From a bacterium (GTDB lineage: Bacteria > SZUA-79 > Acidulodesulfobacterales > Acidulodesulfobacteraceae), in NCBI GenBank assembly GCA_021812245.1, contig JAKAOK010000003.1:68528-112915 (forward strand): a DNA stretch of 44,388 nucleotides. The letters are read 5' to 3'. The notes under the pieces were generated by a model that was given only the letters and a program-made list of their open reading frames with translations, was not told the DNA's origin and searched no databases. Made by a program: the position numbers and the translations under genes. Numbering within the stretch: the first letter of the stretch is position 1; each line of letters begins with the position of its first letter. Of the stretch, positions 1-44,388 are shown piece after piece.

Positions 1-2
1 AA

Positions 3-527
3 CCCGGTGATACGCTTCTTGGAATAGCCTCTAAATACGGCGTACCGCTTCAAAATATCGAAAGATACAACGGGCTTAATAATTATTCTATGCTTAAAGT
101 GGGTGAAAGAATCACTATTCCGGGGGCGGCAGTCTCCCACATATCTTATGCCCGAAAAAATTATAGCAATGCCGGCTTAACTTATATTATAGTAAAACCG
201 GGTATGACTTTATGGAGTATATCCCAAAAATTTAACGTATCGTTGAACTTTATTAAAAACATAAACCATATAAGCGGAAACGATATTCATTCAGGGGAAA
301 AACTATTTTTAAAAGGCGGGGGGGGGCAAATTAGATATTCTTATATAAACAATAACCGATCCGGAACAAAAAATTCCGGATTATTATATTACAGGGTAAA
401 ATTCGGCGATTCTCTTTATGCTATATCGTCAAAATTTCATGACGACGTTAAAAATATAATGGCAGAAAATAATTTAAAAAATCCAAATTCTATCTACCCC
501 GGCGAAGTTCTTAAGATAACCAGATAA
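3..527 (+). CDS. LysM-repeat envelope protein, 3' part (5' end outside window)
   Basis: The open frame runs in from the window edge, so the start codon is not present; an internal ATG at 90 falls in the middle of a LysM domain and is not the true start. Three LysM domains are visible: one ending near codon 40 (opening PGDTLLGIASKYGV), one beginning YIIVKPGMTLWSISQKF, and one beginning YYRVKFGDSLYAISSKF at the C-terminus. LysM modules bind N-acetylglucosamine in peptidoglycan, so the protein probably acts in the periplasm. C-terminal LysM triplets are typical of MltD-like lytic transglycosylases and of LysM/M23 proteins; the missing N-terminus would decide. A run of nine G (318-326) encodes a Gly linker between domains 2 and 3. 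The stop is 3 nt before moeA, so the two are probably co-transcribed. The domain call is firm; the enzymatic role is unknown. Confidence 0.85.
   Translation, partial: PGDTLLGIASKYGVPLQNIERYNGLNNYSMLKVGERITIPGAAVSHISYARKNYSNAGLTYIIVKPGMTLWSISQKFNVSLNFIKNINHISGNDIHSGEKLFLKGGGGQIRYSYINNNRSGTKNSGLLYYRVKFGDSLYAISSKFHDDVKNIMAENNLKNPNSIYPGEVLKITR
318..326 (+). repeat. Poly-G tract (9 G) inside LysM gene
   Basis: Nine consecutive G residues in an AT-rich genome encode Gly codons between LysM domains 2 and 3. A gain or loss of one G would frameshift the gene and remove the third LysM domain. Such tracts can act as phase-variation switches by slipped-strand mispairing. Whether this one varies cannot be seen from a single sequence. 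Confidence 0.6.
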
Positions 528-530
528 AAA

Positions 531-1736
531 ATGATATCTTTCGACGAAGCATCCGAAATAATAAACTCTGCCGCCATATATCTAAAACCGGAAAACATAT
601 CCGTATTAAATGCATTAGGCAGGGTTTTATACAGCGACGTCGCATCTATGGTGAATTATCCTGCCGAAGACAATTCAGCAATGGACGGATATGCCGTAAA
701 TTCAAATATCGCTTCAAAAATAGGCGGCGGCGGTTTAAAATTAGAAATAGACAAAAAAGTTGTATATGCCGGAGGCGGTTTAAAAGTTCCCGCAAGACAA
801 GATTCAGCCTTGCGCATAATGACCGGGGGATACCTTCCCGAAACATTTAATACCGTAATACCAATCGAAGATGCCGTCGTTGAAGATAACCGCCTGATTA
901 TAAACTCTCCCTTAAAACCTAATAAAAATGTTAGGAAAAAGGGCGAGGACATAAAAAGCGGAGATACGATCTTAAATAAAAACGCAAGATTGACTCCGGA
1001 AAACATATCATTACTTGCATCCTGCAATATTAAGAAAATAAAGGCCTATGAAAAAATACCGGCATCTATTATTTCTACCGGCAACGAAATAATTGGTTTT
1101 AACCGGAAACATAGATACGGCAAAATCTATAATTCCAACGGGATATTGGCAGAAAACTTTTTATTGCAAAACGGATGCACCATAGTAAATAATGCCGTAT
1201 GCAAAGACAATTTAAAAGAAATAGGGGATGCTTTATCGAATTCTATAAAAATTAGCAAGATAATAATAACTTCCGCCGGTGCTTCTTTCGGCGATAAAGA
1301 TTTTACCGAAAAAGCCCTCGAATCCGTCGGGTTTAAAATTAAATTCAGGCAGGTAGCCATAAAACCGGCCAAACCTTTCTCATTTGGGTTAATTAATAAA
1401 AAAATACCCGTTTTTATGCTTCCCGGAAATCCCGTTGCATTTTATACGTGTTTAGCCGTATTCGTAAAACCGTTTATAAACAAGCATATTAAAATAAACA
1501 GCCGTATGCGTATAATCAAATCAAAATCTTCATTTGAATATATTAAAAACAACAAGAGAAGAGAATTTATCCCTGCACGTACTTTTTATAAAGACGGCGC
1601 CATATATTCGGAAATATATAAAAAATCAGGACCGGCAATGATAAGCTCCTTTGGTTATATGAATTCTATCGTATCCGTTCCTGAAAGCGCCTCTATGGTA
1701 TATATGGACGAACTGCTGGATACATACCTGATTTAA
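531..1736 (+). CDS. moeA: Molybdopterin molybdenumtransferase MoeA
   Basis: MoeA inserts molybdate (or tungstate) into adenylylated molybdopterin in the last step of molybdenum cofactor synthesis, in the cytoplasm. At 401 aa it has the family's usual length. Motifs in order: the N-terminal NSAMDGYAV signature, RIMTGGYLPE followed by a VIPIED segment, the GEDIKSGD turn, ISTGNEI at the start of the MPT-binding (MoaB-like) domain, ITSAGASFGDKDF, and the C-terminal KPAKPFSFG and MLPGNPVAF segments. The ATG lies 3 nt after the LysM gene stop and has no clear Shine-Dalgarno, so translation is probably coupled. A Mo- or W-dependent oxidoreductase must exist elsewhere. Its place between a wall-binding protein and a response regulator gives no functional hint. 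Confidence 0.95.
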   Translation: MISFDEASEIINSAAIYLKPENISVLNALGRVLYSDVASMVNYPAEDNSAMDGYAVNSNIASKIGGGGLKLEIDKKVVYAGGGLKVPARQDSALRIMTGGYLPETFNTVIPIEDAVVEDNRLIINSPLKPNKNVRKKGEDIKSGDTILNKNARLTPENISLLASCNIKKIKAYEKIPASIISTGNEIIGFNRKHRYGKIYNSNGILAENFLLQNGCTIVNNAVCKDNLKEIGDALSNSIKISKIIITSAGASFGDKDFTEKALESVGFKIKFRQVAIKPAKPFSFGLINKKIPVFMLPGNPVAFYTCLAVFVKPFINKHIKINSRMRIIKSKSSFEYIKNNKRREFIPARTFYKDGAIYSEIYKKSGPAMISSFGYMNSIVSVPESASMVYMDELLDTYLI

Positions 1737-1745
1737 TAATAAATT

Positions 1746-3197
1746 ATGAAAAAACATAAAATCTTAATCGTCGACGACGAGCAAAGTTTGGTTTACGTAC
1801 TAAAAAAACTTCTGGAAGACGAATTTATTATTTATACCGCTTCCGACGGAGAAGAAGCGCTGTCGTATATCAAACAGAATGAATATTTTGCGGTATTTTT
1901 GGATATAAGGATTCCAAAAATTAACGGCATGGAAATTTTGTCTCATACAAGACAGTTAATTAACAAACCTAACGTTATAATTATGACCGCCCAGAATACT
2001 ATGGTAAACGCGATAGACGCCATGAAACAGGGTGCATATGATTATATAACGAAACCTTTTGAATTAGACGAAATTCTTGGCATAATAGAAAAAATAAAAA
2101 AGAACGAAAATCTAGAAAATAAAAAATTAGAAAAATCGGAAGATTTTCTGGATACTCTGCTGGTAGGCAAATCCAAAACTATGCAGGAAGTTTTCAAGAC
2201 TATCGGTAAGTTATCCCATAACAACGTTACGGTATTAATCTTGGGGGAGTCGGGCACTGGTAAAGAACTTGTCGCAAGAGCCATACATTTAAACAGCGTA
2301 AGAAACGACAAGCCGTTTATTGTCGTAAATACTCCATCCGTTCCCTCGGAACTACTTGAATCCGAACTGTTCGGTCACGAAAAGGGTTCATATACCGGCG
2401 CAAACGAAAAAAAAGAGGGAAAATTTATAAGCGCAAACGGCGGAACTATCTTTTTAGACGAAATAGGAGATATGCCCTTAAATCTTCAGGCTAAACTCTT
2501 ACGCGTTATACAAGAAAAAGAAGTTGAACCGGTGGGCTCCAATAAAACGGTCAAAATCGACGTCAGAATTATTGCCGCTACAAATAAAAATCTTAAATCG
2601 ATGGTTAAAAACGCAAAATTCAGGGAAGATTTATACTATCGCCTTAACGTCATAGAAATTACACTGCCTCCTTTAAGAGAACGAAAATCTGATATACCTA
2701 TTTTAGCCAACTTTTTTATAAAGAAGTTTTCTGAAGAACTTAATATCGCCGAAAAACAGTTGAGCGGCAATGCCCTTTCATTTCTTCAATCATACAATTT
2801 TCCCGGAAATATCAGGGAACTCGAAAACGCTATCAGGAGATGTATGGTTATGTCTCCCTCTTCTATATTGGATTCCGATGATTTCAAGGAAATATTAAAC
2901 AACGGCGAAAAAAATTTAAGCATCGATAAATATTTAAAAGATAAAAAAACGGAAATAGATCCTTTTGAAGACATTATAAGACGTAAGATAAAAAATTATG
3001 CAGAAAAAATCAAAGATGCCGAAATCAACGATGTTTATAGATCCATAATGGGTTTGACCGAAAAAATAATTATAGAAGAAATCCTTAATTTATATAATTT
3101 TAACCAACTGAAAGTTTCCAAGTTTTTAGGAATTAACAGAAATACGCTGCGGAAAAAAATAAATGAATACAAAATAGATTTAAAAAAAGCAAATTAA
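1746..3197 (+). CDS. NtrC-family sigma-54-dependent response regulator
   Basis: A three-part transcription activator of 483 aa. The N-terminal receiver has the acidic pair D10/D11, the phospho-acceptor D53 in VFLDIRIP, T81 and K103. The AAA+ domain has Walker A GESGTGKE (about 168-175), the sigma-54 contact loop GSYTGA (about 214-219; GAFTGA in classic members), Walker B GGTIFLDEIGD and the sensor region LRERKSDIP. The last 45 residues form a Fis-type helix-turn-helix with NRNTLRKKINEY. Once phosphorylated it should remodel RNA polymerase-sigma54 at -24/-12 promoters. No histidine kinase is encoded nearby, so its partner is unknown. The start lies 9 nt after the moeA stop, without a Shine-Dalgarno. 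Its stop codon overlaps that of the convergent diguanylate cyclase gene. Confidence 0.95.
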   Translation: MKKHKILIVDDEQSLVYVLKKLLEDEFIIYTASDGEEALSYIKQNEYFAVFLDIRIPKINGMEILSHTRQLINKPNVIIMTAQNTMVNAIDAMKQGAYDYITKPFELDEILGIIEKIKKNENLENKKLEKSEDFLDTLLVGKSKTMQEVFKTIGKLSHNNVTVLILGESGTGKELVARAIHLNSVRNDKPFIVVNTPSVPSELLESELFGHEKGSYTGANEKKEGKFISANGGTIFLDEIGDMPLNLQAKLLRVIQEKEVEPVGSNKTVKIDVRIIAATNKNLKSMVKNAKFREDLYYRLNVIEITLPPLRERKSDIPILANFFIKKFSEELNIAEKQLSGNALSFLQSYNFPGNIRELENAIRRCMVMSPSSILDSDDFKEILNNGEKNLSIDKYLKDKKTEIDPFEDIIRRKIKNYAEKIKDAEINDVYRSIMGLTEKIIIEEILNLYNFNQLKVSKFLGINRNTLRKKINEYKIDLKKAN

Positions 3198-5137
3198 TAC
3201 TCTTCTTCTTTCCACATCTCTTTAGTAAACCTTACGACTTTATTCCTTCCATTCTCTTTTGCTTCATAAAGGGCAACATCTGAATATTTAACCGCCTGCC
3301 AGAACTTGTCCGAATCCGCTGGATATTCGCAGACCCCTATGCTTATGGTCTTTTTAATGACCACTCCGCCCGGTATCTCCAGCGGCGACGATTCGACGGC
3401 TTTCCTGATTTTTTCGGCGATAACAATGCCTTCCCCTTCTTTTATGTCTATCAAAAGGGCAAGAAATTCCTCGCCGCCGAATCTAACGGCGATATCGGAA
3501 CTCCTTATACCTTTTTTTATCTGCTTAGAAACATTTCTTAGGACTACGTCGCCGTTGTCGTGACCGTATTTATCGTTTACTTCCTTAAAGTGGTCCACGT
3601 CTAACATTAAAATTCCCAAATTGGTACCGCGGCGTTTTATACCGGCAACGATATTTTCGGAAGATTCGTCCAAATATCTCCTGTTGTATAGACCGGTAAG
3701 CTGATCTACTATCGACTGCTCTTTTAAGAGATCCATTAATTTTCTTGATTCGATAACCGGAGATGCTTCCGCAAGATAACCTTTAACATAGGGTATCATC
3801 CAGTGGACAAAATCCGCCACATCGTTGTCGAATATAAGCTGTAAAATCATTCCGACTTTGCCGCCTATATATATAGGAATACAATAGTGATTATACTTTT
3901 CGTCGCAAGTTTTGCCCGTCCCGCCTTCGTTTTCTTCGGGAATGTTAAACTTAAAATTAGGACAGATGCACGGGAAGTTGACGGAATCCACGTCGCCGCC
4001 GGTTCTTTTTGCCCTGCAGACATCCGCGTCTTCTAAAGACGACATGCCGCACCACATATCGTCTTTGCCCAAGTTAATCTTAGAGCCGACGGTAAGAAGG
4101 CTCATTTTATTGTTATCGCCTACTTCATATATCGCGTAATTTTCAAAACTCATATAGTCCCTGATAATGGACTCTATTCTTCTTATTATATCTTTTTTAG
4201 TCCTGTCCTTTTCTATTACTCTTTTAAAATTATAAATCCTTACGAGCTCATTTATAATTTTTATAGTATCTTTAAGATAATTATCGGTTTTCAGAACGGT
4301 ATATCCAATTAAAGTCGAAACTTTAGAATTGATGTCGGATAGTATTTCTTTTAGACTTTTAGAGGTTTCGTTAAGGGTTCTTGCAACTTTGCCGGCTTCG
4401 TCCTCGGGAAGACCTTTTTCGTCTATTAATGCTCCGTCCATTTCTCCGTCTTTAAGGTTTTCCAGACCCAGTTCGATTTTTTGAAATAAAGAAATATACG
4501 GGTTTAAAAACCTGAAAAACGCCAGCACCAGTATAACTAAGAATATAAAGAATATTATAGAAGTCTGCATGATAGTCCTGAAAGTCGCAACTCTCACGGA
4601 AGTAAGATTCATAGTTAGACTGATATCTCCTAAAACAGCGCCTGACTTGACTTTATGGCACATAAGGCAATCGACTGCTCCAGTACTGGTAGCTTTATAG
4701 GGAATTATTACGCGGTATTTTACTGAATTAAACGTTTCGTCTAATTTTTCTATTTTTTTTCCGGTTGCAAGCACGTATTTTTCGTCCACGGTAGTTGGTT
4801 TTTCGCTTTTAAATCCCGGGCCAAACTGCTTATCTACCAGATTGCCCCTTATAATGGAAATATTCCGGATATCTACCTGTTTGGAGGCTTTTTTAAGCCT
4901 TTGAATAAATATCTTCCTGTTCTGGATGACGCCCATCACCATCAAAGACGTTAAGCTGTCCTTCACGACCTTGGCGATAGTTTTTGAACGGATTTTTGCT
5001 TCGCTTATAGATTCCTGCCTGAAACTCAAGGCAAAAATTATGTCTATAATAACGAACAGGACGACAAGGAGTATAACTATCCTTGAAATTATTTTGATTT
5101 CAAGGGATTTATTTGTTTTTTTTATTTTTTTGAACAT
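3194..5137 (-). CDS. Membrane diguanylate cyclase with periplasmic haem-type CxxCH motif
   Basis: A 647-aa two-TM sensor with a C-terminal GGDEF domain that should make cyclic di-GMP. Order: TM1 (about 18-39), a periplasmic domain of roughly 150 residues with one CLMCH motif (157-161) typical of covalent c-type haem, TM2 (about 191-210), a HAMP-like linker, and a GAF-like region carrying six cysteines (363, 374, 390, 392, 411, 419). The GGDEF domain follows, with VDQLTGLYNRR and the active-site GGEEF (554-558). An RSSD I-site (545-548) five residues upstream predicts product feedback inhibition. The architecture suggests a redox, oxygen or NO sensor; haem attachment is inferred from the motif and predicted topology. 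It is convergent with the NtrC-type gene (stops overlap) and has its own promoter very close to the ATG. Confidence 0.92.
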   Translation of the reverse strand: MFKKIKKTNKSLEIKIISRIVILLVVLFVIIDIIFALSFRQESISEAKIRSKTIAKVVKDSLTSLMVMGVIQNRKIFIQRLKKASKQVDIRNISIIRGNLVDKQFGPGFKSEKPTTVDEKYVLATGKKIEKLDETFNSVKYRVIIPYKATSTGAVDCLMCHKVKSGAVLGDISLTMNLTSVRVATFRTIMQTSIIFFIFLVILVLAFFRFLNPYISLFQKIELGLENLKDGEMDGALIDEKGLPEDEAGKVARTLNETSKSLKEILSDINSKVSTLIGYTVLKTDNYLKDTIKIINELVRIYNFKRVIEKDRTKKDIIRRIESIIRDYMSFENYAIYEVGDNNKMSLLTVGSKINLGKDDMWCGMSSLEDADVCRAKRTGGDVDSVNFPCICPNFKFNIPEENEGGTGKTCDEKYNHYCIPIYIGGKVGMILQLIFDNDVADFVHWMIPYVKGYLAEASPVIESRKLMDLLKEQSIVDQLTGLYNRRYLDESSENIVAGIKRRGTNLGILMLDVDHFKEVNDKYGHDNGDVVLRNVSKQIKKGIRSSDIAVRFGGEEFLALLIDIKEGEGIVIAEKIRKAVESSPLEIPGGVVIKKTISIGVCEYPADSDKFWQAVKYSDVALYEAKENGRNKVVRFTKEMWKEEEY

Positions 5138-5148
5138 AGTTAAAACTA

Positions 5149-5178
5149 TTTATATCATAAAATTAAAAATGTATGCAA
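5149..5178 (-). promoter_or_regulatory. Predicted promoter of the diguanylate cyclase gene
   Basis: On the - strand a -35 like TTGCAT (5173-5178) and a -10 TATAAA (5149-5154) are 18 bp apart, with a TG one base upstream of the -10 (extended -10). The expected transcription start, near 5142, is only about 5 nt from the ATG at 5137, which lacks a Shine-Dalgarno, so the transcript may be leaderless. Confidence 0.5.
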
Positions 5179-5297
5179 ACTATATTTATTTTATTTAACG
5201 ATAAACATTATTTTCCTTTATTTTTTTAATTAAACCGTCAAGAATTCTTATAACCTAATCTTTCTCTAAATATTCTCATATATTTTCTCCAGAAATT

Positions 5298-5417
5298 TTA
5301 ATGAATTTTGAATACGTTCACGGTTTTTACTAATTCCGAGGCAAGATGCGCCACCTCCTCCGCCGCAAACATAATGATTACGGAAACAAGCAGTTTGCCG
5401 TTGATTGTTTTAAACAT
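5298..5417 (-). CDS. Possible 39-aa single-TM peptide
   Basis: An ATG at 5417 opens a 39-codon frame ending in TAA at 5298. It is preceded by GGGGTGG, a plausible Shine-Dalgarno, 4 nt upstream. The product has a short basic start, a hydrophobic stretch (LLVSVIIMFAA, about 9-19) and an amphipathic C-terminal tail ending VNVFKIH, so it could be a small membrane peptide. I recognise no family. It lies upstream of the diguanylate cyclase gene on the same strand, in a gene-poor region with decayed sequences, so it could also be a remnant. Support is the ribosome-binding site and the membrane-peptide-like composition only. Confidence 0.3.
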   Translation of the reverse strand: MFKTINGKLLVSVIIMFAAEEVAHLASELVKTVNVFKIH

Positions 5418-5571
5418 AATCCACCCCTATTTTTTTAAAAAAACTTATTTATCCCCGGACATATTGCTTGTTTATTTTAATTTTCATTATCAAGAATAGT
5501 TAAAAAATTAAAAAATCCATCGAGGCCGCCTGTCAGATAATTGTTATTAAATAGGTATAATTTAGTTTAAT

Positions 5572-5598
5572 ATTATTTTTAATTTAATTAAAAATAAT
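5572..5598. repeat. AT-only inverted repeat
   Basis: Two perfect 12-bp arms, ATTATTTTTAAT and ATTAAAAATAAT, flank a 3-nt centre. The stem contains no G or C, so it is thermodynamically weak and could arise by chance in AT-rich DNA. A role as protein-binding site or terminator is not evident. Confidence 0.4.
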
Positions 5599-5622
5599 AG
5601 ATATAATAATACCCTCCCCGCC

Positions 5623-5669
5623 GAAATGTCAAGGAAATTTTTTTTTGTCAAGGCAATTTAGAAATGTCC
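5623..5669. repeat. Imperfect direct repeats, possible IS-end remnant
   Basis: TGTCAAGGAAATTT starts at 5627 and TGTCAAGGCAATTT at 5646; GAAATGTC occurs at 5623 and again at 5661. Repeated TGTCAAG/GAAATGTC-type blocks resemble the multi-copy terminal repeats of some IS21-like elements. No transposase and no matching second end are present, so this would be a solo end or a decayed copy. The repeats are seen; the IS link is a recollection, not tested. Confidence 0.3.
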
Positions 5670-5699
5670 TCTTTTGGTTAAAATTAATATATTTCGTAA

Positions 5700-5776
5700 G
5701 GCGGATGAAAACCCGGAGCAATACTCTTGAAGCGAAAGCGAAAAGAGTTTGCGCAGGGTTTTAATTTTCATCCGCC
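5700..5776. repeat. 77-bp imperfect palindrome (REP/MITE-like or structured RNA)
   Basis: Outer arms GGCGGATGAAAA (5700-5711) and TTTTCATCCGCC (5765-5776) are perfect complements over 12 bp. Inside, CCC/GGG, GCAA/TTGC and ACTCTT/AAGAGT also pair in nested order around a purine-rich loop, so the whole segment folds into one long interrupted hairpin. There is no run of T after it on either strand to make it a standard terminator. It lies next to a decayed gene, where extragenic repeats are common. Confidence 0.6.
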
Positions 5777-5788
5777 GTCTGCGAAAGT

Positions 5789-6158
5789 TTAGGTTTGAAA
5801 TTTTTTCCTTTCCGTTTCCAATAAACGTTCGCTTTCCGAAAGTTTGTATATTTCTTTGCGCATAGAGTCTAATTCAACTTTAAGTTCGTCTTTTTTGTAT
5901 AATTTCTTTATAATTTTCCATATCTTTTCCAACAATCTCCACTATGGCTTTAACTTCTTCTATAATCTTTTAACTTTTTTTACGTCGAGATAATTGCCTG
6001 CTTTAAACTCGCCGGAAAAAACTCGAAAATCGCCGTCTCCGGTTTCATTTGATTTTGCCAGACGTTTTTTTGAAAAACAATAAATATTCTTCTCTTCCAA
6101 GATTAACGACTTTGAATGCTTCGCCTTTTTTGTTCTTTATCTGAACATATAGATCCAT
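5789..6158 (-). pseudogene. Frameshifted remnant of a small unknown protein gene
   Basis: Reading from an ATG at 6158, the - strand encodes MDLYVQIKNKKGEAFKVVN and continues to a TGA at 6045. A shift of frame near there continues as a coherent KSNETGDGDFRVFSGEFKAG segment. Another shift gives IIEEVKAIVEIVGKD, and a last one gives a charged helix (DELKVELDSMRKEIYKLSE) ending at TAA 5789. Lysine/glutamate-rich, protein-like composition persists across the frames, which is how a decayed gene looks. At least three frameshifts would be needed to restore about 120 codons. I do not recognise the family. Sequencing errors could mimic this, but three in 370 bp is unlikely. Confidence 0.55.
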
Positions 6159-6227
6159 AAATTTTAAATTTTTCTACTATTAAAATCCTAATCAAACCTT
6201 ATGATACGACTTTTATCATTTACCGCA

Positions 6228-7118
6228 TTAATTTTCAAAAGGATTTATATGCACCATAACGTCGTTTATATAAATATTGGACGACATAAGACTGCTCTTT
6301 ACGTTTTCCGCAATATCGTGGGACATTTTAACCGTCATATTTTGATTGATTTCTATTTCTACGTCTATATAAAAATACGGACCGGATTTCCTGACTTTTA
6401 TATCCGTAATTTTTTCTACTCCCTTAACGGAGGTAATTATATTTTTTATTTTATCTACCACAAAGAGCGGAGGACTTTCGTCCATAAGATTGCCTATGGA
6501 TTCCCTGATAAGCTTTAATGCCAGCCTGAATATAAAAAAACTGACGACTATTCCGGCTATAGGGTCCATATAGTAATATCCTTTTATGGCAAAAAGTATC
6601 CCTACTACTACGGCCAGGGATACGATGACGTCGCTTCTGTGGTCATAAGCGGTCGCAATCAGTCCCGTAGATTTTAAAAGATTGCCCCACCGGAGCGTCC
6701 ATTTATACAGGATTTCTTTGACTACCACGGTCGCAAGAGCTACTATCAAGGTGTCTATCGCCGGTTTTTCGTAATAATGGAAATATAATTTATAAGCGGA
6801 AACTCCTATTATAGAAAATCCAAAAAGTATTAATATCAATGCGACTATAAAAGTCGCAATCATTTCGGCTTTTGCATGACCGTACGGATGCTCTTTGTCC
6901 TGAGGTTTGCTCGATATCTTAAAGGACGTGTAAACGACAAATCCGGCAAATATATCGGAGAGAGAATTGAAGCCGTCGGCTACAAGCGCTTCGGAATTTC
7001 CGACGATCCCCACATAAAACTTGGCAATCGTCAATATTAAATTTACGAAAATACCTACGTAAGAAATAAATTTTAACTTATTGAATATATTTTCGCGGCT
7101 GATATTAAAAGGTTTCAA
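6228..7118 (-). CDS. Cation diffusion facilitator, probably Mn(II)-type
   Basis: A 296-aa CDF exporter with six predicted TM helices and a C-terminal cytoplasmic ferredoxin-like domain. The family signature HPYGHAKAE follows TM3. The transport site is formed by N51-x3-D55 in TM2 (NSLSD) and D158-x3-D162 in TM5 (DHRSD). This N-D/D-D quartet is the arrangement described for Mn-exporting MntE/MneP proteins; Zn exporters carry H-D-H-D or D-D-H-D. Mn export is therefore inferred; Fe or another divalent metal is possible. The start is a TTG at 7118, which lacks a good Shine-Dalgarno. It follows purN by 30 nt on the same strand, so it is probably the last gene of the pur unit. Confidence 0.85.
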   Translation of the reverse strand: MKPFNISRENIFNKLKFISYVGIFVNLILTIAKFYVGIVGNSEALVADGFNSLSDIFAGFVVYTSFKISSKPQDKEHPYGHAKAEMIATFIVALILILFGFSIIGVSAYKLYFHYYEKPAIDTLIVALATVVVKEILYKWTLRWGNLLKSTGLIATAYDHRSDVIVSLAVVVGILFAIKGYYYMDPIAGIVVSFFIFRLALKLIRESIGNLMDESPPLFVVDKIKNIITSVKGVEKITDIKVRKSGPYFYIDVEIEINQNMTVKMSHDIAENVKSSLMSSNIYINDVMVHINPFEN

Positions 7119-7148
7119 ATTTATAGCGGCATTAATAGTTTATATTAA

Positions 7149-7748
7149 TTAACATTGCGGGTTGCCGTCGGTTAAGGCTATTTCTATCGCAACGGGATAA
7201 ATTTTATGTTCCGCCTTATGGACTTTTGCTTCCAATGATTCCACAGTATCGGAATCTTCTATTTTAACTATTTCCTGGCATATAATCGGACCGGCATCTA
7301 CTTCCTGAGTAACGTAATGTACGGTAACTCCCGTATATTTTACTCCGTACTCGAATGCGTTTTTTATAGCGTCTCTGCCTTTAAAAGCCGGAAGCAGCGA
7401 AGGATGGATATTGATTATTTTATACGGAAATTTTGAAACGAATTCTTTGGAGAGTATTTTCATAAAACCCGCCAGAATTATATACTTTATTTTATATTTT
7501 TCAATAATGTTTTCCAGTGCGCTTTCAAAAAGTTTCCTTTCGGAAAGAGAAGTAAAAGGTATCGTAAAAATAGGGATATCCGGCGAGTTTTTTTTAACCT
7601 TGCCTATAACCGGCGCGCCTTCGATATTTGAAACGACGGCAGATATATTTACCAAACCGGAACCGGTCTTGCTCATATAAAATTTATTAATTAAATTCAA
7701 GGCGTTAGAGCCGTTTCCTGAAGCTAAAATGATACAATTTTTTTGCAT
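7149..7748 (-). CDS. purN: Phosphoribosylglycinamide formyltransferase PurN
   Basis: Transfers a formyl group from 10-formyl-THF to glycinamide ribonucleotide, the third step of purine synthesis. The 199-aa length fits the family. N-terminal ASGNGSN binds phosphate. The catalytic triad is visible as N113 and H115 in INIHPSLLPAFKG and D151 in DAGPII. The start ATG at 7748 is 10 nt after the purM stop and has no Shine-Dalgarno, so translation probably depends on purM. purM-purN adjacency is common in proteobacteria. Confidence 0.96.
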   Translation of the reverse strand: MQKNCIILASGNGSNALNLINKFYMSKTGSGLVNISAVVSNIEGAPVIGKVKKNSPDIPIFTIPFTSLSERKLFESALENIIEKYKIKYIILAGFMKILSKEFVSKFPYKIINIHPSLLPAFKGRDAIKNAFEYGVKYTGVTVHYVTQEVDAGPIICQEIVKIEDSDTVESLEAKVHKAEHKIYPVAIEIALTDGNPQC

Positions 7749-7758
7749 TTTTTTATAT

Positions 7759-8814
7759 TCAAATCAGGTTGACTGCAGGTTCTCCCGCAAAGGTTTTAGA
7801 ATGTATTATTTTGCCTATATTATACGACTTAAAATACTTTGAATACGAATACCGCGTATCGTTTATAAGGGAAATAACCTCGTCCGCCGTCCCGCCTTCC
7901 GTTACTAAAATAAGACCGATACCTGCGTTAAAAACCCGGTAAAATTCAGCCTCGTCCAATCCGCCTTTTTCTCTAAGCAGTTTGAAAAGCTCCGGCATAT
8001 CCCATGAATTTTTGCCGATTTCGGCAATAGTATTTTCCGGGAGTATTCTAACAAGATTTTCCAATATCCCCCCGCCTGTTATATGGGCAATTCCCTTAAT
8101 TTTAAATTTTTCTTTAAGCGTCTGAATGAGCCCCGAATAAATAATGGTAGGTTCTAAAAGAGCGTCTTTAACGGTTCTTCCGTCTTTAAGCAAAGGTTCG
8201 TTTATATTTAAACCCATCATTTCAAAAACAATTTTTCTGGCGAGGGAATAGCCGTTGGAATGCAGCCCGCTTGAGGCTATGCCGATTATTTTATCTCCTT
8301 CCGTAATTCCCTTTCCGTCGATAATTTCGTCTTTTTCCACTATTCCTACGGCAAAACCGGCTAAATCATATTCGCCCGACTGGTAAAAAGACGGCATCTC
8401 CGCCATTTCTCCGCCCAAAAGGGAGCACTTTGCTTCTTTGCACCCTGCGGCTATTCCCGAAACTATCTCTTTTATAATACGAGGGTCTAAATTTGAAGTG
8501 GATATGTAATCCAGAAAAAAAAGGGGCTTGGCTCCAAGACAGGCAATATCGTTTATGCTCATAGCCACCAAGTCTATGCCTATAGTATCGTGCTTATTTG
8601 CGGCAAAAGCGACTTTTAGTTTGGTACCCACCCCGTCCGTTCCGGAGACTAAAACCGCATTTTTATAATTCAGCTCTCCTATGGAAAACAGGGAGCCGAA
8701 CAAACCGAAATTATCTATCACCCCTTTAGTATAAGTGCTTTTGACCATAGAAGTAATATCTGAAACCGCTTTTTTTCCGGCTTCTATATTTACGCCCGCT
8801 TTTTTATAATCCAT
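7759..8814 (-). CDS. purM: Phosphoribosylformylglycinamidine cyclo-ligase PurM
   Basis: AIR synthetase closes FGAM to aminoimidazole ribonucleotide with ATP. At 351 aa it has the usual length. Characteristic segments are VSGTDGVGTKLKVAF near the N-terminus (the ATP/phosphate glycine-rich signature), GGEMAEMPSFY in the middle, and HITGGGILENLVRILP in the C-terminal domain. The ATG at 8814 has no Shine-Dalgarno but lies about 3 nt from a predicted transcription start, suggesting leaderless translation. It heads the purM-purN-CDF unit and is divergent from hsp20. Confidence 0.96.
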   Translation of the reverse strand: MDYKKAGVNIEAGKKAVSDITSMVKSTYTKGVIDNFGLFGSLFSIGELNYKNAVLVSGTDGVGTKLKVAFAANKHDTIGIDLVAMSINDIACLGAKPLFFLDYISTSNLDPRIIKEIVSGIAAGCKEAKCSLLGGEMAEMPSFYQSGEYDLAGFAVGIVEKDEIIDGKGITEGDKIIGIASSGLHSNGYSLARKIVFEMMGLNINEPLLKDGRTVKDALLEPTIIYSGLIQTLKEKFKIKGIAHITGGGILENLVRILPENTIAEIGKNSWDMPELFKLLREKGGLDEAEFYRVFNAGIGLILVTEGGTADEVISLINDTRYSYSKYFKSYNIGKIIHSKTFAGEPAVNLI

Positions 8815-8823
8815 AATCGTATG

Positions 8824-8852
8824 ATTTTATAATTTTTTAGAGATTTTGTAAA
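8824..8852 (-). promoter_or_regulatory. Predicted purM promoter
   Basis: On the - strand TTTACA (8847-8852) and TAAAAT (8824-8829) are separated by 17 bp. The expected start site, near 8817, is about 3 nt from the purM ATG. An overlapping alternative -10 (TATAAA, two bases upstream) would have a 15-bp spacer. No purine-box or PurR operator was recognised. Confidence 0.45.
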
Positions 8853-8868
8853 GCTGGAGCCGCCGATA

Positions 8869-8896
8869 TTGAAAAATAAATTTTTTATGATATATT
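8869..8896 (+). promoter_or_regulatory. Predicted hsp20 promoter
   Basis: TTGAAA (8869-8874), a 16-bp spacer ending in TGA, and TATATT (8891-8896) form a sigma-70-like promoter with an extended -10. It leaves a 5' UTR of about 40 nt that carries GGAGGT. No CIRCE (TTAGCACTC inverted repeat) or clear sigma-32 motif was found, so heat regulation is not shown by the sequence. Confidence 0.45.
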
Positions 8897-8944
8897 TAAA
8901 AATAGGAATATTAATTGTATTATTTGCATTATGGAGGTAAAATT

Positions 8945-9370
8945 ATGAAAAAAATTGTTAAATTCGACCCTTTTTATCCGATAAGGAGCGAAATTGAAAA
9001 AAATTTTTTTGATTTTTTTAATCCTGTTTCAAGAAACACGGCTGGTTACATAGAACCTGCGGTCGATGTCGTAGAGCAGGACGAAAACATCGTAGTCAAA
9101 GCTCAGGTGCCCGGAATACCCAAAGAAAATATCGTAATAGAGGTCAATGGAGACCAGCTTACGATAAAGGGCGAACACAGACAGGAAAAAGAAGAAAAAA
9201 AAGAAAACTTCTACCGTCAGGAAATTCAATACGGTTCTTTTTATAGGATTATAGATCTGCCCTCCGATGTTGAAAAAAACGAAGCCGGAGCATCACTGAA
9301 AGACGGGGTGTTGGAAGTAACCCTTAAGAAAAGCAAAACTTCCGCCCCTAAAAAAATAGAAATTAAATAA
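8945..9370 (+). CDS. Hsp20/IbpA-family small heat-shock protein
   Basis: An ATP-independent holdase chaperone, 141 aa. It has a phenylalanine-rich N-terminal arm, an alpha-crystallin domain (about 45-135) with VDVVEQDENIVVKAQVPG and the closing GVLEVTLKK signature, and a short tail. The start is ATG 8945, placed 6 nt after a strong GGAGGT (8933-8938). An upstream in-frame TTG at 8915 would put the Shine-Dalgarno inside the coding region and is rejected. The gene is monocistronic, divergent from purM and convergent with ftsY, with only 17 bp between stops and no terminator seen. Confidence 0.93.
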   Translation: MKKIVKFDPFYPIRSEIEKNFFDFFNPVSRNTAGYIEPAVDVVEQDENIVVKAQVPGIPKENIVIEVNGDQLTIKGEHRQEKEEKKENFYRQEIQYGSFYRIIDLPSDVEKNEAGASLKDGVLEVTLKKSKTSAPKKIEIK

Positions 9371-9387
9371 ACTACTTAATCTTACGC

Positions 9388-10299
9388 TTAAAGCAGATTA
9401 TCGGTAAAAATTTCGGGAGAAAATTCCGATATTTTATCGGGAGATTCTCCCGTTCCTATAAATCTTACGGGAAGGTTAAGCTTGCGTATTATATCTATTA
9501 TAATGCCCCCCTTAGCAGAACCGTCTAATTTTGTAATTATAACCCCGGTGATATCCATTATAGCCTTAAACTGCTCAACCTGAACTAAAGAATTTTGCCC
9601 CAAACCCGCATCTATAACTATCAGAACTTCATCGGGCTCATTGCCGGACGACTTTGATATGACTCTTTTTATTTTCGATAATTCTTCCATAAGATGTTTT
9701 TTATTATGCAGTCTGCCCGCCGTATCTATAAGGAGAAGATTATAATCTTTTTCTTTAAACCGTTGGACAGCATCGTGCGCTACGGATGCGGGGTCTTGAT
9801 TTTCTTTGCCGGAAACTACTTCGATGCCGGTTCTCCTGCCCCATAATTCAATCTGTTCTTTTCCCGCCGCCCTGAACGTATCGCATGCCGCTATGATAAC
9901 TTTTTTGCCTCTGTCCGCATAATATTTGCCGAGCTTTCCTACAGTCGTAGTTTTTCCTACCCCGTTTACGCCGACTATAATAAAAATATTTTTTTCGCCG
10001 CCGGCTTTTATTTCCGGAAATTCGATAGATATTTTAGAACTTACCTCTTCTTTTAACGCCTGTTTTATAATATACGGCGTCAGATCCTTAATTTTCAAAA
10101 CTCTTTTTTTAACGCCTTCTATTATCTCTGATGCCGTCTGATACGATATATCCGATAGAATTAACGCCTCTTCTATTTTATCTATATCTCCGCTTTCGAT
10201 TTTGCCGGAACCAAAAATAGAATTTATTTTTCCCGATAATTCCAGTTTTGTTTTTTTAAGACTTTCCGCTAAATTTTTGAACTTTTCAAACATCTTCAT
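9388..10299 (-). CDS. ftsY: Signal recognition particle receptor FtsY
   Basis: The SRP receptor GTPase docks ribosome-nascent chains at SecYEG. At 303 aa it is a short form: the N domain begins almost at once and the long acidic A domain of E. coli FtsY is missing. The G domain shows the P-loop GVNGVGKTT (about 110-118), DTFRAAGKEQ, DTAGR, TKLDGSAKGG and the terminal GTGESPDKISEF. The ATG at 10299 is 10 nt from an AGGAG; a second in-frame ATG at 10293 is farther away. It follows smc by 23 nt, a known neighbour pair (smc-ftsY) in many bacteria. Confidence 0.96.
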   Translation of the reverse strand: MKMFEKFKNLAESLKKTKLELSGKINSIFGSGKIESGDIDKIEEALILSDISYQTASEIIEGVKKRVLKIKDLTPYIIKQALKEEVSSKISIEFPEIKAGGEKNIFIIVGVNGVGKTTTVGKLGKYYADRGKKVIIAACDTFRAAGKEQIELWGRRTGIEVVSGKENQDPASVAHDAVQRFKEKDYNLLLIDTAGRLHNKKHLMEELSKIKRVISKSSGNEPDEVLIVIDAGLGQNSLVQVEQFKAIMDITGVIITKLDGSAKGGIIIDIIRKLNLPVRFIGTGESPDKISEFSPEIFTDNLL

Positions 10300-10322
10300 T
10301 AATCTATATCTCCTCTTGTTTT

Positions 10323-13300
10323 TTAATTCATTGAAACCGATACGATTCCTGAAATACCAGGGTGTTTGGAAGTTACCCCGAAAATGTTTTTTCCTATTTC
10401 CATGGTTTTTTTGTTATGCGTTATTAAAATTATCTGAGAATAATTCGATATTTCCTCTATTAATTTATTATATCTGGCATTATTTGCATAATCTAATGGA
10501 GCATCAACTTCGTCTATAACGCAAAAAGGGGTTTTTTTTACGAGAAAAATCGAAAACAAAAGGCTGACCGCCACCAAAACTCTTTCGCCCTGCGATAAAA
10601 TATTTATTCCCGAAAATTTTTTCCCCGGTATCTGAGCGTTTATTTCCATACCGGAGAAATCTGCATCGGCATGTTCCTCGTTTTCGTCCGCTTCTTCAAG
10701 ATTATGCGAAACTACATTCAATATATCGGCATGTCCTCCGCCGAATAAAAATGTAAACAGTTCTTTAAATTTTTGCCTTATCTGGGTAAGATTAGAATTA
10801 AATTTCTCCTTGGATACCGCATCTAATTGCTTTATAACGCCTCGCAGCGCTTCAATAGAACTTTCAAGGTCTTTTTTTTGTTTGTCCAAAAACTCGAGCC
10901 TGCATAATGCATCCTCATACTCTTTCGCGGCATTCATATTAATATCGCCGAGTTCTTTTATTTTCAAGTTAAGTTCTTCTGTAGCCTTCCTAATGCCATC
11001 ATTATTAATGCCTGCGATACTATCTATGAAATCATTATCCTCCCGTTCCGGCTCGATAGGCAGACCGTTTAAATCCCTGCCTGAATTAAGCTCTGCAAGT
11101 TTTTCGCCGTTGATATCTATATAAGTCTGCACGGCATCTTTTTTCTTATCCGCATTGAGTTTCTGTCTGTTTGCATTTTCCAAATCTTTTTCCGCGTTGT
11201 TAATGCTTTCTTTTAGTCTTTCCAATTTAATTTCGGTATCCTTAATTACGCCGTCCGACAGCTTTAAAGATTCATTCAGGGTTTCTATATTTTTTTGTTT
11301 AGCAGATAAATCTTTAACGGTATCACCTAAATCTAACGCTGTTTTTTCTTTTTGTCCTATAAAGGATTTTATCCTTTTATCGTAATTTAAGACATTGGAT
11401 TCTAAATCTCTAATCTGTTTTCTAAGAAAATTAATATTCTGCTCGGCAGAATTAATTTCTATTTTTAGCGTTGTTTCATCTTCTTTCGCCTTTTCAAATT
11501 CGCCTTCAAAATCTTGGAGCCTTTTTTCTATCTTATTTCTTTCATCTGATTTTAATTTTAATTCGTTTTCTAAAATTAATATTTCTTCTTTTAAGTTTTC
11601 CTCCTCTTTAACGCTCTCCGTTTTTTCATTCTCAAGATTGTTGCACTCGTTAATCAATATATTAAGTCTTTCCTTCGATTTAATTAAGAGGCTTTCTAAG
11701 TGCTGGGTATCGTTTTTTACGGTTAACCACGCCATCTCGTTAGCCTTAACTTCCTCGCTTAGACTGTCTATTTTAATGCCAAGCCCGTTAATTTCAATCT
11801 GCTTTGAGTTAAACAGCGATTCCTCGCGGTCAAATTCCTTTTGTTTTTCTATCTTAACGTTTTTATATTCCGATAATTTCTTTTTATTGATAAATAAATT
11901 TTGGCTTTCTATATTTTTATTTTTACCTGCAATTATAAATCCGTCAGGGGAAAACATCACCCCGTCTTCGGTAATAATATTTACCTCGGGAAAAAAACCG
12001 GTCCGGCGTATATATTCCATAATAGCGCTTTTACTATTGCAATAATAAAAATTAATACCTATGTCTTCAGAAAATAAATTTTTTCGGTTTAACGCAACTT
12101 TTTCTTTCAACGGTATAAGGTTTAATTGTCCGTTTATATTTCCGGATAAATTTTCCTGTTCAGATTGCCTTTTCTTTTTCTTACCCTGAATAAAAATTTT
12201 TATTTCTCCGGTTTTATTATTATTCACGTAATTTAATGCTTTTTCCGCATCTTCCATATTATCGACTAAAACGGCTTCGAGTATTTCGCCTGCGCCCCCC
12301 AATACGGCATTTTCGTATCCGGATTCAATTTCTATAAGGTCGGATAAAGGAAATGCTTCGTAATCTTTTTCGGCATTTAAAAAATTTCTGGCTCCTTCGG
12401 AAAATCCCTCGCGGTTGTCGATAAAATCGGACAGTCTGGATATATCTATACTTATTTTCATAAGTTCCTTTTCTAAACCGTCTTTTTTTGCGCCGTATTC
12501 ATTAAGCTGCGCCGTAAGTTCCGAGAGCCTCGCTCTGTTGTCCGAATATTCATTTTTTAAATTTTCGATAATCGTTCCGATATCATTGGACAACTTTATT
12601 TTTTCATTTAAGGCGTTGCCGGCTTCCTCGATTTCCGCGGAAATTTTAGATATAAGATTTTTCGTATCGCTAATTCTTGCTTCGATATTTTTAATATTTT
12701 TACTATTAAAAAGCAATTTATTGTTATTATTTTGGGATCTTTCGACAATGTCTAATATTTCGTCGTTTATATTTTCTGCATTATCTTTTGTTTTTATTAT
12801 GAAATCTTTTTTCTCTGCAACCGATTTATTTAAAATATTTAACCTTTCCCGGATATCTCTAAGGTTTGATTCATCGAATGCCAAATGATTTTTAAGATTT
12901 GATAATTTTTCCGCATTTTTATTTTTTGATTGGGTTTGTTCTTCTATTTCTTGCGCTTTCCTTAAAATTTCCGATTCTAAATTTTTTACTTTTATATTCC
13001 CGTATTCTATATCGGAATTAAGTTTTGCAAGGTCTATTAAATATCTGTTTTTTTCGCCTGACGCAAGCTTATATTCCGCTTCCGTATTATCGAAAGAAGT
13101 TTTTGCGTCGGTTAAAACGCTTAGAATAGAACTCTCCTTTGCTCCCGCCGCCGCAAGTTGCAGGGAGTAACTTTCTAGCTCTTTTTTATATTTATCTATT
13201 TCCGAAACTATTTTTCTTTTTATCCTGTCGTATAAAGCTAAATCATACCGCTTTTTTTCTGTTTCAAGTTTTTTATACTCGTCTAATTTCTTCGATGACT

Positions 13301-13922
13301 TTTCCAAAAAGCTCAATTGCATGTTCACTTCATTAAACAGGTCGCCTATTCTAAATAGATTGTTTACCGCCGCTTCCAATTTTTTGGATGCCGATTTTTT
13401 TTGGATCTTATATTTTGTTATTCCGGAAGCTTCTTCAAAAAAAAGCCTTAATTCATTCGGCCTATAATTTAATACGGCGTTTATCTTCGACGAATCTATT
13501 ATAGAGTAATGCTTCGATAAGCCGCTTTCGTTGAAAAAATCTAAATATTGCCTGTAAGGAACCGAAATTCCGTTAATTCTGTATTCCGTTTCCTTATTCT
13601 TAAAATGCCTTCTTTCGACCATTATTTCGGAAATATCTTTATATCTGAAACTGCCGCCCGAATCGTTTTCGAACGCCCCTCTACACAGGGCAACGGATGA
13701 CTGATTGCGTATATTGGAACCGTGGAAAATTATATCGTTCATATTCTTAAGCCTTAAATCTTTTAAGTTCTGCTCTCCGAGAATAAACCTGACGGCATCC
13801 ACGATATTTGTTTTGCCGCATCCGTTAGGACCGACTATTATATTTATACCCGGATGAAAAGGTATTCTGACTTTATCCGGAAATGTTTTAAATCCGAATA
13901 GTTCTATAAATTTAAGACGCAT
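10323..13922 (-). CDS. smc: Chromosome segregation ATPase SMC
   Basis: A 1199-aa SMC: N-terminal ATPase half with Walker A GPNGCGKTN (31-39), first coiled coil (about 160-490), hinge (about 495-680, with LGGAGEILEAVLVDN and DGVMFSPDGFI), returning coiled coil, and C-terminal half with signature LSQGERVLVAVSLL (Q for the usual G) and Walker B FCVIDEVDAPLD. It loads with ScpAB to organise and separate chromosomes. I chose ATG 13922 (MRLKFIELFGFK), where the family begins; a TTG seven codons upstream is less likely. The start overlaps the rsmE stop by 11 nt, pointing to translational coupling. The coiled coils are Lys/Glu/Asn-rich, giving long spurious open frames on the other strand. Confidence 0.97.
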   Translation of the reverse strand: MRLKFIELFGFKTFPDKVRIPFHPGINIIVGPNGCGKTNIVDAVRFILGEQNLKDLRLKNMNDIIFHGSNIRNQSSVALCRGAFENDSGGSFRYKDISEIMVERRHFKNKETEYRINGISVPYRQYLDFFNESGLSKHYSIIDSSKINAVLNYRPNELRLFFEEASGITKYKIQKKSASKKLEAAVNNLFRIGDLFNEVNMQLSFLEKSSKKLDEYKKLETEKKRYDLALYDRIKRKIVSEIDKYKKELESYSLQLAAAGAKESSILSVLTDAKTSFDNTEAEYKLASGEKNRYLIDLAKLNSDIEYGNIKVKNLESEILRKAQEIEEQTQSKNKNAEKLSNLKNHLAFDESNLRDIRERLNILNKSVAEKKDFIIKTKDNAENINDEILDIVERSQNNNNKLLFNSKNIKNIEARISDTKNLISKISAEIEEAGNALNEKIKLSNDIGTIIENLKNEYSDNRARLSELTAQLNEYGAKKDGLEKELMKISIDISRLSDFIDNREGFSEGARNFLNAEKDYEAFPLSDLIEIESGYENAVLGGAGEILEAVLVDNMEDAEKALNYVNNNKTGEIKIFIQGKKKKRQSEQENLSGNINGQLNLIPLKEKVALNRKNLFSEDIGINFYYCNSKSAIMEYIRRTGFFPEVNIITEDGVMFSPDGFIIAGKNKNIESQNLFINKKKLSEYKNVKIEKQKEFDREESLFNSKQIEINGLGIKIDSLSEEVKANEMAWLTVKNDTQHLESLLIKSKERLNILINECNNLENEKTESVKEEENLKEEILILENELKLKSDERNKIEKRLQDFEGEFEKAKEDETTLKIEINSAEQNINFLRKQIRDLESNVLNYDKRIKSFIGQKEKTALDLGDTVKDLSAKQKNIETLNESLKLSDGVIKDTEIKLERLKESINNAEKDLENANRQKLNADKKKDAVQTYIDINGEKLAELNSGRDLNGLPIEPEREDNDFIDSIAGINNDGIRKATEELNLKIKELGDINMNAAKEYEDALCRLEFLDKQKKDLESSIEALRGVIKQLDAVSKEKFNSNLTQIRQKFKELFTFLFGGGHADILNVVSHNLEEADENEEHADADFSGMEINAQIPGKKFSGINILSQGERVLVAVSLLFSIFLVKKTPFCVIDEVDAPLDYANNARYNKLIEEISNYSQIILITHNKKTMEIGKNIFGVTSKHPGISGIVSVSMN

Positions 13923-14670
13923 AATTATTATCCGAAAACGCAAAGCATATTAAATTTGAAACGGCATAAAGAGAGGCGACAAATGTGCTCATAATATAAT
14001 TAGACAATTTAACGGACGTAAATCCGTATTCTTTTGATAATCTTAATTCTGACGGGGAAAAATCGCCTTCCGGCCCTATAAACATTCCTACAGAAATATC
14101 ATTTTTCTTAAAATCCAAGCTTTCCAGATAATTTTTTAAAAATAGCTCCGCATCAGGAGAAGCTATTAATTTTGCGTTAAACTTCTCGGCTGTTTTAAAA
14201 GCGGCGGCTAAGCCGACAGGTTTGTTTATGACGGTGGAAAAATTTTTTCCGGCAATAATCATGGCGCCTCTGGAAATTTTATCCCATTTCGACAGCTTAG
14301 AATTTATTTCTTTTTCATTTTTTAATTTAATAGACCTTTCCGTAATTACCGGGAAAATATTGCTCACGCCGAGTTCGCAGACTCTTGCGATAAGCTGGTC
14401 CATTATATGGGACGTAATAAGAGGCAGGAAAAGATAAATTTTAATGTTATTTTCTGAATATTTCTTACTTGATATCAACTCAATATTAATATTTTTCTTG
14501 GCAATTTTAAGAATTTTACCGGAATAAACGGTTCCTAATCCGTCGTAAAGTTTAATTTCATCGCCCATCTTTTTGCGAAATGCTTTAATATGGGCGGATA
14601 TCGATTCCAAAACAATCTCTTTCCCGGGATAACCCTCTATTTTCTCATCTATATAAAATCTATTATGCAT
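13912..14670 (-). CDS. rsmE: RsmE-family 16S rRNA m3U1498 methyltransferase, divergent
   Basis: RsmE methylates N3 of U1498 in 16S rRNA using SAM through a SPOUT (trefoil-knot) fold. At 252 aa the length is normal. The N-terminal MHNRFYID, the PVITERS segment (about 108-113) and FIGPEGDFSPSE (about 198-208) match the family. Two usually conserved motifs are changed. The EA-x2-Q-S/C-x-R helix is GAMIIAGK here (about 135-142), and the knot LRTETA is MSTFVA (about 227-232). Catalytic activity is therefore uncertain. It sits between the DUF502 gene (22 nt upstream) and smc (overlapping). Confidence 0.82.
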   Translation of the reverse strand: MHNRFYIDEKIEGYPGKEIVLESISAHIKAFRKKMGDEIKLYDGLGTVYSGKILKIAKKNINIELISSKKYSENNIKIYLFLPLITSHIMDQLIARVCELGVSNIFPVITERSIKLKNEKEINSKLSKWDKISRGAMIIAGKNFSTVINKPVGLAAAFKTAEKFNAKLIASPDAELFLKNYLESLDFKKNDISVGMFIGPEGDFSPSELRLSKEYGFTSVKLSNYIMSTFVASLYAVSNLICFAFSDNNYAS

Positions 14671-14692
14671 TTAAAAACCGATTATTTTTATA

Positions 14693-15289
14693 TTACAATT
14701 TTTCCGGAAACGCTATCCCTGCCGAAAGAACAATCTGTATTCCCTGCTCTACCTTAAGGCCGGTTTCGATTATGTCGTCCTTTTTGGCAATTATATTCAT
14801 ACCTATGTAAAGATGGTTCGTCGGAATATAAACTACCGCGTAATCGTCTTTATTTTCTCCTTTTATTCCGGTTTGGGACGTTAAAAACCCGTATATAAAT
14901 TTATCGCCGGCGTATCTGACCAGCACGAATTTTTTAAACGAACTTTTGCCGGGAGAAAATATGTCCACCCATTGCTTAGTCGATTTATAAAGTAAATTTA
15001 CCACCGGAATTTTCAGCATAACATTTTCGTATAAATTAATAACGGCTCTGCCCAGCCAGTTGGTAATAAGAAAACCGGAAGCAAGAATCAGGATGAATAA
15101 AAGTATTAATCCGATATCTGGTATATAGATATGGATATACCTCTTTATGAAGATAGAAAAAGGATTAAAAATTCTGTTAACTTCCCTTAAAAGCCACACT
15201 ATTATAAAAATAGTTATAGCTCCCGGAATTATAATAGTTAATCCAGTGAGGAACCTGCTTCTTATTTTAGCGAAAAAAGATTTGTTCAT
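14693..15289 (-). CDS. DUF502 family membrane protein
   Basis: A 198-aa protein with two N-terminal TM helices (about 15-35 and 55-80). A soluble domain follows, including LLYKSTKQWVDIF and an FVLVRYAGDKFIYGFLTSQ-like stretch. These match the DUF502 family, which is widespread in Gram-negatives and has no settled function. The ATG at 15289 has no Shine-Dalgarno. A TATAAA (15303-15308) just upstream could start a leaderless transcript. It follows an intrinsic terminator, so it probably heads the DUF502-rsmE-smc-ftsY unit. Confidence 0.8.
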   Translation of the reverse strand: MNKSFFAKIRSRFLTGLTIIIPGAITIFIIVWLLREVNRIFNPFSIFIKRYIHIYIPDIGLILLFILILASGFLITNWLGRAVINLYENVMLKIPVVNLLYKSTKQWVDIFSPGKSSFKKFVLVRYAGDKFIYGFLTSQTGIKGENKDDYAVVYIPTNHLYIGMNIIAKKDDIIETGLKVEQGIQIVLSAGIAFPEKL

Positions 15290-15306
15290 TAAGTTAATTG
15301 GATTTA

Positions 15307-15345
15307 TAAAAAATAAAGCGCTTCCTCTTGCCGCGAAAGCGCTTT
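15307..15345 (-). terminator. Intrinsic terminator after the cytochrome c gene
   Basis: On the - strand AAAGCGCTT (15337-15345) and AAGCGCTTT (15315-15323) form a perfect 9-bp stem around a 13-nt loop. It is followed by a T-rich tract (ATTTTTT) down to 15307. It lies 30 nt past the cytochrome c stop and just ahead of the DUF502 gene, and so separates two transcription units. Confidence 0.8.
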
Positions 15346-15375
15346 AATAAATAAATATTAAAGTTTTAAGGCTTT

Positions 15376-15786
15376 TTATTTTAAAGAACCCACGTATGCG
15401 GTTAATGCCTTCAGGCCGCTTTTAGATATATGCCCCCTGAGGGCAAATTTAACACACATTTTATCTTTCATTTTAACGGTCATATGCATATGGTGTATTT
15501 TGTCGAATTGTGCCATTTTTTTGGCCGCATTCTTAATCGGCCTGATAACCATTCCTCTTCCATGCAAATTTATATATGTTCCTGCGCTGTAAACATGACA
15601 GGTAGCGCATGAAAAACCGTTAGTTCCGATATCCTTAGAGTAGAACAGCTTCTTGCCCTGAGCTATTAATTTTGCATTTTTATACATCATCGGCATCATC
15701 TTGGCATTTGCCGCAGTTAAAATTGAAAGGCTAACCGCAAAAGATGCGGCTAAAAGAATAAAAACGGCTAAAATAAACTTTTTCAT
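15376..15786 (-). CDS. Small periplasmic monohaem c-type cytochrome
   Basis: A 136-aa secreted protein. A signal peptide occupies residues 1 to about 28 (MKKFILAVFILLAASF, ending ANA). A single haem-attachment motif CATCH (60-64) follows LIAQGKKLFY, and the C-terminus LKALTAYVGSL is the usual last helix of class I cytochromes c. A His/Met-rich segment (HHMHMTVKMKDKM) probably supplies the distal Met ligand, although an extra Cys follows it. It should carry single electrons in the periplasm; its partner is unknown. GGAGG lies 4 nt before the ATG. It has its own promoter and terminator, so it is probably monocistronic. Confidence 0.85.
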   Translation of the reverse strand: MKKFILAVFILLAASFAVSLSILTAANAKMMPMMYKNAKLIAQGKKLFYSKDIGTNGFSCATCHVYSAGTYINLHGRGMVIRPIKNAAKKMAQFDKIHHMHMTVKMKDKMCVKFALRGHISKSGLKALTAYVGSLK

Positions 15787-15849
15787 ACAGCCTCCATCTT
15801 AAAATTATAAATTAAATAATTTTTAGACATCTAAGTATTAAATATTATA

Positions 15850-15877
15850 ATTATATATCTTAATTAAAATTTTTCAA
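15850..15877 (-). promoter_or_regulatory. Predicted promoter of the cytochrome c gene
   Basis: On the - strand TTGAAA (15872-15877) and a perfect TATAAT (15850-15855) are 16 bp apart. The -35 overlaps the rmlD stop codon. The expected start near 15843 gives a 5' UTR of about 57 nt that includes the GGAGG of the cytochrome gene. Confidence 0.55.
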
Positions 15878-16740
15878 ATAATAAAATATCCTATATCGTT
15901 GCAGTATTTTTTAAGGGCATCTTTCCAAGGCCTTAGCTCTATATTGTAATCCTCTTTAATCTTAGAGTTATTTAATGCACTGTAAACCGGCCTTTTGGCC
16001 GGTCTTACGAACTTATCCGAAACCACAGGCACAATTTCGCAATTTGTCCTCTTGAATACGCTTACTATTTCAAGCGCAAATTTATACCATGAAGTATAAC
16101 CCTCGTTAGTTAAGTGATAAATTTCATTTTTTGAGTTGTCTTTTATAATTATTTCGGATATAGCATAAGCCACATCTTTAGTATATGTAGGACTTCCGAA
16201 CTGGTCGTCCACGACCTCTATTTTTTTCTGGCTGTCCGCTAATTTTAAAATCGTATTCACGAAATTTTTTCCGTTCTTGCCGTATAGCCATGATGTTCTT
16301 AATATTATATAGCTTGCGCCTGATTTTTTTAAAGCTTCCTCGCCTCCGAGTTTCGATAAGCCGTATTCGTTTATAGGGTTAGGCGCGTCGTCTTCGGTAT
16401 AAGGCATCTTCTTCAAGCCGTCAAACACGTAATCGGTACTTATATGTATTATTCTTGAACCTGTATTTAGGGCCGCTTCGGCTAAATTTTGCACTCCAAT
16501 ATTATTAACGGCATCGGCTTTTTCTTTTTCCGTCTCCGCCTCATCCACATTCGTGTACGCGGCACAGTTAATAATATAATCCGGCTTAAAACTACTCATA
16601 ACTCCGTTGACCGCCTGAGCGTCGGCTATGTCTAAATTTTTGGAATTATAATTCTTAATAAGAAAATTTACCCCTTTAAGGGCGGAATTTACGTCTATGC
16701 CGAGCATACCGGTTGAACCGATAAGCGCAATTTTCAACAT
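15874..16740 (-). CDS. rmlD: dTDP-4-dehydrorhamnose reductase RmlD
   Basis: An NADPH-dependent short-chain reductase of 288 aa making dTDP-L-rhamnose, the last step of the pathway. It shows the N-terminal Rossmann GSTGMLG, INCAAYTNVDEAE, ISTDYVFDG, the catalytic YGLSK (Tyr-x3-Lys), LRTSWLYG and DQFGSPTYT, all RmlD hallmarks. The ATG is 9 nt after the rmlB stop and is preceded by GAGGT. RmlA and RmlC are not in this window, so the pathway must be completed elsewhere. It is probably the last gene of the long trp-accD-folC-lptD-rml transcript. Confidence 0.95.
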   Translation of the reverse strand: MLKIALIGSTGMLGIDVNSALKGVNFLIKNYNSKNLDIADAQAVNGVMSSFKPDYIINCAAYTNVDEAETEKEKADAVNNIGVQNLAEAALNTGSRIIHISTDYVFDGLKKMPYTEDDAPNPINEYGLSKLGGEEALKKSGASYIILRTSWLYGKNGKNFVNTILKLADSQKKIEVVDDQFGSPTYTKDVAYAISEIIIKDNSKNEIYHLTNEGYTSWYKFALEIVSVFKRTNCEIVPVVSDKFVRPAKRPVYSALNNSKIKEDYNIELRPWKDALKKYCNDIGYFII

Positions 16741-16749
16741 TATAAAACC

Positions 16750-17757
16750 TCACCTGTTTTCATACATTTTTTTATAATATTCTTTGTAATCTCCCGATAA
16801 TATTTCCCGCCACCAGCTTTCGTTTTTTATATACCAGCTTATCGTGGAATCTATGCCTTTTTCTATATTATATTCGGGTAAAAATCCCGTTTCAGCGTTA
16901 ATTTTGGAAAAGTCCATAGCATATCTTCTGTCATGCCCCTTCCTGTCTTTAACGTGTTTAATTAATGAAGGCGGCTTATTAAGCCTATTTAATATATATA
17001 TAATTATATTGATATTTTCCGCTTCGGAGTTGCCGCCAACATTATAAACTTCTCCAAATTTCCCCTTATCTAAAATCAAGCATATGCCTTTAACGTGGTC
17101 GGACACATGTATCCAGTCTCTTACGTTTTTTCCGTCCCCGTATAAAGGTATATCTTTATCATTTAATGCATTTATTATAACTAAAGGCACCAATTTTTCG
17201 GGAAATTGGTACGGTCCGTAATTATTTGAACACCTCGATATTAAAACAGGCATATTATAAGTATGAAAAAACGCCATAACAAGCATATCGGCAGCGGCTT
17301 TTGAAGCAGAATAAGGACTGCGGGGCGATAACGGCGTTTTTTCGCTGAATTTTCCGGAAGCGCCTAACGAACCGTAAACTTCGTCCGTGGAAATCTGAAG
17401 AAATTTTCCAACATTATGTTTTAGGGATAATTCCAGCAGGTTCAGGGTTCCCTCGACGTTGGTTTTAATAAAAATTCCAGGATCGGCGATAGACCTGTCA
17501 ACATGGGATTCCGCCGCAAAATTAATCACGCAATCTATCCTATTTTCAATAAAAACTTTCGACAATGCCTTTTTATCGGCTATATCCACTTTGTAAAATT
17601 TATAATTTGCGGAATAATTCGCAAGGTTTTCAGGATTTGCGGCATAGGTTATCTTATCTGCATTGATTATCTCAACGTCTCTTTGCTTATCCAGAACATA
17701 ACGAATAAAATTAGACCCTATAAAACCGAAACCGCCGGTTACAAGATATGTTTTCAT
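16750..17757 (-). CDS. rmlB: dTDP-glucose 4,6-dehydratase RmlB
   Basis: Converts dTDP-glucose to dTDP-4-keto-6-deoxyglucose with bound NAD. The 335-aa form shows TGGFGFIGSNF (Rossmann), FAAESHVDRSI, STDEVYGSLG, the catalytic SPYSASKAAAD (Tyr-x3-Lys) and RCSNNYGPYQFPEKLVPL. I chose ATG 17757 (MKTYLVTGGFG): GGAGG lies 12 nt upstream and family members begin here. A longer frame from 17808 has no Shine-Dalgarno. It follows lptD by 62 nt, consistent with supplying rhamnose for LPS O-antigen or core. Confidence 0.95.
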   Translation of the reverse strand: MKTYLVTGGFGFIGSNFIRYVLDKQRDVEIINADKITYAANPENLANYSANYKFYKVDIADKKALSKVFIENRIDCVINFAAESHVDRSIADPGIFIKTNVEGTLNLLELSLKHNVGKFLQISTDEVYGSLGASGKFSEKTPLSPRSPYSASKAAADMLVMAFFHTYNMPVLISRCSNNYGPYQFPEKLVPLVIINALNDKDIPLYGDGKNVRDWIHVSDHVKGICLILDKGKFGEVYNVGGNSEAENINIIIYILNRLNKPPSLIKHVKDRKGHDRRYAMDFSKINAETGFLPEYNIEKGIDSTISWYIKNESWWREILSGDYKEYYKKMYENR

Positions 17758-17819
17758 AAAAATCAAAAACCTCCAAAATTTGACCGGCTGTTTAAACCGG
17801 CGTAACATTTACAAGGCAT

Positions 17820-20063
17820 TTACAAGGCGTTGCTAAAACCCGGACCGCTCATTGACAGTCCCGACGAACCGGTGCCGGGAGAAATCATATTGCCGAAGCC
17901 GTATGTTCCTATGCCTCTAAGTACCAAGCCGAAAGAAAAAGCCCACTGGTGAAAATAAGGCAGATTCATGTAATTGGCGATAAAACCTATACAGCCCGTC
18001 TGATACGTTATGCCGATAGAATTAGATATATCTTTATGAACCGTCAAGTCTATACTTTCGGTCGCATTAATGCTAAAACCGCCGATAATATTCAAATTGG
18101 CGGACAAACTGGTATAAGAAAGGGTATTTAAAGCAGTAATTACGGACGACGTCTGCGGAAAAAGATTTAAATTAGTAGAATTAAACATATTTAAAGCCGT
18201 GAGATACCCTTGAACATCGTTTATTTCTGTATATCCTATGCCGAAAGAATCTTTTCTAAAATCCGTAATTTGCGAGTTTACATTATAATCGTGAAATATA
18301 TAGTTATAATCGTCGTAGCTTCCGTTCCCAAAAAAATACAGATTAGAAATCGGGTGCACTTTGATTCTTGTAATAATATCCGAATTTGCATTATCGTAAT
18401 TAAAATAGTTTATCGGATTTATAAAATTGCCTGAAATAGAATGATATTGATAAAGACTGAACCTTAGCAGATTATTTGCTCCTTTATTCGTATAGCCTTC
18501 GAGATTAAAATTAAGGCCGTATTTGAATGCGCTTTCCTGCGGAATATAGTCCGTCTGGTCGATTAACGGAATGCCGGATTGATTAACCGGCCTGACAAGA
18601 TTATAATTTACGTAAGGTGTTAAAAAAGCTAAGTAACCGCTATGATTTTTAGAAGAGATGACGTAATTATTAAACAGGGCCGTATTATCGTTTAACGAAG
18701 CATAATATACCTGCCTGTTCTTGTCGGCAGAAGAAATATCCGTATATCCGTCCGTAATATTAAAATAACCCGTATCCCTGATTCCTACTCTGGGAGTTAT
18801 ATGGATACCTTTTATAAGGCTCAGCGGCATATACGCCTGCGGATATATATCCAATCTTTCATCGTTCAAATATGCCGGGCTTCTAAAAACATCAAACGAC
18901 GAATGTAAATTGAAATATAAAGGACTGTTTAAAAAATCTCCGAGTTCCGATTGTCCGTCCAGCGAAAAAGCCGGATATTCATCAACCGTAGTATAATTCG
19001 GAATAAATAAGTTATCTAACCTGAGAAAGTTCATCCTTGCAGAATAGCCGTCGGAATAGTAAGTCGCCGAAAAATTAGAAGACAACCTGTTCTTCGTCAT
19101 CTGATAAACGCTGGTCGAAAAATCTGCATAAAATGAATTATCCGACGGAATATTTAAGTTTGTTTTAACCGCTAGATTGCCAAAAAAATCCATATTATGC
19201 GAAAACAAAAAATACCGCGTCAAATTAGGCGTCATAGCAAAACTTTTCTGATTATTCTCTTCGTGCATATAAAAACCGTAAATAGAACCGTGCGAATAAG
19301 GATTAAGGCTGTATCTATATTTCAGCGAATTTCCGTAGCCTAAATAACTGTAATAATTTAAATTATAAGTCAAATCCTGAGATCTGCCCAGATCAAAATA
19401 ATAGCCCTCTCCCGCTTGATAACCGGTAAGAGAACTGTATCCCATCGTAGGAATTAAAAGCCCCGAGGATTTCTTATTTTTAATAGGGGTCACCATAATA
19501 GGAAAATATAGAATCGGCACGTTATGGATGTAAAAAATAGAGTTAAAGGAATAGGCATAACTCCCCTCATATATATCCGAAAAAGACGAATACAATTTCC
19601 ATGAGGGGGGAATTCTTTTGCATGACGTCAAGTAGCCGTCTTTCACCTGATAAAAATCTTTGCCTTTATGGTAAATTTTATTGCCGTAAACGTAAATATT
19701 TTTATCCAAATAATGTATATGCGAATTATAAATTGTTCCTATTCTGTTTTTTAAATATACTTTGAGCTTTTTAGCCTTAGTAACCGTTCCTTTTGAATTT
19801 ACGATAACGTTTCCCGTAGCAACGGCATAATCCGTTTTGTAAAAATAAACCACTTTATATGCTTTTAAGGTAAATTTTTTACGCGTTATTATTACGTTTC
19901 CCGTAAAAATATAGGTGTGATTATTCTTATTATAGACTACTTTGTCCGCCAGAATATGGATAGGAATAGTTTCTGATTCAAGCGCATATGAAATTTTAAC
20001 GCCTAAGGCGCTTAAGGAACATAAAATCGCCAAAACGAAGAGGACAAATGAAATTTTTTTCAT
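17820..20063 (-). CDS. lptD: LPS-assembly outer-membrane protein LptD
   Basis: With LptE, LptD inserts LPS into the outer leaflet. At 747 aa it has a signal peptide (1 to about 28), an OstA/LptA-like periplasmic jellyroll (about 32-150, with repeated VVYNKNNHTYIFTGNV-type strands) and a C-terminal beta-barrel rich in aromatic strand ends. The conserved LYFPIMVTPIKNKKSSG(L)LIP-type segment (about 190) marks the domain junction. Only two cysteines remain in the mature protein, one in the YLTSC segment and one near the C-terminus (TGCIGF). At most one inter-domain disulfide is therefore possible, against two in E. coli. It starts 14 nt after the folC stop and has no Shine-Dalgarno. A short duplication of GCCTTGTAAAT covers the stop codon. 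Confidence 0.92.
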   Translation of the reverse strand: MKKISFVLFVLAILCSLSALGVKISYALESETIPIHILADKVVYNKNNHTYIFTGNVIITRKKFTLKAYKVVYFYKTDYAVATGNVIVNSKGTVTKAKKLKVYLKNRIGTIYNSHIHYLDKNIYVYGNKIYHKGKDFYQVKDGYLTSCKRIPPSWKLYSSFSDIYEGSYAYSFNSIFYIHNVPILYFPIMVTPIKNKKSSGLLIPTMGYSSLTGYQAGEGYYFDLGRSQDLTYNLNYYSYLGYGNSLKYRYSLNPYSHGSIYGFYMHEENNQKSFAMTPNLTRYFLFSHNMDFFGNLAVKTNLNIPSDNSFYADFSTSVYQMTKNRLSSNFSATYYSDGYSARMNFLRLDNLFIPNYTTVDEYPAFSLDGQSELGDFLNSPLYFNLHSSFDVFRSPAYLNDERLDIYPQAYMPLSLIKGIHITPRVGIRDTGYFNITDGYTDISSADKNRQVYYASLNDNTALFNNYVISSKNHSGYLAFLTPYVNYNLVRPVNQSGIPLIDQTDYIPQESAFKYGLNFNLEGYTNKGANNLLRFSLYQYHSISGNFINPINYFNYDNANSDIITRIKVHPISNLYFFGNGSYDDYNYIFHDYNVNSQITDFRKDSFGIGYTEINDVQGYLTALNMFNSTNLNLFPQTSSVITALNTLSYTSLSANLNIIGGFSINATESIDLTVHKDISNSIGITYQTGCIGFIANYMNLPYFHQWAFSFGLVLRGIGTYGFGNMISPGTGSSGLSMSGPGFSNAL

Positions 20064-20077
20064 GAATTTAAACGCAA

Positions 20078-21382
20078 TTAATTTATAATGGTTTTTTTAA
20101 ATTCCCCTATAAGGTATAAAGAACCGCAGATAAGTATTACATCGTCTTTTTTTTTGCTCTCTGCCGCCCTTTCCAAAGCATCTTTTATACTATCTGCCGT
20201 AAAAACTTCTTTAAAATAATGATTTTGCAAAGAAAACCTTTTTAAATCGTTCGCATCCAGCGCTCTGTCGTTATTTAAACCGGCAAATATGATATCCCCC
20301 TCTAAAACCGAAAGTCTTTTTAAAATTGTTTTATAATCTTTATCCCTCATAACCGCAAAAATAATTATAAAATTTTTTTTCTTAAAAAATTTTTGCAGTG
20401 AGATAACAAGATTTTTAATTCCGTCCGGATTATGGGCGCCGTCTAAAACGATATCGCTGTTCTTATACTTGATTATTTCAAAACGTCCTTCATTTTTAAA
20501 TTTTAATATTCCGCTCCGTATTAAATTATCGTTTAGCTTTAATTTCAGGCTCTTTTTGTAATACATATAGAGAATTTCTATAGATAAAAGCCCGAGTTTT
20601 AAATTATATTTCTGATACGAAGCCAGGTTAGGTAATTTTATATTTTTTATTTCTGTATTCAGTCCTTTGTAATTATATAAATTGCCTTTTTTGAATAGTT
20701 TAACGTCATTAGAAGAAAAATATCCGGCATTTAAACTTAAAGCGTAATTTTTTATGACGCCGGCTATTTTGCTTTTTTTATCTCCGCAAACTACAACGGA
20801 ATTTCTTTTAATTATGCCGGCTTTTTCAAGCGCAATTTTCCTGAGAGATCCGCCCAATATATCCTTGTGGTCCATAGATATATTGGTAATTACGGACAGA
20901 AGCGGTTTCTTTATTATGCCGGTAGCATCCAGCCTTCCACCCAAACCTGCTTCTATAACGGCTATGTCAACCTTTTTTTCGAAAAAATAGAGAAAACATA
21001 TTGCCGTAGTTAGTTCAAAAAAAGACGGAGCGCCTAATTTTTTAAAATCATCTTTTTCGGAAATTATTTTATCGAAAAAATTATTCAGCCTTTCAAGATC
21101 GCTATCGCTTATCTTCTCTCCGCCGACAACTATTCTTTCGGAAAAAGTTATTAAATGGGGAGAAGTGTACAGTCCGACATTAAAGCTATGCTCTTCTAAA
21201 ATACTATAAATAAACCTGCTTACCGACCCTTTTCCGTTTGTTCCGGCTATATGCACCGTTTTTAACTTATCCTGCGGATTACCCGCATACCGCATTAACG
21301 CCTTTATCCTTTCAAGTCCGAAATTCATGGAAAAACCGTTTAAACCGTATATCGCATCTAATCTACTAATCGGCCTACTCAT
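20078..21382 (-). CDS. folC: Bifunctional folylpolyglutamate/dihydrofolate synthase FolC
   Basis: A Mur-ligase-type enzyme adding glutamate to dihydropteroate and folates, 434 aa. It shows the P-loop HIAGTNGKGSVSRF (about 46-59), the omega-loop region VGLYTSPHL, IEAGLGGRLDATG, SMDHKDILG, and the C-terminal-domain junction VLDGAHNPDGI. The start overlaps the accD stop by 8 nt. accD-folC adjacency downstream of trpA is common in proteobacteria, which supports operon co-expression of lipid and folate genes with trp. Confidence 0.95.
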   Translation of the reverse strand: MSRPISRLDAIYGLNGFSMNFGLERIKALMRYAGNPQDKLKTVHIAGTNGKGSVSRFIYSILEEHSFNVGLYTSPHLITFSERIVVGGEKISDSDLERLNNFFDKIISEKDDFKKLGAPSFFELTTAICFLYFFEKKVDIAVIEAGLGGRLDATGIIKKPLLSVITNISMDHKDILGGSLRKIALEKAGIIKRNSVVVCGDKKSKIAGVIKNYALSLNAGYFSSNDVKLFKKGNLYNYKGLNTEIKNIKLPNLASYQKYNLKLGLLSIEILYMYYKKSLKLKLNDNLIRSGILKFKNEGRFEIIKYKNSDIVLDGAHNPDGIKNLVISLQKFFKKKNFIIIFAVMRDKDYKTILKRLSVLEGDIIFAGLNNDRALDANDLKRFSLQNHYFKEVFTADSIKDALERAAESKKKDDVILICGSLYLIGEFKKTIIN

Positions 21383-22214
21383 TGGTAAAAAGAAGCAATA
21401 GATTTTTTAAAACATCCTTTAAATCTTTCCTTTCGACTATCATATCTATCATTCCATGTTCCAATAAGTATTCAGACCTTTGAAATCCTTCCGGAAGACT
21501 TTGATGAATAGTTTTTTCTATCACCCTTGGACCGGCAAACCCTATAAGCGCCTTAGGCTCAGCAATTATAACGTCGCCTATCGTCGCAAAACTCGCCGAT
21601 ACCCCTCCCGTAGTAGGATCGGTCAGAACCGATATATACGGCATCCCCGTCCTGTTAAATTCTGAAACAAGGGCTACGGTTTTAGACATCTGCATAAGAG
21701 AATAAATTCCTTCCTGCATTCTTGCGCCGCCGGAAGACGAAAAAATTATTACCGGAAGCTTATTTGCAATGGCATATTCAAATGTCTTTGCAATCTTTTC
21801 TCCCGCAACCCTTCCCATAGAGCCGCCCATAAAATTAAAATCAAAAATAGAAGATGCAACCGTAAGTCCATGTATCTTTCCTTCTCCTGCAACTACCGCA
21901 TCGGAAAGTCCCGTTTTCTCGGCGTCTTCTTTTAACCTGTCTTTATACTTTTTCGTATCGGTAAAATTTAATACGTCTGCAGGTTTGATATCTTGAAAAA
22001 GTTCCTTGAAACTGCTTTCATCGAATATTATTTCTATTCTTCTAAGCGCCTTAAGCCTGAAGTGATAGTTGCATTTTGGACAAACTTCAAGATTTCTTTC
22101 TAATTCCTTTTTATATATAATTTCGCTGCAGCTCGGGCATTTAATCCATAGTCCTTCCGGTATGGACGGTTTACCCTGTTCTTTTTTGCCGTTTTTTGAT
22201 TTAAATAAAAGCAT
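21375..22214 (-). CDS. accD: Acetyl-CoA carboxylase carboxyltransferase subunit beta AccD
   Basis: The beta subunit of the carboxyltransferase that makes malonyl-CoA with AccA. At 279 aa it has a complete N-terminal C4 zinc ribbon (CPSC near 28-31 and CPKC near 47-50) and the crotonase-like core with SSGGARMQEG, DPTTGGVSASFA and FAGPRVIE. accA is not in this window. It begins 16 nt after the trpA stop and its end overlaps folC. Confidence 0.96.
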   Translation of the reverse strand: MLLFKSKNGKKEQGKPSIPEGLWIKCPSCSEIIYKKELERNLEVCPKCNYHFRLKALRRIEIIFDESSFKELFQDIKPADVLNFTDTKKYKDRLKEDAEKTGLSDAVVAGEGKIHGLTVASSIFDFNFMGGSMGRVAGEKIAKTFEYAIANKLPVIIFSSSGGARMQEGIYSLMQMSKTVALVSEFNRTGMPYISVLTDPTTGGVSASFATIGDVIIAEPKALIGFAGPRVIEKTIHQSLPEGFQRSEYLLEHGMIDMIVERKDLKDVLKNLLLLFTNE

Positions 22215-22230
22215 ATATTATATTATATTT

Positions 22231-23031
22231 TTATAGGCTTGATTTTATATCGAATGAAAACTCGGCTATTCTTCGGATTATCGCCCGTTTATCGTTAATG
22301 TCGTCTTCTATAAATTGAATTATTTTTGAACCTATTATTACGGCATCGGCGCATTTTCCGATATCTCTTGCCTGTTCTTTGGAAGATATGCCGAAGCCTA
22401 CCCCCACCGGTATAGAACTTATCTCCTTAATTTCTTTAACCTTTGATTTAATTGTTTCGGGGAGGCTTTTTCTTGCTCCTGTAACTCCGGTAACGCTGAC
22501 GTAATATACAAAACCTTTAGCATATGATAATATCAGCTTCATCCTTTCGTTGCCGGTCGTAGGGGCTAACAGATAAATCTGATATATATTTTTATCTTGA
22601 ATATATTTTGTTAATTCCGCGCTCTCTTCGGGGGGCAGGTCGACGACCAAAATACCGTCTATTCCAGCATTTTGAGCGCCTTCGGCAAATTTTTCGCCGA
22701 GTATAAAGACGGGATTATAATATGTAAAAAGTATCACTGGAATATCCCGATAAGCTTTGAGTTTTTTTATAAAACTAAAAGCATCTTCCATTGAAATTTT
22801 CCTTTTCAACGCCCTTTCATAAGACTTTTGTATCACCTTACCGTCTGCCATAGGATCCGAAAATGGAAAACCCAGTTCGATAATATCCGCACCGTTTTTT
22901 ATCAAAGTCCTTGCTATTTCCAGAGAGGTATCGATATCGGGGTCGCCTATAGATATAAACGGTATAAAAGCCGTTTTATTTTCAGTCCTTAGTCTGTTAA
23001 ATACTGCATCTATTTTGTTCTCTTTTGACAT
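22231..23031 (-). CDS. trpA: Tryptophan synthase alpha chain TrpA
   Basis: Cleaves indole-3-glycerol phosphate to indole, which passes to TrpB. Catalytic E52 (IIELGFPFSDP) and D63 (MADG) are present, as are the VDLPPEE and YVSVTGVTGAR phosphate-site loops. I chose ATG 23031 (MSKENKIDAVFNRL), the family start, giving 266 aa. An upstream in-frame GTG at 23073 would add 14 residues encoded by a palindrome. The only good Shine-Dalgarno (GTGGAG, just after the trpB stop) is separated from this ATG by that palindrome, so initiation may need the hairpin folded or may be coupled to trpB. Confidence 0.93.
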   Translation of the reverse strand: MSKENKIDAVFNRLRTENKTAFIPFISIGDPDIDTSLEIARTLIKNGADIIELGFPFSDPMADGKVIQKSYERALKRKISMEDAFSFIKKLKAYRDIPVILFTYYNPVFILGEKFAEGAQNAGIDGILVVDLPPEESAELTKYIQDKNIYQIYLLAPTTGNERMKLILSYAKGFVYYVSVTGVTGARKSLPETIKSKVKEIKEISSIPVGVGFGISSKEQARDIGKCADAVIIGSKIIQFIEDDINDKRAIIRRIAEFSFDIKSSL

Positions 23032-23038
23032 TTTTATT

Positions 23039-23067
23039 ATGGGGACAGAATTCAATTCTGTACCCAT
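23039..23067. repeat. Palindrome at the trpB-trpA junction (REP-like)
   Basis: Arms ATGGGGACAGAATT (23039-23052) and AATTCTGTACCCAT (23054-23067) pair around one central base with a single mismatch. The sequence belongs to the GGGGACAGA.../...TCTGTCCCC family also seen at 41390-41414 and 44242-44265. Here it lies between the Shine-Dalgarno-like GGAG and the trpA ATG. Confidence 0.8.
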
Positions 23068-23074
23068 CTCCACA

Positions 23075-24256
23075 TTATTTTTTACGGGTATTCGACGAAA
23101 GATACTCCGAAATCGTATGCATATCTTTATCTCCCCTGCCCGAAAGATTAATAACGACGGTTTTCCCTTTTATTTCTTTTTTTATCTTTTCTAAATATGC
23201 GATAGCATGGGAACTCTCTAAAGCCGGAATAATCCCTTCAAGCCTGCATAACTCTTGAAAAGCTTTCACGGCTTCGTCATCCGTTACGCTGTCGAATATA
23301 ATCCTTTTTTTATCGGCAAAATAGCTGTGTTCCGGACCTATGCCGGGATAGTCTAGTCCCGCGGCAATAGAATGAGCATCGGCAATTCTACCGAACTCGT
23401 CCTGAAGAAGATAAGTTTTGTTTCCGTGCAAAATCCCTGGTGCGCCTCCAGAAATAGAAGCGGCGTGCATTCCTGTTCCTATGCCGCAACCTCCGGCTTC
23501 TACCCCGTACATCTTGACTTGAGAGTATTTAAAGAAAGGATGAAATAGTCCTGCGGCATTACTGCCGCCTCCGACGCATGCTATTAAAATATCCGGCAGT
23601 TTTTTAAGCTGTTTTAGGACTTCTTTCCCTATAACGGATTGAAAATCCCTGACGATTAAAGGATAAGGGTGAGGGCCGGCAACCGTTCCTATCATATAAT
23701 ACGTAGTTTTAATATTTGTAATCCAGTCCCTTAATGCTTCATTCATAGCATCTTTAAGAGTCTGAGAACCTGATTCGACGGGATTGACTTTGGCTCCGAG
23801 AAGTTCCATCCTGAAAACATTTTGTTTCTGTCTTTCCACGTCTTTTTTGCCCATAAATACTTCACATTCTAAGTTGAACAAGGCACAAACGGTAGCCGTA
23901 GCCACCCCGTGCTGTCCCGCCCCAGTTTCGGCGATAATCCGTTTTTTTCCCATCTTCACGGCAAGCAATGCCTGCCCTATAGTATTGTTTATTTTATGGG
24001 CTCCGGTATGATTTAAATCTTCCCGTTTAAGAAATATATCGGACTTATAAATATCGGAAAGTCTTTCTGCAAAATATAGGGGGCTTGGTCTGCCTACGTA
24101 ATTTTTCAGGTAATAATTAAATTCTTTTATAAATCCCTTATAGTTTCTTACTTTTTTATAAAATTGCTCTAGTTCGATGACGGCGGGCATTAATGTTTCG
24201 GAAATATATCTTCCGCCGTATTCACCGAAATGACCTTTCTTATCAGGCAGCTGCAT
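23075..24256 (-). CDS. trpB: Tryptophan synthase beta chain TrpB
   Basis: A PLP enzyme joining indole and serine, 393 aa (TrpB1-type length). It has [10 protein letters not shown] with the Schiff-base lysine K88, [13 protein letters not shown], the phosphate-binding [10 protein letters not shown] loop, and [17 protein letters not shown] for the alpha-chain interface. The ATG 24256 overlaps the end of trpF by 14 nt. trpA follows on the same transcript. Confidence 0.97.
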
Positions 24257-24935
24257 ATGAAGCTCTCCTAAAATTTTTAAAAAATAACGCCATCTTATCG
24301 TAATTCTTTTTTCCCGGTATATCTTCTATTTTTGAAGAAAGATCTATTCCGTAAGGCCTAAGCGATTTAATTATATATTCTATATTATCATGTCCTATTC
24401 CGCCAGCTAAAATTAAATTGCCGACGTTTAAACTCTTCATTATATTTAAGTTGACCTGCACGCCTGTTCCTCCATACGCGCCCTCACCGGCAAACGAATC
24501 TATCAGAACATTAACGCCTGTTCCCTTGTATTGATAAATTATGTCTAAATCCGCCTCTTCTTTAACATGCACCGCTTTTAAAATTAGATTTTTATCTATG
24601 CCGGATTCTTCTATATAATTTAATGATTCGTTACCCGACAGCTGAATTATATCGACATCGATATCTCTTGCTATTTTTTTAATTTTTTCCGTATCCTCGT
24701 TTACAAAAACTCCCGTAATTATAATATTTCTTTTAACGGATAAGAAATTTTTTAAATTTTTACCGGCCGTTTTCCTAAGTTCCTTTATAATTCCTTTTGC
24801 AGCTTCAGGAGAGATATACCTTTTTGATTTTTCGTAAAAAACAAAACCGAGCGTATCGGCGCCAAGCTCTAAAGCATTATAGGCGTCATCTACATTAGTT
24901 ATACCGCATATTTTAATCTTTGGAATATCGGACAT
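24243..24935 (-). CDS. trpF: Phosphoribosylanthranilate isomerase TrpF
   Basis: A TIM-barrel isomerase that turns PRA into CdRP. The 230-aa frame opens [15 protein letters not shown], with the catalytic Cys in KICGIT, has VGVF-type strand GVFVN, QLSGNE, the LIDSF segment with the catalytic Asp, GGTG and LAGGIGHDN. It is slightly longer than many TrpF proteins because of a linker after GKNLKNF. It lies between trpC (13 nt away) and trpB (14-nt overlap). Confidence 0.95.
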
Positions 24936-24948
24936 TAAAATTTTAAAT

Positions 24949-25773
24949 CTATATATAATTATTCATAGAATACGGCGATAAAAAATCTTTTAAAGTTTTT
25001 GAAGCATCGTCTGAAGTAACAAGGGCTTCTCCTATAAGAAAAGAGTTTATGCCTCTTTTCATCAGCATTTCGATATCTCCTCTTCCGTTAATGCCGCTTT
25101 CCGCTACAATCAACTTCCCCGGAGGTATTTTTTCGGCTAAAGCGGCGGTTTTAAACAAATCTGTTTTAAAAGTCCTTAAGTCCCTGCTGTTTATGCCGAT
25201 GATTTCGGCGTTATATTTATAAGCCGTTTCAAGTTCTTTTTCATCGGCTATTTCGGTAAGAACTTCTAAAGAAAGTTCTGCGGCAAGAGCAAGAAGATTC
25301 TTATATTGGACTTCCGACAATGCTTTAATAATTAAAAGAATTGCGTCCGCTTCTATTATTTTAGATTCAAAAACCTGAATTTCGTCGATTATGAAATCTT
25401 TTCTTAAAATCGGAAGTTTTACCGAGTTTCTAACTTTTAAAATATCTGCCGGACTGCCCATAAAAAATTTCTTATCCGTAAGAACCGAAATGGCACTCGC
25501 CCCGCCTCTTTCGTAAATAACCGCCAGTTCGTCAGGCTTATAATCTGCCGATAGAAGTCCTTTCGAGGGGGAAGATTTCTTGACTTCGGCAATTATACTG
25601 CAAATTCTATATGAAACCGCTTCCCCGTTAGACCTGGGTTTCAAAGCACTTTTTAAACTTCTTAAACCGTTGAAAGCGGAAAACGCCCCATCTTTGTAAG
25701 CCTTTCCATTAACGGCCGCTTTAAATTTTTTTATTTCTTTTGTTTTTTCTTTTAAAATATCGTCTAATATCAT
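24949..25773 (-). CDS. trpC: Indole-3-glycerol phosphate synthase TrpC
   Basis: A TIM-barrel enzyme, 274 aa, that closes the indole ring from CdRP. It shows IIAEVKKSSPSKG with the catalytic Lys and Glu, LRKDFIIDEIQ, DAILLI, IGINSRDLRTF and VAESGI, all in family order. It is a monofunctional TrpC, not fused to TrpF. It lies 16 nt after the trpD stop. Confidence 0.97.
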   Translation of the reverse strand: MILDDILKEKTKEIKKFKAAVNGKAYKDGAFSAFNGLRSLKSALKPRSNGEAVSYRICSIIAEVKKSSPSKGLLSADYKPDELAVIYERGGASAISVLTDKKFFMGSPADILKVRNSVKLPILRKDFIIDEIQVFESKIIEADAILLIIKALSEVQYKNLLALAAELSLEVLTEIADEKELETAYKYNAEIIGINSRDLRTFKTDLFKTAALAEKIPPGKLIVAESGINGRGDIEMLMKRGINSFLIGEALVTSDDASKTLKDFLSPYSMNNYI

Positions 25774-25789
25774 ATTTATATTTTAATAC

Positions 25790-26824
25790 TTATTTGTTGG
25801 AGATTTCAATAAGGTTTTGTAAAGATCTTAAAGCTTTCCCCGATTCTGCCGAACGCCTTGCTTCGCTAAAGGCATCGTATAAATTATCTACTTTGCCGGA
25901 GGCCAAAATTGCAAACCCCGCGTTTAAAATTGCCAGGTCTGCTTTGGGGCTTTTATTTCCGCTGATAATATCATATATAATTTTTGCATTTTCGGCAACC
26001 GATAAAGATTTAAATTCATTCTCATGGTGAAAGCTGAATCCGTATTCTTTAGGATCGAATTCGAAACATTTATAGTTGCCGGCCTCATCTAATTCGTAAA
26101 TATCGGTTAACGCCGAAAGGCTTATTTCGTCTATCCCATCCCTACCGTGAACTATAAACGCTTTCCCCGAGTTCAATATCTTCAACGCTTCTACTATTTT
26201 TTTAGATAAGTCGCCGGAATAAACTCCTATTATGTGTTTTTTAACGCCTAACGGGTTGGTTAAAGGACCCAGTATATTAAAAATAGTTTTAAACCCCAGC
26301 TCTTTTCTTACCGGAGCGGCATATTTCATAGCGGTATGAAATTTGGGAGCGAATAAAAAACCTATATTCGCATATTCTATCGACCTGAGAACTCCTTCGG
26401 CATCTAAGTCTATATTCACGCCCAATTCCTTTAAAACGTCGGCGCTTCCCGATTTTGAAGAAACTGCATAATTTCCGTGTTTTGCTATTTTAACTCCCGC
26501 TCCTGCGGCGATTAAAGCGGAGCAGGTAGAGATATTAAAGGTATTTTTAGAATCGCCTCCGGTTCCGACGATATCCACCAACTCAGTTCTATATTCATCT
26601 TTAATATTTACGGCAACGGCATTTTCTCTCATGGCAAGAGCGGCGCCGGCTATCTCCTCGACGGTTTCGCCTTTAATTTTTAAAGATGTAAGAAGAGATG
26701 CGATTTGTGCGTTAGTAAGCTCGCCTTTTAAAATTGCATTAAAAATCTCATACGATTCTTCTGCGGTCAAATTGTTATTATTAGCAACCCGCCCTAATAA
26801 TTCTTTAATAAAATCTTCTTTCAT
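25790..26824 (-). CDS. trpD: Anthranilate phosphoribosyltransferase TrpD
   Basis: Joins anthranilate and PRPP. At 344 aa it has the conserved VDIVGTGGDSKNTFNIST PRPP loop, KHGNYAVSSKSGSADVLKELG, FLFAPKFHTAMK, FNILGPLTNP and VHGRDGIDEIS. It is monofunctional and not fused to TrpG. It starts 10 nt after the trpG stop and has no unusual features. Confidence 0.97.
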   Translation of the reverse strand: MKEDFIKELLGRVANNNNLTAEESYEIFNAILKGELTNAQIASLLTSLKIKGETVEEIAGAALAMRENAVAVNIKDEYRTELVDIVGTGGDSKNTFNISTCSALIAAGAGVKIAKHGNYAVSSKSGSADVLKELGVNIDLDAEGVLRSIEYANIGFLFAPKFHTAMKYAAPVRKELGFKTIFNILGPLTNPLGVKKHIIGVYSGDLSKKIVEALKILNSGKAFIVHGRDGIDEISLSALTDIYELDEAGNYKCFEFDPKEYGFSFHHENEFKSLSVAENAKIIYDIISGNKSPKADLAILNAGFAILASGKVDNLYDAFSEARRSAESGKALRSLQNLIEISNK

Positions 26825-26834
26825 ATATTTTATT

Positions 26835-27401
26835 TTAAATCGACAAAAAATTATTGATTATCTGCTTTCCATAAGACGTAAGGACGGATTCGGGATGGAA
26901 TTGTACGCCATAAACCTTGCAGCCCTTTACCTCTATCCCCATAATTTCGTTGTCGTCCAGGCTTGTTGCGGTTACGTTTATAATTTCCGGCATGGTTTTT
27001 TTATTAATAATAAGGGAGTGGTATCTTGTAGCTTCAAAAGGACTGGGTACGCCTTTATATATTAAAGATGAATCGTGCTTTATGGATGAAACTTTTCCGT
27101 GCATCACATTTTTTGCGCGTATTATTTCCGCGCCGAATGCGTAGCCTATTGCCTGATGTCCGAGACAAACTCCGAGTATAGGAATTGTGGAATAAAAATT
27201 TTCAATGGCTTCGACGGTAATTCCGGCTTCAACCGGCGACTTGGGACCGGGAGAGATAACAATTTTTTCAGGATTCATCTTTATAATATCGGAAATGCCT
27301 ATGGTATCGTTCCTGAATACTACGGTATCGAACCCCAGCTCTCCTATATACTGGACAATATTGTAAGTAAACGAATCGTAATTATCTATAACTAAGACCA
27401 T
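26835..27401 (-). CDS. trpG: Anthranilate synthase component II (glutamine amidotransferase) TrpG
   Basis: Supplies ammonia from glutamine to TrpE. At 188 aa it has the class I amidotransferase triad: nucleophile C79 in GVCLGHQ and the His-Glu pair in QFHPESVLT. The N-terminus MVLVIDNYDSFTYNI and SPGPKSPVEAG are typical of TrpG/PabA. The same protein may also serve p-aminobenzoate synthesis, since no separate pabA is seen here. It starts 6 nt after the trpE stop. Confidence 0.96.
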   Translation of the reverse strand: MVLVIDNYDSFTYNIVQYIGELGFDTVVFRNDTIGISDIIKMNPEKIVISPGPKSPVEAGITVEAIENFYSTIPILGVCLGHQAIGYAFGAEIIRAKNVMHGKVSSIKHDSSLIYKGVPSPFEATRYHSLIINKKTMPEIINVTATSLDDNEIMGIEVKGCKVYGVQFHPESVLTSYGKQIINNFLSI

Positions 27402-27407
27402 AATTTT

Positions 27408-28943
27408 TTAATTGAACCTTCCTGTCATATTAAAAGCGGTTATTAGATGCCTTAATTTATTTTCAGTCTCGGCAAATTCATTTTCGGGCGTAGAATCATG
27501 CACTATTCCTCCTGCCGCCTGAATATACGCCGCATTTTTTTTAAACAGCGCGGTCCTTATAGTTATGCAAAATTCCATTTTATTACACATACCGTCTTCT
27601 AGAAAGCCGAAATAGCCTATCCCTCCGGCATAAACTCCTCTTTTTGATTTCTCAAGCTCGTTTATTATTTCCATTGCCCTTACTTTGGGCGCACCGGTAA
27701 CCGTACCTGCCGGATAAGAAGCTCTAACTAAATCAAATGCGTCGTTTCCTTCCTTGATTTGGGAAAAAACGCTGGTAACTATATGTTGAACATGGGAATA
27801 TTTTTCTATATACATCAGTTTATCAATCTTAACCGACCCTTTTTCAGATACCCTTCCTATATCATTTCTGCTTAAATCTACAAGCATAATGTGTTCCGCC
27901 CGTTCTTTGGGGTCATCAAGAAGTTTTTCGGCAAGATATTCATCTTCGACCGGATTTTCGCCTCTTTTAATAGTGCCGGCTATCGGTCTTGTTTCGATAA
28001 TGCCGCCTGACAGCTTAACTAAGTTTTCCGGCGAAGAGCCCGTAATCACAAAATCGTTAATTTTAAGATAAAACATATATGGAGAAGGATTTACAAGTCT
28101 AAGCGCCCTATAGAAAAGAAACGGGTCGGGGGGATTAATAATTTTTTTTCTGCGGGAAATCTGTACCTGAAATATATCTCCGCGGAGTATATATTCTTTT
28201 GCGGTTAAAACTTTTTGCTTAAATTCGTCAAAACCTGTTTCGTCGATAATTTCGATATTGGACTTTTTAATTTCTTCAGTTTTTTTGAATCCAAAATCTC
28301 TTTTTTCAATAATTTCCGTTATTTTATTTATTCTTTTAACAGCCGAATCATATTCCTGCCTTAGCCTTTCGTCATCGGAATTATTTCTGGATATATAGGA
28401 TACTATCTTAATAACCTGATTTAATCCGTCATAAACTACCACGTCTCTCGGAAGCATAAAAAACAGATCGTAAATATCGGTAACGTCTTCTTTATCCGGA
28501 GGCAGTTTTTCTATAAGACCACCGACTTCGTATCCTAAATAGCCGAAAAGTCCGCCTATAAACTCTTCCGACAGATTGTTTTTGTATATATTAAATTCGG
28601 AAAGAATTTTTTTTATATATGCAAAAACATCTTCGTTTGAATCTTTAAGATTTATATTTTCTTTAAATCCGAATTTATGGCCGGTAAAATTCTCGACACC
28701 AAGCTCATCTTTATAAAGGCGGATGGTCAGTAAAGGATTTAAACAAATAAACGAATATCTCCCCCATTTTCCGACGCCTTCGGTGCTTTCAAAAAAAAAT
28801 GCGCATGGCTCTCGCTGGAAAGACGAGAATATAGATATCGGCGTATCCATATCTCCGCTTATTTCATGAATAAGAGGAATAATATTGAAAGAATTCGGCG
28901 TCTTTAAAATATCGTCATAATTTAATATAGGCGTAAGCGGCAT
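27408..28943 (-). CDS. trpE: Anthranilate synthase component I TrpE
   Basis: Converts chorismate to anthranilate, the committed step. The 511-aa form carries an N-terminal regulatory segment with FFFESTEGVGKWGRYSF; the usual feedback motif LLES reads FFES here. The chorismate-binding core has VITGSSPENLVKL, RPIAGTIKRG, MLVDLSRNDIGRV, SYPAGTVTGAPK and YAGGIGYFGF. I start at ATG 28943 because it is just downstream of a good -10 box. A longer frame (to 29063) runs into the inner palindrome of a MITE-like element and is not credible. There is no Shine-Dalgarno, so leaderless initiation is likely. No trp leader peptide or attenuator was found. Confidence 0.95.
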   Translation of the reverse strand: MPLTPILNYDDILKTPNSFNIIPLIHEISGDMDTPISIFSSFQREPCAFFFESTEGVGKWGRYSFICLNPLLTIRLYKDELGVENFTGHKFGFKENINLKDSNEDVFAYIKKILSEFNIYKNNLSEEFIGGLFGYLGYEVGGLIEKLPPDKEDVTDIYDLFFMLPRDVVVYDGLNQVIKIVSYISRNNSDDERLRQEYDSAVKRINKITEIIEKRDFGFKKTEEIKKSNIEIIDETGFDEFKQKVLTAKEYILRGDIFQVQISRRKKIINPPDPFLFYRALRLVNPSPYMFYLKINDFVITGSSPENLVKLSGGIIETRPIAGTIKRGENPVEDEYLAEKLLDDPKERAEHIMLVDLSRNDIGRVSEKGSVKIDKLMYIEKYSHVQHIVTSVFSQIKEGNDAFDLVRASYPAGTVTGAPKVRAMEIINELEKSKRGVYAGGIGYFGFLEDGMCNKMEFCITIRTALFKKNAAYIQAAGGIVHDSTPENEFAETENKLRHLITAFNMTGRFN

Positions 28944-28953
28944 AATAAAGAGG

Positions 28954-28981
28954 ATTATATCACATTTTTTTTCTTTATCAT
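28954..28981 (-). promoter_or_regulatory. Predicted trp operon promoter (extended -10)
   Basis: On the - strand TATAAT (28954-28959) is preceded by TGA, giving a TGnTATAAT extended -10. A weaker -35, ATGATA (28976-28981), sits 16 bp upstream. The transcription start should fall near 28947, about 4 nt before the trpE ATG. The -35 lies 15 bp from the edge of the MITE-like element. Confidence 0.55.
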
Positions 28982-28995
28982 AGTTTATGCCTGTT

Positions 28996-29154
28996 CCCAA
29001 ATCCCGATTTAGAAAATATTTAATAAATTCCAATATCCCGTCATTGCGAGCGCAGCGAAGCAATCTAAAACGAGATTGCTTCGCTGCGCTCGCAATGACG
29101 TTATTAAGTAATTCAGGTAATTCATATATAAAAATTTCTAAATCGGGATTTGGG
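28996..29154. mobile_element. 159-bp MITE-like element
   Basis: The perfect 20-bp terminal inverted repeats are CCCAAATCCCGATTTAGAAA (28996-29015) and its exact complement (29135-29154). Outside both ends stands the same pentamer, CTGTT (28991-28995 and 29155-29159), as expected for a 5-bp target-site duplication. The element has no coding capacity. A perfect 28-bp palindrome occupies its centre. It sits between rplQ and the trp promoter, so it may also affect transcript ends there. No transposase in this window matches it. Confidence 0.75.
29039..29100. repeat. Perfect 28-bp inverted repeat with 6-nt loop
   Basis: Left arm 29039-29066 (beginning CGTCATTGCGAGCGCAGCG) and right arm 29073-29100 are exact complements around AAAACG. 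Palindromes built from TCATTGCGAG...GAAGCAATCT are, as I recall, scattered through many unrelated bacterial genomes as small mobile repeats. It would form a very stable RNA hairpin but has no following T-run, so it is not a standard terminator for the ribosomal operon. Confidence 0.85.
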
Positions 29155-29178
29155 CTGTTTAAATTACCGTATTTTGTT

Positions 29179-29550
29179 TTAAGACCGCTTTTCTTCTTTA
29201 GGAATAAATTCTATCAACCCTAAGGGACTTGCATCTCCGGCTCTATATCCTGTTTTAATGATTCTAACATACCCGCCAGGCCTACCCAAAAATCTCGGAC
29301 CTAAATCCTTAAAAAGTTTGGTTGTCGCATTTTTGCTTCTTAGCCGCGAAAATGCGATACGCCGCCTCGCGGTGGTATCGGATTTGCCGAGCGTAATAAG
29401 CCTTTCTATATAGCTTCTCAACACTTTAGCTTTTGGCAAAGTCGTCTCAATCCTTTCAAACTCGATAAGAGAAGAGGCCATATTCCTTAAAAGAGCAGCC
29501 CTATGCGATGAAGTCCTGTTTAATCTGGTTTTGATTTTCCCGTGACGCAT
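29179..29550 (-). CDS. rplQ: Large ribosomal subunit protein bL17
   Basis: 123 aa, beginning [17 protein letters not shown], the family's invariant start, with [12 protein letters not shown] and the C-terminal [17 protein letters not shown]. It is the last gene of the alpha operon, 30 nt after rpoA. No intrinsic terminator follows directly; a MITE-like element lies 24 nt downstream. Confidence 0.97.
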
Positions 29551-29580
29551 TTTAACCTCTTAATATATAATTTAACAAAA

Positions 29581-30585
29581 TTATTTTTCCTGTTTTGGAA
29601 CGGCGGCGTTATCTAATTTCATTCCAAAACTTAATCCCATGGTGGATAAAACTTCTTTTATTTCGTTAAGGGATTTTCTTCCGAAATTCTTTGTTCTAAG
29701 CATTTCTCCTTCAGTTTTCTGAATCAGTTCATGAATCGTTTTTATGTTTGCATTTTTAAGGCAATTTGCCGATCTAACGGAAAGTTCAAGTTCATCCACG
29801 TTTTTAAGTAAATTTTCGTTTAAATGATTTTCCAACGGTTTTTCGGTTTCCGGCTGAGCCTTCTTTTCGTATAACTGGTCCATTTCTTCAAAGGTGGCGA
29901 AAACCGAAATCTGATCCTGTAAAATTAAAGATGTCGAATTAAGAGCATCTTCCGGAGTTATATATCCGTTTGTAAATATTTCCATTATGAGTTTGTCGTA
30001 ATCGGTAATTCCGCCGACCCTTGCATACGAAACATCCATCGTGACTTTTTTAACCGGCGAAAACGAAACGTCAAGAGAAACAGTTCCTATGGGTGCATCT
30101 TCTCTAATATTAAGCTCGCTCGGAACGTATCCTCTTCCGCCTGTTACAAGCATTTGCGCCTTAAAATGGCCACCCTTGGCAATAGTTAAAATCTTTTTTT
30201 CTTTGTTTACCACTTCAACGTTCTGCGATGTTTTAATATCCGATGCATAAACGTCTCCCTCTCTATCGATATCTATATAAACAGATTCCGGCTCATCAGA
30301 TGTTATATTAAAATCTATATCTTTTAAATTTAATATAATTTCCGTTACGTCTTCAGCTACCCCCTGCACGGAAGAAAACTCATGCGATACCCCTTCTATT
30401 TTAACTTCGGATATTTTATACCCTACGATAGAGGATAAAAGAACCCTGCGCAGGGCGTTGCCGATAGTCGTTCCAAAACCCCTCTCTAACGGTTCCACAA
30501 TAAGCTTTCCGTAATAATCGGTATATGTTTCCTTTTCAAATTCTATCTTCTTTGGCTTAATAAGCGAAAGCCAATTTTTTTTCAT
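29581..30585 (-). CDS. rpoA: RNA polymerase subunit alpha
   Basis: 334 aa with both domains. The N-terminal assembly domain has [23 protein letters not shown] linker of about 20 residues follows, then the C-terminal domain with [15 protein letters not shown] (UP-element/activator surface) and [15 protein letters not shown]. It is preceded by GGAGG 5 nt before the ATG and lies 29 nt after rpsD, in the standard alpha-operon position. Confidence 0.98.
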
Positions 30586-30614
30586 ATTGCCTCCAAAAAA
30601 TTATTATTCGGCGC

Positions 30615-31241
30615 TTACTTAGAATAAAGTTCTACTATAAGCTTTTCGTTTGCCGTAGATATAATTTCATCTCTTTCGGGAATGCTTTTTAAAGTCCCTT
30701 GATAAGCATCGATATTTGCCTCGAAATATTCTGGACGTGTTTTTCTTACGGCGGACTCTAACGAGTTTTTTATAATTTCGCATTTTCTGCTTTTTTCGCA
30801 AATCGTAATCTGCTCGCCGGGTTTCAAAACATAAGAGGGAATATTCACTTTTTTGCCGTTAACTAAAAAATGCCCGTGGGTTATTAAAAGCCTCGCTAAT
30901 TTTCTGGAAACTGCAAAACCCAGAGTATAAACTGCGTTGTCTAATCTTCTTTCCAATAAAGAAAGCAGGTTTTCCCCCGTGATTCCCTTCATTCTTTCTG
31001 CAGTTTTATATGTCTTTTTAAATTGCTTCTCCATAAGGCCGTATGTTCTTTTTAGCTTTTGTTTTTCCCTTAACTGCTCTCCGTATTCGGATAATTTTCT
31101 CCTGATGCCCTTATGCACTCCCGGAGCATATTCTCTTTTGTCGTAGGCGCACTTATCGGAAAAACATCTGTCGCCTTTCAAAAAAAGCTTCCCACCCTCT
31201 CTCCTGCACAACTTACAAACAGGTCCGTTGTATTTAGCCAA
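30615..31241 (-). CDS. rpsD: Small ribosomal subunit protein uS4
   Basis: 208 aa. The N-terminus keeps all four zinc-ribbon cysteines (CKLC, then CFSDKC), so this is the zinc-binding C+ form. An S4 RNA-binding domain (LARLLITHGHFLVNGKKV) follows. The start is a TTG at 31241 placed 5 nt after GAGGTG. S4 is the usual translational repressor of the alpha operon in E. coli; no pseudoknot target was looked for in detail here. Confidence 0.97.
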   Translation of the reverse strand: MAKYNGPVCKLCRREGGKLFLKGDRCFSDKCAYDKREYAPGVHKGIRRKLSEYGEQLREKQKLKRTYGLMEKQFKKTYKTAERMKGITGENLLSLLERRLDNAVYTLGFAVSRKLARLLITHGHFLVNGKKVNIPSYVLKPGEQITICEKSRKCEIIKNSLESAVRKTRPEYFEANIDAYQGTLKSIPERDEIISTANEKLIVELYSK

Positions 31242-31311
31242 TTTTTCACCTCATTATTTCAATGTTACTTAATATATGAATTAATCTAATATAATAATAT
31301 GCGCTATAAAA

Positions 31312-31707
31312 TTAAACCCTTCTCCTTTTCGGGGGTCTGCATCCGTTATGCGGTATAGGAGTAACATCTTTAATTAATGTTATATTGAAGCCTGAACTTT
31401 GAAGCGCCCTGAGAGCAGATTCCCTGCCGCCGCCCGGACCCTTTACATAAACTTCTACGTTTGCAACACCGTAATCCGACACTTTTTTGGCGGCTTGTTC
31501 GGCGGCAACCTGTCCCGCGTATGGAGTACTTTTCCTTGACCCTTTAAACCCGCTTGTTCCAGAGCTTGCCCACGCAAGAACATTTCCGCTTAAATCCGTA
31601 ATGCTCACTATCGTATTATTGAATGTCGATTTTATATGGGCAATCGCATTTTGAATATTTTTTTTATCCTTCTTTTTTTTTGGAACATTTTTCTTTACGT
31701 TAGCCAT
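31312..31707 (-). CDS. rpsK: Small ribosomal subunit protein uS11
   Basis: 131 aa, with a lysine-rich N-terminus, [34 protein letters not shown] and the C-terminal [15 protein letters not shown] that binds the 690 region of 16S rRNA. The ATG is preceded by GAGGT. The spacer to rpsM upstream carries a perfect 26-bp palindrome. Confidence 0.98.
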
Positions 31708-31727
31708 TTATACCTCTTTATTTATTT

Positions 31728-31753
31728 TGAGGACGGACTTAAGTCCGTCCTCA
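31728..31753. repeat. Perfect 26-bp palindrome in the rpsM-rpsK spacer
   Basis: Arms TGAGGACGGACTT (31728-31740) and AAGTCCGTCCTCA (31741-31753) are exact complements with no loop. It lies outside coding sequence, 20 nt before the rpsK start. It shares its purine-rich left arm and T/A-rich centre with five other palindromes in this window. Confidence 0.85.
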
Positions 31754-31791
31754 TTCTATTTTATTTATTATATATACCATTTTAAAAAATT

Positions 31792-32166
31792 CTATTTAGC
31801 TTTTGCCGCCGCTATAGTTGACTTTCTCGGTCCTTTTCTTGTCCTTGCATTTGTTTTGGTTCTCTGTCCTCTCGCCGGCAATCCTTTCTTATGCCTTAGC
31901 CCTCTATAGCTGCCTATATCTATCAATCTTTTTATATTCATCTGGACTTCTCTTTTTAAATCGCCTTCTACTTTGAATTCGCTATCTATCTGCTGCCTTA
32001 TGTTATTTACCTGGATATCAGTCAAATCTTTTACTTTAATATCTATAGCGACGCCCGCTTTTTCTAAAATACTGTTTGACAATGCACGTCCGATACCGTA
32101 GATATAGGTTAAAGCAATTTCGATTCTTTTATTCTTGGGTAAATCTATTCCTGAAATTCTTGCCAT
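31792..32166 (-). CDS. rpsM: Small ribosomal subunit protein uS13
   Basis: 124 aa, starting [20 protein letters not shown] and containing [36 protein letters not shown] in family order. It lies at the head of the alpha cluster, 13 nt after rpmJ, with GGAGG 5 nt before the ATG. Confidence 0.98.
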
Positions 32167-32179
32167 AATTTCCTCCTTA

Positions 32180-32293
32180 TTAACCCTGACGTTGCTTATG
32201 TTTAGGGTTTTCGCAGATAATTCTTACGACCCCCTTTCTTTTGATAACTTTGCATTTATCGCATATTTTTTTAACCGACGACCTTACTTTCAA
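32180..32293 (-). CDS. rpmJ: Large ribosomal subunit protein bL36
   Basis: A 37-codon frame starting with TTG at 32293, 6 nt after GGAG. It encodes [20 protein letters not shown] and ends [15 protein letters not shown], the third Cys and the His of NPKH form the zinc-binding site, so this is the C+ form. It lies between infA and rpsM, its standard place. Confidence 0.97.
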
Positions 32294-32328
32294 TTCCGGC
32301 TCCTTTTTATTTTGAATATTATATTTAT

Positions 32329-32550
32329 TTACTTTCCTCTGAAGATAATGCGCCCTCTCGTTAAATCATAGGGAGACAACTGAACCGTCACTTTATCGCC
32401 GGCGAGAATCTTAATATAATGCATGCGCATTTTCCCGGATATATGAGCAAGCACTTTATATCCGTTTTCCAATTCGACTCTGAACATTGCATTAGGAAGC
32501 GGCTCCACAACGGTCCCTTCGACTTCGATTAAATCTTCTTTATTAGACAT
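32329..32550 (-). CDS. infA: Translation initiation factor IF-1
   Basis: 73 aa, an OB-fold factor that occupies the 30S A site. It has [36 protein letters not shown] and [14 protein letters not shown] small spacer leads to rpmJ; map lies 8 nt upstream. The length and sequence are typical. Confidence 0.98.
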
Positions 32551-32558
32551 AAATTTTC

Positions 32559-33299
32559 CTATGTAAGAATTTGCGGCCCTTCATTTGTTATTGCAACGGT
32601 ATGCTCAAAATGAGCCGACAACCCTTTATCTCTGGTAACAACAGTCCACCTGTTTTCTTTAATCTTTACCTTATAAGAAAATTCATTGACCATCGGCTCA
32701 ATCGCAATTACCATTCCATTCTTTATCAATACGTCGTTTGATTCAATATAATAGTTGGGAACCTGTGGATCTTCATGCAATTTAAAACCGACCCCGTGAC
32801 CTACGAAATCCTTTACTACGGAATATTTATTCCGAGTTACAAAATTTTCAACAGCCGCCGAAATGTCGTTAATTTTATTGCCGCAAACAGCCTTTGAAAT
32901 TCCTATATTTAAAGCTTCCTTTGTAATTTCCATTAAGTTTAAAGCCTGACCCGTCACATTACCCACGGGAACCGTAACTGCTGCATCCGCATAATAGCCG
33001 TTATAATAAATGCCGTAATCTAAGCTTACTATATCCCCTTCTCTCAACTTTCTCTGTGAAGGAAAACCGTGAACAACTTCTTCGTTTACCGACACGCAAA
33101 CAGAGTAAGGGAAACCATTATATCCCTTAAAGGCCGGGATTGCATTTAAAGATAACGCCTCCTTTTCCGCAATAATATTATATTCTATTGTTTTCATGCC
33201 CGGCTTAGTCATCGCCGATAATTCATTTAATACTTTATTTACTATTTCACCTGCTTTTTTTATGCCTTCTATGTCTATTTTGCTTTTAAGGTTGACCAT
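32559..33299 (-). CDS. map: Methionine aminopeptidase, type I
   Basis: 246 aa. It removes N-terminal Met co-translationally. All five metal ligands are visible: the two Asp in [17 protein letters not shown], the His in [12 protein letters not shown], and Glu in AIEPMV and FEHTVAI. Position adk-map-infA is conserved in the spc/alpha region. The ATG at 33299 begins 9 nt after the adk stop. Confidence 0.97.
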
Positions 33300-33308
33300 T
33301 TTACCGGC

Positions 33309-33956
33309 TTAGATATGCGAAATTATTTCGTTTTCTACCTCTTTGGGAGATTTTTCGCCGTCAATCCTGATTACTTTGCCTAATTTTTCAAAATGCTCGA
33401 CCAAAGGATGTGTGGATTTATGATACGTTGACAGTCTATTTTTGATAACTTCAGGCTTGTCGTCATCCCTTGTTATCAATGAAACTCCGCAATCGTCGCA
33501 TAATTCATCTTTTTTAGGCTTATTAAATTTCATGTGATACACTTTTTTACATTTCGGACAAACTCTTCTGTTGGTAAGCCTCTCAAGTATCGCTTCATCC
33601 TTAACGTCTATATAGATAACCTTATCCACTTCGAGGTTGAACTCTTTAAGCATTCCGTCCAGCAATACATTCTGAGATAAGTCCCTCGGAAATCCGTCGA
33701 ATAAGAATCCGTTTCTGCCAAGATTCTGCTCGATATTTGCCTTAATTATCTTGGCGACTAAATCGATAGGAACAAATTCGCCTTTATCCATATATGATTT
33801 CGCAATTTGCCCAAGTTCGGTTTTTTTCTCTACGTTTTCCCTTAATAAATCTCCTGTGGAAATCAATACAAAGTCTTTTGTATTTGCAATATTTTTTGCC
33901 TGAGTTCCTTTGCCCGCACCTGGAGGTCCTATTAAAATATAAATTTTGTTTTTCAT
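33309..33956 (-). CDS. adk: Adenylate kinase with zinc-type LID
   Basis: 215 aa. The P-loop is GPPGAGKGTQAK, and FDGFPRDLSQ contacts AMP. The LID domain holds four cysteines (CPKC about 130, and CDDC about 153), so it should bind structural zinc, unlike the E. coli enzyme. It interconverts ATP+AMP and 2 ADP. It lies between secY and map. Confidence 0.97.
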   Translation of the reverse strand: MKNKIYILIGPPGAGKGTQAKNIANTKDFVLISTGDLLRENVEKKTELGQIAKSYMDKGEFVPIDLVAKIIKANIEQNLGRNGFLFDGFPRDLSQNVLLDGMLKEFNLEVDKVIYIDVKDEAILERLTNRRVCPKCKKVYHMKFNKPKKDELCDDCGVSLITRDDDKPEVIKNRLSTYHKSTHPLVEHFEKLGKVIRIDGEKSPKEVENEIISHI

Positions 33957-33979
33957 TTTTACCCCTTTCTATAGTTATA

Positions 33980-35278
33980 TTATTTTTTTGACGCTTTCTT
34001 TAACAGGCTGTCATAATTTCTATATAATAAATGCGATTGAATCTGCACTATGGTATCCATAGCCACTACTACTACGATTAAAAGCCCAGTTCCGCCAAAG
34101 TAAAAAGGAACATGAAATTTATTAATTAAAATCGTCGGCAGGAGACATATTAAGGATACATATATAGCGCCTATAAAAGTAACTCTGTTTAAAATCTTAT
34201 CTATGAATAACGAGGTAGATTTTCCGGGTTTAATTCCCGGAACGTTTCCGCCATATTTGCGTAAATCATCGGCAACATCATCCACTTTAAACGTAATCGC
34301 CGTGTAAAAATAGCAAAAGAAAAAAATTAAAATAACAAAAATTATATTATAAAGAACTCCGTTAGGATTTAAATATTCAGATACTCTTTCAAAAACCGGT
34401 ATTTTAATAAAATTAGCGATTGTCGCCGGAAAAAGAAGGATCGACATTGCAAAAATAGGAGGAATTACTCCGGGAGTATTGACTTTCAAAGGAAGGTAGC
34501 TGGTCTGTCCAGAGTATAGCTTTCTTCCCACCATTTTTTTTGCATATTGTATCGGAATACGCCTCTGAGCAGATTCTACAAAAACAATAAATCCGATTAC
34601 CAAAATCATTAACGCAAGGATTAAAATCAACAGCATAATATTAATTTCGCCAAGCTGAACCATTTTGATAGTATTCATAAATGCGCCCGGGATAGCCGCA
34701 ACTATTCCCGCGAATATAATCAGCGAAATGCCGTTGCCTATTCCATGCTCCGATATCTCTTCGCCTATCCACATAACGAATATAGTGCCTGCCGTCAGAG
34801 CAATAACGGATATAATCAGAAAACTCATGCCTGGATGCATAACTACCGGCAGTCCGTTCGGGCTTCTCATGGCTTCAATTCCGTAACTTATCCCGATAGA
34901 TTGAAATAATGAAAGAAGTACCGTCCCGTATCTTGTATATTGCATAAATTTCTTTCTTCCGGCTTCGCCTTCTTTCTGGAGTCTGTCGAGGGAAGGCACT
35001 ACCATAGGCAGCATCTGAAATATGATTGACGAACTTATATAAGGCATAATGCCTAGGGAGAATATGGAAAAACGCGCTAACGCTCCACCCGTAAACATAT
35101 TAAAAAGCCCAAATAAATTACTGTTAGAGGCGTTAAAAAACTGGGACAAAGCTATAGGATTGACACCTGGGGTCGTAATATGAACCCCTATCCTGAACAC
35201 TATGAACATCAAAAGCGTATAGAGTATCCGGTTGCGCAATTCCGGTATTTTTCCTAAATTTTCAAAACTTTGAGCCAT
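33980..35278 (-). CDS. secY: Preprotein translocase subunit SecY
   Basis: 432 aa with ten predicted TM helices. It opens ELRNRILYTLLMFIVFRIG, with plug-region GLFNMFTGGALARFSIFSLGIMPYISSSI, and has PIQYAKKMVGRK plus the C5 cytoplasmic loop and KPGKST towards the C-terminus. It forms the Sec channel with SecE and SecG, encoded elsewhere. It starts 4 nt after the rplO stop, in the standard spc position. Confidence 0.98.
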   Translation of the reverse strand: MAQSFENLGKIPELRNRILYTLLMFIVFRIGVHITTPGVNPIALSQFFNASNSNLFGLFNMFTGGALARFSIFSLGIMPYISSSIIFQMLPMVVPSLDRLQKEGEAGRKKFMQYTRYGTVLLSLFQSIGISYGIEAMRSPNGLPVVMHPGMSFLIISVIALTAGTIFVMWIGEEISEHGIGNGISLIIFAGIVAAIPGAFMNTIKMVQLGEINIMLLILILALMILVIGFIVFVESAQRRIPIQYAKKMVGRKLYSGQTSYLPLKVNTPGVIPPIFAMSILLFPATIANFIKIPVFERVSEYLNPNGVLYNIIFVILIFFFCYFYTAITFKVDDVADDLRKYGGNVPGIKPGKSTSLFIDKILNRVTFIGAIYVSLICLLPTILINKFHVPFYFGGTGLLIVVVVAMDTIVQIQSHLLYRNYDSLLKKASKK

Positions 35279-35282
35279 TATT

Positions 35283-35717
35283 TTATATTATCCTTACGGT
35301 CCCGCCGCTTTTTTCTATTTTTTCTTTGGCATTCTTAGATATCTTATTGCAAACTATTTTGATTTTGCGATTAATCTCCCCTGAACCTAACAGCTTAAAT
35401 TTACTTTCGCTTTTTTTTAGTATTCCGCTTTCTTTTAAAATATCTATATTTATATCATCGCTTTTTATATTTTCAATGGCGGTAAAATTTACAATTGCAA
35501 TCTGTTCCCGCAGGGGATTATTAAAACCTCTTTTAGGAACTCTTCTGCTGTAAGGCATCTGACCGCCTTCAAAACCCGGTCTTACCCCGCCTCCGGCTCT
35601 TGCATTCTGGCCTTTATTTCCTTTCCCTGAAGTCTGACCGTGTCCGGAACCCGAACCTCTCCCCAGCCTTTTGCTCTTTTTATTATTATGCCTGCCGAAT
35701 TCGCTTAAATTAACCAT
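35283..35717 (-). CDS. rplO: Large ribosomal subunit protein uL15
   Basis: 144 aa with the glycine-rich N-terminal extension (GRGSGSGHGQTSGKGNKGQNAR), GFEGGQMPYSRRVPKRGFNN and a C-terminal domain ending EKSGGTVRII. rpmD (L30), normally between rpsE and rplO, is absent: only 19 nt separate the two genes. Confidence 0.97.
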   Translation of the reverse strand: MVNLSEFGRHNNKKSKRLGRGSGSGHGQTSGKGNKGQNARAGGGVRPGFEGGQMPYSRRVPKRGFNNPLREQIAIVNFTAIENIKSDDINIDILKESGILKKSESKFKLLGSGEINRKIKIVCNKISKNAKEKIEKSGGTVRII

Positions 35718-35736
35718 TTAATTGTATTCCCCTTTT

Positions 35737-36222
35737 TTATGATTTTTTTCTTCTTTTCTCTAGTTCCCCTTTATAAAAAAACGAAGAAATACATTTCAAC
35801 GTCGCATTTGCCACATTATGCGGGTTTGAAGAACCTATAGACTTAGCGTAAACATTTCTTACCCCTGAAAGTTCAAAAATTGCCCTCATGGCTCCCCCTG
35901 CGATTATTCCGGTTCCTTCGGGAGCAGGTTTCATAAATACATAACCGGCTCCGCTCTTTCCGTATTGCTCATGGGGAATTGAATTTTTATGAACTTTGAC
36001 TCTTATTAAATTTTTCTTTGCCTGCTCGGTTCCTTTTCTAATCGCCTCCGGCACCTCTTTGGCTTTGCCCAGACCTATGCCTACAAAATTAGCATCCGGG
36101 TCTCCGGCTACCACTAATGCCGAAAAGCCAAACCTCCTTCCGCCTTTAACTACTTTAGCAACTCTTGAAATATGGATAACTTTATCCTTAATATTTAAAT
36201 CTTCAACGCTTAATTTCTCCAA
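35737..36222 (-). CDS. rpsE: Small ribosomal subunit protein uS5
   Basis: 161 aa. It has the dsRBD-like N-terminal half ([24 protein letters not shown]) and [27 protein letters not shown] place the start at TTG 36222 because GGAGG (36228-36232) lies 5 nt upstream; an in-frame TTG at 36234 overlaps that same Shine-Dalgarno. No rpmD follows. Confidence 0.95.
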
Positions 36223-36245
36223 ATTATCCTCCAATATTCATATAT

Positions 36246-36602
36246 CTAAAAATTTAAACCGTTTTCTCTTGCGGCATCGGCTAATGCCTTAACTCTTCCG
36301 TGATAAATATATCCATTCCTATCGAATGCAACATCGATTATCGATTTCTGCTTGCATAATTCCGCAATCTCCTTCCCTACTATTTTAGCGGCATCTACAT
36401 TCCCTGCATGTCCTTTAATCTTTACTTTTATCTCCTTGGAAAGCGATGATGCCTGGGCTAAGACATTATTGTCGGCGGAAAAAACCTGAACATAAATATT
36501 ATTTAAACTTTTAAACACGCACAGGCGGGGTTTAATGTTATTTTTCATAACCTTTTTAATATGTGCCTTCCTGCGCAATCTCTTTTCAATTTTGTCTTTC
36601 AT
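36246..36602 (-). CDS. rplR: Large ribosomal subunit protein uL18
   Basis: 118 aa. It has a basic N-terminus, RLCVFKSLNNIYVQVFSADNN, AKIVGKEIAELCKQK and the C-terminal FDRNGYIYHGRVKALADAARENGLNF that binds 5S rRNA. GAGG precedes the ATG. It lies between rplF and rpsE. Confidence 0.97.
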   Translation of the reverse strand: MKDKIEKRLRRKAHIKKVMKNNIKPRLCVFKSLNNIYVQVFSADNNVLAQASSLSKEIKVKIKGHAGNVDAAKIVGKEIAELCKQKSIIDVAFDRNGYIYHGRVKALADAARENGLNF

Positions 36603-36622
36603 ATCCGACCTCTTTCTATGAT

Positions 36623-37162
36623 TTATTTTCCCGAAGCTTTGCCGACTTTTCGTTTTATGACTTCGTCTGAATATTTAATACCTTTGCCTTTATAAGGTTC
36701 CGGTTTCCTCAATTCCCTTATTTGGGAAGCGACGAGCCCGACAAGCTCTTTATCGAATCCGGTAATTTTTAATAACGTATTTTTTTCGACGGCTATTTTT
36801 ATACCCTCGGGGATTATAAAATTCACCTGATGCGAAAAACCTAAATTTAACACCAGATTTTTATTCTTAACTTCAGCCCTATATCCTACCCCGATAATCT
36901 CCAAATCTTTAGAGAAACCTTGCACGACGCCGGTTATTGCGTTTGCTATAATAGTTCTAGTTAATCCGGTAAATTTTTCAAAATTTATATCGTCGTCCTT
37001 TAATTTAACCGAAACGGCTGATTTATTTATGTCTAAAGTAATCCCTTCCGGAATTTTTTTAGAAATTTTCCCGAGAGGTCCCGAAGAAGTTAAGATATTG
37101 CCGTTTAACTCCACTTTGACGTCTTTAGGAATTTCAATAATTTTTTTACCTATTCTGGACAT
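36623..37162 (-). CDS. rplF: Large ribosomal subunit protein uL6
   Basis: 179 aa, starting MSRIGKKIIEIPKDVKVEL, with two tandem alpha/beta domains and the C-terminal signature RKPEPYKGKGIKYSDEVIKRK. AAGG lies ahead of the ATG. The spacer upstream, to rpsH, carries an imperfect palindrome. Confidence 0.98.
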   Translation of the reverse strand: MSRIGKKIIEIPKDVKVELNGNILTSSGPLGKISKKIPEGITLDINKSAVSVKLKDDDINFEKFTGLTRTIIANAITGVVQGFSKDLEIIGVGYRAEVKNKNLVLNLGFSHQVNFIIPEGIKIAVEKNTLLKITGFDKELVGLVASQIRELRKPEPYKGKGIKYSDEVIKRKVGKASGK

Positions 37163-37190
37163 TTTATCTATACCTTTTTTATTAGAAGGC

Positions 37191-37209
37191 CGAGGACTTT
37201 AGTCCTTCG
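37191..37209. repeat. Palindrome in the rpsH-rplF spacer
   Basis: CGAGGACTTTAGTCCTTCG has a perfect 6-bp core, AGGACT (37193-37198) and AGTCCT (37201-37206), around TT, with a slipped CGA/TCG beyond. It resembles a short, weaker form of the 31728 palindrome. Confidence 0.55.
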
Positions 37210-37221
37210 CTTTCTATTTTA

Positions 37222-37620
37222 TTAAAAAACTTTTAACAATGAAAGTCCGCCGACCTTTTTTTCTTTGCATTCGACATCAGACATAATTCCCGCCGAAGTT
37301 GAAAATATCTCTATTCCTAAGCCATTTTTATACGCTCTGATATCTTTAGCTTTTTTATAAAATCTTATTCCCGGCGTACTGGTAGTTTTAATATCGATAA
37401 CCGTCGGCTTTTTGCTTTCATAGTATGCGAGCTTTATATTAATATTTTTAGTTGAAACGGCTTCGGCGTTTTCAATCGAATAATTTTCTATAAAGCCCTC
37501 TCTCTTTAAGACTTCGCATATATTTTCCTTTAACCCGGAATACGGCATATTAACTTTTTCTTTACCTGCTTTATAAGCATTTTTTATTCTAATAATCATA
37601 TCTGAAATCGGGTAGGTCAT
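37222..37620 (-). CDS. rpsH: Small ribosomal subunit protein uS8
   Basis: 132 aa, with DMIIRIKNAYKAGKEKVNMPYS and the C-terminal GLGIEIFSTSAGIMSDVECKEKKVGG that contacts 16S helix 21. In E. coli S8 represses the spc operon by binding near rplX-rplE. Here it lies between rpsN and rplF. Confidence 0.97.
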   Translation of the reverse strand: MTYPISDMIIRIKNAYKAGKEKVNMPYSGLKENICEVLKREGFIENYSIENAEAVSTKNINIKLAYYESKKPTVIDIKTTSTPGIRFYKKAKDIRAYKNGLGIEIFSTSAGIMSDVECKEKKVGGLSLLKVF

Positions 37621-37668
37621 TTTTTCTTTTTTCCTCTCTTAAATATATTAAAAATATTTTAAAATTAC

Positions 37669-37854
37669 TTACCAGCTTGATTTGGTAACTCCGGGAATAA
37701 GCCCTTTGCTCGAGTTTGTCCTAAAACAAATTCTGCACATATCAAACTTTCTGTAATAACCTCTCGGTCTTCCGCATATCGGGCACCTGTTATGCGCTCT
37801 TACTTTAAATTTAGGCGTCCTTCCAGCTTTTATAATCATAGACTTTTTTGCCAT
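37669..37854 (-). CDS. rpsN: Small ribosomal subunit protein uS14, zinc type (RpsZ form)
   Basis: 61 aa, the short zinc-binding form, with [20 protein letters not shown] holding all four cysteines and a KSSW end. Family: the long, zinc-free form has about 100 residues. It lies between rplE and rpsH. Confidence 0.97.
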
Positions 37855-37866
37855 ATACCGTATCTC

Positions 37867-38409
37867 CTAATTTCTAAACGGAAAATTAAAACTTTTCAAA
37901 AGTTTATATCCGTCTTCATTATTTTTTGCAGAAGTAACTATTGTTATATTCATTCCTTTAACCTTCTCGATAAGTTCATAACTGATTTCCGGGAATATAA
38001 GCTGTTCTTTAACTCCCATAGTATAATTTCCGCGGCCGTCGAATGATTTTTTGGAAATGCCTTTAAAATCCCTAACTCTAGGAAGGGATATATTGATAAG
38101 TTTATCAAAAAAATCATACATTTTATCGCTTCTTAAGGTAACAAAACAGCCGATTTCCTGATTTTCTTTTAATTTAAAGGCGGCAATAGACTTTTTTGCC
38201 TTTGCAACTACAGGTTTTTGGCCGGCAATTTTAGTCATTTCCGCAACTGACTGCTCAATTATTTTCGAATTGGAAGTTGCTTCTCCGAGACCCATATTGA
38301 TAACTATTTTTTCCAATTTAGGTATCTGATTAATATTTTTATAACCCGTTTCTTTTATTAATCTTGGTACAACTTCATTTTTATAAAATTCTTTATATCT
38401 TGCTGACAA
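37867..38409 (-). CDS. rplE: Large ribosomal subunit protein uL5
   Basis: 180 aa. I choose TTG 38409 ([17 protein letters not shown]), where L5 proteins begin; GGAGG lies 8 nt upstream. A longer frame from a TTG at 38424 would begin inside that Shine-Dalgarno. It contains [29 protein letters not shown] and the 5S-binding [12 protein letters not shown]. Confidence 0.95.
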
Positions 38410-38426
38410 TTTTAAATCCTCCAAAA

Positions 38427-38741
38427 TTAAACTTCAGACCCGCATTTTTTGCAAAGCCTTGTTTTTTTTCCTTTATCGTCCGTATTAACGGAAAATCTTA
38501 CCGCCTTTTTACATTTAGCGCAATATAAAGCTACATTAGATATATTTACCGGCGCTTCTTTGTCTATTATTCCTCCCGGTTCCTGCGCGCTCCGAGGCTT
38601 AACATGCCTTTTTATCATATTTACCTTTTCGATATAGACCCTGTTCTTTTCTCTATCGACCCGGATAATCTTACCTGACTTGCCTTTTTCTTTTCCCGCT
38701 AAAACCGTTACGTTATCGTTCTTTTTTAATTTAATAGTCAT
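38427..38741 (-). CDS. rplX: Large ribosomal subunit protein uL24
   Basis: 104 aa, with a KOW motif ([19 protein letters not shown]), [11 protein letters not shown] and a C-terminal zinc-ribbon-like pair (CAKC and CKKC) that some L24 proteins carry. It is 1 nt from rplN and its end holds the rplE Shine-Dalgarno. Confidence 0.97.
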
Positions 38742-38742
38742 A

Positions 38743-39111
38743 TTATAGGACCTCTGGCGCTAAGGATATAATCCTCATAAATTTTTTTGCTCTCAATTCT
38801 CTCGCTACGGGACCAAAAATACGGGTGCCTATAGGTTCGTTCTGGTTGTTTATTAAAACTGCCGAATTATTATCGAATCTTATATAGCTTCCGTCCGGTC
38901 GCTTTACTTCTTTAACCGTTCGAACGATAACCGCTTTTGAGACATCGCCTTTTTTGACCTTGGAATTTGGAATGGCTTCTTTTATAGAAACGACTATTAT
39001 ATCGCCGATTCCGGCATATTTTCGTTTGGAACCTCCAAGAACTTTAATACACATAAGCTTTTTTGCGCCCGAATTATCGGCGGATTTTAAAACTGTCTGC
39101 ATTTGAATCAT
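38743..39111 (-). CDS. rplN: Large ribosomal subunit protein uL14
   Basis: 122 aa, starting [20 protein letters not shown] and ending [11 protein letters not shown], the expected length and ends. It contains [30 protein letters not shown]. It lies between rpsQ and rplX. Confidence 0.98.
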
Positions 39112-39154
39112 CGTTATAGCACCAAGTAATTAAATTATATTAAAGAAAATTTTA

Positions 39155-39385
39155 TTATAGAATTGCTTCGAGATTCCATCTTTTATCTTTAGACAAAGGG
39201 CGCGTTTCGATAAATAAAACTTTATCTCCCGTATGCGAAGCATTCTTTTCATCATGGATTTTAAATTTTTTAACCTTTTTTACATATTTTTTATAAACAG
39301 GATGCTTTACGATGTCCGAAACTATAACCACTCTGGTTTTATCCATCTTGTCGGATGTCACGATTCCCGTTAATGTTTTTTTCAT
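39155..39385 (-). CDS. rpsQ: Small ribosomal subunit protein uS17
   Basis: 76 aa, an OB-fold protein with LTGIVTSDKMDKTRVV, HPVYKKYVKKVKKFKIHDE and TGDKVLFIETRPLSKDKRW. Its start ATG is 2 nt after the rpmC stop. Confidence 0.97.
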   Translation of the reverse strand: MKKTLTGIVTSDKMDKTRVVIVSDIVKHPVYKKYVKKVKKFKIHDEKNASHTGDKVLFIETRPLSKDKRWNLEAIL

Positions 39386-39387
39386 AA

Positions 39388-39582
39388 TTATATCTCCCGC
39401 TTCCTATTGTTTGAAATAGTTTTAATTCTCGCTATGGACCTTTTTACCGCTTGAATTCTCTTAGGATTTTCTAACGAACCTAATGATTTCTGAACTGTAA
39501 GATTAAATATTTCTTTTCTGAAATCAGACTCTTTCACTTTAAGTTCTTCATCGTTCATTGTATTTAATTCTTTGAATTTCAT
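39388..39582 (-). CDS. rpmC: Large ribosomal subunit protein uL29
   Basis: 64 aa, a two-helix protein with MKFKELNTMNDEELK, FNLTVQKSLGSLENPKRI and RSIARIKTI. It lies near the exit tunnel. Its start follows the rplP stop by 4 nt. Confidence 0.97.
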   Translation of the reverse strand: MKFKELNTMNDEELKVKESDFRKEIFNLTVQKSLGSLENPKRIQAVKRSIARIKTISNNRKREI

Positions 39583-39586
39583 ATAT

Positions 39587-40000
39587 TTAGAATTCTCCTC
39601 TCTCTATAAATATAGTCTTAAGCGGCAGTTTATGGGATGCCAGTCTTAAAGCCTCCTGTGCGACTTCTTTTGGAATCCCTTCCATTTCATATAAAACTAA
39701 TCCGGGTCTGGCAACGCATACCCATTCTTCTACCGAGCCCTTTCCTTTTCCCATTCTGGTTTCTGCTGGCTTTTTTGTAATAGGCTTATCCGGGAAAATC
39801 CTTATCCAGACTTTGCCTCCTCTTTTTACAAATCTGGTCATTGCAATTCTTGCCGCTTCTATTTGTCTGGCGGTTATATAACCGCATTCTATTACTTTTA
39901 ATCCGAAATCTCCGAATGCAAGAGCATTGCCACGGGTAGCCTTCCCTCTCATTCTACCCTTCATTTGCTTCCTGTATTTTGTTTTAGCGGGCATTAACAT
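39587..40000 (-). CDS. rplP: Large ribosomal subunit protein uL16
   Basis: 137 aa. It starts [19 protein letters not shown], like the family; ATG 40000 is used, although a second ATG two codons later is possible. [24 protein letters not shown] contacts the tRNA site. A perfect palindrome lies in the spacer between it and rpsC. Confidence 0.98.
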
Positions 40001-40019
40001 AATTATTCACCTTTTTTAT

Positions 40020-40045
40020 AAGGGAGAGGCTTAAGCCTCTCCCTT
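40020..40045. repeat. Perfect 26-bp palindrome in the rpsC-rplP spacer
   Basis: Arms AAGGGAGAGGCTT (40020-40032) and AAGCCTCTCCCTT (40033-40045) are exact complements without a loop. It has the same purine-arm/T-A-centre/pyrimidine-arm design as the other spacer palindromes but a different sequence. Confidence 0.85.
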
Positions 40046-40066
40046 CTCTTTCCGTTATTTTTTTAA

Positions 40067-40702
40067 TTATAATACGTCTCTTTTATATATCCAGACTTTA
40101 ACTCCTATCTTTCCGTAAGTAGTATTAGCCTCTGACGTACCATAGTCGATATCCGCCCTTAGTGTATGAAGTGGAACCCTGCCCTCGCGATACCATTCCG
40201 TTCTTGCTATTTCCGCTCCGGCCAATCTTCCCCCGCATGTTATTTTAATGCCTTTCGCCCCGCTCTTCAATGCCATAGTAACGCTTTTTTTCATTGCTCT
40301 TTTAAACGCAACTCTTTTCTCAAGCTGGGATGCAATGCCTTCCGCCACTAAAATGGAATCTAATTCGGGTTTTTTAACCTCTATTATATTTATTTCGATA
40401 TCCTTGGTTTTTATTTTATTAATCTTTGCAATCTCGTTTTTAATGTTATCGAATTCCGACGAACCTTTTTTACCGTAAATTATTCCGGGTCTTGCGGCAA
40501 ATATATCGATAATTAATTTCTCCGCTTTTCTGCCGATATTTATTTTAGATATCCCTGCCGAATAAAGCTTCTTCTTTAAATATTCACGGATCTTCAAATC
40601 CGCGTGCAAGAATTTCGCATAATTTCTGTCGCTATACCAGCCGGAATCCCATGTTTTATTGATTCCGATTCTAAGTCCGATTGGATTAACTTTCTGCCCC
40701 AA
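40067..40702 (-). CDS. rpsC: Small ribosomal subunit protein uS3
   Basis: 211 aa. It starts at a TTG (40702), 6 nt after GGAGG, with [20 protein letters not shown]. The KH domain and the C-terminal [23 protein letters not shown] are present. It ends at the family's core without the longer C-terminal tail of E. coli S3. Confidence 0.97.
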
Positions 40703-40716
40703 GATCTACCTCCGTT

Positions 40717-41049
40717 TTAAATTTCTTCAAGAACTATTTTTATGTTGCTCATACGTTTTTTAACAGTCGCTCCGCGTCCCATAGCTTTAGGCATGAGTCT
40801 TTTTAAAGAGAGAGACATATCTACGTTTATTTTTCTTACTATCAAATTGTCCACATCAACTCTTCCCGTCGAAGATGCATTTGCCAGAGCAGACTTTAAA
40901 AGTTTATAAACCGGATTAGCGGATTTCTTTTTAGTGAACTTTAATATATTGATAGCGTCGTAAACCTTCTTCCCCCTAATTAAATCAACCACAAGCCTTG
41001 CTTTTTGAGGAGATACTTTAATATATTTCGCTTCTGCTTTAAACTCCAT
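40717..41049 (-). CDS. rplV: Large ribosomal subunit protein uL22
   Basis: 110 aa, with YIKVSPQKARLVVDLIRGKKV, NASSTGRVDVDNLIV and the tunnel hairpin LKRLMPKAMGRGATVKKRMSNI. A GGGG Shine-Dalgarno-like stretch precedes its ATG. Confidence 0.97.
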   Translation of the reverse strand: MEFKAEAKYIKVSPQKARLVVDLIRGKKVYDAINILKFTKKKSANPVYKLLKSALANASSTGRVDVDNLIVRKINVDMSLSLKRLMPKAMGRGATVKKRMSNIKIVLEEI

Positions 41050-41066
41050 TTTCTACCCCTTTTTGT

Positions 41067-41369
41067 TTATTTTGAGGATGAACCGCCGCCGGTTTTAACC
41101 TTTGTCTTTCTGTCCCCTGAATGCATAGTAAAAGTTCTTGTGGCGCTAAACTCGCCAAGTTTATGTCCTACCATATTTTCGCTGACAAAGACCGGAATAA
41201 ACTTCTTGCCGTTATGGACGGCAAAAGTAAATCCCACCATCGAAGGTATTATGGTTGACCTTCTGGACCACGTCTTAATTATTTTTTTGTCGTTGGAATC
41301 AAATGCCTTTTCAACTTTTTCCAAAAGCGATTTGTCAGAAAACGGACCTTTTTTTATAGACCTAGCCAA
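41067..41369 (-). CDS. rpsS: Small ribosomal subunit protein uS19
   Basis: 100 aa, starting at TTG 41369 ([19 protein letters not shown]) 9 nt after GGAG. It has [27 protein letters not shown] and [15 protein letters not shown]. The C-terminal tail is a few residues longer than in E. coli. A palindrome separates it from rplB. Confidence 0.97.
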
Positions 41370-41389
41370 CTTTAATTCTCCTTTATTTT

Positions 41390-41414
41390 GGGGACAGATT
41401 TAAAATCTGTCCCC
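41390..41414. repeat. Perfect 25-bp palindrome in the rplB-rpsS spacer
   Basis: Arms GGGGACAGATTT (41390-41401) and AAATCTGTCCCC (41403-41414) surround a single central A. It lies just upstream of the rpsS Shine-Dalgarno. This is the cleanest member of the GGGGACAGA subfamily, with related copies at 23039-23067 and 44242-44265. Confidence 0.88.
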
Positions 41415-41435
41415 TATTTTAAAATTTTATACCGA

Positions 41436-42263
41436 TTATCTTGCCTTTCTCCTCGATATAATATATTTAGAGGTTTGCTTATTTTTTCTGGTTTTATATC
41501 CTTTAGTCGGTACACCCCATGGCGTAACGGGATGACGTCCGCCTGAAGTCTTGCCTTCGCCTCCGCCGTGAGGATGGTCTATAGGATTCATGGCAACGCC
41601 CCTTACCGAAGGTCTTATACCGAGCCATCTAGACCTTCCGGCCTTACCGATGCTGATATTTTCATGTTCGATATTTCCGATTTGACCTATGGTGGCGCAA
41701 CATTTTTCCGGCACTATTCTAAACTCTCCCGAAGGCATTTTAATCTGCGCATATCCGCCGTCCTTTCCTAGAAGTTCGGCATAAGCGCCTGCGCTTCTTA
41801 CAAGTTTTCCTCCGGAATTAGGCTTCATTTCTATATTATGTATCATGGTTCCAACCGGAATATTAAATAACGGAATGCAGTTCCCCGGCTGGATATCGGC
41901 TTTCTCGGATGATACGACGCTGTCGCCTTTTTTTAAACCGACAGGACACAATATATACCTTTTCTCGCCGTCTATATAGCTTAATAAAGCAATCCTTGCC
42001 GACCTGTTAGGGTCGTATTCTATTTCTATTACGCGGGCAGGCACCTCTCTTTTATCTCTTTTAAAATCAATAATTCTATATCTTCTCTTATGCCCTCCGC
42101 CCTGATGCCGCGTAGTAATCCTACCGTTATTATTTCTTCCAGCATTTTTTTTATATTTTGCAAGAAGACTTTTTTCAGGAAAGTCACGCGTAATTTCAGA
42201 AAAATCGGAAACCGTTTGAAATCTTCTAGCGCTTGATGTTGGTTTATATTTTTTTAATGGCAT
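41436..42263 (-). CDS. rplB: Large ribosomal subunit protein uL2
   Basis: 275 aa. The RNA-binding domain has [17 protein letters not shown], and the C-terminal [19 protein letters not shown] carries the conserved peptidyl-transferase-region His of the L2 family. [16 protein letters not shown] closes the core. It follows rplW by 16 nt. Confidence 0.98.
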
Positions 42264-42279
42264 CGTTCTTTTCTCCCGA

Positions 42280-42567
42280 TTATACTTCTAAAGCCGAAAT
42301 TCTCTGGCCTTCTTGAAGTTTTACATAAGCCTTTTTAATATTGGGTAATTTACCGTTATATTTGCCCACTCTTCTGAACTTACCCCTGGTAATTACCGTA
42401 TTGACGTTATCAACTTTAACATTAAAGTACTTTTCGACCGCATCTTTAATATCTTTTTTATTTGCATCCCTATTAACGTTAAAGACATAAGTATTATTTA
42501 TCTCTCTAATTTTTAGACTTTTTTCGGACTGCACAGCTCTTTCTATAGCAGTGTTTAATTCTTTCAT
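42280..42567 (-). CDS. rplW: Large ribosomal subunit protein uL23
   Basis: 95 aa, with [36 protein letters not shown] and the loop [23 protein letters not shown]. It forms the exit-tunnel docking site for SRP and trigger factor. Its ATG overlaps the rplD TGA (ATGA), so the two are translationally coupled. Confidence 0.97.
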
Positions 42568-43199
42568 AATACAAGATTCCTCTCAAGTTCTTCGTTAGCT
42601 TTAACCGTAATTATTACTTTTTCATATTTTAATAAATCTATAATATTTAAGAGATTTACGCAGGTCGCTTTGTAATCCATAAGATTTCTGGTGGATTTAA
42701 TTATTTTGTCGTCCGTATTCGATGCCGGCAGTATTAGTAATCCCTTTTTTATTCCAAGATTATTGAATATCGATTTCATTTCTTTTGTTTTAATATTTGA
42801 AAGCTCAAAATCTTCTATAAAAACAAGGCGCCCTTCTTTTAACAGATGCGACAGAGCAGATTTAACAGCCGCCTTCCTTGCTTTCTTAGGCATATCCTTC
42901 TTATAATTTCTTTCGTTTGTAGGTCCAAAAATAGTTCCGCCGCCTTTCCATAAAGGAGATCTGGTCGAACCCGCCCTTGCTCTGCCGGTTCCTTTCTGCT
43001 TCCACGGCTTAATTCCGCCGCCGGAAACTATCTTTCTATTTTTTGTAGAAGCCAATCCCAACCTTTTATTGGCAAGAGTCAATAAAACAAATTCTTTTAT
43101 TAAAGGTTCTTTAACGGGATACGAATATATTTCTTCATTCAATAAAATATTTCCGGCGTTTTTATTGCTTATGTTTAATACGTTTGCGCTTTCAGACAT
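42564..43199 (-). CDS. rplD: Large ribosomal subunit protein uL4
   Basis: 211 aa, with the tunnel-lining loop KQKGTGRARAGSTRSPLWKGGG and the C-terminal NLMDYKATCVNLLNIIDLLKYEKVIIT. In E. coli L4 represses the S10 operon; a leader was not examined because the operon promoter lies beyond the window. Confidence 0.97.
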   Translation of the reverse strand: MSESANVLNISNKNAGNILLNEEIYSYPVKEPLIKEFVLLTLANKRLGLASTKNRKIVSGGGIKPWKQKGTGRARAGSTRSPLWKGGGTIFGPTNERNYKKDMPKKARKAAVKSALSHLLKEGRLVFIEDFELSNIKTKEMKSIFNNLGIKKGLLILPASNTDDKIIKSTRNLMDYKATCVNLLNIIDLLKYEKVIITVKANEELERNLVL

Positions 43200-43232
43200 T
43201 ATAGCAAATCCCCTTTCTATGAAAAATTATTT

Positions 43233-43880
43233 TTACTTATGCAGTTTTCTTCCCGATTTATCAGCGGCGTATATATAGATTATGTTATTATTGGCTCCAG
43301 GGACGGCGCCTTTAACATACATAAGATTTTCATCTGCGTCAATCTTGACCACTTTTAAATTTAAAACGGTTTTTTTATCCATTCCCATATGTCCCGGCAT
43401 TTTTAAGCCCTTAAATACCTTCGACGGATAAGACGACTGTCCTATAGAACCTGGAGCCCTATGAAAATTAGAACCGTGTGTATCTCTGCCGCCTGAGAAA
43501 CCCCATCTTTTAACGACTCCCTGATACCCTTTCCCTTTTGAAATGCCGCTTATAGATACGGATTGTACATCGTTAAATATAGAGATGTCGATAACGTCGC
43601 CTATATTCACGCCGTCTATTTCCAAATCCCTAAATTCTTTTAAAATTTTTAACGGGTTTAAATTATTCTTTGAAAATTTTCCGAGAATAGGTTTTTTTAA
43701 TCTGAACGATTTCGCTTCTTCAAAACCTATTTGCAATGCATCGTATCCATCAGACTGCTTAATCTTTTTCCCCACTACGGTGCAAGGTCCCGCCTTGATA
43801 ACCGTAACGGGCACAATCATGCCGTCCTGATTAAATATCTGCGTCATTCCAATCTTTTTTCCTATTATTGCTTTTATCAT
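43233..43880 (-). CDS. rplC: Large ribosomal subunit protein uL3
   Basis: 215 aa, starting IKAIIGKKIGMTQIF after the Met. It has GISKGKGYQGVVKRWGFSGG, HGSNFHRAPGSIG and KMPGHMGMDKKT. The Gln methylated by PrmB in E. coli corresponds to the IGQSSYPSKVFKG segment. It follows rpsJ by 23 nt. Confidence 0.98.
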   Translation of the reverse strand: MIKAIIGKKIGMTQIFNQDGMIVPVTVIKAGPCTVVGKKIKQSDGYDALQIGFEEAKSFRLKKPILGKFSKNNLNPLKILKEFRDLEIDGVNIGDVIDISIFNDVQSVSISGISKGKGYQGVVKRWGFSGGRDTHGSNFHRAPGSIGQSSYPSKVFKGLKMPGHMGMDKKTVLNLKVVKIDADENLMYVKGAVPGANNNIIYIYAADKSGRKLHK

Positions 43881-43903
43881 AATTTTAATACTCCGAGATT
43901 CAA

Positions 43904-44215
43904 TTAAATCTGCTTAATATCTACATCTATACCTGAAGATAAATCTAATTTCATTAACGCATCAATGGTTGCCTGATTCGGTTCAAGCAAATCAATAATC
44001 CTTTTATGCGTCCTCATCTCAAACTCTTCTCTAGACTTCTTATCCACATGCGGAGAGCGTAAGACGCAGTACTTATTGATTTTAGTCGGCAGCGGTATAG
44101 GTCCGCTAATTTTGGAACCGGTAAGTTTTGCGGTTTCAACTATTTCCGTCACCGATTGATCCAACAAACGATGATCGTATGCTTTAAGCCTGATCCTTAT
44201 CTTTTGAATTTCCAT
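43904..44215 (-). CDS. rpsJ: Small ribosomal subunit protein uS10
   Basis: 103 aa, with [53 protein letters not shown] and [17 protein letters not shown]. It follows tuf by 74 nt; a palindrome lies in that spacer. Confidence 0.98.
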
Positions 44216-44241
44216 CTTTATTTTATATTACCCCTTTATTA

Positions 44242-44265
44242 GGGGACAGAATTAATTCCATCCCC
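44242..44265. repeat. Imperfect 24-bp palindrome in the tuf-rpsJ spacer
   Basis: Left arm GGGGACAGAATT (44242-44253) and right arm AATTCCATCCCC (44254-44265) match in 10 of 12 positions. It is a decayed or slightly diverged copy of the GGGGACAGA subfamily. Confidence 0.7.
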
Positions 44266-44289
44266 ATTCTATGTTTTTCTATGTTTAAA

Positions 44290-44388
44290 TTACTCTATGA
44301 CCTCTGTTATAACTCCTGCTCCCACAGTGTGTCCGCCTTCTCTTATCGCGAACCTTAATTCCTTTTCGGCGGCAATGGGAGTTATGAG
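44290..44388 (-). CDS. tuf: Elongation factor Tu, C-terminal 32 codons (runs off window)
   Basis: The - strand encodes [19 protein letters not shown] and then [13 protein letters not shown] before TAA at 44290-44292, the invariant C-terminal end of EF-Tu domain 3. The rest is outside the window. tuf directly before rpsJ is the standard str/S10 arrangement. Confidence 0.97.

Follow-up and report, generated by a model that had tools for sequence, protein, structure and literature searches.

The spacer between rplQ and trpE in the stretch of DNA analysed here (44,388 nt; hereafter the window) very probably holds a composite, non-autonomous MITE of IS1380 type, which a partner element would mobilise in trans and which carries a dimer of an independent repeat, REP-A. 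The initial annotation of the window had already read this piece as MITE-like, and this reading is supported by copies of its ends across the genome, by target duplications that differ from copy to copy, by a transposase gene between the same ends, and by empty sites in relatives. In the following, G000 denotes the window's own assembly (1,780,313 bases in 61 contigs) and the other G numbers the genomes compared with it; C and L numbers denote contigs and loci.

Structure of the element

The MITE spans positions 28996-29154 of the window (159 bp), as read from the sequence and checked by script. The 20 bases at one end are the perfect reverse complement of those at the other, which no longer holds at 21 bases, and CTGTT flanks it on both sides. 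It encloses a 62-bp palindrome composed of two exact 28-nt arms around a 6-nt loop, AAAACG, each arm being one copy of REP-A (Table 1). The initial annotation had described both the perfect ends flanked by CTGTT and the exact 28-nt palindrome, and both were confirmed. Folded as RNA, the insert reaches -91.6 kcal/mol (z -15.1 against 200 shuffles), and covariation in the TIR arms among nine sequences agrees with paired arms. The MITE is non-coding, and the open frames crossing it are mechanical.

Table 1. Features of the MITE and its surroundings, in window coordinates
Feature	Position	Strand	Basis
Promoter-like site upstream of trpE and outside the MITE: ATGATA-16-TATAAT, second hexamer preceded by TG	28954..28981	-	Promoter scan and spacer comparison
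Target duplication CTGTT, left	28991..28995		Sequence; empty site of G009 and G006 has AACAG once (reverse strand)
Left 20-bp TIR, CCCAAATCCCGATTTAGAAA, TIR-I type	28996..29015	+	Sequence, genome-wide copies
Left subterminal body of the MITE	29016..29038		Common to other A-type copies
REP-A, first copy, CGTC tag outward	29039..29066	+	Exact arm, genome-wide copies
Loop AAAACG separating the two REP-A copies	29067..29072		Script check
REP-A, second copy, CGTC tag outward	29073..29100	-	Exact arm, genome-wide copies
Right subterminal body of the MITE	29101..29134		Common to other A-type copies; aligned with REP-free copy
Right 20-bp TIR, exact inverted copy of the left TIR	29135..29154	-	Sequence, script check
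Target duplication CTGTT, right	29155..29159		Sequence, script check
rplQ, final gene of the alpha operon; neighbouring context	29179..29550	-	Gene found in 14 of 16 genus genomes, G000 among them

Copies of the ends and their target duplications

The 20-bp end occurs in 127 copies (60 + 67) in G000 at three or fewer mismatches, and the 28-mer REP-A in 48 copies (22 + 26) at the same threshold. Because the reversed controls gave 0 in both cases, neither the end nor the inner repeat is a product of chance. A blastn search with the window element and short flanks gave 140 matches in G000, a number in which many places are counted on both strands, since the query is palindromic. Several contigs of the assembly start within 200 bp of a TIR-I end (C6:176, C12:196, C22:112, C25:117, C26:7); therefore the repeats probably break the assembly, and the copy counts are lower bounds.

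From 298,102 fetched bases of the 1,780,313, taken around the listed repeat places, we drew 62 TIR-paired units, each defined by two facing ends of TIR-I or a related kind; one of them is the partner IS described below. Exact duplications flank 31 of the 62 (5 bp in 22, 6 bp in 8, and 7 bp in 1), whereas 2000 shuffles of the right flanks gave 0.82 on average and at most 5. When an offset of 0-1 base was allowed, the count was 38 of 62 (shuffled mean 1.44, maximum 6). The remaining 31 units had no exact duplication, and 24 had none even with the offset; we read units without duplications as old, chimeric or recombined, or mis-paired. The duplications comprise 30 distinct 5-mers, so that the many end copies with differing short flanks for which the initial annotation had proposed a search are indeed present. 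The 40-bp flanks of the units are 74% AT, compared with 62% for all fetched bases. Among 58 loci of the relatives, 47 held one TIR-paired unit each, and in 17 of these a 5-bp duplication was exact. The other 11 loci gave no TIR pair and do not enter the duplication count.

A probable partner element of the IS1380 family

A 1613-bp unit at C19:38406-40018 of G000 is bounded by window-type TIRs (one mismatch) and a 6-bp duplication, CTTTAC, and encodes an intact 416-aa transposase. The protein scored 290.6 bits against NF033539 (IS1380; cut-off 180) and 143.4 bits against PF13701 (cut-off 34.7). A transposase gene between the same ends, another expectation of the initial annotation, thus exists in the genome, and the unit is probably the autonomous partner of the window MITE. 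Only the TIRs are common to the MITE and the IS, so that simple internal deletion does not account for the MITE. The autonomous IS also adjoins a 150-bp MITE (C19:38406-40173), and CTTTA is common to both, i.e., the same target was used twice.

A transposase search of the named genomes gave four loci. G023, from another genus, carries a 94%-identical transposase between ends of the same kind (CCCTAATCCCGATTTAGA..., with CCCT replacing CCCA), and G015 has a broken copy (80-85%) between TIR-I ends with two mismatches. Only one intact transposase with the same TIRs was found in G000, and the MITE-rich G006, G012, and G001, all incomplete assemblies, gave no transposase copy at E<=1e-10; these null results count against the partner reading.

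Further IS1380-type elements have other ends. The second such element of G000 (C19, 33% identity) has ends CTTTAATTTTGCAATAGAAA and a 5-bp duplication, those in G005 and G002 (36-37%) have ends of the AATTTGCCGATAGAAA kind, and those in G021 and G023 show further kinds. Across the eight elements with clear ends, some of which are listed under several loci, the ends appear to differ along with the transposase; L117/L205, L126, L132, L133, L136, and L140, with no trusted ends, and the doubtful L121 and L138 were left out of this comparison. The ends of TIR-II MITEs (CCTTAATCCTGCATTAGAAA) have no exact IS match, and those of the TIR-IIb variant (CCTTAATTTTGCAATAGAAA) are one base off the second G000 IS.

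Insertion site and empty sites in relatives

Both rplQ and trpE lie on the minus strand, with the MITE between them. The probable start of trpE is MPLTPILNYDD; a 551-aa frame that begins with TTG inside the palindrome was rejected as a mechanical extension, as G009, G006, and others have an upstream stop in frame. Thirteen of the 14 genus genomes with rplQ are relatives of the window's genome, and 12 of these have a readable rplQ-trpE spacer. None of these 12 carries the window element. From the rplQ stop to the trp anchor there are 55-56 nt in G009, G006, G008, G010, G012, and G001 but 220 nt in the window, and in the two nearest relatives (G009 and G006) the spacer is shorter by exactly 159 + 5 bp. 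The empty site in these two is TTTAAACAGGCATAAAC with a single AACAG, and the window reads, on the reverse strand, AACAG-element-AACAG. By this comparison, the copy is evidently a plain insertion with a 5-bp duplication. The initial annotation had proposed looking for the empty site in a close relative, and this check came out in favour of a MITE. Two further copies in G000, C36:32367 and C36:34777, likewise correspond to empty sites in G009, G006, G008, G001, and G010, the first of them also in G012.

The element is also absent from the diverged spacers (72-87 nt) of G003, G014, G002, and G004, and the longer spacer of G005 yielded no ends of this kind accompanied by a duplication. In G015 (L109), another MITE occupies the spacer: it is 166 bp long, has perfect ends of its own (CCCAAAATTGCCGATAGAAA), is flanked by a CTAAA duplication, and contains a dimer of a second repeat, REP-B. 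The rplQ-trpE spacer has thus been struck twice independently, in G000 and in G015.

According to the initial annotation, the insertion separates the alpha operon from the trp promoter. This location fits: all 13 readable spacers, counting that of the window, have an extended -10-like sequence, TGNTATAAT, upstream of trpE. By itself, however, the promoter scan found one site against 1.3 expected by chance and is therefore not above chance. The MITE lies upstream of this conserved sequence, and therefore trp is probably still transcribed. The hairpin would sit in any read-through from the alpha operon, and we infer from this that it may affect trp expression.

The inner repeat REP-A inside and outside the element

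Within G000, 29 of the 48 REP-A copies lie between two TIRs, 5 beside one, and 14 have none within 250 bp. All 18 paired copies between two ends have their tags outward, and 11 more between ends have no partner within 120 nt. The copies without ends include 10 solo copies and 4 in tag-inward pairs (of 14). The 26-mer core of REP-A was found in 30 of 291 sampled genomes, 15 of which belong to 15 other families. We inspected 20 REP-A places outside the genus, 19 in four other families and one in another genus of the same family, and no TIR-I end at five or fewer mismatches lay near any of the 20. At 17 of them no ends were recognised. In G255, from another family, REP-A dimers (C7; L251, L252, L253) lie between unrelated facing ends, GTACAACTCCAC (one mismatch or fewer), which enclose three of the eight REP-A places of that genome. 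REP-A is thus evidently wider in distribution than the window-type MITE and apparently able to exist without it.

Measured against the published description of CGTC REPs, REP-A has the CGTC tag, an outer stem of 5 bp, and a tail CT in place of CCA, and the monomer folds no better than its shuffles (z +0.94); it falls outside that definition. A plasmid search returned one Novosphingobium record, which matches the inner palindrome only, and a phage search gave no match to the element. Six Rfam hits up to E 1, three of them to microRNA models, were all below the gathering scores and were rejected as generic hairpin matches.

A sister repeat, mixed ends, and REP-free copies

REP-B occurs in 57 copies in G000 at three or fewer mismatches (control 0). 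It has a TGTC tag, an 8-bp stem starting with AT, a 4-nt GAAA loop, a CCAG tail, and a stable fold (z -5.8), and it agrees with the description of CGTC-1 REPs in the accessible text of PMC3733652. Two ends enclose 34 of the 57 copies, 14 lie beside one end, and 9 have none; all 30 paired copies have their tags inward, and the other 27 are unpaired. These copies are found between TIR-I, TIR-II/IIb, and TIR-III ends as well as in a mixed I/II unit (C25:52713-52897), and the genus has an IS1380-type element with similar ends for each of the three kinds of ends around REP-B dimers.

Three units of G000, namely this mixed unit, C47:5706-5937, and C25:5893-6073, combine a TIR-I end with a TIR-II-like end on the opposite side and look as though they had recombined through the core. 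By eye, C25:42260-42487 (228 bp) differs from C25:80510-80692 (183 bp) by a third-level palindrome of about 45 nt inside the REP stem, and similar palindromes within palindromes within a MITE were seen at C4:26544, C18:23674, and C16:4846.

MITEs without REPs were also found. G012 has an 87-bp copy (L186:567-653) with an ATTCA duplication, which, when aligned with A-type copies, is without the REP-A part and a few adjoining bases, and two of three REP-B elements in G019 have ACTTAATATTGGAAT at the position that REP-A occupies in A-type copies. These copies support the interpretation that they represent what an empty site of REP-A inside the MITE would look like. Other short copies without REPs (99, 91, 90, 98, 101, and 107 bp) retain a portion of a GTCATT or CAATGAC motif and resemble deletions; the 87-bp copy could be one too. 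A search of 26 genomes for the REP-A-free joint CTTAATATTGGAAT gave three hits, of which the two outside G000 had, by eye, no MITE around them, and no clean pre-insertion copy was found by this search.

The initial annotation had suggested that the inner palindrome might be an older mobile repeat, with one element nested in another. REP-A copies outside TIR elements, their presence in other families, and the REP-free MITEs bear this out, and they support REP-A as an older dispersed repeat nested inside the window MITE.

Proposed origin of the composite element

Based on these comparisons, we propose that the IS1380-family transposase of C19:38406-40018 would bind the 20-bp ends in trans, excise the unit with whatever lies between them, and reinsert it with a 5-6-bp stagger, leaving a 5-6-bp duplication in mostly AT-rich DNA. 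This transposase is the likely mover of the window MITE. The window copy would have entered the rplQ-trpE spacer in the G000 lineage at a position upstream of the probable trp promoter, thereby introducing a very stable hairpin. The interior of the MITE would be free to change, so that REPs and further small palindromes could accumulate between the ends: the window MITE carries the tag-outward REP-A dimer and its sister type the tag-inward REP-B dimer. We infer that the REPs entered the MITE after it had formed.

The inner palindrome may, though we consider this unlikely, have originated within the MITE through hairpin-templated copying, by arm correction or template switching, in which case the solo REP-A copies would be MITE debris or escapees. 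The often exactly complementary arms are as expected from copying, small palindromes lie within palindromes at several levels, and the contrast between outward tags inside TIR elements (18/18) and inward tags outside them (4/4) indicates that the MITE form is not simply a free dimer moved in. However, copying within the MITE is difficult to reconcile with a REP-A core that reaches 15 other families and with 20 inspected places where TIR-I ends are missing, while the MITE itself matched one of 16 other genomes outside the family (E 4.5e-6), these 16 being distinct from the 15 genomes with the core. Furthermore, for 10 REP-A copies in G000 there is no partner in the nearest 120 nt and no TIR in the nearest 250 bp, although some of these copies lie in clusters of degenerate repeats.

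Two further explanations dispense with an IS1380-type MITE. A REP/RAYT system, in which a Y1 (HUH) tyrosine transposase would move the unit as a REPIN-like dimer, is highly improbable: the core is formed by REP-like dimers and G000 has one Y1_Tnp gene (a 245-codon frame at C25:19494-20228, or L247:695-1429), but the unit has TIRs of DDE type and 5-6-bp duplications, and the REP-A-rich G006, G009, and G012 (incomplete assemblies) yielded no Y1 gene. Membership in a REPIN/RAYT system, in which repeats flank the Y1 gene, was rejected on the exact core motifs of REP-A, REP-B, and TIR-I, none of which occurs in the 2.5 kb around that gene. Scarcely any weight can be given to a resident regulatory hairpin of the rplQ-trpE boundary, a terminator or attenuator that was never mobile. 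Its fold is very stable and it sits just upstream of trpE, but the 12 relatives with a readable spacer all lack it, some 60 similar units occur at other places in the fetched stretches, and the scan shows no terminator-like site. These results refute this origin; a secondary effect of the element on expression is possible.

Comparison with known systems

Members of the IS1380 family are about 1.6-1.9 kb long, have ends starting with CC, and make 4-5-bp duplications. The partner element resembles them in exceeding the curated cut-offs, in its length of 1613 bp, in its CCC ends, and in its short duplication, but the duplications here are 5-6 bp, 6 bp for this copy and mostly 5 bp for the MITE copies. 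Unlike these ISs, the window element is gene-less and has only the 20-bp ends in common with them. MITEs with a resident partner IS are termed type I in the accessible text of PMC3542288, and RUP, NEMIS, ERIC, and Nezha are bacterial MITEs named in the corresponding text of PMC3733652. The window element is like bacterial MITEs in size (70-300 bp), TIRs, target duplication, high copy number, and hairpin formation; it and its relatives differ from them in a core of REP dimers and in having one type of body under several kinds of TIRs. The main text of a 2024 review of prokaryotic MITEs (PMC10969869) is without the word IS1380, and a literature search of titles and the beginnings of abstracts, with subscription journals mostly outside its range, returned no IS1380-type MITEs carrying REPs among the matches listed.

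CGTC-tagged REPs, which include RPE-4/RPE-6 and Neisseria dRS3, are defined in the accessible sections of Di Nocera et al. 2013 (PMC3733652) by an 8-9-bp stem starting with AT, a 4-5-nt loop, a CCA tail, and a CGTC/TGTC tag. Those sections describe them as having no associated transposase genes, and how they move is left open there because no transposase flanks them. REP-B is like them in its TGTC tag, 8-bp AT stem, 4-nt loop, CCA tail, and tag-inward dimers. REP-A is like them in its CGTC tag and the AT at the foot of its stem, but unlike them in its 5-bp stem and the lack of CCA. Whereas CGTC REPs have no link to a transposase in that text, the dimers found here lie inside TIR elements with a likely partner IS.

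The occurrence of REP-B under several kinds of TIRs, together with the mixed I/II unit, amounts to chassis swapping. On this basis we tentatively suggest, as a reading with somewhat less than an even chance, that CGTC-type REPs spread here as cargo of IS1380-type MITEs and switch vehicle between kinds of TIRs served by different IS1380-type elements. The REP dimers would give otherwise different elements a common homology in their middle, through which the vehicle could change. Against this suggestion stand the copies without ends (9 of 57 for REP-B and 14 of 48 for REP-A), the non-canonical form of REP-A, and the 17 of 20 outside places with no recognised ends. If it holds, the REP would be a module parasitic on MITEs that are themselves parasitic on ISs, and the same may be true in other bacteria. 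The presence of CGTC-1-type REPs inside IS1380-type MITEs makes the published puzzle of REP movement testable, and palindromes around REP dimers in other genomes are possible undetected MITEs. With 127 end copies in one assembly and sister genomes with empty sites, the genus is also a rich natural set for dating insertions.

The closest published parallels are in section 7 of PMC3733652, whose accessible text describes CGTC-1 dimers inside 41-bp palindromes in H. neapolitanus and GTAG-15 dimers inside long palindromes in A. variabilis. As here, REP dimers lie within a larger palindrome; in contrast, that text gives no link to TIRs or an IS and reports that palindromes free of REPs were not found, whereas in the present case ends and duplications are seen, together with a partner IS and copies that lack REPs. 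Taken by itself, the window element is ordinary, as MITEs with partner ISs are well known. Less ordinary are the nesting of REP dimers in MITEs whose ends, duplications, and partner IS can be identified, and a cargo that swaps chassis.
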